Source: Aphanocapsa lilacina HA4352-LM1
Lineage (GTDB): Bacteria; Cyanobacteriota; Cyanobacteriia; Gloeobacterales; Gloeobacteraceae
Reading direction: 5' to 3'
Assembly (NCBI GenBank): GCA_019359725.1
Contig: JAHHGR010000002.1
Span: forward strand, 124,001-188,000
DNA length: 64,000 nucleotides
Part shown: positions 1 through 64,000 of the stretch, piece after piece
Layout: every line of letters begins with the position of its first letter
How positions within the stretch are numbered: position 1 is the stretch's first letter
Made by a program: the position numbers and the translations under genes
The notes under the pieces: model-generated
Seen by the model: the letters and a program-made list of their open reading frames with translations, nothing else
Told to the model about the DNA's origin: nothing
Databases searched by the model: none

Positions 1-1238
1 GCTTTCTGGCGCGGGCCAGTGTGGTGCTGTCCAGTTCCCTCGATGCGGAGACCACCTTTGCCAACCTCGCACGGCTCGTGGTTCCCCAGATCGCCGATGG
101 GTTCGCCGTCGATCTAGTCGAGGCGGACGGGGCACTGCGCTGTCTGGTCCTCGCCCACGCCGATGCTGAGAAGGTGGGTTGGGCGCGGCGGCGGCGCGAA
201 CGCGATCCGGGCGCTCCGGTCGCGTCCTGGGGCATCGCCCAGGTGATCCGCACCGGTTGCCCGCAACTGTACTCTGAATTCTCCGAGGTGCTGCTGTCTG
301 CCTGTACCGACAGCCCGGAACACCTGGAGCTGCTGCGCCGGGGAAGCTTTCGCTCGGCGATGGTGGTGCCGCTGGTGGCACGCGGGCAGACCCTGGGAAC
401 GCTCACCTTTGTGCTCGCGGAGTCCGACCGCCGCTACGGTCCGTCGGACCTGTCGCTGGCGGAGGATCTGGCCGGGCGCGCCGCCCTCGCCTTCGACAAC
501 GCCCGGCTTTACGCGGCTGAGCAGCACGAGCGCAACCGGGCGGAGGTGGCCAATCGCGCCAAGGACGAATTTCTGGCGACTGTCTCCCACGAATTGCGCA
601 CCCCGCTCAATTCGATATTGGGCTTCACCCAGTTGCTCAGGCGCCATGCGGGCGACCCTGAGCGGTTGGCTGTTGCACTTGACGCCATCGAGCGCAACGC
701 CAAGGCCCAGGCCCGCCTCACCGAAGATTTGCTCGATGTGTCGCGGATTATCACTGGCAAATTAACGCTCACCGTCCAGCCGGTACGGGTGACCGCCCTC
801 GTCGATGCGGCCATCGAGACGATGCGCACCGCCGCCGAGGCCAAAAAAATTGCCCTGAGCGCAATCTATCCGGAGGCTCCCTGCACCCTGCAGGCCGATC
901 CCAACCGGTTGCAGCAGGTGATCTGGAATTTGCTTTCCAACGCCATCAAATTCACCCCCGTCGGCGGCCGGATTCGGGTGAGTGTCGAGCGCCGCGCCGG
1001 GCAGGTGCACATCGCGGTTGCCGACTCCGGCATGGGTATTGCGGCGGAGTTTTTGCCCTTCGTATTCGACCGCTTTCGCCAGGCCGACAGCTCCAGCACC
1101 CGCACCTTCGGCGGTCTGGGGCTGGGGCTTGCCATCGTCCGCCATCTGGTCGAATTGCACGGCGGCAGTGTGGAAGCCCACAGCGCCGGACCCGACCAGG
1201 GGGCAACTTTTGTGGTATCGCTGCCGCTGGCTCCTTAA
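1..1238 (+). CDS. GAF-domain sensor histidine kinase, 5' end outside window
   Basis: Sensor kinase that autophosphorylates on His and presumably passes phosphate to a response regulator. The frame is open to the first base of the window (FLARASVVLSSSLD precedes the first GTG at 21), so the N-terminus is cut off. Visible modules in order: a GAF domain, a HisKA box VSHELRTPLNSILGF with the phospho-acceptor His at 588-590, then a HATPase domain with N box (NLLSNAIKFTP), G1 box DSGMGI and G2 box GGLGLGLAIV. No membrane segment is visible in the part present. The protein ends right after the ATPase domain, so there is no receiver domain. The signal sensed is unknown. The next gene converges 9 bp away. 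Confidence 0.93.
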   Translation, partial: FLARASVVLSSSLDAETTFANLARLVVPQIADGFAVDLVEADGALRCLVLAHADAEKVGWARRRRERDPGAPVASWGIAQVIRTGCPQLYSEFSEVLLSACTDSPEHLELLRRGSFRSAMVVPLVARGQTLGTLTFVLAESDRRYGPSDLSLAEDLAGRAALAFDNARLYAAEQHERNRAEVANRAKDEFLATVSHELRTPLNSILGFTQLLRRHAGDPERLAVALDAIERNAKAQARLTEDLLDVSRIITGKLTLTVQPVRVTALVDAAIETMRTAAEAKKIALSAIYPEAPCTLQADPNRLQQVIWNLLSNAIKFTPVGGRIRVSVERRAGQVHIAVADSGMGIAAEFLPFVFDRFRQADSSSTRTFGGLGLGLAIVRHLVELHGGSVEAHSAGPDQGATFVVSLPLAP

Positions 1239-1247
1239 AAGGCGCAG

Positions 1248-1988
1248 TTAGCCGGATTTGGACTGGACCAGTTTGATCGCTTCTTCGAATTCTTCGATGG
1301 GCAAAGCGCCCTTGAGCACGAGGCCGTTGAGCACAAAGCTCGGCGTGGCGTCAAGTTCGAGTCGACGGGCCTGGGCGAGGTCCGATTCGAGGCGGGCCAG
1401 AGCCTGGGGGCTCTCGCGGTCGCGGTTGAAGCGGATGACATCGAGGTTCAACTCCCGGGCGATCTGCTCGAAACTCTCAGGGACCAGTTGCTCGCCCAGG
1501 GCGAACAGCCGATCGTGGTACGCGAAGAATTTGCCCTGCTCGCCCGCGGCGAAGGCCGCGAGGGCGGCGGCTTTGGCCTGGGGATGGACAGGCAGCGGCA
1601 GGTGCAGGTAGACAAGTCGAATGCGGCCTTTGTACTTTTCGAGCAGGGTCTTGACGGTCGATTGCGCCCGGCTGCAGTAGGGACATTGAAAATCCGAAAA
1701 TTCGACGAGCGTCAACGCAGCGTCCGCCGGACCGAGGGTGGGGGCACCCTGGAAGTCGACTTTGACGGGGTTTTCAAGCTGTCGCTGCCACTCGGCGCGG
1801 CGCTGGGCGCGGACGGCCTGGCTCTGATAGGCCCGCAGTGCGTTGTATACCACTTCGGGGTAGCGCTGGATGATTTCGAGCACCTGTTTTTCAAGGTCGG
1901 CCGGGGGTACGGCGGCAGGCTCGGCGGCAATCGCGCCTGGGGCGACGAGCAAGCCGGCCAGCAGAACCGCAATCGATGGGCGATGCAT
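1248..1988 (-). CDS. secreted DsbA-like thiol-disulfide oxidoreductase
   Basis: 246-aa thioredoxin-fold protein that probably oxidises or isomerises disulfides in the periplasm. The active-site motif CPYC follows FSDFQ, as in the DsbA/Thioredoxin_4 family, and a cis-proline loop (DATPSFVLNG) lies near the C-terminus. The start was set at the ATG at 1988 because MHRPSIAVLLAGLLVAPGAIA is a clean Sec signal peptide. A longer frame up to 2051 would put 21 odd residues in front of it. The region between signal peptide and thioredoxin domain (about residues 25-75) looks helical. It is convergent with the histidine kinase. The natural substrate is unknown. Confidence 0.9.
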   Translation of the reverse strand: MHRPSIAVLLAGLLVAPGAIAAEPAAVPPADLEKQVLEIIQRYPEVVYNALRAYQSQAVRAQRRAEWQRQLENPVKVDFQGAPTLGPADAALTLVEFSDFQCPYCSRAQSTVKTLLEKYKGRIRLVYLHLPLPVHPQAKAAALAAFAAGEQGKFFAYHDRLFALGEQLVPESFEQIARELNLDVIRFNRDRESPQALARLESDLAQARRLELDATPSFVLNGLVLKGALPIEEFEEAIKLVQSKSG

Positions 1989-2156
1989 AGACTGCCGGAT
2001 AATGAGCCGTTCTATATTACCGATTTTGCCCAGCGATTGTCGGGTACCCATAGGGGTCGACTCACCGTCGCCACCTCGCGTGTAGGCTATCGTCGGGAAG
2101 CCGCAAATCAGCAGATTGTGTGCGGACGCCTACCGGGTCTGGTAGGAGAGTGGTGC

Positions 2157-4214
2157 CTAAGGATTTGCCGGGGCCGGCTCGGCGGCTTTGAGGGGAAGGG
2201 CTGCTTCCCGTGACTGGGAAGCGGCTGTTTCGGGGGTGGGGCGGCGACGGCGGCGGCGGCGCGGTTTGGGTTTCTCTTCTGCCACCGCTTCGTCGAGTTG
2301 GGCACCGTTGCCCTTGGCGGCGGCCGGTTTCTCACCGGGCTCGAATCCCGGGAAGGGCAGCACCGGCTGGCCGCGCAGCGCCGAGGCCATAAACGAGCGC
2401 CAGATCGGGGCTACGTAGGTGCCGCCCGCGGTCGAGCGGGCCATCGGCCGGCGGTAATCGTCGTTGCCAATCCAGACGACCGATACCAGTTGCGGCACGT
2501 AGCCCACGAACCAGGCGTCGCGAAAATCCTGGGTGGTGCCGGTCTTGCCCGCCACTGGCCTGCCGTCGGGCAGCTGCGCCCGCGTACCGGTGCCGCCGCT
2601 CACCACACTCATCATCATGGAGTTGATCATCTTGACCGGCGCGGATTTGAGGGTGCGCTCGCGCACGGGCAGGTTCTGCTCCAGGATGTTGCCCTGCTGG
2701 TCGGTGACCTGGAGGATGGCGGTGGCATCGACGCGGTAACCGCCGTTGGCAAAGGCCGAGAAGCCGCGCGCCAATTCCAGCGGCGAGATGCCCCCAGCGC
2801 CGATCGATGTGGCAAGGTTGGGCTGCAGGGGGGCGGTGACCCCGGCGCGGCGGGCCGCCAGGATCACCTGGTTCATGCCGATGGTGTTGGCGAGCTTCAC
2901 AACCGGCACGTTGCGCGAGACGGCCATGGCCTGCCGCAAAGACATTCCGCCGGAGTAGCGCAGGTCGTAGTTTTTGGGGCAGTAGCGACCGAAGCAGGCG
3001 GGCGCGTCGGTGATGGGCGTTTCGGGGGTATAGCGACCGGTGGCAAGCGCGGCGTAGTAGACGAAGGGTTTGAAGGTCGAACCCGGTTGACGCGAAGCCT
3101 GGGAAGCGCGGTTGTACTGGCTTTTTTGGTAATCGACGCCCCCCACCATCGCCTTGATATAGCCGGTGCGCGGGTCCATCGCCACCAGGGCCAGCTGCTC
3201 CGCCCGGCGGTAGCGGATGTTCTTGGCCGCCCGGGCGACGGTCTGTTCCGCCAGCTTCTGGATTTTGAGATCAACGGTGGTTTGCACCCGCAGGCCGCCC
3301 TTGAGTACGGCGTCGCGCCCATACTTGCGGATCAGTTCGCGCACGACATAACTGGAGAAGTAGGGCGCCTGGGTGATCATAAAATCGGCGTCGCCGCCTT
3401 TGAAGACCAGAGCCGTCGAGCGGGCCTGGTCGGCTTCCGCCTGGGTGATCCAGCCCAACTCCAGCATCCGGGCGATCACCACCCGCTGGCGCTCGACGGT
3501 CTTTGCGCGGTTGCGCAGGGGCGAATAGATTTCGGGGGCGCGCAGCATGCCCGCAAGCATCGCCGATTCGGCAAGATTGAGGCTCTTGGCGGGTTTGTTG
3601 AAGTAGGCGCGGCTCGCGGTCTCGATGCCGTAGCGATTGTTGCCCCAGTAGACCTGATTGAGATACATCTCCAGGATCTGGTCTTTGCTGAAGGCCTGCT
3701 CGATGCGCAGCGAGAGGACCGCCTCGGCCACTTTGCGCTCCAGCGAGCGCTCGGGGGTCAAAAACAAATTCTTGATGAGCTGCTGGGTGATGGTCGAACC
3801 GCCCTGGACGGTGCGGCCCTCCTGAAAGTTGGCGAGGGCGGCGCGCGCCAGGGTGTCGATGCGGATGCCGGGGTGTTCATAGAAGCGGTCGTCCTCGATG
3901 GCGAGCACCGCCCGCTGTAGATGCTCGGCAATCTGTTCCAGGGGGACCACCTTGCGGTTGTACTCGCTGCGGATAATCGCGATCGGTTGGCCGTTGATAT
4001 CGGTGATGCGGGTAGCGCCGGTGGGCACGTACGCCTTCAACTGCTGCACCTCAGGCAGGTTGCGGAAACTCAAAGCCAGACCCACCAGCGCGCCGGTGGC
4101 GAGCGCTCCGACCGACAGCGCCAGGGCCATTAACATCCAACCCACCAGGCGCCAGTTCACGAGCGCCTTGCGTGGGTTCTGCACATTGGCGGAAGAATTC
4201 GTTTCCGTAGTCAA
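2157..4214 (-). CDS. class A penicillin-binding protein (PBP1A-type)
   Basis: Bifunctional peptidoglycan synthase that polymerises glycan strands and cross-links peptides in the periplasm. A basic cytoplasmic N-terminus is followed by one membrane helix (about residues 25-49). The GT51 domain has EDDRFYEHPG (about 107-116) and GGSTITQQLIKN. The transpeptidase has the SxxK motif in PGSTFKPF, then SRN, then KTGTTQ. The tail is Arg/Pro/Ala-rich with a run of seven Arg. The longest frame reaches GTG 4334, but that would leave almost no space to the divergent exporter and its extra residues look non-coding. The TTG at 4214 lies about 20 nt downstream of a TATAAT (4243-4248), so it was chosen with moderate confidence. 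Confidence 0.93.
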   Translation of the reverse strand: MTTETNSSANVQNPRKALVNWRLVGWMLMALALSVGALATGALVGLALSFRNLPEVQQLKAYVPTGATRITDINGQPIAIIRSEYNRKVVPLEQIAEHLQRAVLAIEDDRFYEHPGIRIDTLARAALANFQEGRTVQGGSTITQQLIKNLFLTPERSLERKVAEAVLSLRIEQAFSKDQILEMYLNQVYWGNNRYGIETASRAYFNKPAKSLNLAESAMLAGMLRAPEIYSPLRNRAKTVERQRVVIARMLELGWITQAEADQARSTALVFKGGDADFMITQAPYFSSYVVRELIRKYGRDAVLKGGLRVQTTVDLKIQKLAEQTVARAAKNIRYRRAEQLALVAMDPRTGYIKAMVGGVDYQKSQYNRASQASRQPGSTFKPFVYYAALATGRYTPETPITDAPACFGRYCPKNYDLRYSGGMSLRQAMAVSRNVPVVKLANTIGMNQVILAARRAGVTAPLQPNLATSIGAGGISPLELARGFSAFANGGYRVDATAILQVTDQQGNILEQNLPVRERTLKSAPVKMINSMMMSVVSGGTGTRAQLPDGRPVAGKTGTTQDFRDAWFVGYVPQLVSVVWIGNDDYRRPMARSTAGGTYVAPIWRSFMASALRGQPVLPFPGFEPGEKPAAAKGNGAQLDEAVAEEKPKPRRRRRRRPTPETAASQSREAALPLKAAEPAPANP

Positions 4215-4242
4215 TGCCCGGTCGCGATGCAAAAGCTCATCG

Positions 4243-4248
4243 ATTATA
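4243..4248 (-). promoter_or_regulatory. putative -10 box of the PBP gene
   Basis: A perfect TATAAT on the minus strand, about 29 bp before the chosen TTG start of the PBP gene. No convincing TTGACA lies 16-18 bp upstream. It supports an internal start for the PBP. The call is by motif only. Confidence 0.4.
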
Positions 4249-4355
4249 CTTCTGCAACCTAGGGCGCGCTTGCACCGCTTCGGGGAAGGGAGATCGCCTC
4301 CAAAACCCGCACCGTCAGGGCGTACCATCGACACGTGGCCCTTTGCCGTGCGCGC

Positions 4356-5546
4356 GTGCCCAAGCCTTCGCCTCTGCTGTTCGTGCTGTTGACGGTCTTT
4401 ATCGACCTGGTCGGGGGAAGCCTGCTGGTGCCGGTGCTGCCCTATCTGGTGGAACGCTTTCGATCCGACGCGCTCACCATCGGCTTGCTCTCCTCGGTGT
4501 TTTCGGTAGCCCAGTTTCTGGCCACGCCGGTCCTGGGCAGTCTCTCCGATCGCTTCGGCCGGCGGCCGGTGCTGATTGCCTGCGTGTTCGGCACCGCGAT
4601 CGGGTATTTTCTATTTGGTCTGGCGGACAGTTTGTGGGTGATGTTTGTGGCGCGGGTCATTGCGGGGGCCACCGGGGGGGTGGTTGCCACAGCCCAGGCC
4701 TATATCGCCGACGTCACCCCCCCGCAGCAGCGCACCCAGGCGTTCGGCTTGATTGGGGCGGCCTTTGGTCTCGGGTTCATCCTGGGACCGGCCCTGGGGG
4801 GAGCGCTGGTGACCATCGACCTCAACGCACCGGTCTACTGCGCGGGGTGTCTGGCCCTGACCAATACGGTATTGGGTTATTTCACCCTGGGCGAATCGCT
4901 GCCGCCTGAGCGGCGCCGCGCCGTGGGCTGGCGAGAACTCAATCCGCTCGGGCAACTGGCGCGGCTGGCGCTCGACACCAAGATCCGCGGTCTGCTGGCC
5001 GGTTTTTTTATCTTCAATGCGGTCTTTGCCGGGTTTACGAGCATCTTTGCCCTGTCGATCCGCGATCGCTTCGGCTGGGGACCGGAACTGGTGGTCTGGC
5101 TATTCGCCTTCATCGGGGTGGTCGCAACCGTCGTCCAGGGCGGGCTCATCCGCAAGCTGGTGCCGCGCTTCGGCGAGGCGCGCCTGGCGCTGTGGGGTTT
5201 GGCGCTGGTGGCGTTGGCCTTTGTGCTGGTGGCGGTCAGCCCCTCGGGAGGCTGGCTGTACCTCACCCAGGCGGTGCTGGCCCTGGGGGTGGGGCTTGCC
5301 ACCCCGTCGCTGCGCGGACTGATTTCCAACAGTGTCGCCGACGACGAGCAGGGCCGCGTGCTGGGGGGTAGCCAGTCGCTGGTGAGCCTGTCGCAGGTGC
5401 TTGGCCCTCTGGTTGCGAGTGTCTGTTACGACTACTTGGGGCGGCTGACGCCCTTCTGGGGCGGCGCGCTGGTGATGCTCGCGGCAGTAGGTTTTGTCTA
5501 CGCCAACTTGCGGCGGCAGCAATCCGCTCCGCCGCCTTTCAAGTAA
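4356..5546 (+). CDS. MFS drug/metabolite exporter (TetA-like, 12 TM)
   Basis: A 396-aa major facilitator protein with about 12 hydrophobic helices. Motif A between helices 2 and 3 ([13 protein letters not shown]) and motif C-like [12 protein letters not shown] in helix 5 are typical of the DHA1 proton-antiport efflux subfamily that includes TetA. The substrate cannot be told from sequence. The frame opens at GTG 4335. The GTG at 4356 ([12 protein letters not shown]) gives the usual short cytoplasmic lead into helix 1 and was preferred. It is transcribed divergently from the PBP gene. It stands alone, with no regulator next to it. Confidence 0.87.
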
Positions 5547-5763
5547 ATATTCATCTTTGGTCCGGTAATTCCTTATTCTTTGCACCTGCTCAGATTTGAC
5601 TGTCCAGAAATTCGTCGGCTTTGGAAAAACTGGCAGAGCAATTTATCACCAGAAGGTGATGTGAACGTCTCCTGTAAAGTGGGTTTGGGCTGGAAGGCAG
5701 GCCACTACCCAACTGAGCTGAGCTGAAAGACAATGGCAGCAAAGCCCATTACCAGTACCGCCG

Positions 5764-6489
5764 ATGACCACGCTGGTTTCCCATATTCACTACCCGAGCG
5801 GAGATGGTTCACCCGTGGCCGAAACTTACGTCCATCTGTATGCCATCCTGGTAACGCTCGAAGTGCTCAAGCAGTACCTCGAAGGCCAGCAGGCGGCGGT
5901 GCTGGCCAACCAGTTTCTTTACTACTCCCAGGGCATCCCGACCGCCAGAGTCGCCCCGGACGTGATGATTATCTTCGGGGTCGAACCGGGCGGACGCGAC
6001 AATTACAAAGTTTGGGAAGAAGGACAGGTACCGGCCGTCGTCTTTGAGATGACTTCCGCCACTACCCAGAACAAGGACAAAAGCTTCAAGAAAAACCTCT
6101 ACGCCCAATTGGGGGTACAGGAATATTGGCTGTTCGATCCCAAGGGCGAGTGGATCCCGGAGCAGTTGGAGGGCTACCGAAGCCTCACCGTCGAGGTGGA
6201 CGACGAACTGACGCCGGTATTCCTCCCGATCACCGATGGCTGCTCCCAGGCTCTGGGACTGCGATTGCAGGTTGAAGGAGCGCTGATCGGCTTCTACCGT
6301 CTCGATACCGGGGAGAAGCTGCTTATCCCCACCGAACTGGCCGCCGGGTTGCGCACCACCGCCGCAAGATTAGAGGAGGAGCAACTAGCTAGACAACTGG
6401 CAGAACAGCGCGCAGAAAAAGCCGAGCAGCTTGCTTCCGCACTCGCCGAGCGTTTGCGGTCGATGGGTGTGGACCCGGACAACCTTTGA
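5764..6489 (+). CDS. Uma2/DUF820 family protein (PD-(D/E)XK nuclease fold)
   Basis: A 241-aa member of the Uma2 (DUF820) family, which is greatly expanded in cyanobacteria. The fold is related to restriction endonucleases but the cellular role is not established. The family core APDVMIIFG followed by VVFEMTSATT and LGVQEYWLFDP matches the PD...E catalytic arrangement. The last 45 residues are an Ala/Glu/Leu-rich heptad region (coiled coil), a common tail in this family that may mediate oligomerisation. The upstream gap 5547-5763 holds a small inverted repeat (ATCACC AGAA GGTGAT, 5645-5660) but no gene. Confidence 0.85.
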   Translation: MTTLVSHIHYPSGDGSPVAETYVHLYAILVTLEVLKQYLEGQQAAVLANQFLYYSQGIPTARVAPDVMIIFGVEPGGRDNYKVWEEGQVPAVVFEMTSATTQNKDKSFKKNLYAQLGVQEYWLFDPKGEWIPEQLEGYRSLTVEVDDELTPVFLPITDGCSQALGLRLQVEGALIGFYRLDTGEKLLIPTELAAGLRTTAARLEEEQLARQLAEQRAEKAEQLASALAERLRSMGVDPDNL

Positions 6490-6540
6490 GAGCGAGGAAA
6501 GCAGGATAGTGCTTTTCACCTTACCCAGACGAGCCAGGGG

Positions 6541-6585
6541 GTTCGCGAACCGATTTACTCGTGTCGCGCCAATCGGTTCGCGAAC
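6541..6585. terminator. 15-bp perfect inverted repeat between convergent genes
   Basis: Arms 6541-6555 and 6571-6585 (GTTCGCGAACCGATT and its complement) are perfectly paired across a 15-nt loop. Each arm itself contains the palindrome GTTCGCGAAC. It lies between the convergent Uma2 and transketolase genes, so a bidirectional terminator is the simplest reading, although there is no strong T-tract. A protein-binding site or mobile hairpin is also possible. Confidence 0.55.
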
Positions 6586-6593
6586 ATTATTCT

Positions 6594-8507
6594 CTAGCCC
6601 ACCAGTTCCTTCACCTTGGCCATAATCCCCACCGGGTCGATGCCCTGGTGCGGGAACTGTTCCCACAGGCCGCCGCAGCCTTCTTTGTGGGTGCCCAGGT
6701 GGGCGAATTTGGGGGCGTAGCCGCGCTCCAACAGCCACGAGCCGAAGCGGCTACCGAGACCCGTGCGGCGGTTGAACGATTCGACCACCAGCACCATCGG
6801 GGAACTGCCGACTTTGGCGAGCATCTTTTCGTCGATGACGTTGAGGGTCGGCTTGTTGATCAGGCCCACGTCGATGCCCTCCTGCTTGAGGCGTTCGACC
6901 GCATCGAGCGCCCGGTAGAGCGATTCGCCGAAGCTCACAAGGTAGCCCGCCGTGCCCTCGCGCACAATCTCGTCGGCTCCGGGGATGAAGGTGTAGCCTT
7001 CGCCGTGGAGGTCCTTGCCACCCGCATCCAGAATGTTGGGGGTCTTGGAGCGCGTCGAGAAGATAAAGCGCAAACCCGGCTGGTGGAAAACCGCCTCTAC
7101 GCAGGCTTTCATCTGGGCCGCGTCCGCCGGGAAGTAGAGCCGGGTTTCGTAGCCGTCATCCAGGCCATTGTCGGCAAAGAAGTTGTTGAGACCGAAGTGG
7201 CAGGTGTTGTCGGCCATGTCGTCGATGCCGGAGTGGGAGAAGTGACACAGCACGTTCGAGTAGTTGAGCCGCGCCATGGTGATCTCCGAGATGCACATCT
7301 CCAAAAAGGCGCTGAAGGTGCCGAAGATACCCTGCTTACCCTTCTCCATGCCAAAACCGGCGGCGGCGGAAAGATTGCCCCGCTCCATGATCCCGGAGGC
7401 GACGAAAATTTCGGGGTAGGTGTCGTGGATCTTCTTCAGACCGCAGGAGCCTTCGAGGTCGCTGTCGATGCACATTGCCCGGGCCTTGCGCTCCGCCGCG
7501 TCCATGCGGCCCAGGACCGCCACAACCGCCTCGCCGAAGACGTTGCGGTTGGAGCCCATCTGGGTGCCGGAGCCCAAAAACGTGTAGCTCTGCTTGGGCT
7601 TGGCGACGTTTTTGAGGAACTTGACCGCCTCGCTCTGGCCGCGCTTTTCAAGATAGGCGACCGCCAGATCCACCGAAATGACGTCGTGGCCGTGGGTCGA
7701 ACCTTCGAGGCCGTCGATGCCCACGCACATGGGGCGCTTGTTGACGACGGCGACCGGGCCGTCGGCGGTGATCGCCGCACAAATGCGGGCGTATAACCCG
7801 TCAAGATCTTCGCCGTCCCCTTCATCGATGGCTAGTCCATGGCCCGCCAGGGTCTTGGCGACGCTGAAGCCCGGCAGGTACTTCGACGGATGTCCGGCGA
7901 TGGTCACGTCGTTGTCGTCGATGATGAGCTTGACGTTGAGCCCTTGGGCGACGGCGAGGCGGGCGGCCTCCGCGTCGTTGCCCTCCTGCTGCGAACCGTC
8001 CGACCCGAGACAGAAGACGACCTTGCCGGGGTTGGCCATCGCCACGCCGTTGACATAGGGCCACATGTGTCCAAGCCGTCCGGAACTGAACTTGACACCG
8101 GGGGTAAGGCCCAGTTCGGGGTGACCGGGCAGGTGCGAATCGGCGGCGCGGTACTGCAGCAGTTGCTCGAAGGGCAATTCGGCGTGCAGGGCCGCCATCA
8201 AGTACTGGGTGGCCACCCGGTGACCGGCTTCATCGAAGAAGATGGGCACAAACTTGTCGGGATTGCCCCGGAAGAGCGCTTCGAGGATCATTACCTCGGG
8301 CACCGTGTCGTAGGGTCCGCCGGTGTGGCCGCCTACTCCCCGGGCCGCCCCGGTGGCGGTAAAGAACACAATCGCATCGCGACAAAACTGGATATTCGCT
8401 CTGAGCGTCTCGCGCTGTTCGGCGCTGAGCACCGGATTGGTAAAATCGAGTGCCAGCGGCTTGTAGGCACTGATATCGATCGGAAAGCGAACGGTGGTTG
8501 TTGTCAT
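6594..8507 (-). CDS. transketolase-family thiamine diphosphate enzyme
   Basis: A 637-aa ThDP enzyme with the three transketolase modules in one chain. The N-terminal cofactor domain has GSDGSQQEGNDAEAARLA then IDDNDVTIAG, the usual GDG...N ThDP signature shape. The pyrimidine-binding domain (IMERGNLSAAAGFGMEKG) and a C-terminal domain follow. It is unlike the standard Calvin-cycle TktA: the N-terminus has TGAARGVGGHTGGPYDT in place of the usual GHPGAPMG-type start. A role in sugar-phosphate or ketoacid metabolism is inferred, and the substrate is open. The second of two close ATGs (8507) was chosen because AGGA at 8516-8519 sits 8 nt before it. Confidence 0.85.
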   Translation of the reverse strand: MTTTTVRFPIDISAYKPLALDFTNPVLSAEQRETLRANIQFCRDAIVFFTATGAARGVGGHTGGPYDTVPEVMILEALFRGNPDKFVPIFFDEAGHRVATQYLMAALHAELPFEQLLQYRAADSHLPGHPELGLTPGVKFSSGRLGHMWPYVNGVAMANPGKVVFCLGSDGSQQEGNDAEAARLAVAQGLNVKLIIDDNDVTIAGHPSKYLPGFSVAKTLAGHGLAIDEGDGEDLDGLYARICAAITADGPVAVVNKRPMCVGIDGLEGSTHGHDVISVDLAVAYLEKRGQSEAVKFLKNVAKPKQSYTFLGSGTQMGSNRNVFGEAVVAVLGRMDAAERKARAMCIDSDLEGSCGLKKIHDTYPEIFVASGIMERGNLSAAAGFGMEKGKQGIFGTFSAFLEMCISEITMARLNYSNVLCHFSHSGIDDMADNTCHFGLNNFFADNGLDDGYETRLYFPADAAQMKACVEAVFHQPGLRFIFSTRSKTPNILDAGGKDLHGEGYTFIPGADEIVREGTAGYLVSFGESLYRALDAVERLKQEGIDVGLINKPTLNVIDEKMLAKVGSSPMVLVVESFNRRTGLGSRFGSWLLERGYAPKFAHLGTHKEGCGGLWEQFPHQGIDPVGIMAKVKELVG

Positions 8508-8515
8508 GATCCACA

Positions 8516-8519
8516 TCCT
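8516..8519 (-). promoter_or_regulatory. ribosome binding site deciding the transketolase start
   Basis: AGGA on the minus strand is placed 8 nt before the ATG at 8507 and overlaps the alternative ATG at 8516. It therefore can only serve the downstream start (MTTTTVRF). Confidence 0.5.
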
Positions 8520-8723
8520 ATTTAAGGTGCCGTCAGTCGGGGATGTGACGATTGCGATGCAGTCGCTGAGCGGATTTTCGCTTGCGTATCAAGCATCGGT
8601 TTCCAGGAAAACCTCGGTCCTGCGTGCCCCTACCTGCGGAGTTTCTGGCCCGGTCACGCTCATAGTAAGTGCAGAGACTGGCGGAGCGCAAGGAGCGCCA
8701 TAACGCACGAAATTCCGTCGTAC

Positions 8724-9440
8724 TCACGCCCGCCACAGGGTGGTGAGCCGCCGCAGGCTCGTAAAGTTGCCCTGGCCGAGGATGACGTGATCCAGCACCG
8801 GAATTTGCAGGGTACGACCGCATTCGATAAGTTGCCCGGTGAGGCGCAGATCCTCCGGCGAAGGTTCGGTCACCCCGGAGGGGTGGTTGTGGGCGACGAT
8901 GATCCCCGCCGCCCCCTGACGGATCGCCTCGCGAAAGATTTCGCGCGGATGGGCGAGAGTCTCGTCGATCGTGCCGACGCTCACGATCCGGTGGGCGATG
9001 AGCCGGTTTTTGACATCGAGCAGCAGCACCGCGAACTGCTCCTGGCGCGCAAAGGCCAGTTCCCCGCCGAGTACTGCCGCCACCACCTGTGGCCCATCGA
9101 TCACCGGCCGCTCCCCGGTGCTGCGGACCACGAATACCCGCCGCCCGAGTTCGATGGCCGCAAGCACCGCCGCCGCTCGGGCCGGACCTACCCCCGGCTG
9201 CAACATCAACTCCGCCGCGCTCACATCGCGCAGGTGCACCAGTGGTTCGCCCCCGGCGCGACCCAGAGAGTGCAGCACTTGCTGGGCGAGGCCCAGAGCG
9301 CTCAACCGGACGGCGGCCTGGCCGCTGCCGAAGAGCACCGCGAGCAGTTCGGCGGTGGCCAGTCCCCGCGCGCCATGGGTCAGCAGACGTTCGCGGGGGC
9401 GTTCGGCGACGGGCAGTTCGGCAATGCGCGGCGTGTGCAT
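8724..9440 (-). CDS. radC: RadC/JAMM-domain protein
   Basis: A 238-aa RadC family protein. The N-terminal half has a helix-hairpin-helix-like segment (LQPGVGPARAAAVLAA). The C-terminal MPN/JAMM domain has the zinc motif HNHPSG followed by SPEDLRLT. It was historically called a DNA repair protein, but the biochemical activity is not established and it is often mobile-element linked. The start was placed at ATG 9440 (MHTPRIAELPVAERPRERLL), which matches the conserved RadC N-terminus. Longer frames to 9497 add a low-complexity Arg/Gly stretch. It stands alone, with 216 bp of upstream region of the transketolase gene on its downstream side. Confidence 0.9.
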   Translation of the reverse strand: MHTPRIAELPVAERPRERLLTHGARGLATAELLAVLFGSGQAAVRLSALGLAQQVLHSLGRAGGEPLVHLRDVSAAELMLQPGVGPARAAAVLAAIELGRRVFVVRSTGERPVIDGPQVVAAVLGGELAFARQEQFAVLLLDVKNRLIAHRIVSVGTIDETLAHPREIFREAIRQGAAGIIVAHNHPSGVTEPSPEDLRLTGQLIECGRTLQIPVLDHVILGQGNFTSLRRLTTLWRA

Positions 9441-9548
9441 AGCAGGCAGCATACTGCCCCGCCTGCATCTCGAGCGCGCCGCCCCGCCTTGCCGCACAAG
9501 ACCGCACGGCCTAAAAAAAGAACGTTCTTGCCAGGCGGCACGAGTGGA

Positions 9549-9929
9549 TCACAAATTGACGGCGTTGCGCGTTTCAACCAGCTTGCCGTCCGCGAGCCGG
9601 TAGAAGCTCATGCCCGAGAACTCCATTGGCTGACCGGTCGCGGGCATGCCGCCGAACTCACCGACCTGCACGCCGCTGCCCGTCCAGCGCACCGCCACCG
9701 TGTCCCCTTCTGCAATCAATTGCTCGATCGCAAAATGGACCGGCTCGAAGGCGGCAAGAATTCCCCTCAAATCTTGCCGGGCACCCTCGATTCCCTGGCC
9801 GGGTGGGTTGTGGCCCTTGTCGAGGTAATCCGGTGAGATAATCTCATCGAGGACCGCTTCGCGTTTCTGGTTGTAGGCTTCCTCGTAAAAGCGCCGCACC
9901 ACCGCTTTGTTTTCGTCCGGGCTTGCCAT
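9549..9929 (-). CDS. SnoaL-like / ester cyclase family protein
   Basis: A 126-aa cone-shaped alpha+beta barrel protein of the SnoaL/NTF2-like superfamily. The typical lead is NKAVVRRFYEEAYNQ, followed by DYLDKGHNPPGQGIEG and a DTVAVRWTGSG strand. Family members act as small cyclases, isomerases or ligand-binding proteins. No specific substrate can be named. A strong Shine-Dalgarno AGGAGG (9935-9940) sits 5 nt before the ATG, which makes the start certain. It borders the decayed region that begins upstream. Confidence 0.85.
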   Translation of the reverse strand: MASPDENKAVVRRFYEEAYNQKREAVLDEIISPDYLDKGHNPPGQGIEGARQDLRGILAAFEPVHFAIEQLIAEGDTVAVRWTGSGVQVGEFGGMPATGQPMEFSGMSFYRLADGKLVETRNAVNL

Positions 9930-10081
9930 GGCTGCCTCCTGCCGGTTGCAAAAAAAATCAGGACAATACTATTACTAACGCAGCCGGGCTCAAAAAGAGG
10001 TGTTGTACACAGCACGGCATCACAAAAAACCCGTCGGCTCACGCTGCAGCTGGCTTGCTGTTCAGAGGCAGGTTCATTGCG

Positions 10082-10277
10082 CTACGGCTTGCGCCGGTAG
10101 TTCGCCGTCATAAACCTATGCCACTGCCCGTCGTCGCCCAGCATATGCGATGTCATCACCCGGTGATCGCCGCTCTTGTTCGCATGTCCACTCACCCACA
10201 AGCCTCTGTAGCCACTGGTGTTCGTTGTGCGGTTCGGTCTGCATCGTTGACTCCTGTTGGGTTTCGTTTGTCTTCAC
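10082..10277 (-). pseudogene. DUF1579 family gene with internal deletion
   Basis: The head and tail of a DUF1579 protein are joined with most of the middle missing. The head starts at a GTG at 10277 behind a strong AAGGAGG and reads through [14 protein letters not shown], the conserved DUF1579 opening. After CEQE the frame is lost. A second frame then reads [25 protein letters not shown] and stops at 10082-10084, which matches the usual end of the family. Roughly 100 residues are therefore deleted with a frame change. DUF1579 function is unknown. The intact translation signals suggest recent decay. Confidence 0.75.
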
Positions 10278-10607
10278 TGCTGCACCTCCTTCGCTGTCCA
10301 AAGTTTACCGCGAATGTGAACCTTTGTCCATTTATTCGCGGAAGCACGGTGCCCGGCTCAACGGTTGATCGCAGCACCTCCATCGGACCGTCGACGCGGA
10401 CGGACCGTCGCGCGACTGCTGGTCGAAGCGGTGGCACGGGAGCTACAAGTTGCAGGGCAATTACGACACTCTTCAGTTGTTTCGCCAAACAGCCATTGGC
10501 TCTGCCGACAGCCCAGGAGGAAAATAGCCCCTGAGCTGAGCACGGTTCACCCTTTGATGTTTCTGGCAAGAGCCACTTTCAGACTCCCAGAAATGATCAG
10601 GAGCCAT
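10278..10607. other. 330-bp stretch without an intact gene
   Basis: No complete gene is recognised between the two decayed genes. It contains an 8-bp inverted repeat (CCGCGAAT at 10308-10315 and ATTCGCGG at 10334-10341) in the upstream region of the DUF1579 remnant, which may be an old operator. A short plus-strand frame with SYKLQGNYDTLQLF ends near 10526. It could be the tail of another lost gene, but it was not identified. Confidence 0.4.
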
Positions 10608-10745
10608 ATGAGCACAATCACCACCAAGGACGGCACGCAGATTTACTACTAAAGACTGAAAGTCTATCCGGGCGCGCCCCACGGACTAGCCAGCACCCAT
10701 CGGGAGCAATTCAACACCGACCTGCTGGCATTTCTTCAGAGCTGA
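10608..10745 (+). pseudogene. alpha/beta hydrolase (chloroperoxidase-like), internally deleted
   Basis: The ATG at 10608 follows a good AGGAG (10599-10603) and reads MSTITTKDGTQIYY, the standard start of non-heme chloroperoxidase/esterase-type alpha/beta hydrolases, then hits TAA at 10650. In the same frame the next bases read [19 protein letters not shown] and end in DLLAFLQS and TGA at 10743-10745, the standard end of that family with the catalytic His in PHG. About 240 residues, including the nucleophile and acid, are missing. The join is at or near the TAA. Confidence 0.8.
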
Positions 10746-10916
10746 GTTCGCTTTGCCGGAACCGCTGATCAGTGGTTGCTCACCTGCAGGCAGACCGGCA
10801 GCCAGGCACACACTTGCACCACTTCTGCAGAAATCGTCTCCAGATCCGGACAAGCGCAGTCGCGGCTTGTGCAGCCGAAAAAACGCGGTAGGATAGCGAA
10901 GTATCCAGGACTACAT

Positions 10917-12092
10917 ATGCGTTTGGCAACCCGGCTGGAGAAGCTCCAGTCCAACGTCTTTAGCTTGATGGACGAGGCCAAGGCCAGAGCCCGCAGAGCC
11001 GGCCTCGAAGTGGTGGACCTGTCGCTTGGTTCGTCGGATCTCTCCCCCCCGGCCCATGCCCTGGAGCGCATCCGCGAGTCGATTCTCGATCCGACCTCCC
11101 ACGGTTATTTGCTCTTTCAGGGCACCCGCTCCTTCCGCGAAGCCTGCGCCGCCTGGTACGAACGCCGCTACGGGCTGGCGGTCGACCCGGAGACCGAGAT
11201 TCTGCCGCTCATCGGCTCCCAAGAAGGCACCGCCCACATCCCCCTTGCGGTGCTCGACCCCGGCGATGTGGCACTGCTGATGGATCCGGGCTATCCCTCC
11301 CACGAGGGGGGCGTGCACCTGGCGGGCGGGCAGATCTATCCGCTGGCCCTCAGGCCCGAGACGGGCTATTTGCCGCAACTGGAGCAGATCCCCGAGGAAG
11401 TGCTGGAGCGTAGCCGCCTGCTGGTACTCAGCTATCCCCACAACCCCACCGCCGCCACGGCGACCCTGGCCTACTTCGAGCGGGCGGTCGCCTTTTGTCG
11501 CGCCCACGACATCGTCCTGGTCCACGATTTTCCCTACGCCGACTTTCACCTGTCCGGCGAGCAGCCGCCCTCAATTTTGCAGGCCGACCGCAGGCGGGAG
11601 GTGGCGATCGAATTTTTCAGCCTCTCCAAATCGTTTCACATGGGGGGCTTTCGCATCGGTTTTGCCATCGGCAACCGCGATTTGGTGGCCGCCCTGCGCC
11701 AGGTAAAGGCGAGCATCGACTTCAACCAGTACCGCGGCATCTTAGACGGAGCCGAAGCGGCCCTGCGCGGTCCCCAGGACTATGTGCGCGAGGCGGTCGG
11801 TATTTTCCGTTCCCGGCGCGACCGGGCGCTGGCGGCCCTTGCCCAGGCCGGCTGGCAGGTACCTGCTCCCGAGGCGACGATGTACCTGTGGGCGGCGCTA
11901 CCGGAGTGCTGGCGCGGTTCTTCGGCCGAATTTTGCATCCGTCTGGTGGAGCAAACGGGCGTAGCCCTCGCCCCCGGCTCCGGCTTCGGCTCCTCCGGCG
12001 AAGGCTACGTACGCTTCGCACTGGTGCGCTCGGAGGACGTGCTCGAGCGGGCCATTGCGCAGATTGCTGTGTTTTTGCAGAGAAGCCGTTAG
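10917..12092 (+). CDS. class I/II pyridoxal-phosphate aminotransferase
   Basis: A 391-aa fold-type I aminotransferase resembling the LL-diaminopimelate/alanine aminotransferase branch. The PLP lysine lies in FSLSKSFHMGGFRIGF. LSYPHNPTAATAT supplies the conserved NPT motif, VLVHDFPYADF gives the Asp that contacts the pyridine nitrogen, and the C-terminal FALVRSEDVL region holds the carboxylate-binding Arg. The start is ATG 10917 with AGGA (10907-10910) 6 nt before it. A longer open frame to 10776 has no support. The substrate is not determined by the sequence. Confidence 0.9.
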   Translation: MRLATRLEKLQSNVFSLMDEAKARARRAGLEVVDLSLGSSDLSPPAHALERIRESILDPTSHGYLLFQGTRSFREACAAWYERRYGLAVDPETEILPLIGSQEGTAHIPLAVLDPGDVALLMDPGYPSHEGGVHLAGGQIYPLALRPETGYLPQLEQIPEEVLERSRLLVLSYPHNPTAATATLAYFERAVAFCRAHDIVLVHDFPYADFHLSGEQPPSILQADRRREVAIEFFSLSKSFHMGGFRIGFAIGNRDLVAALRQVKASIDFNQYRGILDGAEAALRGPQDYVREAVGIFRSRRDRALAALAQAGWQVPAPEATMYLWAALPECWRGSSAEFCIRLVEQTGVALAPGSGFGSSGEGYVRFALVRSEDVLERAIAQIAVFLQRSR

Positions 12093-12389
12093 AGCAGGTG
12101 TTAGGGTAAAACTGCTCCCCGCCCAGCTTTCCAGCTACCCTTCTAGGCGCAGCGCACACGCAGAACTGTGCCGCAGTCGACACGCGTCGTGCAGGTCCTG
12201 GAAGAATAAACCGATCCCACCCACACAGCCTCGTTCTCAGTAGTGCCACTAAGTCCGGGGGGTGTCGGGGGGGTGGCACCCCCGCGAGGCGGGGAGGGGG
12301 AGAGCGCGAGAGGGGAAGCGCGAAGGGGGTTCCGCCTCTCGCTCCACAGACCCGCGTGCAGCACCATGTTTCGGCAACTTCAAACCGCC
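12093..12389. other. intergenic region with G-rich hairpin element
   Basis: No gene is seen. The second half, about 12255-12345, is strongly G-rich and holds nested hairpins: GGGGG TGGCA CCCCC at 12269-12283, and an 8-bp inverted repeat GCGAGAGG (12306-12313) with CCTCTCGC (12335-12342). It lies between convergent genes, so it may terminate both. Its length and composition look like a dispersed repeat. Confidence 0.5.
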
Positions 12390-13067
12390 CTAGAAGCCGA
12401 TCAGCTCCAAATTCACCCCAAAGCTGGTGTCGGTGCGGATCGATGAATTAACCCACTGGACGGTGGTAGTCAGCCGCAGGCGCGGATTGAGCGAGTAGCC
12501 GAATTCGAGCAGCAGCCGGGTGATCGCCCCACCCTGGTCGGGGGTCACCCACGAAGGAGTAAAAGCGATATCGGCGGCGCGCGGCGAGAGGGCGAATAAA
12601 AACTTGGCCCCCGCCTCCAGACCGTTGCGGGTGATCCCGTCGATGACCAGGTTGCGGTAGCCGAACTGGGGGGCGACGTTGAAGTACGACCCAAGGGGCA
12701 GGATGTAATAGCGTGCGTTCGCCCCCCACTGCTGGTTGCTGGTGCCGCTGCGCCAAAAATCGCCGCTCAAGCTCAGACGCGTTCCCCCCAGAATGACATC
12801 CTGCAGCGTCGCGGTGTAAGCAATCTCGCCGCTGCGGCTGGGGGTGAAGGCGATACCGATGCCCAGGCGGGTCGGGAAAGCTTGGCCGTTTTCAATGTCG
12901 TAGAGCAAATCCGGCGGGTTGGCGATCCAGCGGCGGAAGACCGGGCTTTCTCGCTCCAGTTCAGAGTTGGGTAGCAGTTTGGCTCCCGGCGGCGCGGGGG
13001 GAATCTGGGCAGCGGCGCCGATGGCCGTCAGCAACAGCAGCGCCGCAACGAAGGACCAGCAGTGCAT
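12390..13067 (-). CDS. secreted, probable outer-membrane beta-barrel protein
   Basis: A 225-aa protein with a signal peptide (MHCWSFVAALLLLTAIGAAA) followed by alternating hydrophobic/polar strands such as LSLSGDFWRSG, YILPLGSYFNVAPQFGY and LRLTTTVQWVNSS. It ends in an aromatic residue (LELIGF), as outer-membrane barrels do. No family was recognised. Its ATG overlaps the TGA of the upstream SagB-like gene by one base (TGATG), which indicates translational coupling, so the two products are likely made together. A barrel that serves the oxidoreductase or its product is possible but unproven. Confidence 0.7.
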   Translation of the reverse strand: MHCWSFVAALLLLTAIGAAAQIPPAPPGAKLLPNSELERESPVFRRWIANPPDLLYDIENGQAFPTRLGIGIAFTPSRSGEIAYTATLQDVILGGTRLSLSGDFWRSGTSNQQWGANARYYILPLGSYFNVAPQFGYRNLVIDGITRNGLEAGAKFLFALSPRAADIAFTPSWVTPDQGGAITRLLLEFGYSLNPRLRLTTTVQWVNSSIRTDTSFGVNLELIGF

Positions 13068-14587
13068 CACTCGCCGCCCCGCTGCGGCTGCAGGCGGCCA
13101 AGGGTGGTGATATAGAGCACAGCCTCCTGTTCGGGGATGCCCAGCACTTCGTTGACCTCGTCGTCGAAGAACCCGCCGATGCCGCTCACCCCCAATCCCA
13201 GGTGAATCGCGGCCAGGTTGAGCCGTTGGCCGAGGTGGCCGCTATCGAGGTGCAGCGTGCGGTAGACCCGCTCGCCAAAGCGCTCCGCCGCCGCCTGCAG
13301 ATCGGCGGTGTGGATGACGACAGCCGCACTGTCGCGGCCGAGTTCCTGGCCCAGGCAGAGGTGGTGCACCTCGCGGCGAAAGTGCTTGAAGCGAATCTGG
13401 CGCAATTCGCCCGCCCGGGGCGCGTAATAGTAGCAACCCGCCTCCAGACCCTCCACACCCAGCACAACCACAAAAGTCGAGAGCAAAAACAGATGGGCGT
13501 ACTGCGGGTCTGGATCCAACCCCTGATCCGCGTAGCGCTGCGGCCGGTAGGTGAAATCGAGCAACGCCGCCAACTCGTCAAATTTGAGATCCGCGCCGGT
13601 GTACTGCCGGGTGGAGCGGCGGCGCAGGATGGTTTCGTCCAATTTCCCCCGCCAGTCGAGCGCTTCCCCAGCCACCGGCACCTTCAGACAAAACGAAAAG
13701 TTGTATTTATCCTCAGTCCCGGAGTCGGCCACAGACCCTTCGGGGGCGGTGACGAGCTTGGACACCTCGTGCAGGTAAGCGAGGCGCTGGCCCTCGGGAA
13801 CCGGCGGGTAATCGAACTGCACCGGCGAGGGCAGGGCCGTGGGACCATCTTCGGGGTCCGCATCCGCCCCCTCGGCAAGTACGGCCACCGCCAGCACTTC
13901 TTCTTCTAAGGCCGGCAAAAATAACAGCGCATTGAGCGCGTCGTCGGCAAACCCGGTAACCAGCCGGACGCGATAATCAGCAAGGGCGGCGGCCAGTTCC
14001 AGATTGCCCAGCAGGTGGCCGCTGTCAAGAAAGACCCGCCGGTAGGCCCGATCTTCATACCGCCATGCCGAGCGATAAAACACGCCACCGACCACGACGG
14101 CGTAGGAAGCGCGCTCGAAGGCGGGATGCCCGAAACACGCCTCGCGGGCTTCCTCCCACACATTCCCGCTCCAGAAGCGCACCAGACTGTGGCTGGGCAC
14201 CTGGTAGTTGTAGATCCCGGGCGGCAGCCGCGGATCGTCGCCGCGGCTTACCAGATACACTTCCGCCGGGTACAGCCCGCCCGCCGAGGGGGCGGCGCGC
14301 ATATAAAAAGGCCGCTCGGGGTAGGGCACCACCGCCGTCGCCCCGTAGGTGAGATAGAGCACCCGCGACAGGCGACTGCGCGGATCGTCCGCCTGCTCCA
14401 ACCCCGGGCCGGGCAGGTAGGGCCTCAGATCGAGCAGTTCGCCGGTGCGGTACTCCTTGGTGGCGGTGGGCTGCTTCGACCAGTCGAGGGCGCTCCGGCG
14501 CCGGGTGAGACCTTCGGGAGAGTACTTGGTCTTCTCGTGGTAAAAGAGGCAAAAAGGAGACGCCCCAGGGGCCTGCGAACGCGCCAT
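13067..14587 (-). CDS. SagB-type oxidoreductase with two nitroreductase-like domains
   Basis: A 506-aa protein with two tandem copies of the SagB/ThcOx nitroreductase-like fold. Copy one spans about residues 60-230 (AAPSAGGLYPAEVYLVS, then HLLGNLELAAA). Copy two spans about 300-495 (ILRRRSTRQYTGADLKFDEL, then GHLGQRLNLAAIHLGLGV). FMN-dependent relatives oxidise azolines to azoles in peptide natural products, but many stand-alone cyanobacterial versions have no known substrate. No YcaO cyclodehydratase or precursor peptide is seen nearby, so an azole biosynthetic role is not supported here. The following barrel-like gene is coupled by a one-base overlap. Confidence 0.85.
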   Translation of the reverse strand: MARSQAPGASPFCLFYHEKTKYSPEGLTRRRSALDWSKQPTATKEYRTGELLDLRPYLPGPGLEQADDPRSRLSRVLYLTYGATAVVPYPERPFYMRAAPSAGGLYPAEVYLVSRGDDPRLPPGIYNYQVPSHSLVRFWSGNVWEEAREACFGHPAFERASYAVVVGGVFYRSAWRYEDRAYRRVFLDSGHLLGNLELAAALADYRVRLVTGFADDALNALLFLPALEEEVLAVAVLAEGADADPEDGPTALPSPVQFDYPPVPEGQRLAYLHEVSKLVTAPEGSVADSGTEDKYNFSFCLKVPVAGEALDWRGKLDETILRRRSTRQYTGADLKFDELAALLDFTYRPQRYADQGLDPDPQYAHLFLLSTFVVVLGVEGLEAGCYYYAPRAGELRQIRFKHFRREVHHLCLGQELGRDSAAVVIHTADLQAAAERFGERVYRTLHLDSGHLGQRLNLAAIHLGLGVSGIGGFFDDEVNEVLGIPEQEAVLYITTLGRLQPQRGGE

Positions 14588-14622
14588 AACTGTTTCGCGG
14601 TGCAGTGCTTCCGCATGATAGC

Positions 14623-15213
14623 CTACGGCTGCTCGCCCACCGGCAGCGGACTTTGCTGGGCTTCCTCGGGCACATCCTGGGCGGGCGCCACCTCGGGGGC
14701 CACCGCTCCCTGCCAGGCCAGTTGCATCGCCTGCAGCACCAGTTCAGGGTCGACAAGTTTGCCGCGGTGGCGCAAGGTCCAGTGCAGGTGCGGTCCGGTG
14801 GAGCGTCCCGTGCTGCCCACCGCCGCCACCACTTCCCCGGCGCGCACCGTCCGGCCTTCCTGGACGCCCACGGCGCTGATGTGGCAGTAGGTACTCGTCC
14901 AATCGCCGGAGGTGACGACGACGTGCCAGCCGCAGCGCCCGTCGTAGCGCACCGTGCGCACCTGCCCGTCGGCCCAGGCCCGGATGTAGGTGCCCACCGG
15001 CGCGGGCATGTCGAGGCCGCTGTGAAATTCGCGGCGGCGGGCGCCGGTGGGCGAGGTGCGCCAGCCGAAGCGCGAAGAAAAGCCGCTGAAGTTTTCAAGC
15101 GGAAAGGAGACCTGCCGCCACAGCGCCAGTGCATTTTCGCTGGCCGGGGCAGGAAGCCCCAGGCTTGCAAGCAAAACGGCGACCAGCACTGGCCTGCGCC
15201 ACATCGACGGCAT
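14623..15213 (-). CDS. secreted M23 family metallopeptidase
   Basis: A 196-aa LytM/M23 protein with a signal peptide (MWRRPVLVAVLLASLGLPAPA). Zinc ligands are visible: His and Asp in REFHSGLDM, and the HLH of GPHLHWTLRH, with a further catalytic-type His in STYCHIS. It probably cleaves peptidoglycan cross-bridges in the periplasm or activates amidases. Ser/Pro/Gln-rich residues end the chain. The first Met (15213) and the Met at 15204 are both possible starts. No partner gene is obvious: the ABC exporter diverges upstream and the SagB gene lies downstream. Confidence 0.9.
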   Translation of the reverse strand: MPSMWRRPVLVAVLLASLGLPAPASENALALWRQVSFPLENFSGFSSRFGWRTSPTGARRREFHSGLDMPAPVGTYIRAWADGQVRTVRYDGRCGWHVVVTSGDWTSTYCHISAVGVQEGRTVRAGEVVAAVGSTGRSTGPHLHWTLRHRGKLVDPELVLQAMQLAWQGAVAPEVAPAQDVPEEAQQSPLPVGEQP

Positions 15214-15321
15214 CTCCCCACCACTGCCGTAAGCTTACTCCAAAGTGGGAAAATGCAAGAACCCTATATCCTCCGCAAGGGAGAGGCCCGGCGGGGGATC
15301 TCCACCACCTAAGATAGTCTG

Positions 15322-16263
15322 ATGCTCCTTGACGCCCGTGACCTGCACAAGTCCTACGGCAAACGGCAGGCGGTCGTCGGTCTGACCTTGCAGGTAGCCG
15401 CGGGCGAAATTTTTGGTCTGCTCGGGCCGAACGGAGCCGGCAAATCGACCACCATCAAGATGCTCGCGGGGCTGGTGGCGCCGGATAGAGGGTCGGTCCG
15501 GGTGGCGGGCTTGGACCTGGTCCGCTCCGCTTGCGCGGCGAAACGCCTGGTGGGCATCGTGCCCCAGGAGTTGGCCGTCTATCCGGGGTTGAGTGCTCGC
15601 GACAATCTTGCTTTTTGGGGCGAACTTTATGGCCTGTCCGGCAGGCGTCTGGCGGCCCGCATCGGGGCGGTGCTCGAAGTGGTGGGCCTTGCCGAGCGCG
15701 GGCGCGAACCGGTCGAACGCTTCTCTGGCGGCATGCAGCGGCGATTGAACCTGGCGATTGGCCTGATTCACGAGCCGCGCTTGCTGCTACTGGACGAACC
15801 GACTGTGGGAGTGGACCCCCAGAGCCGCAACCGCATCTTCGAGAGCATCGAACAACTGAGCCGGGAGGGAATGGCGATCGTCTACACCAGCCACTATCTC
15901 GAGGAAGTCGAACGCCTCTGCCGGCGCGTCGCGATCGTCGACAGCGGCCGGCTGATCGCCGAGGGCACCCCGGCCCAACTGCAGGCGGCAGCCGGCCACG
16001 GTCTGGTGGTGCTCACGGTGCAGCAGCCCCTGGAGGAGGCCGCCGCCGCGCTCGTCGCTCTGCCGGGGGTGGTCGGGGTGCACCAGGAGCAAGGGGATGG
16101 CCGGTTGACGATGGCCGCTCACCGCCCCCAGCAGGTGCTCGTGGCGGCCCTGGAAGTGCTCAGCAAAGCGGGGATCGGCGTTTCGGGCGTGCAACTGGTC
16201 GAATCGAGTCTGGAGGCGGTCTTTTTGCAACTGACCAGCCGCTCGCTCAGGGACGAACCGTGA
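15322..16263 (+). CDS. ABC-2 type exporter, ATP-binding subunit
   Basis: A 313-aa ABC ATPase of the drug/antibiotic exporter branch. Walker A is GPNGAGKST, the signature is [15 protein letters not shown], Walker B is [13 protein letters not shown], and the switch His lies in [10 protein letters not shown]. About 80 residues follow the nucleotide-binding domain, as in the DUF4162-type tail of DrrA-like subunits. Its stop codon overlaps the start of the permease gene by four bases (GTGA), so the two form one translationally coupled exporter. Confidence 0.93.
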
Positions 16264-17471
16264 AGACACTGCGCCAGATCTGGGCGCTCACCTGGAAGGA
16301 TCTGCGCCTGCTGGCCGGCGACCGCACGGCCATCGTCACCCTTTTCATTCTGCCGGCGCTGTTTTTGATGGTGATGAGCCAGGCCCTCGCCGGGCTTTAC
16401 AATCGCGGCCAGTTGCCACGGGTGCTGACGATCAATGCCGACCGCGGCCCGGTGGCCGCCAAAATCCTCGACCGGCTCTCCGGGGCCGTGCGCCTGGAGG
16501 CTGCCCCAGATCGCGCTGCGGCCGAGGCTCGCCTGAGAAGCCGCGAGGCGGCGGCGGCAGTCGTCTTCGGCGACAACTTCAGCCGTCTGGCCGAGGGCGG
16601 TGGGCAACCCAGCGTCGGTTTCATCGTCGATCCGGCCGCTCCGCGCGAGTTGCTCGCTCCTATCCAGGGAGCGATCCGGGGGGCGGCGGAGCGCACGCTG
16701 GCCGAGGTGGTGCTGCCCATTCGTCTGCGCGAGCGCGTCGACGACCTGGTGGCCCAAAGTCCGGATCCGCTGGTTTTTTTGCCGCTGGCGGGTGCTTTCG
16801 ACAATTTGCAGGTGGGGGAAGTTGCGCTCAAAGAGGAGTACCCGAGCGGCAGCGCCCCGCCCGCCCAGCGCCCCGGCAGCCTCCAGCAGAACGTCCCGGC
16901 CTGGACAATCTTCGGTATTTTCTTCATTGTGAACGCCCTGGCCCTCTCGATTCTGCGCGAGCGACAGAGCGGCACCCTCACCCGCCTCGCGGCGGCACCC
17001 CTCAGCATTCCTGTGCTACTGGCGGGCAAACTGTTGCCTTTTTATCTGATCAATCTTGTCCAGGCGGCTCTGATGTTTGCCCTGGGCATCTTCGGCCTTG
17101 GCCTGCAGGTGGGGGCGCAGTGGCCGGCGCTCATCCTGGTCACCCTGGCCGTTGCGGCGGTGGCCACCAGCCTGGGGCTGCTCATCGCCACCCTGTTCGA
17201 GACGCCCGAGCAGTTGGGGGGAATCGCAAGCGCGCTGGTGGTCGTGCTCGCCGCCCTGGGCGGCATTTTGGTGCCTGGTTTCGTGATGCCCGAATTGATG
17301 CGCAGACTGGCCACCCTCACCCCCCAATACTGGGCCTTGGAAGGCTACCAAAGCGTGCTGTTGCGCGACGAAGGCATCGGCGGAGTCCTGCCGCAGGTGG
17401 GGGTGCTGCTGCTGTTCGCCCTTGGGCTGTTCCTGCTTGCCGCCTGGCGCCTTGGCCGCACGCCCGTTTGA
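16260..17471 (+). CDS. ABC-2 type exporter, permease subunit
   Basis: A 403-aa ABC-2 membrane protein. The first helix (TAIVTLFILPALFLMVMSQA) is followed by a large extracytoplasmic domain of about 190 residues and then five helices, the layout of YhfH/YbhS-type exporters. The C-terminal helix block contains GGILVPGFVMPELMRRL, typical of the ABC2_membrane_3 family. The start is the GTG at 16260, which overlaps the ATPase stop. The frame itself is open far upstream but that part lies inside the ATPase gene. The substrate is unknown. Confidence 0.9.
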   Translation: MKTLRQIWALTWKDLRLLAGDRTAIVTLFILPALFLMVMSQALAGLYNRGQLPRVLTINADRGPVAAKILDRLSGAVRLEAAPDRAAAEARLRSREAAAAVVFGDNFSRLAEGGGQPSVGFIVDPAAPRELLAPIQGAIRGAAERTLAEVVLPIRLRERVDDLVAQSPDPLVFLPLAGAFDNLQVGEVALKEEYPSGSAPPAQRPGSLQQNVPAWTIFGIFFIVNALALSILRERQSGTLTRLAAAPLSIPVLLAGKLLPFYLINLVQAALMFALGIFGLGLQVGAQWPALILVTLAVAAVATSLGLLIATLFETPEQLGGIASALVVVLAALGGILVPGFVMPELMRRLATLTPQYWALEGYQSVLLRDEGIGGVLPQVGVLLLFALGLFLLAAWRLGRTPV

Positions 17472-17565
17472 ATGTACGGCGCCCGGCGGCACACACGGGG
17501 AAAGGCAATGGCGTGCGAAATCGAAGCGTCCACAGCTTGCTGTGCCAGTTGTCGACGGATCTGCC

Positions 17566-18252
17566 CTAAAGCGCTTCGCCGGCCAGTTCCGCATCGACAC
17601 CCGCCTTCACCAGCACGGGCCGCTCCTTGCGCGCGAGCAGGTGCTCGACAATCTTGCCAAAATCATCGAAGACCTGATTTTCGATCCGCCGGCGCATCCG
17701 CTCGGCGGTGCAGCTTGCCCCCAGCGTGCGCAGGGTGTCGGTGAGGTAGCGCACGTGGCGCTGTTCGTCGGCCAGGACCGATGCGAGTCCGGCGCGGGTC
17801 CTGGTGAGGTGCTGCGGAATGGTGCGGATCAAACTGCGCAAGGCCCGCACTCCCCCTTCTTCAGCAATCAAAATACCCGCGAGCAGGTCCGCCAGAGGAA
17901 TCTCCGCCAGATCTTCGCTTTGATGAAAGCGCTTGATTGAGCCTTCTCCAACGCTGGCTGAAGCCTGTACTGCCGCCGGGCTCTCAGCATCGATGCTCAT
18001 CTTCTCGGCGGCCACAGCACGGCGGAAAATCACGGCGTGGCGCTCTTCGTCGCAGATGTGGCGCTGCATCAGTCCGTCGAGCCAGGCGGGCATCTCGGCT
18101 GCCTTGGCCTGGCGGATGCGCTCCAGGGTGCGCCCTCCTTCTGCCTCCTGCAAGGCGAGCGAAGCAAAGACATTCACCCGCTGTCTGGCGTCGGCCGCCG
18201 CCCGGCCGTAAAAGTATCCCGTCAACCCGGCAATCAAAAGGCGCTTCACCAT
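17566..18252 (-). CDS. ferritin-like di-iron protein
   Basis: A 228-aa all-helical protein with a duplicated carboxylate-bridged di-iron pattern. There is a Glu in ALQEAEGG, EExxH-type DEERHAVIF, a Glu in LIAEEGGVRAL, then DEQRHVRYL. The order E...DEExH...E...DExxH is that of ferritin-like oxidases such as COQ7, and the sequence starts with a membrane-associating MVKRLLIAGLTGYFYG. An oxidase or iron-handling role is inferred. No quinone or tRNA-modification partner gene is next to it. It is convergent with the ABC exporter and divergent from sbcC. Confidence 0.7.
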   Translation of the reverse strand: MVKRLLIAGLTGYFYGRAAADARQRVNVFASLALQEAEGGRTLERIRQAKAAEMPAWLDGLMQRHICDEERHAVIFRRAVAAEKMSIDAESPAAVQASASVGEGSIKRFHQSEDLAEIPLADLLAGILIAEEGGVRALRSLIRTIPQHLTRTRAGLASVLADEQRHVRYLTDTLRTLGASCTAERMRRRIENQVFDDFGKIVEHLLARKERPVLVKAGVDAELAGEAL

Positions 18253-18450
18253 CGGCTGTCCCCCGCGACTGCCGCCAGTGTAACGTCTTGGTCGGCAGCC
18301 GGGCGCCTCCGAACAGCCGTCGGCGCGGAGCAGTAGAGCTATTCTCTAGAGGAGTGCCGCCGGACGACACAACATCTAGCGCCCGAGCGCTTTTCCAAAC
18401 CGCTCGGCGCAAGCTAGAGTCATTGCAGACATGGACAGATTCCCACAGCC

Positions 18451-21400
18451 ATGATTCCCCTGCACCTGAGCCTCAGCAATTTCTTGAGTTACCGCGACGG
18501 TCGCCTGGACTTTTCCGGGATCCATACCGCCTGCATCTGCGGAGCGAACGGTTCGGGCAAATCGTCGCTCTTAGAAGCGCTGACCTGGGTGCTCTGGGGC
18601 AAATCGCGGGCCGACTCCGACGACGATGTGGTGCGGCGGGGGGCGACCGAGGCGCGGGTGGATCTGACTTTTTCATGCGAGGGGCAGCGCTTTCGGATCA
18701 TCCGCACCCGGGTGACGGGCAAGACCAGCAGCCTCGAATTTCAGGTGGGCGACGGTGAGAGCTTTCGCACGCTCACCCGTCCGTCGCTGCGGGTCACCCA
18801 GGAGGCGATCAACGAAGTGCTGAAGATGGACTACGACACGTTCATCAACTCAGCCTACCTGCGCCAGGGCCGCGCCGACGAATTTACCGTCAAGCGCCCC
18901 GCCGAGCGCAAAGAAGTGCTCGTCGAAATTCTCAATCTCAACCGCTACGAACAGCTGTGCGAGCGCAGCAAAGAACACGAAAAACAGTTCGCCGGCCGCG
19001 CCCAGGTGCTGGCAGACCAGTTGCAAAGAAGCCGCCTGGCGCTTGGCGAGCGACCGATGGTCCAGGTGCGGCGCGATGCGACAGCAGGCGAACTCGAAGC
19101 GCTGCGCGCCCAACAGGCCCAGATCCAGCAGCGCCTGGAGCTGCTCACGACCCGCTTCCGCCAGCGCGAACAACTCGCCGGGCAACTCGAACGCCTCGAC
19201 AGCCAGATAACCCAGGCCCATCAGACCCACAGCCGCCTGCACACCCAGTGCGAGCGCCAGGCGCGCGCCGTGCGCGAGTTGGAGGTGCTCCTGGAACAGG
19301 AGGCCCAGATCACCCAGGGTTGTGCGCGCTACCAGCAGTTGTTTGCCGAGGAAGCGGCGATGGGCGAGCGGGGCAGCCGCCACCAGACGCTCACCGTCCG
19401 GCGCACCGAACTGGAACGGCGCCTCGACGGCGAGCGCCACCAGATCGAACTGCAGCTGCAGCGCCACAAAAGCCGCTTCGACGGGCTCACCCAGCAGCGG
19501 CGCGAGGCACAGACCATCCTGGAGGAGGCTCCCAAGATTGATCAGGGTCTAGCGGAACTGGCGCGCGCGCGCGAGTTGCTCACCAGCTACGAACAGCGTC
19601 AGCGCGAAGTCTTTCCCCACACCGAAGAAAAACTCCAGCTCGAACGGGAGATCCACCGCGTCTATAGCGAACTGGCCGCCCAGATCCTCGTCTACGAACA
19701 GCAACAGCGCAAACTGCAGCAAGATCTCAGCCGCCGCGGCTTCCTCGAACAGACGTTTCAAAAAGTCAGCGAAAAAGTCGAGCAGCTCGAAAAAAAACGG
19801 GTCTACCAGCAGCGGGTCACCGAAAAAGGGCTGGAGCGCAGCACCTTCGAAGCGAAACTGCGGGCTCAACAACAGCAGTACCGCAAAGAACTCGACCAAC
19901 TGGCCGAAAAAGCGGCGCTGCTGGCCCAGGGGGAGACCGATTGCCCCCTGTGCGGCGGCCCCCTCGATGCCGAGCACCGAGGGCTATTGGGCGAGCAACA
20001 CCAGCGCCAGCACGCCGAACTCGAAGATCACCTGACACTGCTGGCCCACCAGATCAGCGCCGCCGAGCACGAGGTGCGGGTGCTGCGCACCGAGTACAGC
20101 GAGCTGGTGCGCGAACTGGAGCAGTTGCCGTCGCTGTTGCAGCAGCAGGCCCAACTGCGCCAACAGCTGAGCGCCGTCGACGAGAGCAGCAGTACCAGCC
20201 AGCAGTTGCGCAGCCAAATTCAGGCCATCCGTACCCAGCTCGAGCGCGGCGATTATGCCCAGGATCTCAAGGCCCGCCACGCCGGGGTGCTCCAGCACAT
20301 CCAGATCATCAACTACGACGAAAAAGATCACGCCATGGCCCGCAGCGAGGCTGACCGCTGGCGATGGGCGGAGATCCGCGCGGGCGAACTGGAGCGCGCC
20401 CGGCGGCAACTGGGCCAGATCGAAGCGGAGATCCCGGCGCTTGAGCAAACCTGCCACCAGATGGAAAGCCAACTCACCCACCAACAGTACGGCCAGGAGC
20501 TGCAAAACCATCTGCGCGCCGCCGCCGAGCAACTGCAATCGCTCGGGTACGACAGCACTGCCCACCAGAACCTGCGCAAGCACCTGCAAGATCACCTCCA
20601 CTGGCTGAGCCGCCAGCAGGAACTGATCAAAGCGCGCAACCGTCACCCCGAGGAGCGTGGCGTTCTCCAGGAGTTGCAAAAAGCCCGGGGCGAGAGCAAA
20701 GACCTGCTCGTGCGCCTGGGCGAACAGCGCGCTGCCTTGCAGGCCGAACTCGACTCCACCCCCGACCCCCGCGAAGCTCTGGCCGCAGCACAGGCGGAGG
20801 AGCTGCTCAACCGCCGCCACCAGGAGCACAAACTCAGCGAACTAGGGGCAGCCGACCAGCGTCTCGCCCAGATAGATGCCCTCCAGGAGCAAATTGCCCA
20901 GCAGCAAAGCCAGCTGGAGCACGCCCAGCGTCAGCAGGCCCTCTACAAAGAACTCACCCGCGCCTTCGGCAAAAACGGCATCCAGGCACTAATCATCGAA
21001 AACGTGCTTCCTGAACTGGAGACCGAGACCAACCGGCTGCTCTCCCGGCTGTGCGACAGCCAGCTGCACATCCAGTTCATCACCCAGCGCGCCTCTAAAA
21101 ACGCCAAAAAACTGATCGACACCCTCGACATTTTGATCGCCGACGCCCGCGGCACGCGTCCCTACGAAACCTACTCAGGAGGCGAAGCCTACCGGGTCAA
21201 CTTCGCCATTCGCCTCGCCCTCTCGCGACTGCTGGCCCGTCGCTCCGGGGCCGCATTGCAAACGCTGATCATCGACGAAGGCTTCGGCACCCAGGATGCC
21301 GAGGGCCGCGACCGCCTGGTGCAGTCGATCAACACCGTCGCCGACGACTTTGCCTGTATCCTGGTGATCACCCACATCCAGGAACTCAAAGAAGCCTTCC

Positions 21401-21459
21401 AGTCGCGCATCGAGGTCGAAAAAAACCACCAGGGCTCCCAGCTCAGCGTCGTGCTGTAG
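18451..21459 (+). CDS. sbcC: SbcC/Rad50-type ATPase of the SbcCD nuclease
   Basis: A 1002-aa SMC-related protein. Walker A is GANGSGKSS near the N-terminus, and two long coiled-coil arms very rich in Gln, Glu, Leu and Arg surround a zinc-hook CPLCGGPL near residue 498. The ABC signature YSGGEAYRVNFAIRLALSRL and Walker B LIIDEGFGTQDAEG lie near the end. With the SbcD nuclease it opens DNA hairpins and processes ends. No sbcD gene is in this window, so the partner is encoded elsewhere. Length is typical for the family. The hspR gene follows after 74 bp on the same strand. Confidence 0.93.
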   Translation: MIPLHLSLSNFLSYRDGRLDFSGIHTACICGANGSGKSSLLEALTWVLWGKSRADSDDDVVRRGATEARVDLTFSCEGQRFRIIRTRVTGKTSSLEFQVGDGESFRTLTRPSLRVTQEAINEVLKMDYDTFINSAYLRQGRADEFTVKRPAERKEVLVEILNLNRYEQLCERSKEHEKQFAGRAQVLADQLQRSRLALGERPMVQVRRDATAGELEALRAQQAQIQQRLELLTTRFRQREQLAGQLERLDSQITQAHQTHSRLHTQCERQARAVRELEVLLEQEAQITQGCARYQQLFAEEAAMGERGSRHQTLTVRRTELERRLDGERHQIELQLQRHKSRFDGLTQQRREAQTILEEAPKIDQGLAELARARELLTSYEQRQREVFPHTEEKLQLEREIHRVYSELAAQILVYEQQQRKLQQDLSRRGFLEQTFQKVSEKVEQLEKKRVYQQRVTEKGLERSTFEAKLRAQQQQYRKELDQLAEKAALLAQGETDCPLCGGPLDAEHRGLLGEQHQRQHAELEDHLTLLAHQISAAEHEVRVLRTEYSELVRELEQLPSLLQQQAQLRQQLSAVDESSSTSQQLRSQIQAIRTQLERGDYAQDLKARHAGVLQHIQIINYDEKDHAMARSEADRWRWAEIRAGELERARRQLGQIEAEIPALEQTCHQMESQLTHQQYGQELQNHLRAAAEQLQSLGYDSTAHQNLRKHLQDHLHWLSRQQELIKARNRHPEERGVLQELQKARGESKDLLVRLGEQRAALQAELDSTPDPREALAAAQAEELLNRRHQEHKLSELGAADQRLAQIDALQEQIAQQQSQLEHAQRQQALYKELTRAFGKNGIQALIIENVLPELETETNRLLSRLCDSQLHIQFITQRASKNAKKLIDTLDILIADARGTRPYETYSGGEAYRVNFAIRLALSRLLARRSGAALQTLIIDEGFGTQDAEGRDRLVQSINTVADDFACILVITHIQELKEAFQSRIEVEKNHQGSQLSVVL

Positions 21460-21533
21460 GCGCTATTCCCCGATGCGGCCGGATATATTGAGTGTGTTAG
21501 CATAAGCTCGTATGCCAGGTTTGGACTCAAGTC

Positions 21534-21929
21534 ATGGTTCACTTCGACAATCCGAAGGACCGGCCCGTCTATATTATTTCGGTCGCGGCGGAGTTGGTCG
21601 GGATGCACCCGCAAACCCTGCGCCAGTACGAGCGGGCAGGTCTGTTACGTCCCTATCGCATGCCGGGTCGCGGCGAGGGCAAGGGCGGCAAAGAGCGCGA
21701 GACGCGTCTGTATTCTGAGCACGACATCGAGCAGTTGCGCTATATCAAGCGCCTCACGCAGGAGTTAAAAGTCAACCTCGAAGGGGTGAAGCAAATTGCC
21801 CTGCTCAAAGAAGAACTCGACTCGCGTCAGCGCGAACTGGATAAGCAAAAGCAAAAGATGCAACAAGAGATCCAGCGGCTACGCTCGAAGATCGGCCAGC
21901 TGGAAGTGCAGATAGAAGAAGAAGTCTGA
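21534..21929 (+). CDS. hspR: HspR-like MerR-family regulator
   Basis: A 131-aa MerR-type DNA-binding protein. The winged-helix segment [20 protein letters not shown] is followed by AGLLRPYR and a [12 protein letters not shown] helix. The C-terminal 45 residues ([20 protein letters not shown] onward) form a dimerisation coiled coil. This arrangement and the opening [12 protein letters not shown] match HspR, which represses chaperone operons with DnaK as co-repressor in other bacteria. No chaperone gene is adjacent, so the target is inferred from the family. It ends at a strong terminator. Confidence 0.88.
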
Positions 21930-21936
21930 TCCCCCG

Positions 21937-21957
21937 ACCCCCCTTAAGAAGGGGGGT
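21937..21957. terminator. hairpin between hspR and accA
   Basis: Inverted repeat CCCCCCTT (21938-21945), AAG loop, AAGGGGGG (21949-21956), plus an A-T pair outside it. It is placed 8 bp after the hspR stop and 15 bp from the accA stop, between convergent genes, and could serve both. Only a short T run follows on the plus strand. Confidence 0.7.
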
Positions 21958-21971
21958 TGCGTAGCCGGGGG

Positions 21972-22952
21972 TTAGATTTCCTGGAAGCGGGCCATGGCCC
22001 GGAATTTCTCGTAGCGCTGGGTACGGCGGGTAGGGCCGTCCAGGGTCAAGAGTTCATCTAGGTGCCGCAGGAGTGCTTCTTTGAGATTGGCGGCGGCGCG
22101 CTGCGGGTCGCGGTGGGCGCCTCCCGGGGGTTCAGGGATAATCTCATCGACAATCCCCAGTTGCTTGAGGTCGCGGGCAGTGATCTTCAGGGCATTGGCG
22201 GCCTGCTCGATGTGCTTTTTGTCGCGCCAGAGGATCACCGAGCAGCTGTCGGGAGAAATCACCGAGTAAACGGCGTACTCGAACATCAGCATGCGGTTGC
22301 CGACGCCGATGGCGAGCGCTCCGCCGGAGCCGCCCTCGCCGATCACCGCACAAAGGATGGGCACCTCGTAGCTGAACATGTGCTGGAGGTTACGGGCAAT
22401 TGCCTCCCCCTGGCCGCGCTGTTCGGCATCGACACCGGCGTGGGCGCCGGGGGTGTCGATGAGGGCGATGATTGGCAATTGAAAATGGTTAGCATGGTCC
22501 ATCAGGCGCAGGGCTTTGCGGTAACCCTCCGGCTGGGGCATGCCGAAGTTGCGCTGGATGTTGTCCTTGGTGTCGCGGCCTTTTTGGTGGCCCATAATCA
22601 CCACCGGGTGATCCCCCAGGCGCGCCAGGCCCCCCACCAGGGCCAGATCGTCGCCAAACAGCCGGTCGCCGTGCAATTCGACCCATTCTTCGCACAATAG
22701 CTGGATGTAGTCGAGGGTGCTGGGCCGCTTCGGATTGCGGGCCAGCTGCAAAATATCTTTGGGGGGCAGGTTGGCGTACAGATCGCGGCGCAGTTCCGCA
22801 GCCCGCGCTTCGATCTCAGCCAGTTGCGCTGAGACATCGACGTTGTTTTCTTCGGCAAAGCGCCGGATGTCGTCGAGGCGCGCCTCCAGTTCCATCAGTT
22901 CGCGCTCAAAATCCAGCGAAGGTCCGGGTGTTGCACTGCGAGATTGCGTCAT
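21972..22952 (-). CDS. accA: acetyl-CoA carboxylase carboxyltransferase, alpha subunit
   Basis: A 326-aa alpha subunit of the carboxyltransferase half of acetyl-CoA carboxylase, which with AccD moves the carboxyl group from biotin to acetyl-CoA in the first step of fatty-acid synthesis. The N-terminal coiled coil (LDFERELMELEARLDDI) is followed by the crotonase-like core with GEGGSGGALAIGVGNRMLM forming the CoA-binding oxyanion region. The start is ATG 22952 (MTQSRSATPG); the frame extends to 22976. It stands alone, as is usual for accA in cyanobacteria. It is divergent from the glycosyltransferase with about 107 bp between starts. Confidence 0.96.
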   Translation of the reverse strand: MTQSRSATPGPSLDFERELMELEARLDDIRRFAEENNVDVSAQLAEIEARAAELRRDLYANLPPKDILQLARNPKRPSTLDYIQLLCEEWVELHGDRLFGDDLALVGGLARLGDHPVVIMGHQKGRDTKDNIQRNFGMPQPEGYRKALRLMDHANHFQLPIIALIDTPGAHAGVDAEQRGQGEAIARNLQHMFSYEVPILCAVIGEGGSGGALAIGVGNRMLMFEYAVYSVISPDSCSVILWRDKKHIEQAANALKITARDLKQLGIVDEIIPEPPGGAHRDPQRAAANLKEALLRHLDELLTLDGPTRRTQRYEKFRAMARFQEI

Positions 22953-23059
22953 AGCGAATGACCGATGAGTGAGCACATCCTAGCAGTTGCCCGGGGTCCA
23001 TCCGTCCGAGGTGCACAGTATGCTGGTTTTGACGCAGTGTTCCGCCGAGTCTTGCCTTC

Positions 23060-24241
23060 ATGAAAATCCTTGCCCTGGCCTGGGAATTCCCGCCGCGCAT
23101 CGTGGGCGGCATCGCCCGCCATGTCGCCGAACTGTACCCGGAGCTCGTCCGCCTCGGCCACGAAGTGCATCTGATTACTGTCGAATTCGGCCAGGCGCCG
23201 GGCTATGAGATCGTCGACGGTATCTCGGTGCACCGGGTGCCGGTAGGAACGGCCAACGACTTCTTTCACTGGATTGTCTTGATGAACGAGGCCATGGGGG
23301 CGCGCGGCGCCAAGCTCCTCATCGAAGACGGTCCCTTCGACCTCGTCCACGCCCACGACTGGCTGGTGCAGGACGCGGCCGTCGCCCTCAAGTACAACTT
23401 CAAGCTGCCGGTGGTCTCCACCGTGCACGCCACCGAGTACGGCCGCTACAACGGCATCTGGACCGACACCCAGCGCTATATTCACCTTAAGGAGTTTTCA
23501 CTGGTCTACCAGTCCTGGCGGACGATCGTCTGCACCAACTACATGCGCGGCGAACTGGAGCGCGCCTTCGGCTGCCCCTGGAACAAGATGGACGTTATTC
23601 CCAACGGCATCAAAGCTTCCAAAAAAGAGCGGGCCGATTTTGACCGTTGGGCGTTTCGTCGCCGCTTCGCCTATGACCACGAAAAGATTGTCTACTACGT
23701 CGGGCGGATGGCCTACGAAAAGGGCGTCCAGTTTCTGGTGGAGGCGATGCCCAAGGTGCTCTGGGAGTACCCGAATGCCAAATTCGTGATTATCGGCGGC
23801 GGCAACACCGATCACCTCCGGCGGCGGGTGGGCGAACTCGGCCTCTCGAACAAGGGCTACTTCACCGGCTTCATGCCCGACGACGATCTCGACCGCTTTC
23901 AGCAGGTGGCCGACTGTGCGGTCTTCCCGAGCCTGTACGAACCCTTTGGGATCGTCGCACTCGAAAGCTTTGCCGCCGGGGTGCCGGTGGTGGTCTCCGA
24001 CACCGGCGGTCTACCGGAGGTGGTCACCCACACCAAGACGGGCGTGGTCACCTACACCGGCAACGCCGATTCGCTCGCCTGGGGCATTCTTGAAGTGATC
24101 CGCAACCCCGGCTACGCCCGGTGGCTCAAGGACAGCGCCCGCGCGGCGGTCTGGTCCCGCTTCGGCTGGGAGAGTATCGCCCGCTCGACGGTGGCAGTCT
24201 ACGAGCGGGTCGTCCATGAGCGACTGAATACTCCCTGGTAG
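23060..24241 (+). CDS. glycosyltransferase family 4 (glycogen-synthase-like)
   Basis: A 393-aa GT-B glycosyltransferase. The N-terminal donor-site loop is WEFPPRIVGGIARHVAELYPE. The C-terminal NDP-sugar-binding region is SLYEPFGIVALESFAAGVPVV with the EX7E pair, and the VGRMAYEKGVQFLVEA strand opens that domain. The pattern is closest to actinobacterial/cyanobacterial GT4 enzymes acting on glycogen or exopolysaccharide. No signal or membrane segment is present, so it acts in the cytoplasm. The acceptor is not known and no polysaccharide cluster surrounds it. Confidence 0.88.
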   Translation: MKILALAWEFPPRIVGGIARHVAELYPELVRLGHEVHLITVEFGQAPGYEIVDGISVHRVPVGTANDFFHWIVLMNEAMGARGAKLLIEDGPFDLVHAHDWLVQDAAVALKYNFKLPVVSTVHATEYGRYNGIWTDTQRYIHLKEFSLVYQSWRTIVCTNYMRGELERAFGCPWNKMDVIPNGIKASKKERADFDRWAFRRRFAYDHEKIVYYVGRMAYEKGVQFLVEAMPKVLWEYPNAKFVIIGGGNTDHLRRRVGELGLSNKGYFTGFMPDDDLDRFQQVADCAVFPSLYEPFGIVALESFAAGVPVVVSDTGGLPEVVTHTKTGVVTYTGNADSLAWGILEVIRNPGYARWLKDSARAAVWSRFGWESIARSTVAVYERVVHERLNTPW

Positions 24242-24387
24242 CTTACTGAGTGAACTGTTTTCTGTGATCGTTACACCGTGTACGGTCAGTTGCCCGAGCC
24301 AGCCGAGACCGAGAAGCCATCCGTCTGATTGAGCAATAGATGAGTCATATCAAATCCGTATGAACAGTGAGGCCAGAACAAAGTGTC

Positions 24388-24426
24388 GCAGGTGTCAGGG
24401 GGGACTTACCGCCACCTGACACCTGC
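24388..24426. terminator. 12-bp inverted repeat carrying the GGTGTCAGG motif
   Basis: Arms GCAGGTGTCAGG (24388-24399) and CCTGACACCTGC (24415-24426) pair perfectly across 15 nt, directly after the stop codon of the first dockerin-like gene (minus strand) and downstream of the glycosyltransferase (plus strand). It is likely a shared terminator. The core motif recurs elsewhere in the window. Confidence 0.6.
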
Positions 24427-24427
24427 C

Positions 24428-25561
24428 CTAAAACTCCACCCGCGACGGGCGCTCGTTGCTGCTTGGATCTTCGAGCACCAGGTGGGCAAATTCAATGTCG
24501 TCGTAGTCGGGGGTGCTGTCTATCGGGAAGCGCATGCCTCCCCCAAAACCGAACAGGCCGCCCAGCATGCCGCCGAAGCCCCGGCTGCTCATCACCGCTC
24601 CACCCCGGTTGCCGCCCACCGGATGGGTCTCCAGGCGCAGTTCGTTGTTGCCGCGTACCAAAAGCCAGCGGGGAATGGTGACCGGGATGTTGTCGCCGTT
24701 GACGAAGATCTGTTTGATCAGGCTGCCGTTGAGGTAGACGCGCAATCCGTCGCTGGAAGTGCCGTACAGGGGCAGTTGCGATTGGCCGGCTGCTACCGAT
24801 TCGGGGGTATCCAGACCAATCAGTGAGCCGATGCGCAGGATCATGTCGCGCTGGGGGAGGCGATCGAGGGCAAAGGTTTTGGTGTAGCTGCGGCCCTGGG
24901 CGGGTTGGCGAAATTCGGCGTAGTTGGCCGAACCGGGGCCGAAGCTGTTGTCGCCCAGGTGCACCAGGCCGTCGTCGACTACCTGCAGGCGGGGGCTCAA
25001 GCGTTCGAGCTTGAGCTGAAAGCCGCCCCCCCCCCGCGAAGCCATCGCCGTCGGAGCGTAATTAGAGGCTTTTGCCGTCAAAATCTTCCCGGCGCTCGAT
25101 TTGGGCAGTTGAAAGCGGCCCTGGGAATCGGTGCGCACGGTCACCCCCTCATCCGGCAGCGACACTTCGACACCCGCAAGCGGCCTGCCGGTGGTCTTAT
25201 CCACCACCACGCCGCTGTCGGCGCTTTTGAGATCGATAGACGCGCCCGAGGTATCGGGGGCGGCGGTCCTCTGGTTTTGAGCCGCGCTCGCACTGCGACC
25301 GCCTGGAGCGGGAGTGACCGCGAGTCCCGAAAGGCGCCTGTCGAGCCTCTCGCGGTCGGTGGCGGTGATCTTGCCGTCGCCGTCGGCGTCGGCGGCTTTG
25401 ATCTGCTCGTCCTGCAGCAGCAGCGAGCCTTCCAGGTACGCGTCGATGAGGCGGATGTCGCCCGCATCGACGCGGCCGTCGCCATTGACGTCGCCACTTT
25501 CGGCCCAGGCCGGAGCGGCTGCGAGCAAGGCAAGACCAACCAAACACAGAACGCGGATCAT
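24428..25561 (-). CDS. secreted dockerin-like protein with carboxypeptidase-regulatory-like domain (paralogue 1)
   Basis: A 377-aa secreted protein. The signal peptide is MIRVLCLVGLALLAAAPAWA. Two EF-hand-like calcium loops of a type I dockerin follow (DVNGDGRVDAGD and DADGDGKITATD), then a beta-sandwich that starts VVVDKTTGRPLAGVEVSLPD (carboxypeptidase-regulatory-like), then a C-terminal domain ending DYDDIEFAHLVLEDP. A Gly/Phe-rich insert (GFGGMLGGLFGFGGG) near the end is unique to this copy. It is last of three tandem paralogues on one strand. The function is unknown: cell-surface or extracellular assembly is inferred from the dockerin-like module. Confidence 0.8.
   Translation of the reverse strand: MIRVLCLVGLALLAAAPAWAESGDVNGDGRVDAGDIRLIDAYLEGSLLLQDEQIKAADADGDGKITATDRERLDRRLSGLAVTPAPGGRSASAAQNQRTAAPDTSGASIDLKSADSGVVVDKTTGRPLAGVEVSLPDEGVTVRTDSQGRFQLPKSSAGKILTAKASNYAPTAMASRGGGGFQLKLERLSPRLQVVDDGLVHLGDNSFGPGSANYAEFRQPAQGRSYTKTFALDRLPQRDMILRIGSLIGLDTPESVAAGQSQLPLYGTSSDGLRVYLNGSLIKQIFVNGDNIPVTIPRWLLVRGNNELRLETHPVGGNRGGAVMSSRGFGGMLGGLFGFGGGMRFPIDSTPDYDDIEFAHLVLEDPSSNERPSRVEF
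25116..25495. repeat. 380-bp block, copy A, identical to copy B at 26290-26669
   Basis: Reading both segments side by side I find no difference over 380 bp at a constant offset of 1174 bp. The block covers the dockerin-like module and the first part of the beta-sandwich in paralogue 1. Sequence diverges sharply at both edges. Confidence 0.85.
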
Positions 25562-25610
25562 GGGGGTGATAAACCTAGGGTCCATCAGCAATGGACGTGA
25601 CGTCGGGCTT

Positions 25611-26741
25611 TTAGGGTTCCCGACGCTCCAGCGCCTTGCCGCTCGGATCGACAATCACCAGATGGGTGAACTCGATATCGTCATAGTCTAGCGAATCGGG
25701 GGATAGGGCCATGTCCCCCAGGCCCAGCCCGCGCATCTTGCCCAGGAAGCTGTCGGGTTCGATAACCACGCCGCTGCGGTTGATGAGCGCCGCCTCGAGG
25801 GCGATCTCGTTGGCGCCTGGGCGCAACAGTTGCCGTGGCAGCGCAATGGCGATGTCGTCGCCGTTCAGGAGCAGTTCACCGATGAGCCGGCCGTTGAGAC
25901 GCACCTTCACGCCACCGGCCCGTTGCTCGCGGCGGCCGGCGGCCGGGAGATTCGATTGACCGGCGGCGATCGCTTCTTCGGTGTCTATGCCGATGAGCGA
26001 GCCGATGCGCAGTTGTAGATCCTGATTTGGAGAACGGCCGAGCCCAAAGGTGCGGGTGTAGCGGGTGCCGGCGGCAGGTGCCTGGAATTGCCCCGCTCCT
26101 GCCGAGCGGCGGTCGTAGTTGTTATCTCCCAGATGCACCAGTTCGTCGTCGAGCACCTGCACGCGCGGGTTGAGGCGCTCCAGCTGCAACTGAAAACCCC
26201 GCTGGCCGCGGGTGGTCACAGAAGCAGGCACGTAGTTCTCGGCGCGGGCCGAGAGAATTTTGCCGGAGGAGGTGCCAGGTAAGCGAAAACGGCCCTGGGA
26301 ATCGGTGCGCACGGTCACCCCCTCATCCGGCAGCGACACTTCGACACCCGCAAGCGGCCTGCCGGTGGTCTTATCCACCACCACGCCGCTGTCGGCGCTT
26401 TTGAGATCGATAGACGCGCCCGAGGTATCGGGGGCGGCGGTCCTCTGGTTTTGAGCCGCGCTCGCACTGCGACCGCCTGGAGCGGGAGTGACCGCGAGTC
26501 CCGAAAGGCGCCTGTCGAGCCTCTCGCGGTCGGTGGCGGTGATCTTGCCGTCGCCGTCGGCGTCGGCGGCTTTGATCTGCTCGTCCTGCAGCAGCAGCGA
26601 GCCTTCCAGGTACGCGTCGATGAGGCGGATGTCGCCCGCATCGACGCGGCCGTCGCCATTGACGTCGCCGCTCGCCGTCCGGGCCGCGGCTCCCGCCGTC
26701 CAGACGCCCAGGCAAACAAATAAAAATATAATTCGGCGCAC
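25611..26741 (-). CDS. secreted dockerin-like protein (paralogue 2)
   Basis: A 376-aa protein of the same layout as its neighbours: signal peptide MRRIIFLFVCLGVWTAGAAA, two calcium loops, the regulatory-like sandwich, and a C-terminal domain ending DYDDIEFTHLVIVDPSG. Its dockerin and sandwich start are identical at DNA level to paralogue 1, while the C-terminal half is clearly divergent (VQVLDDELVHLGDNNY against VQVVDDGLVHLGDNSF). Its stop is 49 bp before the start of paralogue 1 and its start is 16 bp after the stop of paralogue 3, consistent with one transcript. Confidence 0.8.
   Translation of the reverse strand: MRRIIFLFVCLGVWTAGAAARTASGDVNGDGRVDAGDIRLIDAYLEGSLLLQDEQIKAADADGDGKITATDRERLDRRLSGLAVTPAPGGRSASAAQNQRTAAPDTSGASIDLKSADSGVVVDKTTGRPLAGVEVSLPDEGVTVRTDSQGRFRLPGTSSGKILSARAENYVPASVTTRGQRGFQLQLERLNPRVQVLDDELVHLGDNNYDRRSAGAGQFQAPAAGTRYTRTFGLGRSPNQDLQLRIGSLIGIDTEEAIAAGQSNLPAAGRREQRAGGVKVRLNGRLIGELLLNGDDIAIALPRQLLRPGANEIALEAALINRSGVVIEPDSFLGKMRGLGLGDMALSPDSLDYDDIEFTHLVIVDPSGKALERREP
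26290..26669. repeat. 380-bp block, copy B, identical to copy A at 25116-25495
   Basis: Second copy of the identical segment, inside paralogue 2. Paralogue 3, just upstream, shows the same domains but many differences, so the identity is specific to copies 1 and 2. Confidence 0.85.
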
Positions 26742-26757
26742 GGGGCACCTCCCGAGT

Positions 26758-27852
26758 TCAGGGACCGGGCGGCGACGGCTTTTTACCGAGTTCGCCCTCC
26801 AGCTTGCCGTCGACGAGCGATCCGGTCGGATCGACGATCACTAGATGGGCAAATTCTATATCATCCAGATCGAAGCTGCTGCGGGTCGCCGTGCCGTACA
26901 GGCCGGTGACGGGCTTGGATATAGATATATTGTTCTGGTCATAGGGATCGACACTCAGCATCAGGCGGTTGCTGCCGCGCTGCAAAAGCCAGCGGGGCAG
27001 TTTGACCTCGAGGTTGTCGCCGTTGAGGACCAGTCGCTCGATGGCCGAGCCGTTGAGGAAGATGCGCAGCCCGCCCCTGGGCAGGATGCGGTCGGTGAGG
27101 CCCGACTGGCCCGCCGCCACCGATTCGGGCGTGTCGAGGCCAATCAGCGAGCCGATGCGCAGCGTCAAATCCTCGCGCGGAAAGCTTGTCAGTTCGAAGG
27201 TTTTCTCGAACCGGCCGCCGATGCTGCGCAGGTTGAATTGCAGAGCGCCCGCCGAATTGGGATCGAAGTCGTCGTTGCCCAGATGGTAGAGGTTGTCGTC
27301 GACCACCATCAACTGAGGGTTCAACTGTTCGAGCAACAGCCGGTAGCCGCCGCTGCCGCCGCGAGCGAGGGTGATCGACTGGGGCGCGTAGCTGGAAGCT
27401 TTAGCGGTGAGGATCTTGCCCGCCGGGGCGCGGGCGAGCTTGAAGCGGCCCTGGGCGTCGGTGCGCACGGTGATCCCTTCATCAGGCAGCGACACTTCCA
27501 CACCGGCGAGCGGTTTGCCGGTGGTCTTGTCGAGTACGACACCGCCGCTGACGCTCTGCAATTCCAGTTGGCTTGCCGGGCCGGATTTGACGGTAATGCC
27601 TTCGATCCGCCGCTTGAGCAGTTCGCGGTCGTTGCGGGTCACCTTGCCGTCGCCGTCGGCGTCGGCGGCTTTAATCTGGTCGTTTTGCAACAGCAGATCG
27701 CCGCGCAGGTACTGCTCGACGAGGTGCACATCGAGATCGTCTACGCGGCCGTCGCTGTTGAGGTCGCCGCTGGCAGCGGGCAGGCTCTGGGCCAAAAGCA
27801 ACAGGCTGGCGGCGGTCATCAAGTGGACCCGGCTTCGGTGGCGCACGCGCAT
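26758..27852 (-). CDS. secreted dockerin-like protein (paralogue 3, first of the run)
   Basis: A 364-aa protein with a signal peptide (MTAASLLLLAQSLPAASG if started at 27819, or an 11-residue longer basic lead from 27852). Calcium loops are DLNSDGRVDDLD and DADGDGKVTRND. The sandwich starts VVLDKTTGKPLAGVEVSLPD and the C-terminal domain ends DLDDIEFAHLVIVDPTG. It lacks the Ala/Ser/Gln linker present between dockerin and sandwich in paralogues 1 and 2. As the promoter-proximal copy with the most divergent sequence it may be the ancestral member. No cohesin domain was recognised in the window. Confidence 0.8.
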   Translation of the reverse strand: MRVRHRSRVHLMTAASLLLLAQSLPAASGDLNSDGRVDDLDVHLVEQYLRGDLLLQNDQIKAADADGDGKVTRNDRELLKRRIEGITVKSGPASQLELQSVSGGVVLDKTTGKPLAGVEVSLPDEGITVRTDAQGRFKLARAPAGKILTAKASSYAPQSITLARGGSGGYRLLLEQLNPQLMVVDDNLYHLGNDDFDPNSAGALQFNLRSIGGRFEKTFELTSFPREDLTLRIGSLIGLDTPESVAAGQSGLTDRILPRGGLRIFLNGSAIERLVLNGDNLEVKLPRWLLQRGSNRLMLSVDPYDQNNISISKPVTGLYGTATRSSFDLDDIEFAHLVIVDPTGSLVDGKLEGELGKKPSPPGP

Positions 27853-27869
27853 CGCTTCAATCTCGCCGC

Positions 27870-27875
27870 ATTATA
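27870..27875 (-). promoter_or_regulatory. putative -10 box for the dockerin-like run
   Basis: A perfect TATAAT on the minus strand 17 bp before the ATG at 27852. A TTTTGC at about 16 bp spacing is the best -35 candidate and is weak. If used, the leader would be very short, about 10 nt, unless translation starts at 27819. Confidence 0.4.
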
Positions 27876-27902
27876 ACGGTTGACCCCTCCGGCAAAATGG
27901 CC

Positions 27903-29072
27903 CTAGCGGCACCCTTTTTCGCCCAGCTGATCGAGGCAGCGCTTGCGCTCGGCGGCGCTGAGATCTTCCCAGCGCACGTCGCGGCGGAAGACAGCACCGG
28001 TGGGTCCGGCGAGCATCCGGGGCAGCCTGGCAATATCGAAGACCTTGAGCGTTTTCATGTCGTAGGTGGTGTAGGTCGTCGCCAGTGTGGCCATGTCGAT
28101 GTCGATGACCGTGAGCGGATGCCAGGGCCGGAGGCTGCCCTCGATCAGCGGGCGGGGTCCGGATCCGAGGGCGCCAGCGTGGAGCAGTTGCAGTTGTCCG
28201 CGGTAGGCGGGGTAGTAGGAGTGGTGGTGGCCGCTGATGTAGGTGTGCACGCGGTAGCGCTCCAATAGCGCCCGCAGTTGCTCGGCATTGTCGAGGATTT
28301 CGCCCGGTTCGTCGCGGCCCACCGCCACCGCGTACAGGGGCAGATGGCCGATGGCGACGCGCAACTTCGCGTTCTGGGCGGGGGCGCTTGCCAGCGCTTT
28401 TTCGGCCCAGGCCAGTTGCTCGGCTGGGATGCGCGCACAGGAGGCGTCCCAGACCAGATAGAAAATATCGTTGGCGGCAAAGGTGTAGTAGAACGGAAAT
28501 TCGCCCCGGTCGATAAAGGCGAGCCCCGGGTCGTGGGCGGGGTCGCGCCAGTAGCCAGCGGTGATGTCGCGCTCCAGTTTATAGAGATAGTTGCCCCGGA
28601 TGGCCCGCTCGCAGGAGGCGTCGTGGTTGCCGACGGTGAAGCCGAAGGGCAATCGCGCCTTGCGCAGCGGTGCACCGATGAGCTGGTCGTAGGCGGCCCA
28701 CATCGCAAGCAGCCGCTCGCGCTTGAGCGACGGTGACTGTCCCGCCACCAGGTCGCCCCCGCACAGGACGATGTCGGGCTTCCAGCCCGGGATCAGGGCG
28801 ACCGCGCGGGTGACCTGCGGTTCGTACTCCACCGAGCCGTAATAGCTGTTCAGGTCGCTAATCACCACCAGCCGCACATCACCCCGCGGCGGGGCAAACA
28901 TGCCCTGGGGACCGACAGGCCGGGGGAGGGCGGCCTGGGCGTTGTCGGCACCGGGGGTTGCAGTAGGTCGAGCCTCTCCGGCGGGCCACAGCCTGGCCGC
29001 GGCGACGCCTACGCCCACCGCCCCCAGGCTCAATCCCCCCAACAGCAGCAATCGACGCCGTACAATACTCAT
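27903..29072 (-). CDS. Tat-exported calcineurin-like metallophosphoesterase
   Basis: A 389-aa metallophosphoesterase. The N-terminus MSIVRRRLLLLGGLSLGAVG is a Tat-type signal. Metal-site motifs are in order: DLNSYYGS, GGDLVAG, GNHDASCE, GHLPLYA and GHHHSYY. The first motif is D-x-N rather than the usual D-x-H. The start at 29072 has AGGGA 6 nt before it; a longer frame to 29315 overlaps nblS and is rejected. It probably hydrolyses a phosphoester or phosphonucleotide in the periplasm. It lies just downstream of the dockerin run on the far side of its promoter, and diverges from nblS with 67 bp between starts. Confidence 0.87.
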   Translation of the reverse strand: MSIVRRRLLLLGGLSLGAVGVGVAAARLWPAGEARPTATPGADNAQAALPRPVGPQGMFAPPRGDVRLVVISDLNSYYGSVEYEPQVTRAVALIPGWKPDIVLCGGDLVAGQSPSLKRERLLAMWAAYDQLIGAPLRKARLPFGFTVGNHDASCERAIRGNYLYKLERDITAGYWRDPAHDPGLAFIDRGEFPFYYTFAANDIFYLVWDASCARIPAEQLAWAEKALASAPAQNAKLRVAIGHLPLYAVAVGRDEPGEILDNAEQLRALLERYRVHTYISGHHHSYYPAYRGQLQLLHAGALGSGPRPLIEGSLRPWHPLTVIDIDMATLATTYTTYDMKTLKVFDIARLPRMLAGPTGAVFRRDVRWEDLSAAERKRCLDQLGEKGCR

Positions 29073-29139
29073 TGCGATTCCCTGTTCCCGCAAGAGAATA
29101 GCAGTATTGGCGCCCGTCCGGCCAGGTGCGATCCGACCG

Positions 29140-31074
29140 ATGGGGATATGGCAGAATGACGTCATTGCAGTGGACATCATAAACGCATCGGCCTTGAATT
29201 TTTCTAAGAATCTCCAGCGCTGGTTCAGTGAATTCCGTATCCAGACCCGTCTGCTCGCGGCGGCGGCGCTGATTATTTCGCTGGTGCTGGCAAGCTTTAC
29301 TTTCTGGGCGCTCAACTACATCCAGGAGGACGCCCGCCGCAGCGACCAGCGCTTTGGCGAAGCGGTGGGCAATCTGCTCGCCGCCACCGCCGCCCCGCTC
29401 ATCGCCCTGAATCAGTACTCCCAACTGGGCGAATTTACCGAAGAATTTCTGACCAGCAACGCCGACAATATCCTCTACGTCCTTTACGCCGATTCCAAAG
29501 GCGACATTCTCTACGGCAGTCCCTTCAACACCAGCGACACCCGGGCCAACGCCCCCATACCCGCTCTCATCCGCCACATCGAGCTGCCGCCGGTGCTCCC
29601 GGCCAAGCGCCAGCACCGCACCCCCCGGGGGCTGGTGACCGATATTTTTATGCCCATCGAGTACGGCGAGCGCCAACTGGGCGTCGTGCTGGTGGGCATC
29701 AATCCGGAGGCCAACCTGGTGAGCCGCTCCGACCTGACCCGCGATGTGACCGTCGCCGTGTTCGTCCTGGTCTGGATCATCGCCATTCTGGGTTCGGTCT
29801 TCAACGCCCTCACGATTACCCAGCCGCTCAAAGAGTTGGTGCAGGGGGTGCAGCGCATCGCCCAGGGCAACTTCAAGCAGCGCGTCACCCTGGCTTATCC
29901 GGGAGAAATCGGTGCACTGATCACCAGCTTCAACCTGATGGCCCAGCGCCTGCAAAGCTACGAAGAACAAAATATCGAAGAGATCACCGCCGAGAAAGCC
30001 AAGCTCGAAACGTTCATCGCCACGATCGCCGACGGCGGCATCCTGCTCGATTCTTCGCTGCGCATCCTGCTGGTCAACCCGGCGATGCTGCGCATCTTTG
30101 GGTGGGGACCCAGGGTGGTGGGCAAGAACATCCTGGATCTGTTGCCGGTGGGCATGCGCGCCGAGGTGGAGGAGCCCCTCGACTCCGTCTCGCGCAACAT
30201 CCTGGAGCAGGCCGAGTGCCGGGTCGTCCTGGACAAGCGCACGCTGCGGGTGCTCATCTCGCCGGTGCTCGCCCCCCGGGGCGACAACCTGCTCAAGGGT
30301 GTGGTGCTCACGGTCCAGGATCTCTCCAAAGAAGCCGAACTCAACCAGGCCAAAAGCCAGTTCATCAGCAACGTCTCCCACGAGTTGCGCACGCCGCTTT
30401 CGAGCATCAAGTCCTACATCGAAACGGTGTACGAGTTTGGCGACAGCCTGGATGATTCGACCAAGAACGAATTTCTCAAAACCGCCAACCAGGAGACCGA
30501 CCGGTTGACGCGCCTGGTTAACGACGTACTGGATCTTTCGCGCCTGGAATCGGGCCGCGAGTACCACTTTGAGCCGGTGGACCTCGTCCAGCCCATCGAG
30601 CAGACCCTGCGCACCCACCGCCTCACCGCCCGCGACCGCGAGATTGAACTGGTGAGCGACATCGCCACCGACCTGCCGCTGGTCCTGGGCAATTACGACC
30701 TGCTGCAGCAGGTCTTTTCCAACCTGGTCGGAAACGCTCTCAAATTTACCGAACCGGGGGGGCGGGTCACTCTCTCGGCCCGCCGCACCGACGACCCGGC
30801 CAAAGTGCGCGTCGCCGTCACCGACACCGGCATCGGCATCTCCGAGGAGGACCAGCGCCGCATCTTCGAGCGCTTCTTCCGGGTCGAAAACCGGGTGCAC
30901 ACCCTGGAGGGCACGGGCCTGGGGCTTTCGATCGTCGACAACATCGTCAAGAAGCACAACGCCCAGGTCCACATCGAAAGCGAAGTGGGCCAAGGTTCGA
31001 CCTTCTGGTTCGACGTCGAAGCCTACAGGGAAACCTGCGAGTGGCCCCGGCGCGAGCAGGAAGAAGTGATCTGA
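29140..31074 (+). CDS. nblS: NblS/Hik33-type membrane sensor histidine kinase
   Basis: A 644-aa sensor kinase with the cyanobacterial NblS/DspA layout. Helix 1 is near residues 30-55 (LLAAAALIISLVLASFTFWA), then a periplasmic sensor, helix 2 (VAVFVLVWIIAILGSVFNAL), HAMP, PAS (IADGGILLDSSLRILLVNP), HisKA with NVSHELRTPLSS (His about residue 414) and HATPase with DTGIGI and GTGLGLSIV. The orthologue controls high-light, stress and phycobilisome-degradation responses through RpaB/NblR. The ATG at 29140 was chosen; GTG 29170 is also possible. Orthologues are present in essentially all cyanobacteria, which supports the organism call. Confidence 0.92.
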   Translation: MGIWQNDVIAVDIINASALNFSKNLQRWFSEFRIQTRLLAAAALIISLVLASFTFWALNYIQEDARRSDQRFGEAVGNLLAATAAPLIALNQYSQLGEFTEEFLTSNADNILYVLYADSKGDILYGSPFNTSDTRANAPIPALIRHIELPPVLPAKRQHRTPRGLVTDIFMPIEYGERQLGVVLVGINPEANLVSRSDLTRDVTVAVFVLVWIIAILGSVFNALTITQPLKELVQGVQRIAQGNFKQRVTLAYPGEIGALITSFNLMAQRLQSYEEQNIEEITAEKAKLETFIATIADGGILLDSSLRILLVNPAMLRIFGWGPRVVGKNILDLLPVGMRAEVEEPLDSVSRNILEQAECRVVLDKRTLRVLISPVLAPRGDNLLKGVVLTVQDLSKEAELNQAKSQFISNVSHELRTPLSSIKSYIETVYEFGDSLDDSTKNEFLKTANQETDRLTRLVNDVLDLSRLESGREYHFEPVDLVQPIEQTLRTHRLTARDREIELVSDIATDLPLVLGNYDLLQQVFSNLVGNALKFTEPGGRVTLSARRTDDPAKVRVAVTDTGIGISEEDQRRIFERFFRVENRVHTLEGTGLGLSIVDNIVKKHNAQVHIESEVGQGSTFWFDVEAYRETCEWPRREQEEVI

Positions 31075-31142
31075 GCGCCTTTTGCTGAACGTCCCTTCCC
31101 TACTAAATTTATAAGCTTTGCAAAGGAGCGGGCAGGTAGGGG

Positions 31143-32165
<1,023 letters not shown>

Positions 32166-32192
32166 ACGGGCTGGCTTCACAGCAGAGCCCGT
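32166..32192 (+). terminator. hairpin after the Ser/Thr kinase gene
   Basis: ACGGGCT (32166-32172) and AGCCCGT (32186-32192) pair perfectly across 13 nt, immediately after the stop codon. No clear T-tract follows, so termination is only a possibility. Confidence 0.35.
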
Positions 32193-32264
32193 AGGGAGCC
32201 ATCCAGGCATTTGCTTTAAGATGCATGAGTTACGGGCAGAAAAAAAGCAGCGTTTTTCCGGCGA

Positions 32265-33377
32265 TTAGTGTGGGCTTTGGTTTCTGACGTTGGATTTTAG
32301 ATAACCACTCCATATCCAATCTTCGCCGATTGGCTCGACCTGTAATCGCTCCAGCCGCAGCGCTTCATGCATTTTCTCGAAGCCCGCACCGGCGATGGGT
32401 GTGTAAGCCTGGGTGCCTCCCACCAGACAGGGGGCTACAAAGCAAATCACCTTCTGCACCGAGCCGTCCGTCAGAGCCGACCAGGTGAGGGTGCCGCCGC
32501 ACTCCCAGAGCACCGATAAGCAGGGGCGAGCAGCGAGTTTTTCGAGCACGGCGGCGGGGGTGAGTTCGTCCAACACCTGCACTTCCACGCCCAGCCGCTC
32601 CAGATTGGCGCGCATCTGCGGGTTGCCCTGCGCTCCGGTGAAGACCAGGGTAGGGATAGTAGTCTGGTCCAGCCACAGACGCGCCTCGGCCGGTAAGGCC
32701 AGGGTGCGCGAGAGCACGACGCGCAGGGGGTTGCGGCCCTCTGCCAGGCGGACGGTGAGTTGCGGGTCATCCAGGCGCACGGTATTGCCCCCGACGATTA
32801 CCGCATCAGCAAAGGCGCGCAAGCGGTGGGTGCGGGCGCGGGCCGCCTCGCCGCTGATCCAGAAGCTGTGGCCGGTGCGCGTGGCGGTCTTGCCGTCCAG
32901 GGTCATGGCGTACTTGAGCACCCCGAAGGGCCGCCCGGTGCGCACAAAGTACACAAACGCCTCGTTGAGCCGCTCGCAGCGATCGGAGAGTACCCCGACG
33001 CTCACGTCGATTCCGGCGGTGCGCAGCCGCTCGATGCCGCGGCCGCAAACGAGCGGGTTCGGATCGACCATACCCACCACCACCCGTCGGATGCCGGCGG
33101 TGAGAATTGCCGCGGTGCAGGGGGGGGTGCGGCCGTGGTGGTTGCAAGGCTCCAAATTGACGTAGAGCGTGGCGCCGTAGGCCAGATCCCCGGCGGCGCG
33201 CAGGGCGAAGACCTCCGCGTGGGGTGCACCCGCCTTCGGGTGAAAGCCCTCGCCCACGACCTGTCCATTTTGGACCACCACCGCTCCCACCAGCGGATTG
33301 GGCGTCGTGCGGCCCCAGGCTTGCTCAGCAAGGGTGAGGCAGCGCTCCATCCAGTTCTCGTCGCCCACGGCTACCAC
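32265..33377 (-). CDS. ribD: bifunctional riboflavin biosynthesis deaminase/reductase
   Basis: A 370-aa RibD that deaminates then reduces the pyrimidine intermediate, steps two and three of riboflavin synthesis. The N-terminal deaminase has the zinc motifs PHAEVFAL and EPCNHHGRTPPC. The C-terminal reductase starts near residue 147 (FGVLKYAMTLDGKTAT) and has the NADPH-contacting VGGNTVRLDDPQL. The start is GTG 33377; ATG 33350 is an alternative. It is the last gene of the purK-purE-ribD run, 60 bp after purE. No FMN riboswitch was recognised upstream. Confidence 0.93.
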   Translation of the reverse strand: MVAVGDENWMERCLTLAEQAWGRTTPNPLVGAVVVQNGQVVGEGFHPKAGAPHAEVFALRAAGDLAYGATLYVNLEPCNHHGRTPPCTAAILTAGIRRVVVGMVDPNPLVCGRGIERLRTAGIDVSVGVLSDRCERLNEAFVYFVRTGRPFGVLKYAMTLDGKTATRTGHSFWISGEAARARTHRLRAFADAVIVGGNTVRLDDPQLTVRLAEGRNPLRVVLSRTLALPAEARLWLDQTTIPTLVFTGAQGNPQMRANLERLGVEVQVLDELTPAAVLEKLAARPCLSVLWECGGTLTWSALTDGSVQKVICFVAPCLVGGTQAYTPIAGAGFEKMHEALRLERLQVEPIGEDWIWSGYLKSNVRNQSPH

Positions 33378-33437
33378 CCAAAACTTTTCTACATTTACAC
33401 ACCCAAAACGGAGCCGTCACGGTCCGCCGGGCCGATT

Positions 33438-33953
33438 TCAAGGCTCGTAATCCCGCCAACCCAGTTCTTCGAGGCGGGCCTGTTTTTTCTCGACCGCGGC
33501 GCGCAGCCGCTCGCGGTAGGCAATCATTTTTTGTTGCAACACCGGGTCCGCCGTCGCCAGGATCTGCACGGCGAGCAGACCGGCGTTGCGGGCGTTGCCG
33601 ATTGCCACGGTGGCTACCGGAATGCCCGCGGGCATCTGGACGATCGAGTAGAGCGCATCGACGCCCCCCAGGGCAGTGACCGGCACCGGCACACCAATGA
33701 CCGGTAAGGGGGTGAGGGCCGCCACCATCCCCGGCAGGTGGGCCGCCCCGCCCGCCCCGGCCACGATCACCTTCAAGCCCCGGGAATGGGCGGTTGCCGC
33801 AAATTCGAACATGCGCCCCGGCGTGCGGTGGGCCGAGACGATCGCCACCGAACAGGGCACCTCGAATTCGGCGCAGACCTCGGCCGCCGCCTTCATCGTG
33901 GGCAGGTCCGAATCGCTGCCCATGATGATCCCCACCAGCGGATTAGCGGCCAT
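33438..33953 (-). CDS. purE: N5-carboxyaminoimidazole ribonucleotide mutase
   Basis: A 171-aa class I PurE that converts N5-CAIR to CAIR in purine synthesis, using the product of PurK. Conserved motifs [30 protein letters not shown] and [14 protein letters not shown] are all present and the length is normal. It follows purK after 24 bp. A copy of the CCCTGACACC motif lies between the two genes (33968-33977). Confidence 0.96.
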
Positions 33954-33977
33954 GCATCGCCCCCGGTCCCTGACACC

Positions 33978-35153
33978 TCATATCCCCAGCGCCTCGCGGG
34001 CGGCGGTGGCGCGCTCGCAGGCCACCGCCGGGTCGTGGGCGACGGCGGTGATGTGGCCGAGCTTGCGGCCGGGCCGGGCGCCGCGCTTGCCGTACCAGTG
34101 CACTTTGACCCCTGCGAAGGCGAGGGCCGCCGCCAGGTCGGGTTCGGCCTCGGGCGCGTCGATTTCGGCCAGAATATTGACCATCACCGCCGCCGGACTG
34201 TGCATAGCCGGGTCCGCCAGCGGCCAACCGAGCACGGCGCGCAGGTGCTGCTCGAACTGGCTGGTGGTGCAGGCGTCGAGGGTGTAATGGCCGGAGTTGT
34301 GGGGGCGGGGAGCCAGTTCATTGACACTCACCGCACCGCGGGCGTCCACAAACAGTTCGACACCGAAGATGCCCACGCCCTCGACCGCCTCGACGGCGGC
34401 GCGGGCGACCGCTCCGGCGCGCTCGCGGATCGCTTCGTCCACTGGGGCCGGGGCGATCACGGTGTGGCAGACGTGCTGGCGCTGGCGCGTCTCGACCACC
34501 GGATAGGAGCGCACCTCGCCGGTAGGGGAACGCGCCACCATCACCGCCAGCTCCCGTTCAAAAGGCACGAACGCTTCGACCATGAGCGGTTGTCCCGCCA
34601 GGGCCTCCCAGGCGTCCTTCAGGTGCGCGGGGTTCTCGACGATGCGTACCCCGTGCCCGTCGTAGCCTTGAAGGCGGGTCTTGAGCACCAGCGGCCAGCT
34701 GTCTTCCCACGCCCGCACCGCCGCCAGATCCTGGGCGGCGGCGAAGCGCGGCACCGGCAGTCCGGCCGCGGCCAGATAGGTGCGCTGGTGCAACTTGTCC
34801 TGGATGCGCGCGAGGGTCCGGCTGGCGGGCCAGACCCGGCGGCCTTCCGCCTCCAGTTGGGCGACCAGCCGCGGCTCCACCCACTCGTTTTCGAACGTGA
34901 CGATGTCGGTGATCCTGGCCAGGGAGCGCAGGCTCTCGATGTCGTCGAGCGCCCCCTCCAGTGAGACGGGCACCACCTGGGAGGCGGGGCTGGCCGGGTC
35001 GGGGTCGAGCACCACCAGCCGTAATCCCAGGGCGTGGCCCGCCAGGGCCATCATCCGGCCAAGCTGGCCGCCCCCGACAATACCGACCGCCGGCAGACCC
35101 ATCCGCCTTGCCGCTGGTCGCACAAGCTCCGCTTCCAGTGCCCCATCTCCCAT
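33978..35153 (-). CDS. purK: N5-carboxyaminoimidazole ribonucleotide synthase
   Basis: A 391-aa ATP-grasp enzyme that carboxylates AIR with bicarbonate and ATP to form N5-CAIR. The N-terminal Rossmann motif is GIVGGGQLGRMMALAG. The ATP-grasp core holds LVLKTRLQGYDGHGV, and FVDARGAVSVNELAPRPHNS carries the Mg/ATP-binding Glu and Asn. ATG 35153 was chosen, while ATG 35102 with AAGG just before it is equally good and would remove 17 residues. The open frame to 35300 overlaps the divergent gene and is rejected. It is the first gene of the purK-purE-ribD run. Confidence 0.94.
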   Translation of the reverse strand: MGDGALEAELVRPAARRMGLPAVGIVGGGQLGRMMALAGHALGLRLVVLDPDPASPASQVVPVSLEGALDDIESLRSLARITDIVTFENEWVEPRLVAQLEAEGRRVWPASRTLARIQDKLHQRTYLAAAGLPVPRFAAAQDLAAVRAWEDSWPLVLKTRLQGYDGHGVRIVENPAHLKDAWEALAGQPLMVEAFVPFERELAVMVARSPTGEVRSYPVVETRQRQHVCHTVIAPAPVDEAIRERAGAVARAAVEAVEGVGIFGVELFVDARGAVSVNELAPRPHNSGHYTLDACTTSQFEQHLRAVLGWPLADPAMHSPAAVMVNILAEIDAPEAEPDLAAALAFAGVKVHWYGKRGARPGRKLGHITAVAHDPAVACERATAAREALGI

Positions 35154-35269
35154 CGTCACATTGCGCAGATCAAAGATCTTTATCTTAATCGCAGTCGGAT
35201 GCGGACCCTGGCGGTGGTGGATAGGACGGCCTCTTATACTGATAGAATCGGCGTTTCGGTTGGCACCCC

Positions 35270-35620
35270 ATGAAAGACAGACTTCGCGAGTTCGCGGCAT
35301 TGGAGAAGGATGTGCGCGTGAAGGCCACCAGCACCATCTGGGGCTGCGCCACCGGCATGCTGGCTATTTGCATTCCGCTTGTCTCCATCGCCGGGGACGG
35401 CCCGGCCCTGTTGCTGCCCCTGGCGGTGGCGGTGGGTGCGGCGGTGGCCACCGCCTTTGTCTGGAAGTCGCAGCCGAGCGCCGACGGTGCCGAGATAGCG
35501 CTGCCTGCCGTTTTGCGCCTGCGGCAACTCGAAGAACGCATCGCCAAGCTGGAGACCATCGCCCTCAGCGGCGAAGAAGCGCTCAAAGCCCGCTACCGGC
35601 AACTCGAAAAAGCCGAGTGA
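35270..35620 (+). CDS. small membrane protein with C-terminal coiled coil
   Basis: A 116-aa protein of unknown function. Two adjacent hydrophobic segments (about residues 24-41 and 47-64: ATGMLAICIPLVSIAG and LLLPLAVAVGAAVATAF) form a hairpin in the membrane. A cytoplasmic tail follows with a short coiled coil (RLRQLEERIAKLETIA). A TATACT at 35235-35240 is a possible -10. It begins a three-gene plus-strand run with the DUF2808 and esterase genes (gaps 48 and 7 bp). Confidence 0.65.
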   Translation: MKDRLREFAALEKDVRVKATSTIWGCATGMLAICIPLVSIAGDGPALLLPLAVAVGAAVATAFVWKSQPSADGAEIALPAVLRLRQLEERIAKLETIALSGEEALKARYRQLEKAE

Positions 35621-35668
35621 GCCGCAGGCGCTAAAATAGCCCTCGGACAAAGTAAGGAGAAGCACCCC

Positions 35669-36181
35669 GTGCTGAAGCGTTCGCTCCGCTGGTTGATGGC
35701 GGCAAGTTTGGTCCTGGCGGCAGGCGTGTCACCGGTACAGGCGCAGTCGGGCTTCTGCCTGGTGGGCTGCGCGCGGGACGCCGACCTCATCCTCAACTAC
35801 AAAGTCGAGGACCGCTCCCACGATTACACCTCCGACCGCTACTTCCTGTGGATCAAGCCCCAAAAAATTGCCGTGCGCGAGGTGCAGGTTATTGCTGGTC
35901 CTGATTTCGACGGCCAGTTCAATACCAAGTTTGTCGAAGTCGCCTCGCGCACCTCCGGCAAGTCCTATACCGTCGAGGATGTCAACTGGGACCAGGATCT
36001 GCGCGCCTTGACCGTGGTACTGGCCAGCCCCATTCCCGCCTCCGAAGAAATCCAACTCGTCCTGAGCCAGGTGGTCAACCCGAGCAGCGAAGGCATCTAC
36101 AAACTCAACGCCCGCGTTCTGGGCACCGAACCCAACCCGATCTACCGCTACGTAGGCACCTGGGCCATCACCATCGAATAG
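35669..36181 (+). CDS. secreted DUF2808 family protein
   Basis: A 170-aa periplasmic protein with a signal peptide (MLKRSLRWLMAASLVLAAGVSPVQA) and the cyanobacterial DUF2808 domain. Its typical pieces are visible: YFLWIKPQKIAVREVQV, an Asp/Thr-rich middle, VVLASPIPASEEIQLVL and a final YRYVGTWAITI strand. The domain is of unknown function and nearly confined to cyanobacteria. The start is GTG 35669 with AAGGAG 9 nt before it. Cysteines in GFCLVGCARD just after the signal peptide may form a disulfide. Confidence 0.85.
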   Translation: MLKRSLRWLMAASLVLAAGVSPVQAQSGFCLVGCARDADLILNYKVEDRSHDYTSDRYFLWIKPQKIAVREVQVIAGPDFDGQFNTKFVEVASRTSGKSYTVEDVNWDQDLRALTVVLASPIPASEEIQLVLSQVVNPSSEGIYKLNARVLGTEPNPIYRYVGTWAITIE

Positions 36182-36188
36182 GCGCGCT

Positions 36189-36857
36189 ATGCATCTGGTC
36201 TACCTGCACGGCTTTGCCTCCGGCCCCGATTCCACCAAGGGCGGCTTCCTGAAGCGGCGGCTTGCCGAATTTGGATACAAGCTGCACCAACCGGATCTCA
36301 ACGCCCCCGCCTTTGAGGCGATGACCATCAGTTCGCAACTGGCGGTGATCGCGCGCACCCTCGAAGGTCTGAGAGGACCGGTCACTTTGTTGGGTTCGAG
36401 CATGGGGGGACTGCTGGCGGTGCTGCAGGCGACGCGCGATCCGCGCATCGAACGGCTGGTGCTGATGGCGCCGGCTTTTGGTTTTGCCCGGCGTTGGCAG
36501 GAGCGGCTCGGGGCGGCGGCGGTGGCCGAATGGCGCCGCAGCGGCAAGCTGGCAGTTTATCACTATGCCTACCGCCGCGAGTGCCGACTTGGCTTTGAGA
36601 TGCTCACCGACGCCCTCGGGTACGACGAAACGCAACCGGGCCGACCGGTGCCGACCCTGATCTTGCACGGTCGGCGCGACGAAGTGGTGGACTTCGAACT
36701 CAGCCGCGCCTTTGCCGCCTCCCGGCCCAACGTCGCTTTGCGCCCCTACGATACCGATCACGCCATGATCGATGTCCTGGAGCCGATGTGGCAGAAAATC
36801 CGGGCCTTTTTAAAGCTCGAACGGCAGGGCGGACACCCTGCCGTTCACAGCAGTTAA
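36189..36857 (+). CDS. YqiA/YcfP-type alpha/beta hydrolase
   Basis: A 222-aa alpha/beta hydrolase of the UPF0227/YqiA branch, which opens HLVYLHGFASGPDSTKG. The nucleophile lies in GSSMGGLL, the acid probably in LILHGRRDEVVD, and the His in YDTDHAMID. There is no signal peptide, so it acts in the cytoplasm. Relatives are carboxyl esterases with unknown natural substrate. The start is 7 bp after the DUF2808 stop, so the genes are co-transcribed. It converges with the SBBP-repeat gene. Confidence 0.85.
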   Translation: MHLVYLHGFASGPDSTKGGFLKRRLAEFGYKLHQPDLNAPAFEAMTISSQLAVIARTLEGLRGPVTLLGSSMGGLLAVLQATRDPRIERLVLMAPAFGFARRWQERLGAAAVAEWRRSGKLAVYHYAYRRECRLGFEMLTDALGYDETQPGRPVPTLILHGRRDEVVDFELSRAFAASRPNVALRPYDTDHAMIDVLEPMWQKIRAFLKLERQGGHPAVHSS

Positions 36858-36871
36858 ATGCGGCTCAGTAC

Positions 36872-39832
36872 TCAGCGCGGCGCCTGAATCTCCCACTTGA
36901 GGTCGCTCACTGCCTGCAGCGCGACGGAGGAGACGAAGGTGGTGCCGTTCATGAGCCAGATCGAGTTGGCGCCGGTGGCATAGTTGCGCCAGAGAATGTC
37001 CGGCTTGCTGTCGCGGTTGTAGTCGGCGGTGCCGCCGATGCGCCAGCCCAGATCGGCTACAGCCGAGAGCGTGACGCTGGCGACAAAAGCGGTGCCGTCC
37101 ATCGTCCAGACGGTGTTGGCGCCGGTGGCCTGGTTGCGCCAGAGAATATCCGGCTTGCTGTCGCCGGTAAAATCGGCGGCCCCCCCGATGCGCCAGTTGG
37201 GATCGCTCACTGCCGGTAGGGCGATGCTCTCGACAAAGTCGGTGCCGTTCATCTTCCAGATGGTGTTGGCGCCGGTGGTAAAGTTGCGCCAGAGAATATC
37301 CGGCTTACCGTCGCCGGTGTAGTCGCCGGAGCCTTGAATTTGCCAGTTGAGGTCGGCCACCGCCGTGAGCGTTGCGGTGCCGGTGCGCGTAGTACCGTCC
37401 ATCAACCAGACCGAATTTTGGCCGGTAGCCTGGTTGCGCCAGAGAATGTCCAGTTTGCCGTCGGCATTGAAATCGTCAGTACCGCCGATGCGCCAGTTGA
37501 GATCGCCGACGGTCTCGAGCGGAACACTGGCGGAAAAAGCGGTGCCGTTCATACCCCAGACCGTGTTGGCCCCGCTGCCGAAGTTGCGCCAGACGATGTC
37601 GGCGTTGTCGTTGGCACCAAAATCGCCATCGACAGGAACGAGAAATCTGCTGATAAACACGTCGGTGGCGGCGGCGAAGCTAGTGTCGTAGGCGCCGCTG
37701 GTGGTGGGGTACTTGATCGAGGCGGTGGCACCGGTAATAAAGATCCGGCCGCCGCTGCCCACGACGATGCTGGAGCCGTAGTCGTCGGTGGCGCCGCCGA
37801 TAAACGTCGAGTAGAGCAGCCGGTCGCCCAGCACGTTGAGCTTGGAGACGAACACGTCGCCAAAGGACGTGCCGCCGTTGTAGCTGGTGTCGTAGGCGCC
37901 GAAGGTTACCGGAAAATTGGTCGAGAGCGTCGAACCGGTGATGTAAGCGTTGCCGGCACTGTCGAGGACGATGCCGAGGCCGACATCGCCGAGGGCACCG
38001 CCGAGAAAGGTTGAGTAGACCAAAGCGGTGGCCCCGGCGTTCAACCGGGTGACAAACACGTCGGGCAGCAGGTTGTAGCTGGTGTCGTAGGCGCCGCTGG
38101 TGGTCGGAAAATCGGAGGAGGCCGTCGAGCCGGTCACATAGACACTGCCGTCGCTACCCAGGGCGATAGCGTTGCCGGAATCCTGGCCGGCTCCGCCGAG
38201 ATAAGTCGAATAGATCCGGCCGCCCGCGCTGTTGAAACGGGTCACTACCGCATCAAAACCGCCGCCGTTGAACGAAACGTCATAGACACCGGGGTTGGGA
38301 GTGACCGGGAAACCAGCACCGCTGGTGGTGCCGACGACGTAGACACTGTCGTTGCTGCCTTGGACGATGTCGTTACCTGAATCGGCAAGGGTACCGCCGG
38401 TAAATGTCGAATAAACCAGGGTATCGCCCGCCGCCCCAAGCCTGGTCACAAACATATCGGAGCCGCCGTTGAAGGTCGTATCGGCGGTCCCGTCGGTGAC
38501 CGGGAAGTCGAAGGAGCCGGTGTTGCCGGTGATGTAGGCGGCGCCGCCGCCACCCACGACGATGCCGTTACCGTTGTCCTCAAGCGTGCCGCCCAGGTAC
38601 GTGGAGTACACCAGACCGTTGCCCGCAGCGTTCAATTTGGCGACGAACGCATCGTAGGTACCGCCGCCGTAGGATGTATCGTAAGCGTTGGTCGTGGTGG
38701 GAAAATCGGTTGAGGCTGTAGATCCGATCACGTAGGCTTCGTTTTCACGCACCGCGATGTCGGAACCAAAATCGTCGCCGCTACCGCCCAGGTAAGTGGA
38801 ATATACCAACTGCGAACCAGCAGCGTTGAGCTTGGTGATGAACACATCCCCGAATTCGGTGCCGCCGGCGTAGGAACTGTCGTAAGCACTCACCGCGGGA
38901 TAGCTGGTGGAGAGAGTGTACCCGGTGATATAGACGCTGCCGTCACTGCCAAGGACGATGTCGTTTCCGACATCCTGTTCAGCTCCACCCGCGAAGGTCG
39001 AGTAGCTGAGGATCGGATCGATAACCAGCGGCAGGCTGCGGTCGTACTCGCCCACAGCAAAGCTGACTTTGCGGCCGGTCAGCACATACCGGCCGGCGAC
39101 CTGGCGCTTTTGACCACCGATCTGCTGATAGACAACAGGCCGATGCTGACGCATCTCACCCAGGGCAGTGGCAATAATCAGATCGCCGTTGCCGTCGAGA
39201 CGAAGGCTGCGGGCACCGGCGACGTCCATCGCGACCCGTCCCGGATCCACCCCCGGCCCCACCACAAAGTCGTACTCCAGTTGCCGGCCGTTTCCGTAAT
39301 AGACCATATCAATTCCCGGCCAGACCCCCCGGGCCTCAACCCGCTCAAAGGTATCCACATCGGTGCGCCATCTGCCGGTATCCTTGCCGGCCAGATAGTT
39401 CACCTTGCCAGGCAAAACGTCTTTGCCGGCCAGCCGGGCCTTGGGATTGGCGCCCACCAGGTTCATGCGGATCGCCGCCGTCTTGGGTTCGGATCGCTCA
39501 GCAGCGGTCATTGAGGAGCGCAGCTTACTTTTGGAGCGATCCGCTGTGCCCAGGAGCACAACCGCCTCGGTAGGGCCGAGCAACAGGCTGTATCCGGGAC
39601 CGCGGGAGACGTACTGCACCCGCGAATCGGTCTGGCCGACATTCGGCTCGAAGCGCATGGGCAGCTTGCCGAAAGTTTCGCCGATGCGCGCCTGCGCATT
39701 GGGAGACAGTCGCTCGGTCGCCGTCCTGGCCTGGGTGATGTGGGCGCCGATAGGCAGCAACGTCGCTAGCAGCGCAACCGCCGACAACACAGAGAGGGCT
39801 CGTTTATGAAAAGGTCTCGGTATCATGGCCAT
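36872..39832 (-). CDS. secreted SBBP-repeat protein with FG-GAP tail
   Basis: A 986-aa extracellular protein. A signal peptide (ending about AHITQA) is followed by an N-terminal beta-rich domain of about 230 residues (RFEPNVGQTDSRVQYVSRG is the usual opening of SBBP proteins), then about seven SBBP repeats of 60-70 residues (pattern GSDGSVYITGYTLSTSYP, AYDTSY, LVYSTYLGG) that should fold as a propeller. Five 50-residue FG-GAP/VCBS-like repeats at the C-terminus (37624-36875) each have a calcium loop such as DFTGDSKPD and a core ILWRN. The start is ATG 39832; the frame to 39937 is rejected. The function is unknown: surface adhesion or matrix role inferred. Confidence 0.85.
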   Translation of the reverse strand: MAMIPRPFHKRALSVLSAVALLATLLPIGAHITQARTATERLSPNAQARIGETFGKLPMRFEPNVGQTDSRVQYVSRGPGYSLLLGPTEAVVLLGTADRSKSKLRSSMTAAERSEPKTAAIRMNLVGANPKARLAGKDVLPGKVNYLAGKDTGRWRTDVDTFERVEARGVWPGIDMVYYGNGRQLEYDFVVGPGVDPGRVAMDVAGARSLRLDGNGDLIIATALGEMRQHRPVVYQQIGGQKRQVAGRYVLTGRKVSFAVGEYDRSLPLVIDPILSYSTFAGGAEQDVGNDIVLGSDGSVYITGYTLSTSYPAVSAYDSSYAGGTEFGDVFITKLNAAGSQLVYSTYLGGSGDDFGSDIAVRENEAYVIGSTASTDFPTTTNAYDTSYGGGTYDAFVAKLNAAGNGLVYSTYLGGTLEDNGNGIVVGGGGAAYITGNTGSFDFPVTDGTADTTFNGGSDMFVTRLGAAGDTLVYSTFTGGTLADSGNDIVQGSNDSVYVVGTTSGAGFPVTPNPGVYDVSFNGGGFDAVVTRFNSAGGRIYSTYLGGAGQDSGNAIALGSDGSVYVTGSTASSDFPTTSGAYDTSYNLLPDVFVTRLNAGATALVYSTFLGGALGDVGLGIVLDSAGNAYITGSTLSTNFPVTFGAYDTSYNGGTSFGDVFVSKLNVLGDRLLYSTFIGGATDDYGSSIVVGSGGRIFITGATASIKYPTTSGAYDTSFAAATDVFISRFLVPVDGDFGANDNADIVWRNFGSGANTVWGMNGTAFSASVPLETVGDLNWRIGGTDDFNADGKLDILWRNQATGQNSVWLMDGTTRTGTATLTAVADLNWQIQGSGDYTGDGKPDILWRNFTTGANTIWKMNGTDFVESIALPAVSDPNWRIGGAADFTGDSKPDILWRNQATGANTVWTMDGTAFVASVTLSAVADLGWRIGGTADYNRDSKPDILWRNYATGANSIWLMNGTTFVSSVALQAVSDLKWEIQAPR

Positions 39833-39860
39833 TTCCGTAAGTATGTTTTCGAGGGAGTAA

Positions 39861-39947
39861 ACCGGTTTCGCAGCCAATATACACTGCCTCGTCCGGCAAG
39901 GTGGCTCACGGGGAAGATAGACCGGTTTTGTCGGCAATATACATAGC
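39861..39947. repeat. two imperfect 27-bp direct repeats, 60 bp apart
   Basis: ACCGGTTTCGCAGCCAATAT at 39861 and ACCGGTTTTGTCGGCAATAT at 39921 start two near-copies, each followed by a similar ACA-T/C-GC tail. They lie just upstream of the SBBP gene start (39832). Direct repeats in this position could be operator sites or a remnant of a local duplication. Confidence 0.5.
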
Positions 39948-40099
39948 CCAGCTGATCGAGCGGCACGGACATGGCAGAGCCAGGCTCAACATTTCACCGG
40001 TTTTTCAGAACGCACCATACCATGGGCTGCGCGAATCAAGGATTTTGACCGAAGATCTTCAGAATTGTCGATCGAGCTCGACTCCCGGCCCGGCGCTTC

Positions 40100-40825
40100 T
40101 CAGGCGTGCACCTGGCCGTCGGGCATGACCGCACCGGTGAGGATGGCGGCGGTGAGCTTGACCATCAATCGACCGGCAGCACTCATCTGGGCACCGCGCA
40201 GGTTGGCGCCGCTCAAGTCCGCTCCGCTGAAGTCCGCGCCAATCAGATGGGCGTCCTGGAGGTTGGCACCGCGCAGATTCGCCCGCAGCAAATTCGCCCG
40301 AAAGAGGTTGGCTCCGGACAGATCCGCGCCGCTCAGGTTGATCTTGTGCAAAAACGCGTCGCTGAGGTCCGCGCCGCTCAAGTTGGCGTTGCTGAGGTTG
40401 CGTCCTTCAAAGTCTTTTTCTTTGAGATTGGCACCGCGCAGGTCCGCGCCACTCATGTCCGGACGGGATGGGGGCGGCGGTGGGGGCGGCGGTGGGGGCG
40501 GCGACGGGGTAGGGCGGGGGCGGTAGGCGTTGGCAGGGGTCGCCGAAGCGCTCGGTCGGTACACCGGCCGGAAATTGGAAGCGGGCTGGGTCTGGTGGGC
40601 CTGATGGACTTTGCGCGGCGACGGACGGTGCGAGCGCAGGTGCTCGTAGGCGCGATTGATTTCTTTGAGCTTCTCGACAGCCTTCTGGTGCAGGCGGGTG
40701 TTCTCGGTCGGAACGCGGTCGGGATGCCAGACGAACACCAGATCTTTGTAAGCCTGGCTCACTTCCTCCGGGGAAGCGCCAGGCTCCAGCCCAAGCACCC
40801 AATACGACCGCTCCAGCTCATCCAT
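40100..40825 (-). CDS. J-domain / pentapeptide-repeat fusion protein
   Basis: A 241-aa cytoplasmic protein. Residues 1-70 are a DnaJ domain (YWVLGLEPGASPEEVSQAYK, then the HPD motif in VWHPDRVP). A Pro-rich linker with eleven consecutive prolines follows. The rest is a pentapeptide-repeat helix of about 20 A(D/N)LxG units (LSGADLSDAFL, LLRANLRGANL). The J-domain suggests it recruits DnaK to whatever the repeat domain binds. The start is ATG 40825 with AAGG 8 nt before it. A minus-strand frame continues to 40975 but overlaps the symporter gene. Confidence 0.85.
   Translation of the reverse strand: MDELERSYWVLGLEPGASPEEVSQAYKDLVFVWHPDRVPTENTRLHQKAVEKLKEINRAYEHLRSHRPSPRKVHQAHQTQPASNFRPVYRPSASATPANAYRPRPTPSPPPPPPPPPPPSRPDMSGADLRGANLKEKDFEGRNLSNANLSGADLSDAFLHKINLSGADLSGANLFRANLLRANLRGANLQDAHLIGADFSGADLSGANLRGAQMSAAGRLMVKLTAAILTGAVMPDGQVHA
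40470..40503. repeat. 12-bp tandem repeat encoding the polyproline linker
   Basis: GGGGGCGGCGGT repeated 2.8 times on the plus strand. Read from the minus strand it encodes the proline run of the J-domain/pentapeptide protein. Such tracts are prone to slippage. Confidence 0.8.
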
Positions 40826-40890
40826 GGAGAACACCTTAACACCGATGCCGCCGCCGGATGGTGCGGCCCGGCGGTGGTACTTTTGCACCT

Positions 40891-42249
40891 TCAGGCGGCA
40901 GGGCGGCGCGCCGCCAGCGCTTCGAGAATCTGCCGGTGCCGCTCGCGGGTAATGGGATAGCGCCAGGCAAACCACAAACCCAGCGCCGCCGCCGCCGCCG
41001 GAATCGGCCCAATGACCAGCCGCAGCACCACCAGGGCGCTGTCGGGTTGGACAGCGGCCTTGCCGTCGAAACCCGCCGCCTCGAGCAGTTGCCCCACCAG
41101 CAGCAGGCTGGCGGCCAGACAGACTTTCTGCAGCAGCACCAACAGCGCGTAGAAGACGCCCTCGCGGCGCTCGCCGGTCTGCAGTTCATCCAGGTCGATC
41201 ACGTCCGGCAGCATCGACCAGGGAATCAAATAGACCGTCGAGACGCCGACCCCGGCCACCACCGCCAGAACCAGCATCCAGACCGCCTGGCCGGGGCTGA
41301 GCAACATCAAGCCGAGCATCGCCAGCAAGAAAAACCCTGTCCCCAGATAAAAAATCTGTTTCTTGCCCAGGCGGGCGCTGAGGGCACTCCAGACGAACAG
41401 CATCGCCAGAGCCGTGCCCTGGATGGCGAAGATCGTTCCGGCCAGCCAGCTGTCCGGCAGGTTCATCCAGTAGCGGACGTAGTAGGGGACCACCGTGGCA
41501 ATCAGTTGCACCGCAAACCACGAACACAGATAAATCCCCACCACATCCAGGTAGGGCCGGTTGGCCAGGGCGATGCGCAGTTGCCGGGCAAGCGGGAGGC
41601 GCTCGCCAGGAGGAGTCGCGAAGCGCTCGCGCGTTCCGAAGAAACACCAAAATAGCGGCAACACCGCGAGCACCGCCCAGATCCCGGCCCCCAGAGCGTT
41701 GCCGAGGGCAGGACGGTTGGGAAAGGCTGCGAGGATGAGCGGGAAGGTCACCCCCGACAGCAAGCTGCCGCCGATTGAAAAAGCAAAGCGAAATTTCGAC
41801 AGACCGGTGCGCTCGTCGTAATCGTCGGTCAACTCCGGCGTGAGGGCGGTATAGGGCAGATTGACGGCGGTGTAGAGGCTGTTGAACAGTAGCGCCATGG
41901 CCAGGTAGTACCAGAAGGCGGCCCCCGCGTTGCCCGCGAACGGCACCAGCCACTGGGCAAAGAAGGTGAAGCCAAAGGGAATGGCCCCCAGCAAAATCCA
42001 GGGGCGGCGCCTGCCCCAGCGGCTGCGCGTGCGGTCGGTGAGCACGCCCACGATCGGGTCGTTGACGGCATCCCAGACTTTGCTGATGGCCAGAATGCTG
42101 CCCGCCGCACCGGCAGCCAGGCCCGCGGCGTCGGTCAAAAACGGCAGCCAGAAGAAGACCAGCAAATTGGCGGTGACGGCGGGACCAAAATCCCCCGCCC
42201 CGTAGGCGAGCTTCTGGGCCAGATTCAGGCGTTCGGACTTGGGGGGCAC
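40891..42249 (-). CDS. GPH-family cation:sugar symporter (MFS_2)
   Basis: A 452-aa membrane protein with about 12 helices and the glycoside-pentoside-hexuronide signature: KLAYGAGDFGPAV at the N-terminus, KVWDAVNDPIVGVLTDRTRS after helix 2, and WGRRRPWILLGA. Members take up sugars with H+ or Na+. Some plant and bacterial relatives carry sucrose or oligosaccharides. The substrate is not shown by sequence and no glycoside hydrolase is adjacent. Downstream, the J-domain gene follows after 65 bp on the same strand. Confidence 0.9.
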   Translation of the reverse strand: MPPKSERLNLAQKLAYGAGDFGPAVTANLLVFFWLPFLTDAAGLAAGAAGSILAISKVWDAVNDPIVGVLTDRTRSRWGRRRPWILLGAIPFGFTFFAQWLVPFAGNAGAAFWYYLAMALLFNSLYTAVNLPYTALTPELTDDYDERTGLSKFRFAFSIGGSLLSGVTFPLILAAFPNRPALGNALGAGIWAVLAVLPLFWCFFGTRERFATPPGERLPLARQLRIALANRPYLDVVGIYLCSWFAVQLIATVVPYYVRYWMNLPDSWLAGTIFAIQGTALAMLFVWSALSARLGKKQIFYLGTGFFLLAMLGLMLLSPGQAVWMLVLAVVAGVGVSTVYLIPWSMLPDVIDLDELQTGERREGVFYALLVLLQKVCLAASLLLVGQLLEAAGFDGKAAVQPDSALVVLRLVIGPIPAAAAALGLWFAWRYPITRERHRQILEALAARRPAA

Positions 42250-42360
42250 AGCAGAGGTTCCTCGGGCGATACTGCCACGATCCCACAGGTGGGTCGCGGC
42301 GGTGCCCCATCCTGGACATTGACCGGGCTGTCCCCCACCCGGGCGCGTGCCGGGCCGCCG

Positions 42361-42415
42361 GGAGCGCCCTAGCGCTGTGCCGCCCGGACCACTGGCACAG
42401 GGAGCACCCTAGCGC
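42361..42415. repeat. 15-bp imperfect direct repeat, 40 bp apart
   Basis: GGAGCGCCCTAGCGC (42361-42375) and GGAGCACCCTAGCGC (42401-42415) differ at one base. The second contains the stop codon of the copper-radical oxidase gene. It suggests a small tandem duplication at the gene end. Confidence 0.45.
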
Positions 42416-44694
42416 GGGCCGCTCAATTGCCAGCCGGCCCCGACCGCCGACAGCCCCACCGACTGGGCAAAAGCTGTGCCGTTCATCAGCCAGACGGCGT
42501 TGGCGCCGGTGGTCGTGTCGCGCCAGACGATGTCCGCTTTGCCGTCGCCGTTGTAATCGCCCGCCGCCCCGATGCGCCAGACGGTCGAGACCGCCGGCAA
42601 GGCCACCGACTGCGCCAGTGCCGTACCGCTCATCAGCCAGACGCTGTTGGCGCCGGTCTGCTTGTGCCGCCAGAGCAGATCCGCCTGGGCGTCGTTGTTG
42701 AACTGTCCCGCCGCCACTAGTTGCCAGTTGGCGTCGCCCACCGACGGTAGGGCCCGCGAGACGGCGTACTGGATGCCGTTCATCAGCCAGGCGCTCACCT
42801 GGCCGGTGCTCGGATTGCGCCAGAAAATGTCCGGGCGCCCGTCGCCGTCGAAATCGCCCACCCCACCCACCTGCCAGGCGGTGGCCACCAGCGGCAGGGT
42901 GACTTTGGTGCGGTAGGTGGTGCCGTTCATCAGCCAGAGGGTGTTTTCGCCGGTAGCCTGGTTGCGCCAGAGCAGGTCCGGCCGACCGTCGTTATCAAAA
43001 TCGCCGCTGCCGGTGATGAGCCAGTTGGGATCGGAGACAGCGGGCAGGGCCACACTCTGGGTGAAAGTCGTGTTGTTCATCAGCCAGAGGCTGTTTTGAC
43101 CGGTGGAACCGTTGCGCCAGACCAGTTCGGATTTGCGGTCGCCGCTAAAATCCCCGGCAGGCGCCAGGGTGCCGACGCGCACCACCCGTCCTACCGAGGG
43201 GACGCCGTCGCTGTTGAGGATATAGAGCAGGTAGTGCCCGGGGGGGGCAAGATTGCCGTTCGCCGGGGCGGTGACGGTGAGGGTGTTGCCCGAGCGGGTG
43301 AAGGTCAGTTCGTTGAAGCGCTGATTTTGGTTGAAGGCGTGGGTGACCGAGGAGAGGCGCACCCAGGTGACTCGCCGGACATCGGCGGCCTCGGGGCTCT
43401 GGACGGTAAACGCCTGGCCGTAGCCCACGGAGACGGGCGCGGCGCTCACCGTGGGACGCGGCCCGCGAAACAGATAGGGCGGCGAATAAGTCTCCGCACT
43501 CGGGCGGTAGGTCGATTCGCCGCCCTGGCCCCCGGCAGCGGAGAGCACCCGGCCGTCGGGCAACAGCGCCGCTATCGAGTGATAGACGCGCAGGGTGGGC
43601 ATGCTTGCCAGGGTGCTCCAGCTTTGGGTGGCCGGATCCCACAGCTCAGCGGGCAGGGCGGGGGCGGTTTCCTCGTACTTGCCAGGCGCACTGTTGCCGC
43701 CGGTGGCGAGGATCGTGCCGTCCGGCAGCACCGTGAGGTTGTGGTGGCGGCGCGGATAAGCCATCGATTCGACCTGCTGCCAGACCGGGTTCTCGGCGTT
43801 CAGGTCGATGATCTCGGTGGTGGCGGTGGGGGGCGGGCCGTACAGGTCGCCGCCGGCTCCCCCCGAGAGGAGCACTTTACCGGGGGCGTAACTCGCCGCC
43901 GAACCGTAGTCGCGCGTATCGTTAAAGTTCGTGTGCGCCAACGGGATCCAGCGGCCGGTGCCGGTGGTGTCGAGATAGCGGGTGTCCGGCTCCGGCCCGG
44001 CGTAGAAGACCTTGCCGTTGGGGGCGGCGAACATAAACGGGTAATAGCCGTACTTCAGCGAATTGGTGCCGTCCGGCAACTTCTGGGCGTCGACAAGATC
44101 CCGCCAGCCCCCCGTCGTCTTCCAGATCTGGGGCATCTGGTTGATGTTCTGGTAACCCGCGTAGGTTCCGGCGATCACGAGCATCTCGCCGTTGCCCAAC
44201 GTGGTCGTCGTCGGATACCACCGCCGGGCAATCATGTCCTGAACTTTGGTCCAACCCTGGGTGATGTGGTCGTAAATGGTCGTGTCCACCAGGCCGCGGT
44301 CGTCATCTAAATGGCCGCCGGTGACCAGCAACCGCCCGTCGGGCAAAAAGGCGTGCCCGGAGCAAAAGACGTTGGTGGTGCTGTTGAGGATGTTGTTGTT
44401 GACGAAAGTGTCGCTTAGCGGATCCCAAACGCGCGCTTGTGTGGACTTGCCATCGACTTGATTCTCGTCCCAATCGCGACCCCAGGTGAGAACCTTGCCG
44501 TCGGGCAGTACGTGGGCGTGGATGGCGACAAACCCCCAATCTTTGGTCGCGCTCCACTGGCCGAGTATGTCCGGGTCTGTAGACTGGGCACGACTGCTTT
44601 GCACGACAGCAGTGCCAAGGCCCACAGAAAGAGCCGAAACGCCTGTCAAAAATGCAATCGCTTGAACCACGAGGCTGGCAGGAGATTTACGCAT
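42409..44694 (-). CDS. secreted copper-radical oxidase (AA5, glyoxal/galactose-oxidase-like) with FG-GAP tail
   Basis: A 761-aa secreted protein. After a signal peptide (about residues 1-36) comes a seven-bladed kelch propeller and a C-terminal beta domain (DUF1929 type) to about residue 510, as in glyoxal and galactose oxidases. All active-site residues of the family can be placed: Cys111 (FCSGH) for the thioether bond, Tyr160 (ARRWYP) that it cross-links to, axial Tyr371 and His372 (VYHSIAALLPDG), and His452 (SVTHAF). The enzyme should oxidise an aldehyde or primary alcohol and make H2O2. Five 49-50 residue FG-GAP repeats follow. The start is ATG 44694. Confidence 0.85.
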   Translation of the reverse strand: MRKSPASLVVQAIAFLTGVSALSVGLGTAVVQSSRAQSTDPDILGQWSATKDWGFVAIHAHVLPDGKVLTWGRDWDENQVDGKSTQARVWDPLSDTFVNNNILNSTTNVFCSGHAFLPDGRLLVTGGHLDDDRGLVDTTIYDHITQGWTKVQDMIARRWYPTTTTLGNGEMLVIAGTYAGYQNINQMPQIWKTTGGWRDLVDAQKLPDGTNSLKYGYYPFMFAAPNGKVFYAGPEPDTRYLDTTGTGRWIPLAHTNFNDTRDYGSAASYAPGKVLLSGGAGGDLYGPPPTATTEIIDLNAENPVWQQVESMAYPRRHHNLTVLPDGTILATGGNSAPGKYEETAPALPAELWDPATQSWSTLASMPTLRVYHSIAALLPDGRVLSAAGGQGGESTYRPSAETYSPPYLFRGPRPTVSAAPVSVGYGQAFTVQSPEAADVRRVTWVRLSSVTHAFNQNQRFNELTFTRSGNTLTVTAPANGNLAPPGHYLLYILNSDGVPSVGRVVRVGTLAPAGDFSGDRKSELVWRNGSTGQNSLWLMNNTTFTQSVALPAVSDPNWLITGSGDFDNDGRPDLLWRNQATGENTLWLMNGTTYRTKVTLPLVATAWQVGGVGDFDGDGRPDIFWRNPSTGQVSAWLMNGIQYAVSRALPSVGDANWQLVAAGQFNNDAQADLLWRHKQTGANSVWLMSGTALAQSVALPAVSTVWRIGAAGDYNGDGKADIVWRDTTTGANAVWLMNGTAFAQSVGLSAVGAGWQLSGPR

Positions 44695-45034
44695 AACTTC
44701 TTCGGAGCTAAGGGAGGAATTCGCCGCAAATTTATCAGCTGCAATTGGCCGGGGCAAGTTAGAAAAGGCGATTTTGAGCAAATTTCCGTGGATTTCGTAC
44801 AAAAATGTGCCGACCACCGGCAGTGCTTACTCGGCTTTCGACCCTCCGAAAACGAAGTTATTCGCAGTTCTTGTAGCAGTAAAAACACGGATCGTTTTGC
44901 ACTATACCCCGCCCACGGCTGCAAGGGGCCAGGCTGAAAAGCAGCCGATTATCAACATATTATTCTTGAGGCGGATCACTGAATAATCGGCCATGGATTC
45001 GACTTTGTGATCAGATAATAGGAAAGCCCGCCCC
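44695..45034. other. 340-bp divergent intergenic region
   Basis: No gene is seen between the oxidase and the GntR-deacetylase genes. The region is more AT-rich than its surroundings. It contains a 9-bp inverted repeat, GCCGATTAT (44944-44952) and ATAATCGGC (44983-44991), and a GATAAT-like -10 at 45016-45021, about 15 bp before the GTG start of the regulator fusion. An autoregulatory operator for the GntR domain is plausible here. Confidence 0.4.
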
Positions 45035-46012
45035 GTGCAAATTCAAATGAAATTCCGATTTCAGCTCCAAAGCGACAGCGACGTGCCGGCGTCCACCCAG
45101 TTGCTCAACCAAATCAGCTTTGCCATCGCTTCGCGCCAGTTTCCACCGGGCTATCAGTTGCCCAGTACCCGCCAGTTGGCGATGATCACCGGCTTGCACC
45201 GCAACACGATCAGCAAAGTGTACAACCTGCTGGAGCAGATGGGTCTGGTCGAAGCCCAGGCCGGTTCCGGCATCTACGTCAAAGCTATGGGTGGGGCGGG
45301 GGTAATATTTGTGGCAAGCATCCCAGTGGACCTGTACTCAGGCTTTTACCGAGCAGCACACCAGCTCTTGAGCGGCATTTTTCCAGATTGCCTCTGGCAA
45401 GGCGATCCGGGTGTGCCGGAGGTGGCGCTCAGCTTCGACGACGGCCCGGATCCGCGCTATACACCGCCGCTGTTGAATGTTCTGGCCCACCACCGGGTGC
45501 AGGCGAGTTTCTTTTTGTTGGGCAACCGGGTGGCGGCGTCCGCCGGGATTGTCAGGGACATCTACGAAGCGGGGCATTGGCTCGGCCTGCACGGGTACGA
45601 CCACCGCCCTTTTTTGCGCACCGCCGGTCTGCGCGAAAGTTTGGAGCAATCGCGCACGCTGGTCGCCGCAGCCTGCGCTCTGGAGCCGGGGCAGCTGCGC
45701 GACGTGCGTCCGCCCTACGGGATCGCCGCCCCAGCGGTCCTCACCGCTCTGGGCCGCTGGGGGTATCGCCCGGTGATGTGGCAGGTGCTCTCGGACGATT
45801 CGCAGCGGCCCGGCGTCGAGACTGTCGTGCGGCGCACCCTCGCCCAGGTGGGCAACGGCTCGCTGATTGTGCTCCACGACGGCAACGACGGGGCCGGTGA
45901 CGATGTCGCCCGCGCGACCGACCGCATCGTGGCGGCGCTCCTGGCGCGCGGCTACCGGTTTGTGACGGTGGACCGCTTCTGGCAGGGCCGCGCCTCACCG
46001 GGACAGCGATGA
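45035..46012 (+). CDS. GntR-type DNA-binding domain fused to polysaccharide deacetylase
   Basis: A 325-aa protein in one uninterrupted frame. Residues 1-86 are a GntR/YtrA-like winged helix (QLPSTRQLAMITGLHRNTIS then EAQAGSGIYVKA). After a hydrophobic segment (about 89-115), residues 125-320 are a NodB deacetylase with SFDDGPDPRYTP (catalytic Asp and metal Asp), HGYDH (metal His pair), RPPYG and a C-terminal LIVLHDGNDG. Deacetylases usually act in the envelope while GntR domains bind DNA, so the fusion is odd. The start is GTG 45035 or ATG 45047. An internal start near 45290 could make the deacetylase alone. Confidence 0.75.
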   Translation: MQIQMKFRFQLQSDSDVPASTQLLNQISFAIASRQFPPGYQLPSTRQLAMITGLHRNTISKVYNLLEQMGLVEAQAGSGIYVKAMGGAGVIFVASIPVDLYSGFYRAAHQLLSGIFPDCLWQGDPGVPEVALSFDDGPDPRYTPPLLNVLAHHRVQASFFLLGNRVAASAGIVRDIYEAGHWLGLHGYDHRPFLRTAGLRESLEQSRTLVAAACALEPGQLRDVRPPYGIAAPAVLTALGRWGYRPVMWQVLSDDSQRPGVETVVRRTLAQVGNGSLIVLHDGNDGAGDDVARATDRIVAALLARGYRFVTVDRFWQGRASPGQR

Positions 46013-46017
46013 AAAAA

Positions 46018-46039
46018 CCCGAGGCCGTCCGGCCTCGGG
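46018..46039. terminator. strong 10-bp hairpin terminator between convergent genes
   Basis: CCCGAGGCCG (46018-46027), TC, CGGCCTCGGG (46030-46039). On the minus strand it is followed by a run of six T, giving a good intrinsic terminator for the 46079-46498 gene. On the plus strand TTTT follows after six bases. Confidence 0.8.
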
Positions 46040-46078
46040 GGCGAGCTTTTGCAGGTGTGGACAGATCGCGAACAGGCG

Positions 46079-46498
46079 TTAGAAGTTGTCGCCCATTTTC
46101 TGCTGAAGGCAGGAGCGGACGGCCTGCCGGTCCTGGTTCTGCTGCCGACATTGCTCAATGGCTGCTTTGAAGGCCGACTGCTGGTCCTGGGACAGGTTGG
46201 GGGGTCCGTCGCCGTCGGGGCGGTTGCGCTCCAGCTTCGATTTTTGCTCGGAGGTGAGGATCGAACCGAGCTTCTGTTGCAGGCACGACTGGCCGCCTTC
46301 GCGGCCGGAGTTTTGGCGGCGGCATTCGCCTGCCGCCTGGCGCAAGGCGTCGCGCTGCTCGGAGGATAGATCGAGATCCGCCATACCGCCGTCGGGGGGC
46401 TGAAATTGGGCGAGGGCAGGGGCGAGGGCGGCCGCTCCCAGCACGGACAGGCCCAACAAGGAGCGGGTCAATAGATGTCGCAGTGTCGAAAACGTCAT
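46079..46498 (-). CDS. small secreted protein with two Cys-pair repeats
   Basis: A 139-aa protein, family not recognised. The signal peptide ends near ALAPALAQ. The mature part has two copies of one motif: LSSEQRDALRQAAGECRRQN ending in SCLQQKLG, and LSQDQQSAFKAAIEQCRQQN ending in SCLQQKMG. Each has Cys-x12-Cys, suggesting one disulfide-clamped helical hairpin per repeat. The periodicity recalls periplasmic LTxxQ/Spy-like proteins but the Cys pairs differ. It is transcribed divergently from the MFP-permease-secretin operon, 231 bp away. A CCCTGACACC copy lies right before its start codon. Confidence 0.65.
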   Translation of the reverse strand: MTFSTLRHLLTRSLLGLSVLGAAALAPALAQFQPPDGGMADLDLSSEQRDALRQAAGECRRQNSGREGGQSCLQQKLGSILTSEQKSKLERNRPDGDGPPNLSQDQQSAFKAAIEQCRQQNQDRQAVRSCLQQKMGDNF

Positions 46499-46729
46499 GG
46501 GGTGTCAGGGGTGCTAGTTCGTTCTCAGCCTAGAATCGACGCCCCCGACAGCGAAACTGCGATCGGTGCAGACCACGGCGAAATCGACTGGACCAAAGTC
46601 CAGCGCCGATTCTGAACATTGGTCGTGGGGCAACTCCCCACTTGCGCCCGGCGACGGCGGACGCGGGCCTTTCTAGGCTGGAAGCGGTCCGGGTCAATCC
46701 GGCTGTGTCCCTCCACGCTTTTGAGCACC

Positions 46730-48070
46730 ATGGCTTTGCAAAAACTGCCGAAAACCGTCGGACGCCGCCGACTCGCCCTGGGGCTGCTGCTCACCCTCCT
46801 CGCCGGGGCCTGGCTGCTCTGGGGGGTGCGCGCTGCCCAGCGCCCCGATCCAGAAGGTAGTGGGATGAGCGTTGCGGCTGTACGCCGCAACATCGAGATT
46901 ACCGTCTCGGCGGCGGGGGTGATCAAGCCTCTGACACCGGTCAACATCAGTCCCAAACAAGCTGGGCGCCTCGCCGCACTGTACGTCGATCAGGGCGCCC
47001 GGGTGCGCGCAGGCCAGATTCTCGCCCGCATGGACGACACCAACTTGCGCGGGCAGTACCTGCAGGCGATGGGAAAACAGGAGGCCGCCCGGGCGAGCCT
47101 TGCCAAGCTCACGGCCGGCAACCGCCCTCAGGAAATTGCCCAGGCACACGAAAATCTGCAACAGGCGGAGGCGGATCTGATCTCTGTGCGCTCGAATTAC
47201 CAGAGCAACGCGCGGCTTCTGGCTGAAGGCGGCATCGGCCGCAACAGCTTCGAGCAAAGCCGCTCCGAGTACGAGGCGCAGCAGGCCAAGATCCGGGGGC
47301 TCATGCAGCAGCTGAATTTGTCGCGCGCGGGCAGCCGCAAAGAGGACATCGCCGCTGCCCGCGCCCAGGTGCTCCAGGCGCAGGGCGAAGTGCAAACCGT
47401 CGAAGCGCAGCTGAACGATACGGTGATCCGCGCCCCCTTCGCCGGGACGATCACCCAGAAGTACGCAAGCCCCGGTGCCTTCGTGACTCCCACCACCTCG
47501 GCGAGCAGCACCACCTCAGCCACCTCCTCCTCGATTCTGGCGATGGCGGGGGCTCTGGAAGCACTGGTGAGCGTGCCCGAGTCGGAAATCGCGGCCATTT
47601 GCCCCGATCAGGCGGTCGAACTGACGGTAGACGCCTTTGCCGGGCGGGCCTTCGCAGGCCGGGTGCGCCTGATCGCCCCGGAGGCGGTAGTCAGCCAGAA
47701 CGTCACCAGCTTCGAAGTGAGGGTGAGCGTGCTCGGCGACGGTCAGTCGCTGCTGCGTTCGGGGATGAACCTCACGGCCCGCTTTCGGGTGGACCGAGTG
47801 CAGGGGGCGCTGGTGGTGCCGACCGCCGCCGTCGTCGACGGTCCGACCGGTATCGGGGTGCTGGTGGCGGACCGGGAGGGACGAGGGCACTTTCGGCCGG
47901 TGGAGATCGGTGCCGCCCTCGATACCCAGACCCAGATCCGCTCGGGCCTGAAGGCGGGTGAGCGGGTACTCCTGACGCGCCCCGGCCGCCGCGCTCCCAA
48001 CGGCGAGCCGCCCGCGGGCGGTCCGTTCGGCTTGTCCGGTCCGCCGCCGGGGGCGATGCCGCCACGATGA
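46730..48070 (+). CDS. periplasmic membrane-fusion protein (MacA/HlyD type)
   Basis: A 446-aa adaptor. One N-terminal anchor helix (LALGLLLTLLAGAWLLWGV) is followed by a first lipoyl half (VIKPLTPVNISPKQAGRLAA), a long helical hairpin of about 130 residues (LQQAEADLISVRSNYQSNAR and so on), the second lipoyl half (IRAPFAGTITQKYASPGAFV), a beta-barrel domain and a Pro/Gly-rich tail. The helical hairpin is long enough to reach an outer-membrane partner. Its stop overlaps the permease start by four bases (ATGA). It is first gene of a three-gene run that ends in a secretin. The start is ATG 46730. Confidence 0.9.
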   Translation: MALQKLPKTVGRRRLALGLLLTLLAGAWLLWGVRAAQRPDPEGSGMSVAAVRRNIEITVSAAGVIKPLTPVNISPKQAGRLAALYVDQGARVRAGQILARMDDTNLRGQYLQAMGKQEAARASLAKLTAGNRPQEIAQAHENLQQAEADLISVRSNYQSNARLLAEGGIGRNSFEQSRSEYEAQQAKIRGLMQQLNLSRAGSRKEDIAAARAQVLQAQGEVQTVEAQLNDTVIRAPFAGTITQKYASPGAFVTPTTSASSTTSATSSSILAMAGALEALVSVPESEIAAICPDQAVELTVDAFAGRAFAGRVRLIAPEAVVSQNVTSFEVRVSVLGDGQSLLRSGMNLTARFRVDRVQGALVVPTAAVVDGPTGIGVLVADREGRGHFRPVEIGAALDTQTQIRSGLKAGERVLLTRPGRRAPNGEPPAGGPFGLSGPPPGAMPPR

Positions 48071-49347
48071 ACACGCCTGCAACCGCCCTACCCCCCCGGT
48101 CCCGTCGGGGCATATCGCCCGGCGAAGCGCTCAGCCAGGCGCTCGCGTCGCTACGGGCCAACCCGCTACGCACTATCCTCACGATGCTCGGGATTGTGAT
48201 CGGTGTGGCGGCGGTGATTGCTCTTACAGCGATTGGCCGGGGCGCCCAGGAGCAGACCGACAGGCGCCTCCAGGCGCTCGGAACGAATCTGCTCTATGTG
48301 CAGAGCGGAACGGCCGTCACCGGCAGCCCCGTCTCCCAGGGAGCGGGATCGGCTACCACCCTCACCTGGGAGGACGCCCGGGCCATCGCTCGCAGCGGCG
48401 GCGCCGTGCGCTCGGTCGCTCCCAACTTGAGTGGACGCTTTCAGGTGGTCTACGCCGGGTCCAACACCAACACCTCCGTGATCGGCACCAGCCCCGAGTA
48501 CGAGCAAGTGCACGACTTTGTGCCCCTGACCGGCCGCTTCTTCAACCGGGTGGAATTGGAGCGGGCCACCCGGGTGGCGGTCCTCGGCCAGACGGTTGTG
48601 CGGAAACTGGGGCTGAGCGCGAGGAGTGCCCTGGGCAAGACCGTGCGCATCCGCGGGGAGCACTTTCGGGTGGTGGGCACCCTCGAATACAAGGGAGGCA
48701 GTCCGCCGCGCGATCAAGACGATCAGGTGCTGGTGCCGCTGACGGCGATGGCCGCCCGGTTGGTGGGCACCAACTCCCTGAGCGGCATCGCCGTAGGCAC
48801 GATCGCCGTTGCGGCGACAGGCCCCGACAGGCTCGAGGCCGCCCGCCTGCAAACGGCCGACTTGCTGCGGCGGCTCCACCGGCTTGGTCCCGTCCAGGAG
48901 GACGATTTTTCGATCCGCTCCCAGGCCGACCTGCGCGCGAGCGCCAACCAGATAACCGGTATCTTCACGACTCTGCTCGGGGCGACGGCGGCCATCTCGC
49001 TGGTAGTTGGAGGCATCGGGATCATGAATATTATGCTGGTCTCGGTGAGCGAGCGCACCCGTGAGATTGGCCTGAGAAAAGCGGTGGGTGCGCGCTCGGG
49101 CGATATCCTCGGCCAGTTTTTGCTCGAAGCGGTAGCGCTCTCGATGGGCGGCGGCATCCTGGGCTTGGTCTGCGGCTTTGCCGCCTCCGCCGGGGTGGGT
49201 GCGGCCCTGGGCTGGGCGGCGAGTGTCTCTTTCGAAGCGGTGGTGCTGTCGCTGGTAGTGTCCGTGGCTGTCGGCCTGCTTTTTGGCCTCTACCCGTCCA
49301 GTCGGGCCGCCCGCCTTGATCCGGCGGTCGCCCTGCGCAGCGACTGA
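48067..49347 (+). CDS. MacB/FtsX-type ABC transporter permease
   Basis: A 426-aa permease with the MacB topology. One N-terminal helix (ILTMLGIVIGVAAVIALTAI) leads to a periplasmic domain of about 230 residues and three C-terminal helices (SLVVGGIGIMNIMLVSVSER, and two more). ERTREIGLRKAVGARSGDIL is the conserved FtsX coupling segment. In MacB the ATPase is fused at the N-terminus and in LolCDE-type systems it is a neighbour; here it is absent from both this gene and its neighbours. It must pair with an ATPase encoded elsewhere if it is active. Translationally coupled to the MFP; the secretin gene follows after 40 bp. Confidence 0.9.
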   Translation: MNTPATALPPRSRRGISPGEALSQALASLRANPLRTILTMLGIVIGVAAVIALTAIGRGAQEQTDRRLQALGTNLLYVQSGTAVTGSPVSQGAGSATTLTWEDARAIARSGGAVRSVAPNLSGRFQVVYAGSNTNTSVIGTSPEYEQVHDFVPLTGRFFNRVELERATRVAVLGQTVVRKLGLSARSALGKTVRIRGEHFRVVGTLEYKGGSPPRDQDDQVLVPLTAMAARLVGTNSLSGIAVGTIAVAATGPDRLEAARLQTADLLRRLHRLGPVQEDDFSIRSQADLRASANQITGIFTTLLGATAAISLVVGGIGIMNIMLVSVSERTREIGLRKAVGARSGDILGQFLLEAVALSMGGGILGLVCGFAASAGVGAALGWAASVSFEAVVLSLVVSVAVGLLFGLYPSSRAARLDPAVALRSD

Positions 49348-49387
49348 GCTTCGGCTATCTGTACATTTTCTTGCGAGGTATCCGGCG

Positions 49388-50938
49388 ATGCGCTCTCTGG
49401 TATGGCTCCTGCCGGCGCTGCTGGCCGCTCCAGCCGCCGCCGCCCCTCCGGTCGAACCGGCGGCCGTTGCCCCGTCTGAGACGTTGAGTTTGAAAGTCCG
49501 CGACGGCGAAGTGCGCGATACCCTCTCGCTGCTCGGGCGGGTAGCCGGGATGAACGTGATTGCCGACGCCTCGGTGGGCGGTCGGATTTCGCTCAATCTC
49601 GACAAAGTCACCTTCGCCGCCGCCCTCGACGCTCTGGCCCTCACGGCCGGGCTTGCCGTCACCCGCACCGAGGGCAATGTGTACATCGTGAGCAAACCGC
49701 CCGCCTCGGGCCTCAGCCCGCTTGTCGGTCGCAGCGGCCCCACCGGCGGCGATCCCAAAGATCGGCCGGTGAATTTCAACGTCAAGAACGCCGAACTCGC
49801 CTCGGTGATCGAGAACATCGCCAATCAGGCGGGAGCGCAGTTGCTGGTCAAAGGGGCGCTCAGCGACCGGGTGAGCGGCAGACTCGCGGGGGCGCGCTTC
49901 GAGGACGCCCTGCGCCGGTTGCTCGCGGGCACCCGCTACGGCTTTGTGCGCGAGGGGGACGCCTACTTGATTGGCGATGCCACCCCCGGTACTCCCACCA
50001 GCCGCGCCCTAGAGGAGACCGAATCGTTCGCGCTGGCCTACACGGCGGCCAAATCGGTAAGCAAGTTGATCCCGGCGAGCCTCACCCAGTACGTCAAAAT
50101 CGACGAGGCGCGCAACGCCGTGGTGGTGAGCGGCACCGAGTTGCTGCGCAACCAGGTCAAAAAGCTGCTCAGCCGCATCGACGCCCCCCTCAAGCAGGTC
50201 GTCTTCGAGGTGAAGATTATCGAACTGACCGACACCGGGTCGCGCGACCTAAACGCCCTGAAACTTGTGCAAAACGGCAGCACCGTGAGCGCCGACGCCG
50301 AGGGCGGCACGGCCTTGAGCGCCGCCGGGCAACTGGCCGATAGTTCTGCTTTAGGAGTGCTCAACGGCGTGGCGCGGGTGCTGGAGGTGGTGAGCGGCCT
50401 GGTGAGCGAGGGCAAGGGCCGCCTGCTCACCGACACCAAGCTCAGCACCGTGAGCGGCCAAAAAGCCGCCCTCGATGTACAGACCGACATCAACTTGACC
50501 CTCACCACCCAGAGCACGGTCAACGGCTCCACCACCAACACCACAACCATCAACACCCTGCGGGCGGGCACGGTCGTGGAACTCGAACCCACCGTGCAGG
50601 CCGACGGCAATGTGCTCGCCGTCCTCAATCTCGAATCGTCGGTGGCCGGTTCGCGCGCCAACACCAACACCGCCCCGGACATCTCCAGGCGCAAAGTGCG
50701 CAACACGCTGCTGCTCAAAAACAACCAGACCATCGAAATCGGCGGGCTCATCCAGACCAACAACACCGAGAACATCACCCGCATCCCGATCGTGGGTTAC
50801 TTGCCGCTGATTGGTCAGCTATTCAGCAACACTTCAGTCTCGGTGGACCAGCGCGAGTTGCTGGTGTTCCTGACCCCGCGCATCCGCGATGTGCAGCCTT
50901 TGCCCGATGCCCAGCTGCCCCTCGGTCCGGCGCGATGA
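49388..50938 (+). CDS. outer-membrane secretin (GspD/PilQ superfamily)
   Basis: A 516-aa secretin. The signal peptide is MRSLVWLLPALLAAPAAA. Two N-domain repeats of the STN type (LSLKVRDGEVRDTLSLLGRV; VNFNVKNAELASVIENIANQ) are followed by an N3-like KH domain (YVKIDEARNAVVVSGTELLR), then the secretin core with LLTDTKLSTVSGQKAALDVQ and the C-terminal GYLPLIGQLF...ELLVFLTPRI signature. It forms a large gated ring in the outer membrane. No pilMNOP or gsp genes are near. It sits instead directly behind an MFP and MacB-like permease. The start is ATG 49388 with GAGG 9 nt before it. Confidence 0.9.
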   Translation: MRSLVWLLPALLAAPAAAAPPVEPAAVAPSETLSLKVRDGEVRDTLSLLGRVAGMNVIADASVGGRISLNLDKVTFAAALDALALTAGLAVTRTEGNVYIVSKPPASGLSPLVGRSGPTGGDPKDRPVNFNVKNAELASVIENIANQAGAQLLVKGALSDRVSGRLAGARFEDALRRLLAGTRYGFVREGDAYLIGDATPGTPTSRALEETESFALAYTAAKSVSKLIPASLTQYVKIDEARNAVVVSGTELLRNQVKKLLSRIDAPLKQVVFEVKIIELTDTGSRDLNALKLVQNGSTVSADAEGGTALSAAGQLADSSALGVLNGVARVLEVVSGLVSEGKGRLLTDTKLSTVSGQKAALDVQTDINLTLTTQSTVNGSTTNTTTINTLRAGTVVELEPTVQADGNVLAVLNLESSVAGSRANTNTAPDISRRKVRNTLLLKNNQTIEIGGLIQTNNTENITRIPIVGYLPLIGQLFSNTSVSVDQRELLVFLTPRIRDVQPLPDAQLPLGPAR

Positions 50939-51088
50939 CACAGAACTTGACACATTCTGGTCATCTGCTCAGAATTAACGGATGGGTCGGCTTGCTGTCG
51001 CACAGAATCTTGCGCGCGGTGACGTGAAACCGGGAAAGTGGACCGCTTAAACTGAGAGTCTTCCGGCCGACCACACCAGAGGAAGACC

Positions 51089-51378
51089 ATAAAGAAAAGT
51101 CGATTCACCACCGAACAGATGATGGTGCTCCGCACCGCTTTGCGAACGCCATACTCAATGAGGGCCAGGCCGGAGCCCCTGCGGCGGACTTGTGCCGCAA
51201 GCATGGCATCAGTGAGCAAACCTACTACCGCTGGAAAGCCAAGTTCGGCGGCATGGAAATCTGCGAAGCCCACCGCCTCAAGGATCTCGAAGAGGAAAAT
51301 AGAAAGCTTAAGCAGATCGTTGCGGACCAGACCCTCGACCTCCATGCCCTGGGGGCGGTGCTGTCAAAAAAATTCTGA
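51089..51378 (+). pseudogene. IS3 orfA, lost start codon and frameshift
   Basis: The beginning reads KKSRFTTEQ right after ATA at 51089, with an AGAGGAAG Shine-Dalgarno upstream (51078-51085), so the ATG has probably mutated to ATA. The frame shifts before about 51150. The second part, open to TGA 51378, reads APAADLCRKHGISEQTYYRW (helix-turn-helix) then a leucine zipper (LKDLEEENRKLKQIVADQ) and ends LSKKF. This is the normal IS3 OrfA content in two frames. Confidence 0.75.
51366..51372 (+). promoter_or_regulatory. A AAA AAA slippery heptamer for -1 frameshift
   Basis: Seven A in the correct phase of orfA (TCA AAA AAA) immediately before its stop. Slipping by -1 gives KILTPAAKRQ and leads straight into the orfB frame. 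This is the classical IS3 frameshift signal. Confidence 0.75.
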
Positions 51379-52151
51379 CCCCAGCCGCCAAACGCCAGGC
51401 CGCCGTCTATCTGCAGGCCGGGCTGCAGCTGTCGCAGCGGCGGGCCTGTCGGCTGCTGGGGTTGCACCGTTCCACTGCCAGACTGATCAGCCGTCGCACG
51501 GAAGATCCGGTCCTGCTGGCGCGCCTGAAGTATTTGGCTGCCGAGCGCCCACGCTATGGCTGTCGCAGGCTCACCGCCCTGTTGAGAAAAGAAGGCACGC
51601 TCGTCAACGCCAAGAAAATCTACCGGTTGTGCACCAAGGAGGGACTGCTGGTGCGCCCAAAAAAGCGTAAACCCCGCCTCCGGTCGTCTCCTCGACCGGA
51701 GGTGCCTGGCTTGGAACGTCCCAACCAGTTGTGGAGCCTGGACTTCGTCGAGGATGCCCTGGCCGATGGGCGCAAACTGCGGACCTTGACGATCGTGGGG
51801 GCCGTTGGGTCAACGGCCCTGGATGTCTACAGCCGGGAGTGTCCACAGATAGAAGTGGCTACCTCTTTGCCTTCAGCTCGGGTCGTGCGGGTGCTGGAGA
51901 GTCTGGCCGCCAGGCGGCAGTTGCTGGTGGACAATGGACCGGAGTTTAGCTGCCGGAAGCTTGCCGAGTGGGCAACGCAGCGCGGTATCCGCATCGCCTT
52001 CACCCGCCCTGGCAAGCCAACTGACAAGCCGCACATCGAGAGCTTCAACGGCAAATTTCGGGATGAGTGCTTGAATGCAGACTACTTCCTGAGCGTGGCT
52101 GATGCCAGACAGATCATCGAAACCTGGCGGTTGGACTACGTCGCCCCTTGA
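51372..52151 (+). pseudogene. IS3 orfB transposase, truncated and with insertion
   Basis: Integrase-core transposase half, in the -1 frame to orfA. The HTH_21 region (YLAAERPRYGCRRLTALLRK) is followed by the rve core with all three DDE residues visible: Asp in WSLDFVEDAL, Asp in LLVDNGPEF, Glu in HIESFNGKFRDE. Eight extra residues (GAVGSTAL) interrupt TIV-DVYSREC, encoded by a palindromic 24-bp insertion. The protein stops at LDYVAP where relatives continue with an RPH-containing tail of about 40 residues. It has no own start before ATG 51462. Probably inactive. Confidence 0.75.
51799..51819. repeat. palindromic insertion within orfB
   Basis: GGGCCGTTG, GGT, CAACGGCCC: 9-bp perfect arms with a 3-nt loop. 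Removing 24 bp here restores the usual TIVDVYSREC sequence of IS3 transposases, so it is a discrete in-frame insertion. Confidence 0.65.
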
Positions 52152-52234
52152 ACGCCTGGAGAGAGAACGACCTCTACGCACGTACAAGTCGGCTCGTTAA
52201 ACCGGGAGCCCTCGTCCGCAAAGGCCGAGAAGTG

Positions 52235-53341
52235 TCACTCATTGTCCTGCTCGCCGTCGCGGGGACGGCTCTTGCGAAAGGCCGGTTTGGGCAGCGACTG
52301 GAACGCTCGCGGCGGGGGATCGCTGACAGCAAGGGTCTCGTAGAGGCTTTTGATCACACCGCTAATCGGGATGGCCAGCAGCACCCCCAGCAGACCCGCG
52401 ATCTTGGCGCCGATAAGTAGGGCGCCGAAGATGAGCACGGGACTCAGCCCGGTAAAGTTACCCAGGATGCGCGGGGCGAGCACGTTGTCTTTGATCTGCT
52501 GGATGAGCACCGAGGCGGCGAGGACCCACAACGCCAACCACAGATTCTGGGTCAGACAGATAATCACGACGACACCGATACCGAGGGTGGCGCCGATAAA
52601 CGGAATCAGCTCCATTGCCCCCACAAATAGAGCCAGCACCAGCCCGAAGGGCACATCGAGCAGTAGATAAGTGGGTGTGAGCAGCAGCGCCATAAACAGA
52701 CCCAGTACGAGCTGACCGGTGAAAAAGCCGCGCAGGTTGTACTGGAGTGACTCAGAAAAACGCAGCCGGATGTTCGCGGGCAAAAAGCCGATCGCCTCGC
52801 GCCAGAGTTTCTCGCCTTCGAGCAGCATGTAAAAGGCGATGACCAGGATCAAGATAAAGTTCAGCACCCCAGTGAACGTACCCAGCAGAAATTCCACCGA
52901 CTGCGGCGAGGTGATCACCTGCAGCTGCTCCTGCAGCCTGAGGCCGAAGCCGCCCACCAACCGATCGACATCCACCGGCAGCCCCAGGTTGCGCGCCCAC
53001 TTCAAAAACGCTTCCAACTGCAGCGAACCGGAGCGCACAATATCCGGCAGCGAGGCGATCAGTTGCGCCGTCTGCTGCGAGACGAGCGGACCGAGGGCCA
53101 CCGCCAGGGTACCGACCACCACCCCCGCGCTCGAGTAGACTACCAACACCGCCGCGAAGCGCGGCAGGCGTTTGCTCAACAGTGCCACCGGGTAGCTCAA
53201 CAAGAACGCAATGATTCCAGCGATCACAAAGACGCTGATGAATTCGCGAAAGTACTCCAGTACCTGGAGGGCAGCCCAGCCTGCGGCCACCAACAAAAGC
53301 CAGGTGAGCAACGTGCGTTGCAGGTTCGTCAGCATCGGCAT
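52235..53341 (-). CDS. AI-2E family (PerM/YdiK-like) transporter
   Basis: A 368-aa membrane protein of the AI-2E transporter family. An N-terminal pair of helices ([20 protein letters not shown]) is followed by an amphipathic region of about 110 residues and five or six further helices, with the conserved [21 protein letters not shown] and [17 protein letters not shown] near the end. Members export signalling molecules, or Na+/Li+ in some bacteria. The function here is not predictable. The Arg/Asp/Glu-rich C-terminus is cytoplasmic. The IS3 remnant ends just beyond its stop. It is divergent from the sigma-factor gene. Confidence 0.87.
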
Positions 53342-53464
53342 CGCAGCCTATTGTTACATGAGTTTGCGTGGCGCAGGCGCCCGTGGCAATCGCAAAAGTA
53401 CTCGTTTCGTGATGAATATTGCTTGCATTGGGTTACGAAAAGCGAAGAACTGTGGACTATTCGC

Positions 53465-53470
53465 GAGGGG
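53465..53470 (+). promoter_or_regulatory. ribosome binding site deciding the sigma-factor start
   Basis: GAGGGG seven bases before ATG 53478. The open frame continues far upstream into the divergent gene, so this site is the best argument for the start. GTG 53526 has no such sequence. Confidence 0.5.
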
Positions 53471-53477
53471 CTCCCCC

Positions 53478-54428
53478 ATGATGAGTGCACGGGGAACGCT
53501 ATTCAATCGGCATGGGGTATCGATCGTGGCAGAACCAGCACAGGGCAAGCCGGCAGAGGCCCGCAAAACTCGGCAAAGCGCTTCATTTGAGAGAGATTCG
53601 GTCGGGCTATACCTGCAAGAGATCGGCAGGATCCCCTTGCTCAAGCCCGAAGAAGAGGTGATGCTCGCCCGGGCGATTGCCCAGGGCGGCCCCAAGGGCG
53701 AGTGGGCCAAGCGCAAGCTGGTGCAGGCCAACCTGCGCCTGGTCGTGTCGATTGCCAAAAAGTATCTCAACCGCGGCGTGCCGTTTCTGGATCTGATCCA
53801 GGAAGGCTCGATGGGCCTGATCCGCGCCGCCGAAAAATTCGAGCACGAGCGCGGATACAAATTCTCGACCTACGCCTACTGGTGGATCCGCCAGGCGATC
53901 ACCCGGGCGGTTGCTTCCCAGGCGCGCACTGTGCGTTTGCCGGTGCACCTGGTCGAAAAAATCAACCGCGTCAAAAAGGTCCGTCGCACCCTCGCCCAGG
54001 AATTGGGCCGCACGCCGAACCAGGGGGAACTGGCCGAGGCGCTGGAATTGGCCGAAGAGGATCTTGAGCACATCCTGCGCGCCGCCCGGCGCACCGTGTC
54101 GCTCAACATCACGGTGGGCAAAGAGGAAGACACCGAGCTGATTCATCTCATTGAAGACAGCCAGACCGACCAGCCCGACGTGCACATCGACCGCGAGTCG
54201 ATGCGCGTCGAGGTGAGCGATCTCTTGGATCGGCATCTCACGCCCCGCGAGCGCGACATTTTGCAGTTGCGCTTCGGGCTGCGCGACGGCCAGCAGCGCA
54301 CCCTCGATCAGGTGGGCAAAATGTTTGACCTTTCGCGCGAGCGCATCCGCCAGATCCAGGCCAAAGCCTTCCGCAAACTGCGCCGGGTTCGCCAGCGCCA
54401 GCGGCTGCAGGACTGGATCGGGCTTTGA
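53478..54428 (+). CDS. sigma-70 family RNA polymerase sigma factor (group 2 type)
   Basis: A 316-aa sigma factor without region 1.1. Region 1.2 is [16 protein letters not shown]. Regions 2.1-2.4 contain [20 protein letters not shown] and the -10-reading [17 protein letters not shown]. Region 3 follows ([20 protein letters not shown]), and region 4.2 is [20 protein letters not shown] for the -35. Length and the lack of region 1.1 match cyanobacterial group 2 factors (SigB-SigE), which respond to carbon, nitrogen or stress; which one it equals is not clear. No anti-sigma gene is adjacent. It is convergent with the following periplasmic protein gene. Confidence 0.9.
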
Positions 54429-54440
54429 TTGGCAGGACGG

Positions 54441-55112
54441 CTACTGACCGTTTGCCACCGGCTTTTGTAGCATCTGGCTGAGGTGATTCTGCGCCAGGGT
54501 GAGTTCGGCCGGATCCACGAAGTGCCGGACGGTGCGTCTGTCGGGGTCGAAGATGAGCAGATGGGCGCGGCTGCGCAGTCGGCGCTGTTCGCGCTCCAGG
54601 GTGCGGCGCTGGGTGAAGGGGACTTCGCGCGCGCTTTTGCTGAGCAGGGCGTATTCCTCGCGATTGCTGCTTTCGAGCAAAGCCTCCACCAGACGGCCGC
54701 TCCAGTCGGGCACCACCAGACCGGTGGGTGGGCTGTAGGCGATCCCGGACGCCTGGAAACGCTCTTTGAGGCTGTTCTCGGTCTCGCGGATTTTTTGGCG
54801 GATCTGGCCGGTCGCCCACTCGTGCAAAAAAGGCGGAATTTCGCTCACGTCGATCACCGAGAGCATGACCACCTCGCGCCGACCACGCAGCTCAAAAGCC
54901 AGTTTCTGGCCCATCTCGCAGGCGGTATCGGCGTGGTCGCGGTCGGCCACCAGCACCACCACCGGCCGGCTGTCGAGATTGGGGATCGCGCGCCCATCGA
55001 CATCCTGAGCCGGCAGCACCGCAAATACCTGCGGTTGGGCCAGGGCCGGCAGGTTCAGCGCTATCAGCAGGGACAGCAGGAAGACAAGACGCAGGCAAGA
55101 TCGGCAGAACAA
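54441..55112 (-). CDS. hypothetical periplasmic protein
   Basis: A 223-aa protein, family not recognised. A signal peptide (LRLVFLLSLLIALNLPALAQ) is followed by strands such as PVVVLVADRDHADTACEMGQ and VVMLSVIDVSEIPPFL. This beta-alpha-beta layout, ending in a strand HLLIFDPDRRTVRHFVDP, resembles a thioredoxin-like fold without a CxxC motif. The only ATG candidates lie well inside the chain, so the TTG at 55112 was taken. It ends 12 bp from the stop of the convergent sigma-factor gene. Cofactor or partner unknown. Confidence 0.6.
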   Translation of the reverse strand: MFCRSCLRLVFLLSLLIALNLPALAQPQVFAVLPAQDVDGRAIPNLDSRPVVVLVADRDHADTACEMGQKLAFELRGRREVVMLSVIDVSEIPPFLHEWATGQIRQKIRETENSLKERFQASGIAYSPPTGLVVPDWSGRLVEALLESSNREEYALLSKSAREVPFTQRRTLEREQRRLRSRAHLLIFDPDRRTVRHFVDPAELTLAQNHLSQMLQKPVANGQ

Positions 55113-55193
55113 GCGCGTAGTTCAAGAAAAACATTGAACTTTCAGCATAATACCCGTCCGTAGCGGTCTCGATGCATATGGGAAGATAGGCCC

Positions 55194-55511
55194 ATGGATG
55201 CCGGACGTGGGTGGGCTGCGACGCTATGGGTGACCGCCTGGATGGCCGTGGCCGGTGGTGCTCTAGCTGCGCCTCCTTACGAATTTCCGCCCGCCGAGGA
55301 AACGCCCGAGGAGGTGCTGCGCCTGGAGGAGCCCGGCTACGGCAACTCGGCGGTGAGCGGCGAGCGGCTGAGCCTGGGCGATTATGCCCGGTTGCAATCG
55401 GAGTTGCAGGAAGCGCAGAAAACCGAACCTCAGATCAGCCCGCAACTGCAGAACCTCATTTTTCTGCTGAGGATCCGCAAGTTCCTGCGCACCTTTGTTC
55501 CCGTTATTTGA
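55194..55511 (+). CDS. small secreted cyanobacterial protein of unknown function
   Basis: A 105-aa protein. The signal peptide ends at about GGALAAPP. The mature part is acidic and Pro-rich (PPAEETPEEVLRLEEPGYGN), then LSLGDYARLQSELQEA, and ends with a basic hydrophobic helix (LIFLLRIRKFLRTFVPVI). Short proteins ending in such an LIFLLRIRK-type helix appear conserved in cyanobacteria, judged from memory, without a known role. It precedes ycf4 by 68 bp on the same strand. Confidence 0.65.
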   Translation: MDAGRGWAATLWVTAWMAVAGGALAAPPYEFPPAEETPEEVLRLEEPGYGNSAVSGERLSLGDYARLQSELQEAQKTEPQISPQLQNLIFLLRIRKFLRTFVPVI

Positions 55512-55579
55512 GTTCTGGGCATCCGTCCGCAAGCGCATATAAGATCAAGAGTGTTTCAATCCTCGATGGGATAAGGCCT

Positions 55580-56146
55580 ATGGCCGCACCGGCAATGTAT
55601 CAAACGGATAAGGTTTTGCGCTTTGAAGTGCCAGGTTCCCGCAGACCGAGCACCTACTTCTTTGCGCTGGTGCTCACCCTGGGCGGGTTGGGCTTTTTGT
55701 TGGCAGGTCTATCGCCCTTTGTCGAAACCAACCTGCTGCCTTTTAGCGACACGCGCGGCCTGACGCGCTTTCCGCAAGGGGTAACGATGATCTTCTACGG
55801 CGCGCTTGCCCTGCTCTTTTCGCTCTACTACTGGCTGGTGCTCGCCCTCGATGTCGGCTCCGGCTACAACGAGTTCGATAAACAAAACAAAAAAGTGACC
55901 GTCTTCCGGCGCGGCTTCCCCGGCAAGAATCGCACCATCGAGATCGTCCACCCGCTCGAAAACATTCTGGGCCTCAAGGTGCAGATCAAAGAAGGGCTCA
56001 ACCCGCGCCGCGCCTACTTTCTAAAGCTCAAAGGGGCGCGGGATCTGCGCCTCTCGCCGGTCGGTCAGCCCCAACCGCTCGCGGCGGTCGAAGATCAAGT
56101 TTCGGCGATTGCCCGCTTCTTAAATATCGGCGTGGAAGGAATCTAG
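55580..56146 (+). CDS. ycf4: photosystem I assembly protein Ycf4
   Basis: A 188-aa Ycf4, a membrane scaffold for photosystem I assembly. Two N-terminal helices (YFFALVLTLGGLGFLLAGLS and VTMIFYGALALLFSLYYWLV) surround a short loop containing LPFSDTRGLTRFPQGVTM, and the C-terminal cytoplasmic domain has GSGYNEFDKQNKKVTVFRRG and IVHPLENILGLKVQIKEGLN, all characteristic of the family. The start is ATG 55580 with AAGG just before it. In the order cyanobacterium this protein would act in the cytoplasmic membrane if thylakoids are absent. A secreted mannosidase gene follows after 3 bp. Confidence 0.95.
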   Translation: MAAPAMYQTDKVLRFEVPGSRRPSTYFFALVLTLGGLGFLLAGLSPFVETNLLPFSDTRGLTRFPQGVTMIFYGALALLFSLYYWLVLALDVGSGYNEFDKQNKKVTVFRRGFPGKNRTIEIVHPLENILGLKVQIKEGLNPRRAYFLKLKGARDLRLSPVGQPQPLAAVEDQVSAIARFLNIGVEGI

Positions 56147-56149
56147 CCC

Positions 56150-59100
56150 TTGCGCCGATTCGCCCCCCTGCTCGCTGCCGCCGCCTTCGCCCTGGCGGCC
56201 CCCGCTACCGCCCTGGCCGCTCCCTTGACTGAAAGCCTGGTCAAACTGCGCTCCGTCTCGCGCGTGCCGCTGATGGCAGGCTGGAAGTCGCACCTGGGAG
56301 AGCTGCCCGCCGCCGCCTCGCCCGCCTTCGACGACGGCGCCTGGCCCGTGGCCAAACCCGACGCCAAAGGCAACATCGGCTGGCCGAAGGGCCGCCGGGT
56401 GCTCTGGCTCAGGCAGTGGGTAACGATTCCGCGCGCCTGGCGGGGTTACGCGAGCGCCGGGACCCGGGCACACCTCAGCCTCATCTGGTGGGCCGAAAAA
56501 GCGGAAATCTACATCGACGGCCGCTTCGTACAGGCGGGCGATCTCTACGATGCAGTCCAGCGGGTGCCCGTCACCGCCGCCGCCCGGCCGGGGGAGCGCT
56601 TCTTGATTGCCCTGAAGCTCACCAGTCCCGGCCACGACCTTGGAGCGCTCAGCCAGGCGCGGCTCGACATCGCCGCCCCCGCCGGGCGCACCGATCCGGG
56701 TCTACTGGCCGACGAACTGGAAGTGGTGGACGGCTATCTCCAGGAAATTGCCACCCCCCCCGAGCGCCGCCAATGGCGCCCCGCCCTCGACCAGGCGCTC
56801 GCTGCCCTCGACTGGCGCGCCCTTGCCGGGCGCGATCAAGCCCGCTTCGAAAAGTCGCTCACCCGTGCACGCGAACGGCTTGCCCCTACCGCCCAGCTCA
56901 CCCGAGCGCGCACGATCGCCTTACTTGGACACTCCCACATCGACATGGCCTGGCTGTGGACGGTGCCGGAGACAAAAGCCGTCATCGAGCGCACCTTCCG
57001 CTCGGCCCTTGGGTTGATGGAGGACCATCCTCGCCTCGACTTTGCCCAGAGCACCGCCCAGTCCTACCAGTGGCTGGAGCGCGAAAGGCCGCAATTGTTC
57101 GAAGCTATCCGGCAGCGCGTGGATGACGGGCGCTGGGAACTGGTGGGGGGCATGTGGGTCGAACCGGACCTCAATTTGCCCGACGGCGAGTCGCTCATCA
57201 GACAGGTGCTCTACGGCAAGCAGTACTTTCAAAGCCGCTTCGGCCGGGATATCCGCGTCGGCTGGAACCCCGATGCGTTCGGCTACACCTGGCAACTGCC
57301 CCAGATCTACAAAAAATCGGGGATCGATTATTTTCTGACCACCAAGCTCGACTGGAACGACACCACCCAATTTCCGCACCGGATCTTTTGGTGGCAAGGA
57401 CCGGACGGCTCGAAGATCTTGACCTATTTCTCCAACCTCCTGGGAGCCCAGATCGAGGCGGTGCCGATGGCCAAAAAAGCCCGCGCCTACGAAAAAGACA
57501 CCGGTTACCCAAAATTGATGTGGATCTACGGGGTCGGGGATCACGGCGGCGGCCCGACCCGGGACATGCTCGATCAGGCCGAACGGCTCGCTTCCTCGCC
57601 CGTCTATCCGAAGATTGAAAAAACGACGGCCCTCGCCTACCTCGAGCAACTCGCGGCAGCCGACCCCAAGGCCCGCCGCTTCCCGACCTGGAATAGCGAG
57701 TTGTACCTGGAATTCCACCGCGGCACCTTCACCACCCACGCCGGCCAGAAGCAGAAAAATCGGCGTATGGAAGTGACACTGGCCGAGGCCGAAAAGTTTT
57801 CCGCTGCTGGCAAGGTCCTCCAGAGCACTGCCTATCCCGCCGCCGAACTGGAAGCGATCTGGAAAAAAGTGTTGTTCAACCAGTTCCACGACATCCTGCC
57901 GGGATCGGCCATCCCAGCAGTTTACGAGCAGGCCGACCGCGAATGGCGAGAAGCGCAAGATGCGGGAGAAGATCTGCGCACCGGCGCACTGCGCGCCCTC
58001 GCAGCCCAGGCCGACACCCAGGGGGCGGGCCTACCCGTGGTCGTCTTCAATAGCCTCGCCACCCCCCGCGACGCTCCGGTGGCCCTGCCCGCCCCGGACA
58101 ATCTGCGCGGTGCCCAACTGGTGGCGGTCGATCGCACAGGTAAGAGCGTGCCAATCCAGGCGGAGGGCGAATGGCTCCATTTTTGGGCGGCGGGTGTGCC
58201 GGGGATCGGCCACAAAGTTTTCTGGCTGCGTCCGGCGGACGCACCGGCACCGGCGATGGCCGGGTTGGAGAACGCCTATCTGCGCGTCGAAGTCGATCCG
58301 CGCACCGGGGATCTCGCGAGCATTTTTGACAAGCGCACCGGCCGCGAAACCCTGAATGGCCCGGGCAACCAGTTGCAATTTTTCAAAGACGCAGGCCAGT
58401 ACTGGGACGCCTGGAACATCGATCCTGACTACGAAAAACATCCCCTCGAAGCTCCCACCCTGGTTGCACTTCAGACGGTTGAGCAAGGACCGGTGCGCAC
58501 CGTGGTGCGCGTGGTGCGCCGCTTTCGCCAATCGACTTTTGAGCAGGATCTGATTTTGTACCGGGAGGCACCCCATCTGGAGATTGCCAACCGCGTCGAC
58601 TGGCAGGAGCGCCACGTCTTCGTCAAAGCCGCTTTTCCCCTGGCGGTACGCTCCGAGCAGGCTACCTACGAAATTCCTTTTGCCACGATCGAGCGCAGCA
58701 CGCTGCGCGACACGCCCGCGCGCAAGGCCCAGTGGGAAGTACCCGCCCTGCGCTGGGCCGATGTGGCGGATGCGCGCTCCGGGGTGAGCCTGTTGAACGA
58801 CAGCAAGTACGGCCACGACGCCCGCCGGACAGATACGGGAACGCTGCTCAGGCTGTCGCTGTTGCGCGGTCCCGAGTGGCCCGATCCAAAGGCGGATCTG
58901 GGAGAGCACGCCTTTCGCTACGCGCTCTATCCGCATCCGGGCGACTGGCGCACGGCCGCTACCGTCCAGGCGGGGCTGGACCTCAATACGCCCTTGCACG
59001 CGCTCCCGGAGACCGCTCACCCCGGAACGCTGCCGGAGAGCTTTTTGCAGCTGAACAACCCGCAGGTGGTGGTGGCCGCCTGGAAACAAGCCGAGGACGG

Positions 59101-59296
59101 CAAGGGCTGGATTCTCCGGCTTTATGAATCGCAGGGCCGACCGGCTGCTGCTCGCCTGCGCCTTGCCATCCCCGTGCGAAGCGTTGTCAAGACCGACTTG
59201 CTGGAAAGGCCCATCGCAGCGCTTGCGGTGCAGGATGGGCAAGCTTCACTGCAGCTTGGTCCCTACGAAATCCAGACCATTCGCGTGCAGTTTTGA
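56150..59296 (+). CDS. secreted GH38 alpha-mannosidase
   Basis: A 1048-aa glycoside hydrolase family 38 protein. A signal peptide (LLAAAAFALAAPATALA) leads to an N-terminal beta domain, then the catalytic domain opening LLGHSHIDMAWLWTVPET (zinc ligands His and Asp). The catalytic nucleophile Asp is in GWNPDAFGYTWQLPQI, another zinc-site His in GVGDHGGGPTRDM. The middle and C-terminal beta domains (about 660-1048) complete the fold. It should cleave alpha-mannosides outside the cytoplasm. It starts with TTG 56150, 3 bp after the ycf4 stop, with GAAGGA 9 nt before. Confidence 0.9.
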   Translation: MRRFAPLLAAAAFALAAPATALAAPLTESLVKLRSVSRVPLMAGWKSHLGELPAAASPAFDDGAWPVAKPDAKGNIGWPKGRRVLWLRQWVTIPRAWRGYASAGTRAHLSLIWWAEKAEIYIDGRFVQAGDLYDAVQRVPVTAAARPGERFLIALKLTSPGHDLGALSQARLDIAAPAGRTDPGLLADELEVVDGYLQEIATPPERRQWRPALDQALAALDWRALAGRDQARFEKSLTRARERLAPTAQLTRARTIALLGHSHIDMAWLWTVPETKAVIERTFRSALGLMEDHPRLDFAQSTAQSYQWLERERPQLFEAIRQRVDDGRWELVGGMWVEPDLNLPDGESLIRQVLYGKQYFQSRFGRDIRVGWNPDAFGYTWQLPQIYKKSGIDYFLTTKLDWNDTTQFPHRIFWWQGPDGSKILTYFSNLLGAQIEAVPMAKKARAYEKDTGYPKLMWIYGVGDHGGGPTRDMLDQAERLASSPVYPKIEKTTALAYLEQLAAADPKARRFPTWNSELYLEFHRGTFTTHAGQKQKNRRMEVTLAEAEKFSAAGKVLQSTAYPAAELEAIWKKVLFNQFHDILPGSAIPAVYEQADREWREAQDAGEDLRTGALRALAAQADTQGAGLPVVVFNSLATPRDAPVALPAPDNLRGAQLVAVDRTGKSVPIQAEGEWLHFWAAGVPGIGHKVFWLRPADAPAPAMAGLENAYLRVEVDPRTGDLASIFDKRTGRETLNGPGNQLQFFKDAGQYWDAWNIDPDYEKHPLEAPTLVALQTVEQGPVRTVVRVVRRFRQSTFEQDLILYREAPHLEIANRVDWQERHVFVKAAFPLAVRSEQATYEIPFATIERSTLRDTPARKAQWEVPALRWADVADARSGVSLLNDSKYGHDARRTDTGTLLRLSLLRGPEWPDPKADLGEHAFRYALYPHPGDWRTAATVQAGLDLNTPLHALPETAHPGTLPESFLQLNNPQVVVAAWKQAEDGKGWILRLYESQGRPAAARLRLAIPVRSVVKTDLLERPIAALAVQDGQASLQLGPYEIQTIRVQF

Positions 59297-59357
59297 AGCT
59301 TGGCCGCTCACTGGGCTAGGATCAAGGCGATCTCAGACCGACGCGCGCGAGGGTGCC

Positions 59358-59951
59358 ATGCTCAAAAAAAGCGAGAACCAGTCGATAGCCCGCACGATCA
59401 AAAGCCAGGCTCAGATCTTGGGAGGGACGGTGGCGGCCTTCTGGGGCATCGAGATTGTCGATCAGGTGCTCTTTGCCGGACGCTATCTCGACTTGTTCGG
59501 CATCCACCCACGTGACCTGGATTCGCTTGTCAATATTTTCTTCGCACCCTTTCTGCACGTCGGCTTCGGGCATTTGATTGCCAACACCGTGCCCTTTCTG
59601 GTGTTGGGCTGGCTGATTATGGCCCGCAACTTCAAAGATTTTTTCTGGGTGACGCTGATTGTCACGCTGGTGAGCGGCCTGGGGGTGTGGCTCCTCGCCC
59701 CGGCCAACACAGTGCACCTGGGGGCAAGCGGCGTCGTGTTCGGGTATCTGGGCTATCTGTTGCTGCGCGGCTACTTCGAGCGCAGCTGGCAGTCGGTGCT
59801 CGTCGCCCTGGGGGTCGGATTTTTGTTCGGCGGCGCGCTATGGGGGGTGCTGCCTCTGCAGGCGGGGGTTTCCTGGCAGGCGCACCTGTTCGGCTTTTTA
59901 GGCGGGGTGCTCGCCGCCCGCTGGCTCACCCCGCGCCGCCCGGCTGCGTAG
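59358..59951 (+). CDS. rhomboid-family intramembrane serine protease
   Basis: A 197-aa rhomboid with six helices. Catalytic Ser is in the GASGVVFGYLGY motif, catalytic His in SWQAHLFGFLGG, and helix 2 carries HVGFGHLIANTVPF with the conserved His and Asn of the oxyanion region. It cuts transmembrane substrates within the bilayer; the substrate is unknown. The start is ATG 59358, with GAGGG upstream. It follows the mannosidase by 61 bp on the same strand and may share its transcript. Confidence 0.92.
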   Translation: MLKKSENQSIARTIKSQAQILGGTVAAFWGIEIVDQVLFAGRYLDLFGIHPRDLDSLVNIFFAPFLHVGFGHLIANTVPFLVLGWLIMARNFKDFFWVTLIVTLVSGLGVWLLAPANTVHLGASGVVFGYLGYLLLRGYFERSWQSVLVALGVGFLFGGALWGVLPLQAGVSWQAHLFGFLGGVLAARWLTPRRPAA

Positions 59952-60028
59952 CTTCAGACCGGTCTGCCCCACCAGCGGATCGCGAAGAATGGCCGAAGAA
60001 GGTGTGTGCAAGCCTGGCTCCCAATCGT

Positions 60029-61177
60029 CTAATTTTTGAGCAGTCGGGCGGGGGTGCGCTCAAGCACTTCTGCATATAAGTTCTCAAGTGCCCAGATGTT
60101 TGAGGAGAGCGTATAGCGCTCGATGACGCGGGCGCGAGCCTTCTGACCGAGCAGGGCGGTAAATTCCGGTTGCTCGCCGAGCATCGGCAGCAGCGTGCGC
60201 AACTCCGAGCGCACCCGCAGCGGGTTGACCAGCAGCCCCGCCCCACCGGCCAGCACCTCGCCGTCGGCACCGACGTCGGTGGCGAGACAGGCGGTACCAC
60301 AGGCCATCGCCTCAAGAAGCGACAGCGACAGTCCTTCGACCAGCGACGGGAGCACAAACACGTCCGCCCCCTGCAAAATCTCGATGCGGCGCTGCTCGGA
60401 GGCCAGGTAGCCAAGCCAGCGCACGCCCTCCTCGGTGCCGTAGAAGCTCTGGAGGTTGGCGCGCTGGGGACCGTCGCCGATAATGGCGAGCCGGGCACCC
60501 AGGGCGTGCATGCCCGCCTGCTGCCACGCTTTTAGCAGTTGCTCGACATTCTTCTCGACCGTGAGGCGGCCCATGTAGACAAACAGCCGTCCGGCGCGCA
60601 GTTCGTCTTTGATGCGCGAGTAGCCGGGGCAGTAGCGAGCAGTGTCGACGCCGTTGGGGATGACCGCGATGCGCCGCCCCGGCACGCCCAGGCGGATGAG
60701 CAGTTCCTTTTGCAATTGCGAGAAGATGATCACCCGGTCGTAGTTGGCCAGGGTCGAGGTGTACCACTGATACATCAAATACTGGGTATTGGCGGCAAAG
60801 TTGCGCCGCCGCCGGTCGAAGGCCGGGTGGAAGGTGGCCACCAGCGGCAGGCGCAACTCTTCGCAAATTTCGGGCAGGGCAAAATCGAGGGGCGAGAGGG
60901 TGAGGCTCGCGTGCACCAGGTCGGGCTTCAACTCGCGCAGCGAATCGACCAACACCTTGCGCGCCCGCAGGGACGGAATGGTGTATGCCTGGGACTTATA
61001 AAGACATGGCAGGGTCACCTCCCCCAGGTCCGCCCGCGGCGGCAGTATTTCTTCTTCCTGAACAAAATGCAGAAAACTGACCCGGTGTCCCAACTCCATC
61101 AGGGCGTTGGTCACTTCGCGACTGTAGGTAACGTTTCCGCAAAAAGGGGTCTTCTTACCCAGCCAGGCTATATGCAT
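60029..61177 (-). CDS. glycosyltransferase family 4
   Basis: A 382-aa GT-B glycosyltransferase. The N-terminal domain opens MHIAWLGKKTPFCGNVTYSR, and the C-terminal domain has VYMGRLTVEKNVEQLLKAWQ and the EX7E-type VLPSLVEGLSLSLLEAMACG. The pattern is that of exopolysaccharide or glycolipid GT4 enzymes. Last gene of the minus-strand run recO-MFS-GT4; its start is 4 bp after the MFS stop. Donor and acceptor unknown. The product may be exported by the neighbour, but that is conjecture. Confidence 0.88.
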   Translation of the reverse strand: MHIAWLGKKTPFCGNVTYSREVTNALMELGHRVSFLHFVQEEEILPPRADLGEVTLPCLYKSQAYTIPSLRARKVLVDSLRELKPDLVHASLTLSPLDFALPEICEELRLPLVATFHPAFDRRRRNFAANTQYLMYQWYTSTLANYDRVIIFSQLQKELLIRLGVPGRRIAVIPNGVDTARYCPGYSRIKDELRAGRLFVYMGRLTVEKNVEQLLKAWQQAGMHALGARLAIIGDGPQRANLQSFYGTEEGVRWLGYLASEQRRIEILQGADVFVLPSLVEGLSLSLLEAMACGTACLATDVGADGEVLAGGAGLLVNPLRVRSELRTLLPMLGEQPEFTALLGQKARARVIERYTLSSNIWALENLYAEVLERTPARLLKN

Positions 61178-61181
61178 CGCG

Positions 61182-62426
61182 TCATTTCGAGAGGTCCCGG
61201 GAGAACCATTTGCTCACGAACCCTGCCAGCAGCACCACCAGACCTAGAGCCAGAATAACAGGGCGCAGACCGAACAGGGCAGCGGCCCGCTCCGCGAGCA
61301 CCAGCGGCAGGCTGAGGGCAATATTGACCAGGTTGTTCTGCAGGCCGAAGACCTTGCCGCGCATCTGCTCGGGGGTCTGCTCCTGGATCAGGGTTTGCAT
61401 CGGCACCCCGATGCAGGCGCCCCCCAGACCCAACAACAAAGTGAGAGAGAGGGCCAGCCAGACACTGCTCGCCCAGTACAGACCAATCAATGCCGATCCC
61501 ATCAAGATTGCCCCGACCAGGGCGAGGCTCGGGCGCGGTAGACGGTTGCCGAACTTGCCCACCGCGATCGCTCCTGCCACCAGACCGCCGCTCGCCGAGG
61601 CGAGCAGGAAGCCGAATTGCTCCTGCTTGAGGCCGATGGCGGGGGCCAGGTTGATTGCCAGGATCGTGAGGGCGGCGATGACGCTATAGAGCACGATCAG
61701 TTGCACAAAGGCAAAGCGCACACCGGCGTTCTGCTTGAGGTAGACAAATCCTTCGCGCAGGTCTTTGGCCAGATTCGACTCGGGGCGGTGCTTGAAAGAT
61801 TCCCTCTCGCCAGTGTGCATAAACCCGATGAGCAGCGAGGCGATCACGTAGGCGCCGCCCACGATCCAGTGGCCGTCGTCCGCCCCGCCGATGAGGCTCA
61901 GCAGCGGCTCGCCGATGGCAAAACCGACCACCGCCGCCACCATCATCGTGGCGGTAAAGAGCGAATTGGCCGACAGTAACCCGCGTCGCTCGACAATCAG
62001 CGGGATCGCCGCCGTCTCCGCCGGCGCAAAAAACTGCGTGAGCGTCGAGACCAAAAAAGTGATCGCCAGCCAGAAGGCGTACTGGACAGGCAAAAAGGGC
62101 ACCGCCAGTACAAACAGACCCCGCAGCAGGTTGGAGACGATGAGCACGGTCTTTTTGGGCCAGCGATCGACGTAGACCCCGGCCACCGAACCGAACAAGA
62201 TAGCCGGCACGGAGGAAGCGATCATGATCCCCGAGGACAGTTGGGCGGTGAGCGCCTCGGCGAAGTGCACGGCAATCAGCGCGATCATATAGACCAGAAA
62301 GATCTTGTCGGCCAGTTGCGAGAAGACCTGTCCGCTCCACAAAAACAAAAAATTTCGGTTGCGCAGTACGTCGCGAAAACCGAGGGTTTTGTGCTGCTGT
62401 GAGGAATCCTGGGTCGTGGGTGCCAT
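61182..62426 (-). CDS. MFS transporter (MFS_3/EntS-like)
   Basis: A 414-aa transporter with 12 helices. The N-terminus NRNFLFLWSGQVFSQLADKI is the signature of the MFS_3/EntS group; motif A is GVYVDRWPKKTVLIVSNLLR. Members export siderophores, macrolides or lipids. Located between recO and a glycosyltransferase, with only 17 and 4 bp gaps, so it is co-transcribed with them. Substrate unknown. Confidence 0.88.
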   Translation of the reverse strand: MAPTTQDSSQQHKTLGFRDVLRNRNFLFLWSGQVFSQLADKIFLVYMIALIAVHFAEALTAQLSSGIMIASSVPAILFGSVAGVYVDRWPKKTVLIVSNLLRGLFVLAVPFLPVQYAFWLAITFLVSTLTQFFAPAETAAIPLIVERRGLLSANSLFTATMMVAAVVGFAIGEPLLSLIGGADDGHWIVGGAYVIASLLIGFMHTGERESFKHRPESNLAKDLREGFVYLKQNAGVRFAFVQLIVLYSVIAALTILAINLAPAIGLKQEQFGFLLASASGGLVAGAIAVGKFGNRLPRPSLALVGAILMGSALIGLYWASSVWLALSLTLLLGLGGACIGVPMQTLIQEQTPEQMRGKVFGLQNNLVNIALSLPLVLAERAAALFGLRPVILALGLVVLLAGFVSKWFSRDLSK

Positions 62427-62443
62427 AAAAACGCGCCGTCGGG

Positions 62444-63229
62444 TTATTGGGGCGAAGCACCCGCCGGGACGGCGAGCGGCTCAAAACACATCTCCAGCAG
62501 TGTCGCTGCCCGGAGCGGCCGGTCAAAGTGGAATTCGATATGGCGGCGCAACAGCCGCTCCAGACCGATCCAAAGATAGTTCCAATCGAGGCTCGCGGGC
62601 GTGAGATCCGCATCGGCCAATAGCTGCAGGGCTGCCACCTGTTCGATGTCGAGGCGAAAACCCGCCCGCTCGTGGGACAGGCACTCGAGGGCCACGAGCC
62701 CACCCGCTTCGACGCTAAAACCGGCCGACTCGGCTGCAATCGGCCGGTGGCTCACGGTACAAAAATGCACTTCCGGCGCCACACCGCCCACGGCCAACAA
62801 CTGATACACCCCGTGCACCAGGCGGGCGGCAATCTGGTGGGAAGGGGTGGCGGCGAGCCGCTCCAGGTGGACCAACAGCAGATCGTAAAGGTCTTCCTGG
62901 GGCTGGCCCTCGGCGGCTTCCTGCAGCACCCCTTCGGCTAGGTACTGCGCCGCGGTGAGGCGGCCTAGATCCTGCAGTAGGCCCGGGAAAGTGCGCAAGC
63001 TCTCCGCCTGGGTGAGCTGGTCGAGGCTGCGGCCCCGGTACAGCTGCAGGTCGTTGACGACAAATTGCTCGGTGCGCCCGCCGATCCGGGCATTGGCCTT
63101 GCGCGCTCCCCGGGCGACCGCCCGCACCAGACCGTTCTCGCGCGTCAGAATCGTCATCAGCAAATCGCTTTCGCCAAGGGGCATGCGCCGCAGGTTGATG
63201 CCGGTAGCCCGGTAGGTTTTCCCAGACAA
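62444..63229 (-). CDS. recO: DNA repair protein RecO
   Basis: A 261-aa RecO that loads RecA on SSB-coated DNA with RecR. The N-terminal OB fold begins TYRATGINLRRMPLGESDLL and contains LTRENGLVRAVARGARK. The helical C-terminal domain includes the AAQYLAEGVLQEAAEG segment. The zinc-finger cysteines of some homologues are mostly missing here, as in several cyanobacterial RecO proteins. It heads a three-gene minus-strand run and is divergent from the ribosomal operon, with about 180 bp between the starts. Confidence 0.93.
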   Translation of the reverse strand: MSGKTYRATGINLRRMPLGESDLLMTILTRENGLVRAVARGARKANARIGGRTEQFVVNDLQLYRGRSLDQLTQAESLRTFPGLLQDLGRLTAAQYLAEGVLQEAAEGQPQEDLYDLLLVHLERLAATPSHQIAARLVHGVYQLLAVGGVAPEVHFCTVSHRPIAAESAGFSVEAGGLVALECLSHERAGFRLDIEQVAALQLLADADLTPASLDWNYLWIGLERLLRRHIEFHFDRPLRAATLLEMCFEPLAVPAGASPQ

Positions 63230-63300
63230 GAGCGTTTTTACCTATGGATGGGTAGCCGTCTTTCTAATGTACCGCTCCGCCGGGCGCTTGTTCGCTCCCC

Positions 63301-63330
63301 TGGACAGAACCGGAGCCCCCCTGGTATCAT
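63301..63330 (+). promoter_or_regulatory. promoter of the S10 ribosomal operon
   Basis: TGGACA (63301-63306), 18-bp spacer, TATCAT (63325-63330), with TGG just before the -10. The expected start is near 63337, giving a leader of about 70 nt to the rplC ATG at 63408. No stronger match lies in the recO-rplC gap. Confidence 0.55.
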
Positions 63331-63407
63331 AAGAGCTTGTGATTCAAACCCAGGGCGAGACAAAGCCCACGGTTTAGCCCCTAATTTCTTGGTCAGGGAG
63401 AAAAGCG

Positions 63408-64000
63408 ATGTCACTGGGCATCCTGGGCCGCAAGCTCGGCATGACGCAAATTTTCGACGAAGAGGGTCGGGCGATACCGGTGACGGTGGTCGAGGCGGGG
63501 CCGTGCTCCGTCACCCAGGTTAAAAGCGAAGCCACCGACGGTTACACCGCTGTGCAACTGGGTTTCGGTACGGCCCGCGAGAAGGTCTTGACCCGTCCGG
63601 AGGTCGGCCACTGCAAAAAGGCCGGTCTGGAGGCGCCGGTGCGCCATCTGCGCGAATTTCGCCTTCCCGACAGCTCCCAGTACACCCCCGGCCAGCAGAT
63701 CACCGTCGATTTGTTTGCGGCGGGTCAACTGGTCGATGTCGTCGGCACCAGCATCGGCAAGGGCTTCGCGGGCGGCCAGAAGCGCCACCACTTCGGGCGC
63801 GGGCCGATGGCCCACGGCTCAAAGAACCATCGGGCACCCGGTTCGATCGGCGCGGGCACCACGCCCGGGCGCGTTTTCCCCGGCAAGCGCATGCCCGGCC
63901 GCATGGGCAATGAGCGCGTCACCGTGCGCAAGCTGACGGTGGTGCGGGTGATCCCTGAGCGCAATGTGATTTTGATTCAAGGTGGCCTGCCCGGCGTCGA
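63408..64000 (+). CDS. rplC: 50S ribosomal protein L3, 3' end outside window
   Basis: The first 197 residues of ribosomal protein L3, an assembly-initiator of the large subunit that reaches the peptidyl-transferase centre. The N-terminus [20 protein letters not shown] and the tip loop with [19 protein letters not shown] and [15 protein letters not shown] are diagnostic. Shine-Dalgarno AGGGAG (63396-63401 region) precedes ATG 63408. L3 opens the S10-type operon in cyanobacteria (rplC, rplD, rplW, rplB and so on), so the genes after the window end should follow that order. The chain would end within about 15 residues. Confidence 0.97.

Follow-up and report, generated by a model that had tools for sequence, protein, structure and literature searches.

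A periplasmic adaptor, a MacB-type permease and a short secretin encoded in one row in Aphanocapsa lilacina HA4352-LM1

When the genes of a pump and the gene of an outer-membrane ring stand in one row, do their products form one machine, or do two systems share a locus? The question is raised by a periplasmic adaptor (MFP), a MacB-type permease and a secretin encoded one after another in Aphanocapsa lilacina HA4352-LM1, within a stretch of 64,000 nucleotides that was analysed as a whole and is called the window here (G000:C2:124001-188000; the assembly comprises 4.2 Mb in 99 contigs). An initial annotation, made from the letters alone, had put forward a hybrid export or assembly machine in which the secretin takes the position of TolC, and had named as the simple alternative an ordinary pump whose ATPase and TolC are encoded elsewhere, next to an unrelated secretin. 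The window genome (G000) and the genomes G001, G002 and G003 are referred to as congeners.

The gene row in the window

The open reading frames and the Pfam and NCBIfam models agree that the three envelope proteins are encoded consecutively on the plus strand, as had been proposed (Table 1). The MFP and permease frames overlap by 4 bp (ATGA) and the permease and secretin frames are separated by 40 bp, a gap whose length is unchanged in the sister genome G003. The secretin frame is already open at 49283, but in favour of the start at 49388 are a ribosome-binding-like GAGG, an N-terminus that by eye resembles a signal peptide, and an identical start in G003. This spacing suggests that the three genes are co-transcribed. 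A promoter and terminator scan was uninformative, giving one promoter-like site, 3' of the secretin, and three terminator-like sites against 3.9 in shuffles.

Table 1. Genes at the locus, their positions in the window and the evidence on which each assignment is based
Feature	Position	Strand	Basis
MFP (periplasmic adaptor, MacA/HgdB-like)	46730..48070	+	Pfam/NCBIfam, related structures, tree, alignment, model
MacB/FtsX-type ABC permease without ATPase domain	48067..49347	+	Pfam/NCBIfam, related structures, tree
Short secretin, 516 aa	49388..50938	+	Pfam/NCBIfam, related structures, model, Foldseek
Small periplasmic-type protein, 139 aa, divergent from MFP	46079..46498	-	ORF, linkage in relatives
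IS transposase (integrase core), downstream of secretin	51462..52151	+	Pfam

The lack of local partners was also borne out. With an ATPase, GspE and a PilX-like protein as tblastn queries against the window, no homolog adjoining the three genes was found; the sole match was an ABC ATPase at 15382-15963, 31 kb away and 29% identical, and the flanking genes tested belong to other families. The window holds no TolC-type (OEP) gene according to a search of the genome, which gave ten matches at five places, all of them outside.

Between G000 and G003, dN/dS (NG86) is 0.19 for the MFP, 0.14 for the permease, 0.13 for the secretin and 0.14 for the small gene at 46079, compared with 0.11 and 0.06 for a paralogous MFP-permease pair on contig C77 and 0.09 for the secretin on contig C23; the ATPase on contig C14 was left out of this comparison because its frames have unequal starts. 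The genes of the locus are therefore maintained under purifying selection, and they evolve somewhat faster than the C77 pair and the C23 secretin.

The adaptor-permease pair, its ATPase and its exit

Adaptor and permease carry the features of a MacAB/DevBCA-type exporter (type VII ABC). The MFP matches HlyD_D23, HlyD_3 and Biotin_lipoyl_2 and reaches 167 bits against RND_mfp, which provides the lipoyl/barrel match, and the long alpha-hairpin expected by the initial annotation appears in a single-sequence model, with its turn near residues 166-168 (mean pLDDT 49, poor outside the helices and used for the turn only). The permease combines a MacB periplasmic core (MacB_PCD, 159 bits) with an FtsX C-terminal part (69 bits), both above cut-off, and has no nucleotide-binding domain. 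Its segment SVSERTREIG (SVSERTREIGLRKAVGA) between the TM helices, which we take to be the segment facing the ATPase in the MacB-type family, is intact; a strict pattern for this coupling segment matched 7 of 18 permeases, a result that speaks for its presence in the window and not for its universality. By sequence the adaptor is related to MacA (4dk0, 9qgy, 5nik) and the permease to MacB (5gko, 5nik, 5lil). The window pair differs from MacAB-TolC of E. coli in that the ATPase is neither fused nor linked, that the hairpin tip reads S/L/G instead of R/L/S, and that a secretin gene stands next to the pair.

Where the ATPase may come from is indicated by the relatives. The window permease falls into a clade of 11 rows (support 100/97 in the permease tree), and the same genome holds the C77 MFP-permease paralog at 60-61% identity, likewise without ATPase or secretin. 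An adjacent MacB-type ATPase was found for one permease of the eleven, that of G006, where it lies directly 3' of the permease gene. For the remaining ten, that of the window among them, tblastn of the fetched stretches found no nearby ATPase, bar the distant one in the window; two of these ten are also without an adaptor (G008_C15, whose contig begins at the permease, and G007_317k, which has an S41 peptidase gene upstream). Each of the four congeners encodes a counterpart of the operonic ATPase of G006, 81% identical to it, and tblastn detected no MFP or permease homolog in the fetched stretch of 14-15 kb that holds this counterpart in any of them. In G000 this counterpart lies on C14, with pyruvate-kinase-like and radical-SAM genes as neighbours. 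The ATPase for the window pair is probably encoded elsewhere, as the orphan MacB-type ATPase on C14, which may drive the window pair from a distance; the exit of the pair would be one of the TolC-type proteins encoded elsewhere in the genome.

A comparable arrangement is known from Anabaena sp. PCC 7120, in which the adaptor HgdB and the DevC/MacB-type permease HgdC are encoded in a cluster without an ATPase gene, the ATPase is thought to be supplied from elsewhere, and HgdB interacts in vitro with the TolC-like HgdD, whose gene lies elsewhere (PMC6161253). This likeness is one of gene content, not of direct sequence comparison, and it does not extend to the secretin, which the available passages of that source do not mention in the Anabaena cluster.

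The short secretin and its relatives

The third protein has the N0/STN, Secretin_N and barrel composition of type IV pilus and type II secretins. It matches Secretin (127 bits), Secretin_N and two STN stretches, and a model of moderate quality (66.5) contains two N0-like domains, one N3-like domain and the barrel, so that the two STN-type domains described earlier are recognized both by profile and in the model. Foldseek with this model gave low TM-scores, 0.12-0.30 by query length among the 50 matches listed, and was used for the fold class only. PilQ and GspD models and structures are both matched; of the two models PilQ scores best (163 bits, cut-off 284), followed by GspD (120 bits, cut-off 351). 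The initial annotation had regarded a grouping of the secretin with PilQ, together with an MFP placed inside pumps always paired with TolC, as evidence against a hybrid; PilQ does rank first, but at a score below its cut-off, and the nearest kin is the secretin of a GspE operon.

Four secretins above cut-off are encoded in the genome. The C23 secretin is the nearest paralog of the window secretin, with 63% identity, and the other two share 23-25%. On C23, a GspE gene (T2SSE), the secretin gene and a gene for a 758-aa protein that matches PilX_N weakly (19.3 bits against a cut-off of 25.5) follow one another. The window secretin differs from that of C23 in being short, in lacking an extra N-terminal domain, and in not standing beside GspE or a pilin. 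Each of the nine genomes examined from the order has the GspE-secretin row (three of them with a single gene in between), and a PilX-like gene (723-831 aa) is next in seven of the nine, none being found in G006 and G008. A profile search with E up to 1e-50 located the secretin family in 9 of 388 genomes of the class, namely the nine of the order (G000-G008), and the row is possibly an order-specific type II/IV-like system. The minimal pilus-like row itself occupies L072:2979-8746 (G000:C23), and its counterparts are found at L108, L111, L112, L113, L114, L115, L116 and L117.

Short secretins are present in the window, in G003 and in G002, and they form a clade (100/99) that adjoins the GspE-operon secretins of Gloeobacter (86/92). 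All of the eight aligned GspE-operon relatives have about 100 N-terminal residues that the short form is without; this lost part is taken for an AMIN-like domain, for which Pfam gave no confirming match. By its kinship the short secretin is a duplicate of the GspE-operon secretin. The branching order of the short form, the Gloeobacter GspE-operon form and G004 is unsettled in the tree, which was built without the G003 GspE-operon copy, and the duplication is therefore to be placed in or before the Gloeobacter ancestor. G003 also holds an incomplete extra copy of the short secretin gene, from its 3' end (L058:234-860; G003:C1:2634232-2634840), which agrees in 596 of 627 bases with the full copy at a distance of about 4.4 kb.

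Linkage of pump and secretin

The full triad is present in two of the four congeners, G000 and G003, whose proteins are 94-96% identical. Among the matches listed for the 59 genomes compared, permease and secretin lie within 5 kb of each other only in these two. The search for the three-gene order in other cyanobacteria that the initial annotation called for thus yielded a second genome, but among the genomes compared the order was seen in no more than two close species. The GTDB collection, from which records of the window genome and of close ones were possibly left out, was searched with the secretin alignment and two short peptide patterns, and gave four loci (G004, G005, G006 and G008) and no further triad.

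The other relatives hold parts of the locus. G002 has an intact short secretin of 521 aa, divergent from a 46079-like gene; the MFP-permease pair is absent there, and the sole pair of this clade in G002 is of the C77 type and lies far from the short secretin. In G004 the pair most closely related to that of the window (support 83/91 and 86/90) precedes an SLH-OprB porin gene, beyond which a 46079-like gene lies. G001 is syntenic with the window (95%) up to position 46162, where the similarity ends inside the 46079 gene, and neither a copy of the window-type pair nor a short secretin was found in that genome. Past this break (L136:8723-9597), reading of the frames in G001 gives an XRE/peptidase-like gene and then a PIN-like gene. 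G000 and G003 differ by a rearrangement on the right flank of the locus.

The small protein encoded at 46079-46498 has an N-terminus that by eye resembles a signal peptide, and two repeats that contain Cys and L[ST]xxQ-like motifs; its Pfam score for LTXXQ, 13.8 bits, is below the cut-off of 24.3, and membership in that family was rejected. The copy near the MFP-permease pair in G004 is the only one found there (35-38% identity, E 6e-6). In the tree of this family the G002 copy is not separated from the window type, and both stand apart from the C11 paralogs (98/100). Because it is linked in relatives, the 46079 gene appears to belong to the same locus; and since a gene of the 46079 type accompanies the pair in G004 and the secretin in G002, the parts of the locus seem to keep meeting in different lineages, so that chance alone becomes a less likely explanation. 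The gap between the 46079 gene and the MFP showed no significant promoter homology to the 46079-secretin gap of G002 (the score was reached by 90 of 500 shuffles for G000 and by 261 of 500 for G003). The 231 bases 5' of the secretin gave a score against the G002 gap that 7 of 500 shuffles reached, a similarity read as mostly ribosome-binding region. Members of the family, with paired Cys, were found in Gloeobacter, with weak matches in G004 and G007 as well; a C11-type paralog has similar surroundings in G000, G001 and G003.

On this evidence we lean towards an ordinary HgdBC/MacAB-type pair with a remote ATPase and a TolC-type exit, beside a stand-alone duplicated secretin. The genome would hold two closely related export pairs of the HgdB/HgdC-like (MacAB) type, both powered by the shared orphan ATPase on C14, and the MFP and the permease would be one of them; for this window pair the most likely exit would be a TolC-type protein whose gene lies elsewhere. 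The secretin would descend from that of the GspE-secretin-pilin operon through a duplication no later than the Gloeobacter ancestor, with loss of its N-terminal domain; it would be co-expressed with the pair and the small periplasmic protein, and form its own outer-membrane pore instead of being an obligate part of the pump. We infer this independence: in G002 a secretin persists together with the divergent small gene and without this pair, and in G001 the locus is broken off inside the small gene, a distribution that argues against an obligate three-part machine. The simple alternative of the initial annotation consequently fares better than its hybrid, strengthened by the orphan ATPase, by the five TolC-type loci and by a secretin derived from the GspE operon; a plain dismissal of the hybrid is opposed by the linkage of the locus and the changed adaptor tip. 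Other points against the preferred reading are the tight spacing and the retention of the genes between G000 and G003 (dN/dS 0.13-0.19).

A hybrid is unlikely. In such a machine the secretin would replace TolC, the MFP would dock on its ring, and the permease, with the orphan ATPase as its motor, would move substrate or gate the secretin. The tip of the adaptor hairpin bears on this reading. Adaptors of the MacA type contact TolC via the RLS motif (RxxxLxxxxxxS) at this tip, and the serine of the motif tolerates change, according to the available passages of PMC3391258. Among 14 aligned adaptors the leucine is present in all and the arginine in 2; the last position is serine in 10, alanine in 2, and glycine only in the window MFP and that of G003. 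These two therefore read S-L-G, having exchanged the serine, while most adaptors of the group are without the full motif too; the motif looks weak across the whole group because the arginine is missing in 12 of 14. Within the tip (residues 153-176), both window-type adaptors depart from the others at 4 of 10 invariant sites, compared with 18 of 179 in the rest of the protein (one-sided Fisher P 0.018), where the sites counted are those invariant in seven relatives, the sample is small, and the tip window was picked post hoc, after inspection of the alignment. Four control lineages show at most one change (G004_C48 1/11, G006 0/10, G002 1/11, C77 group 0/10), whereas the nearest relative, the G004_C9 adaptor, which has no secretin beside it, shows 4 of 14 (P 0.13). 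The altered tip is one clue favouring the hybrid, and could equally reflect the use of another TolC paralog.

Gene order and spacing preserved in G003, and the shedding by the secretin of a domain that its eight relatives retain, would also fit a hybrid; the secretin of G002, which has no pair at its side, does not. The two rings would moreover fit poorly in geometry, as adaptors are hexamers matched to TolC and secretins are rings of 12-15. A pairing of an MFP with a secretin was not found in the literature searched, including the secretin passages of PMC8277102. The evidence for the three proteins as one machine is weak, and quite unlikely, too, is the corresponding history, in which a MacAB-type exporter of the Gloeobacter lineage recruited a duplicated pilus-type secretin to replace TolC, the secretin shedding its domain, the tip being rewritten and the remote ATPase driving the whole.

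The short secretin might instead serve as an alternative outer-membrane ring for the C23 GspE-pilin system, or for another pilus-like system, and be merely co-transcribed with the pump. Its closeness to a secretin encoded between GspE and a PilX-like protein and its intact N0-type domains agree with this, but the GspE operon retains an open secretin frame of its own in all four congeners, and we consider such a role improbable. That a rearrangement placed the duplicated secretin behind the pump and left a meaningless linkage is very improbable, given purifying selection on all genes and the 46079-like genes in G004 and G002, even though the right flanks differ, an IS lies alongside, a partial secretin copy is near in G003 and the locus is broken in G001.

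The combination of a pump pair with a duplicated, domain-reduced secretin is unusual, and no description of it was found in the parts of the literature searched. We know of no earlier link between tripartite pumps and secretin machines. If the adaptor truly works with the secretin, the locus would provide the first such link and would bear on the exchange of outer-membrane exits in early-branching cyanobacteria. Even if there is no hybrid, it presents a pilus-type secretin that is away from an assembly ATPase, yet under selection, and a clear example of adaptor-permease pairs with one remote ATPase that they probably have in common.

Two genes to the left of the locus may be added. The frame at 45035-46012 joins a GntR-type DNA-binding domain and a polysaccharide deacetylase. 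In G001 and G003 the corresponding parts (residues 1-89 and 85-325) lie about 715 bases apart, so the fusion looks like a deletion (or an assembly slip) special to G000. At 42409-44817 a galactose/glyoxal-oxidase-like protein with C-terminal FG-GAP repeats is encoded, which partly resembles the neighbouring 1021-aa protein at 36872-39937.
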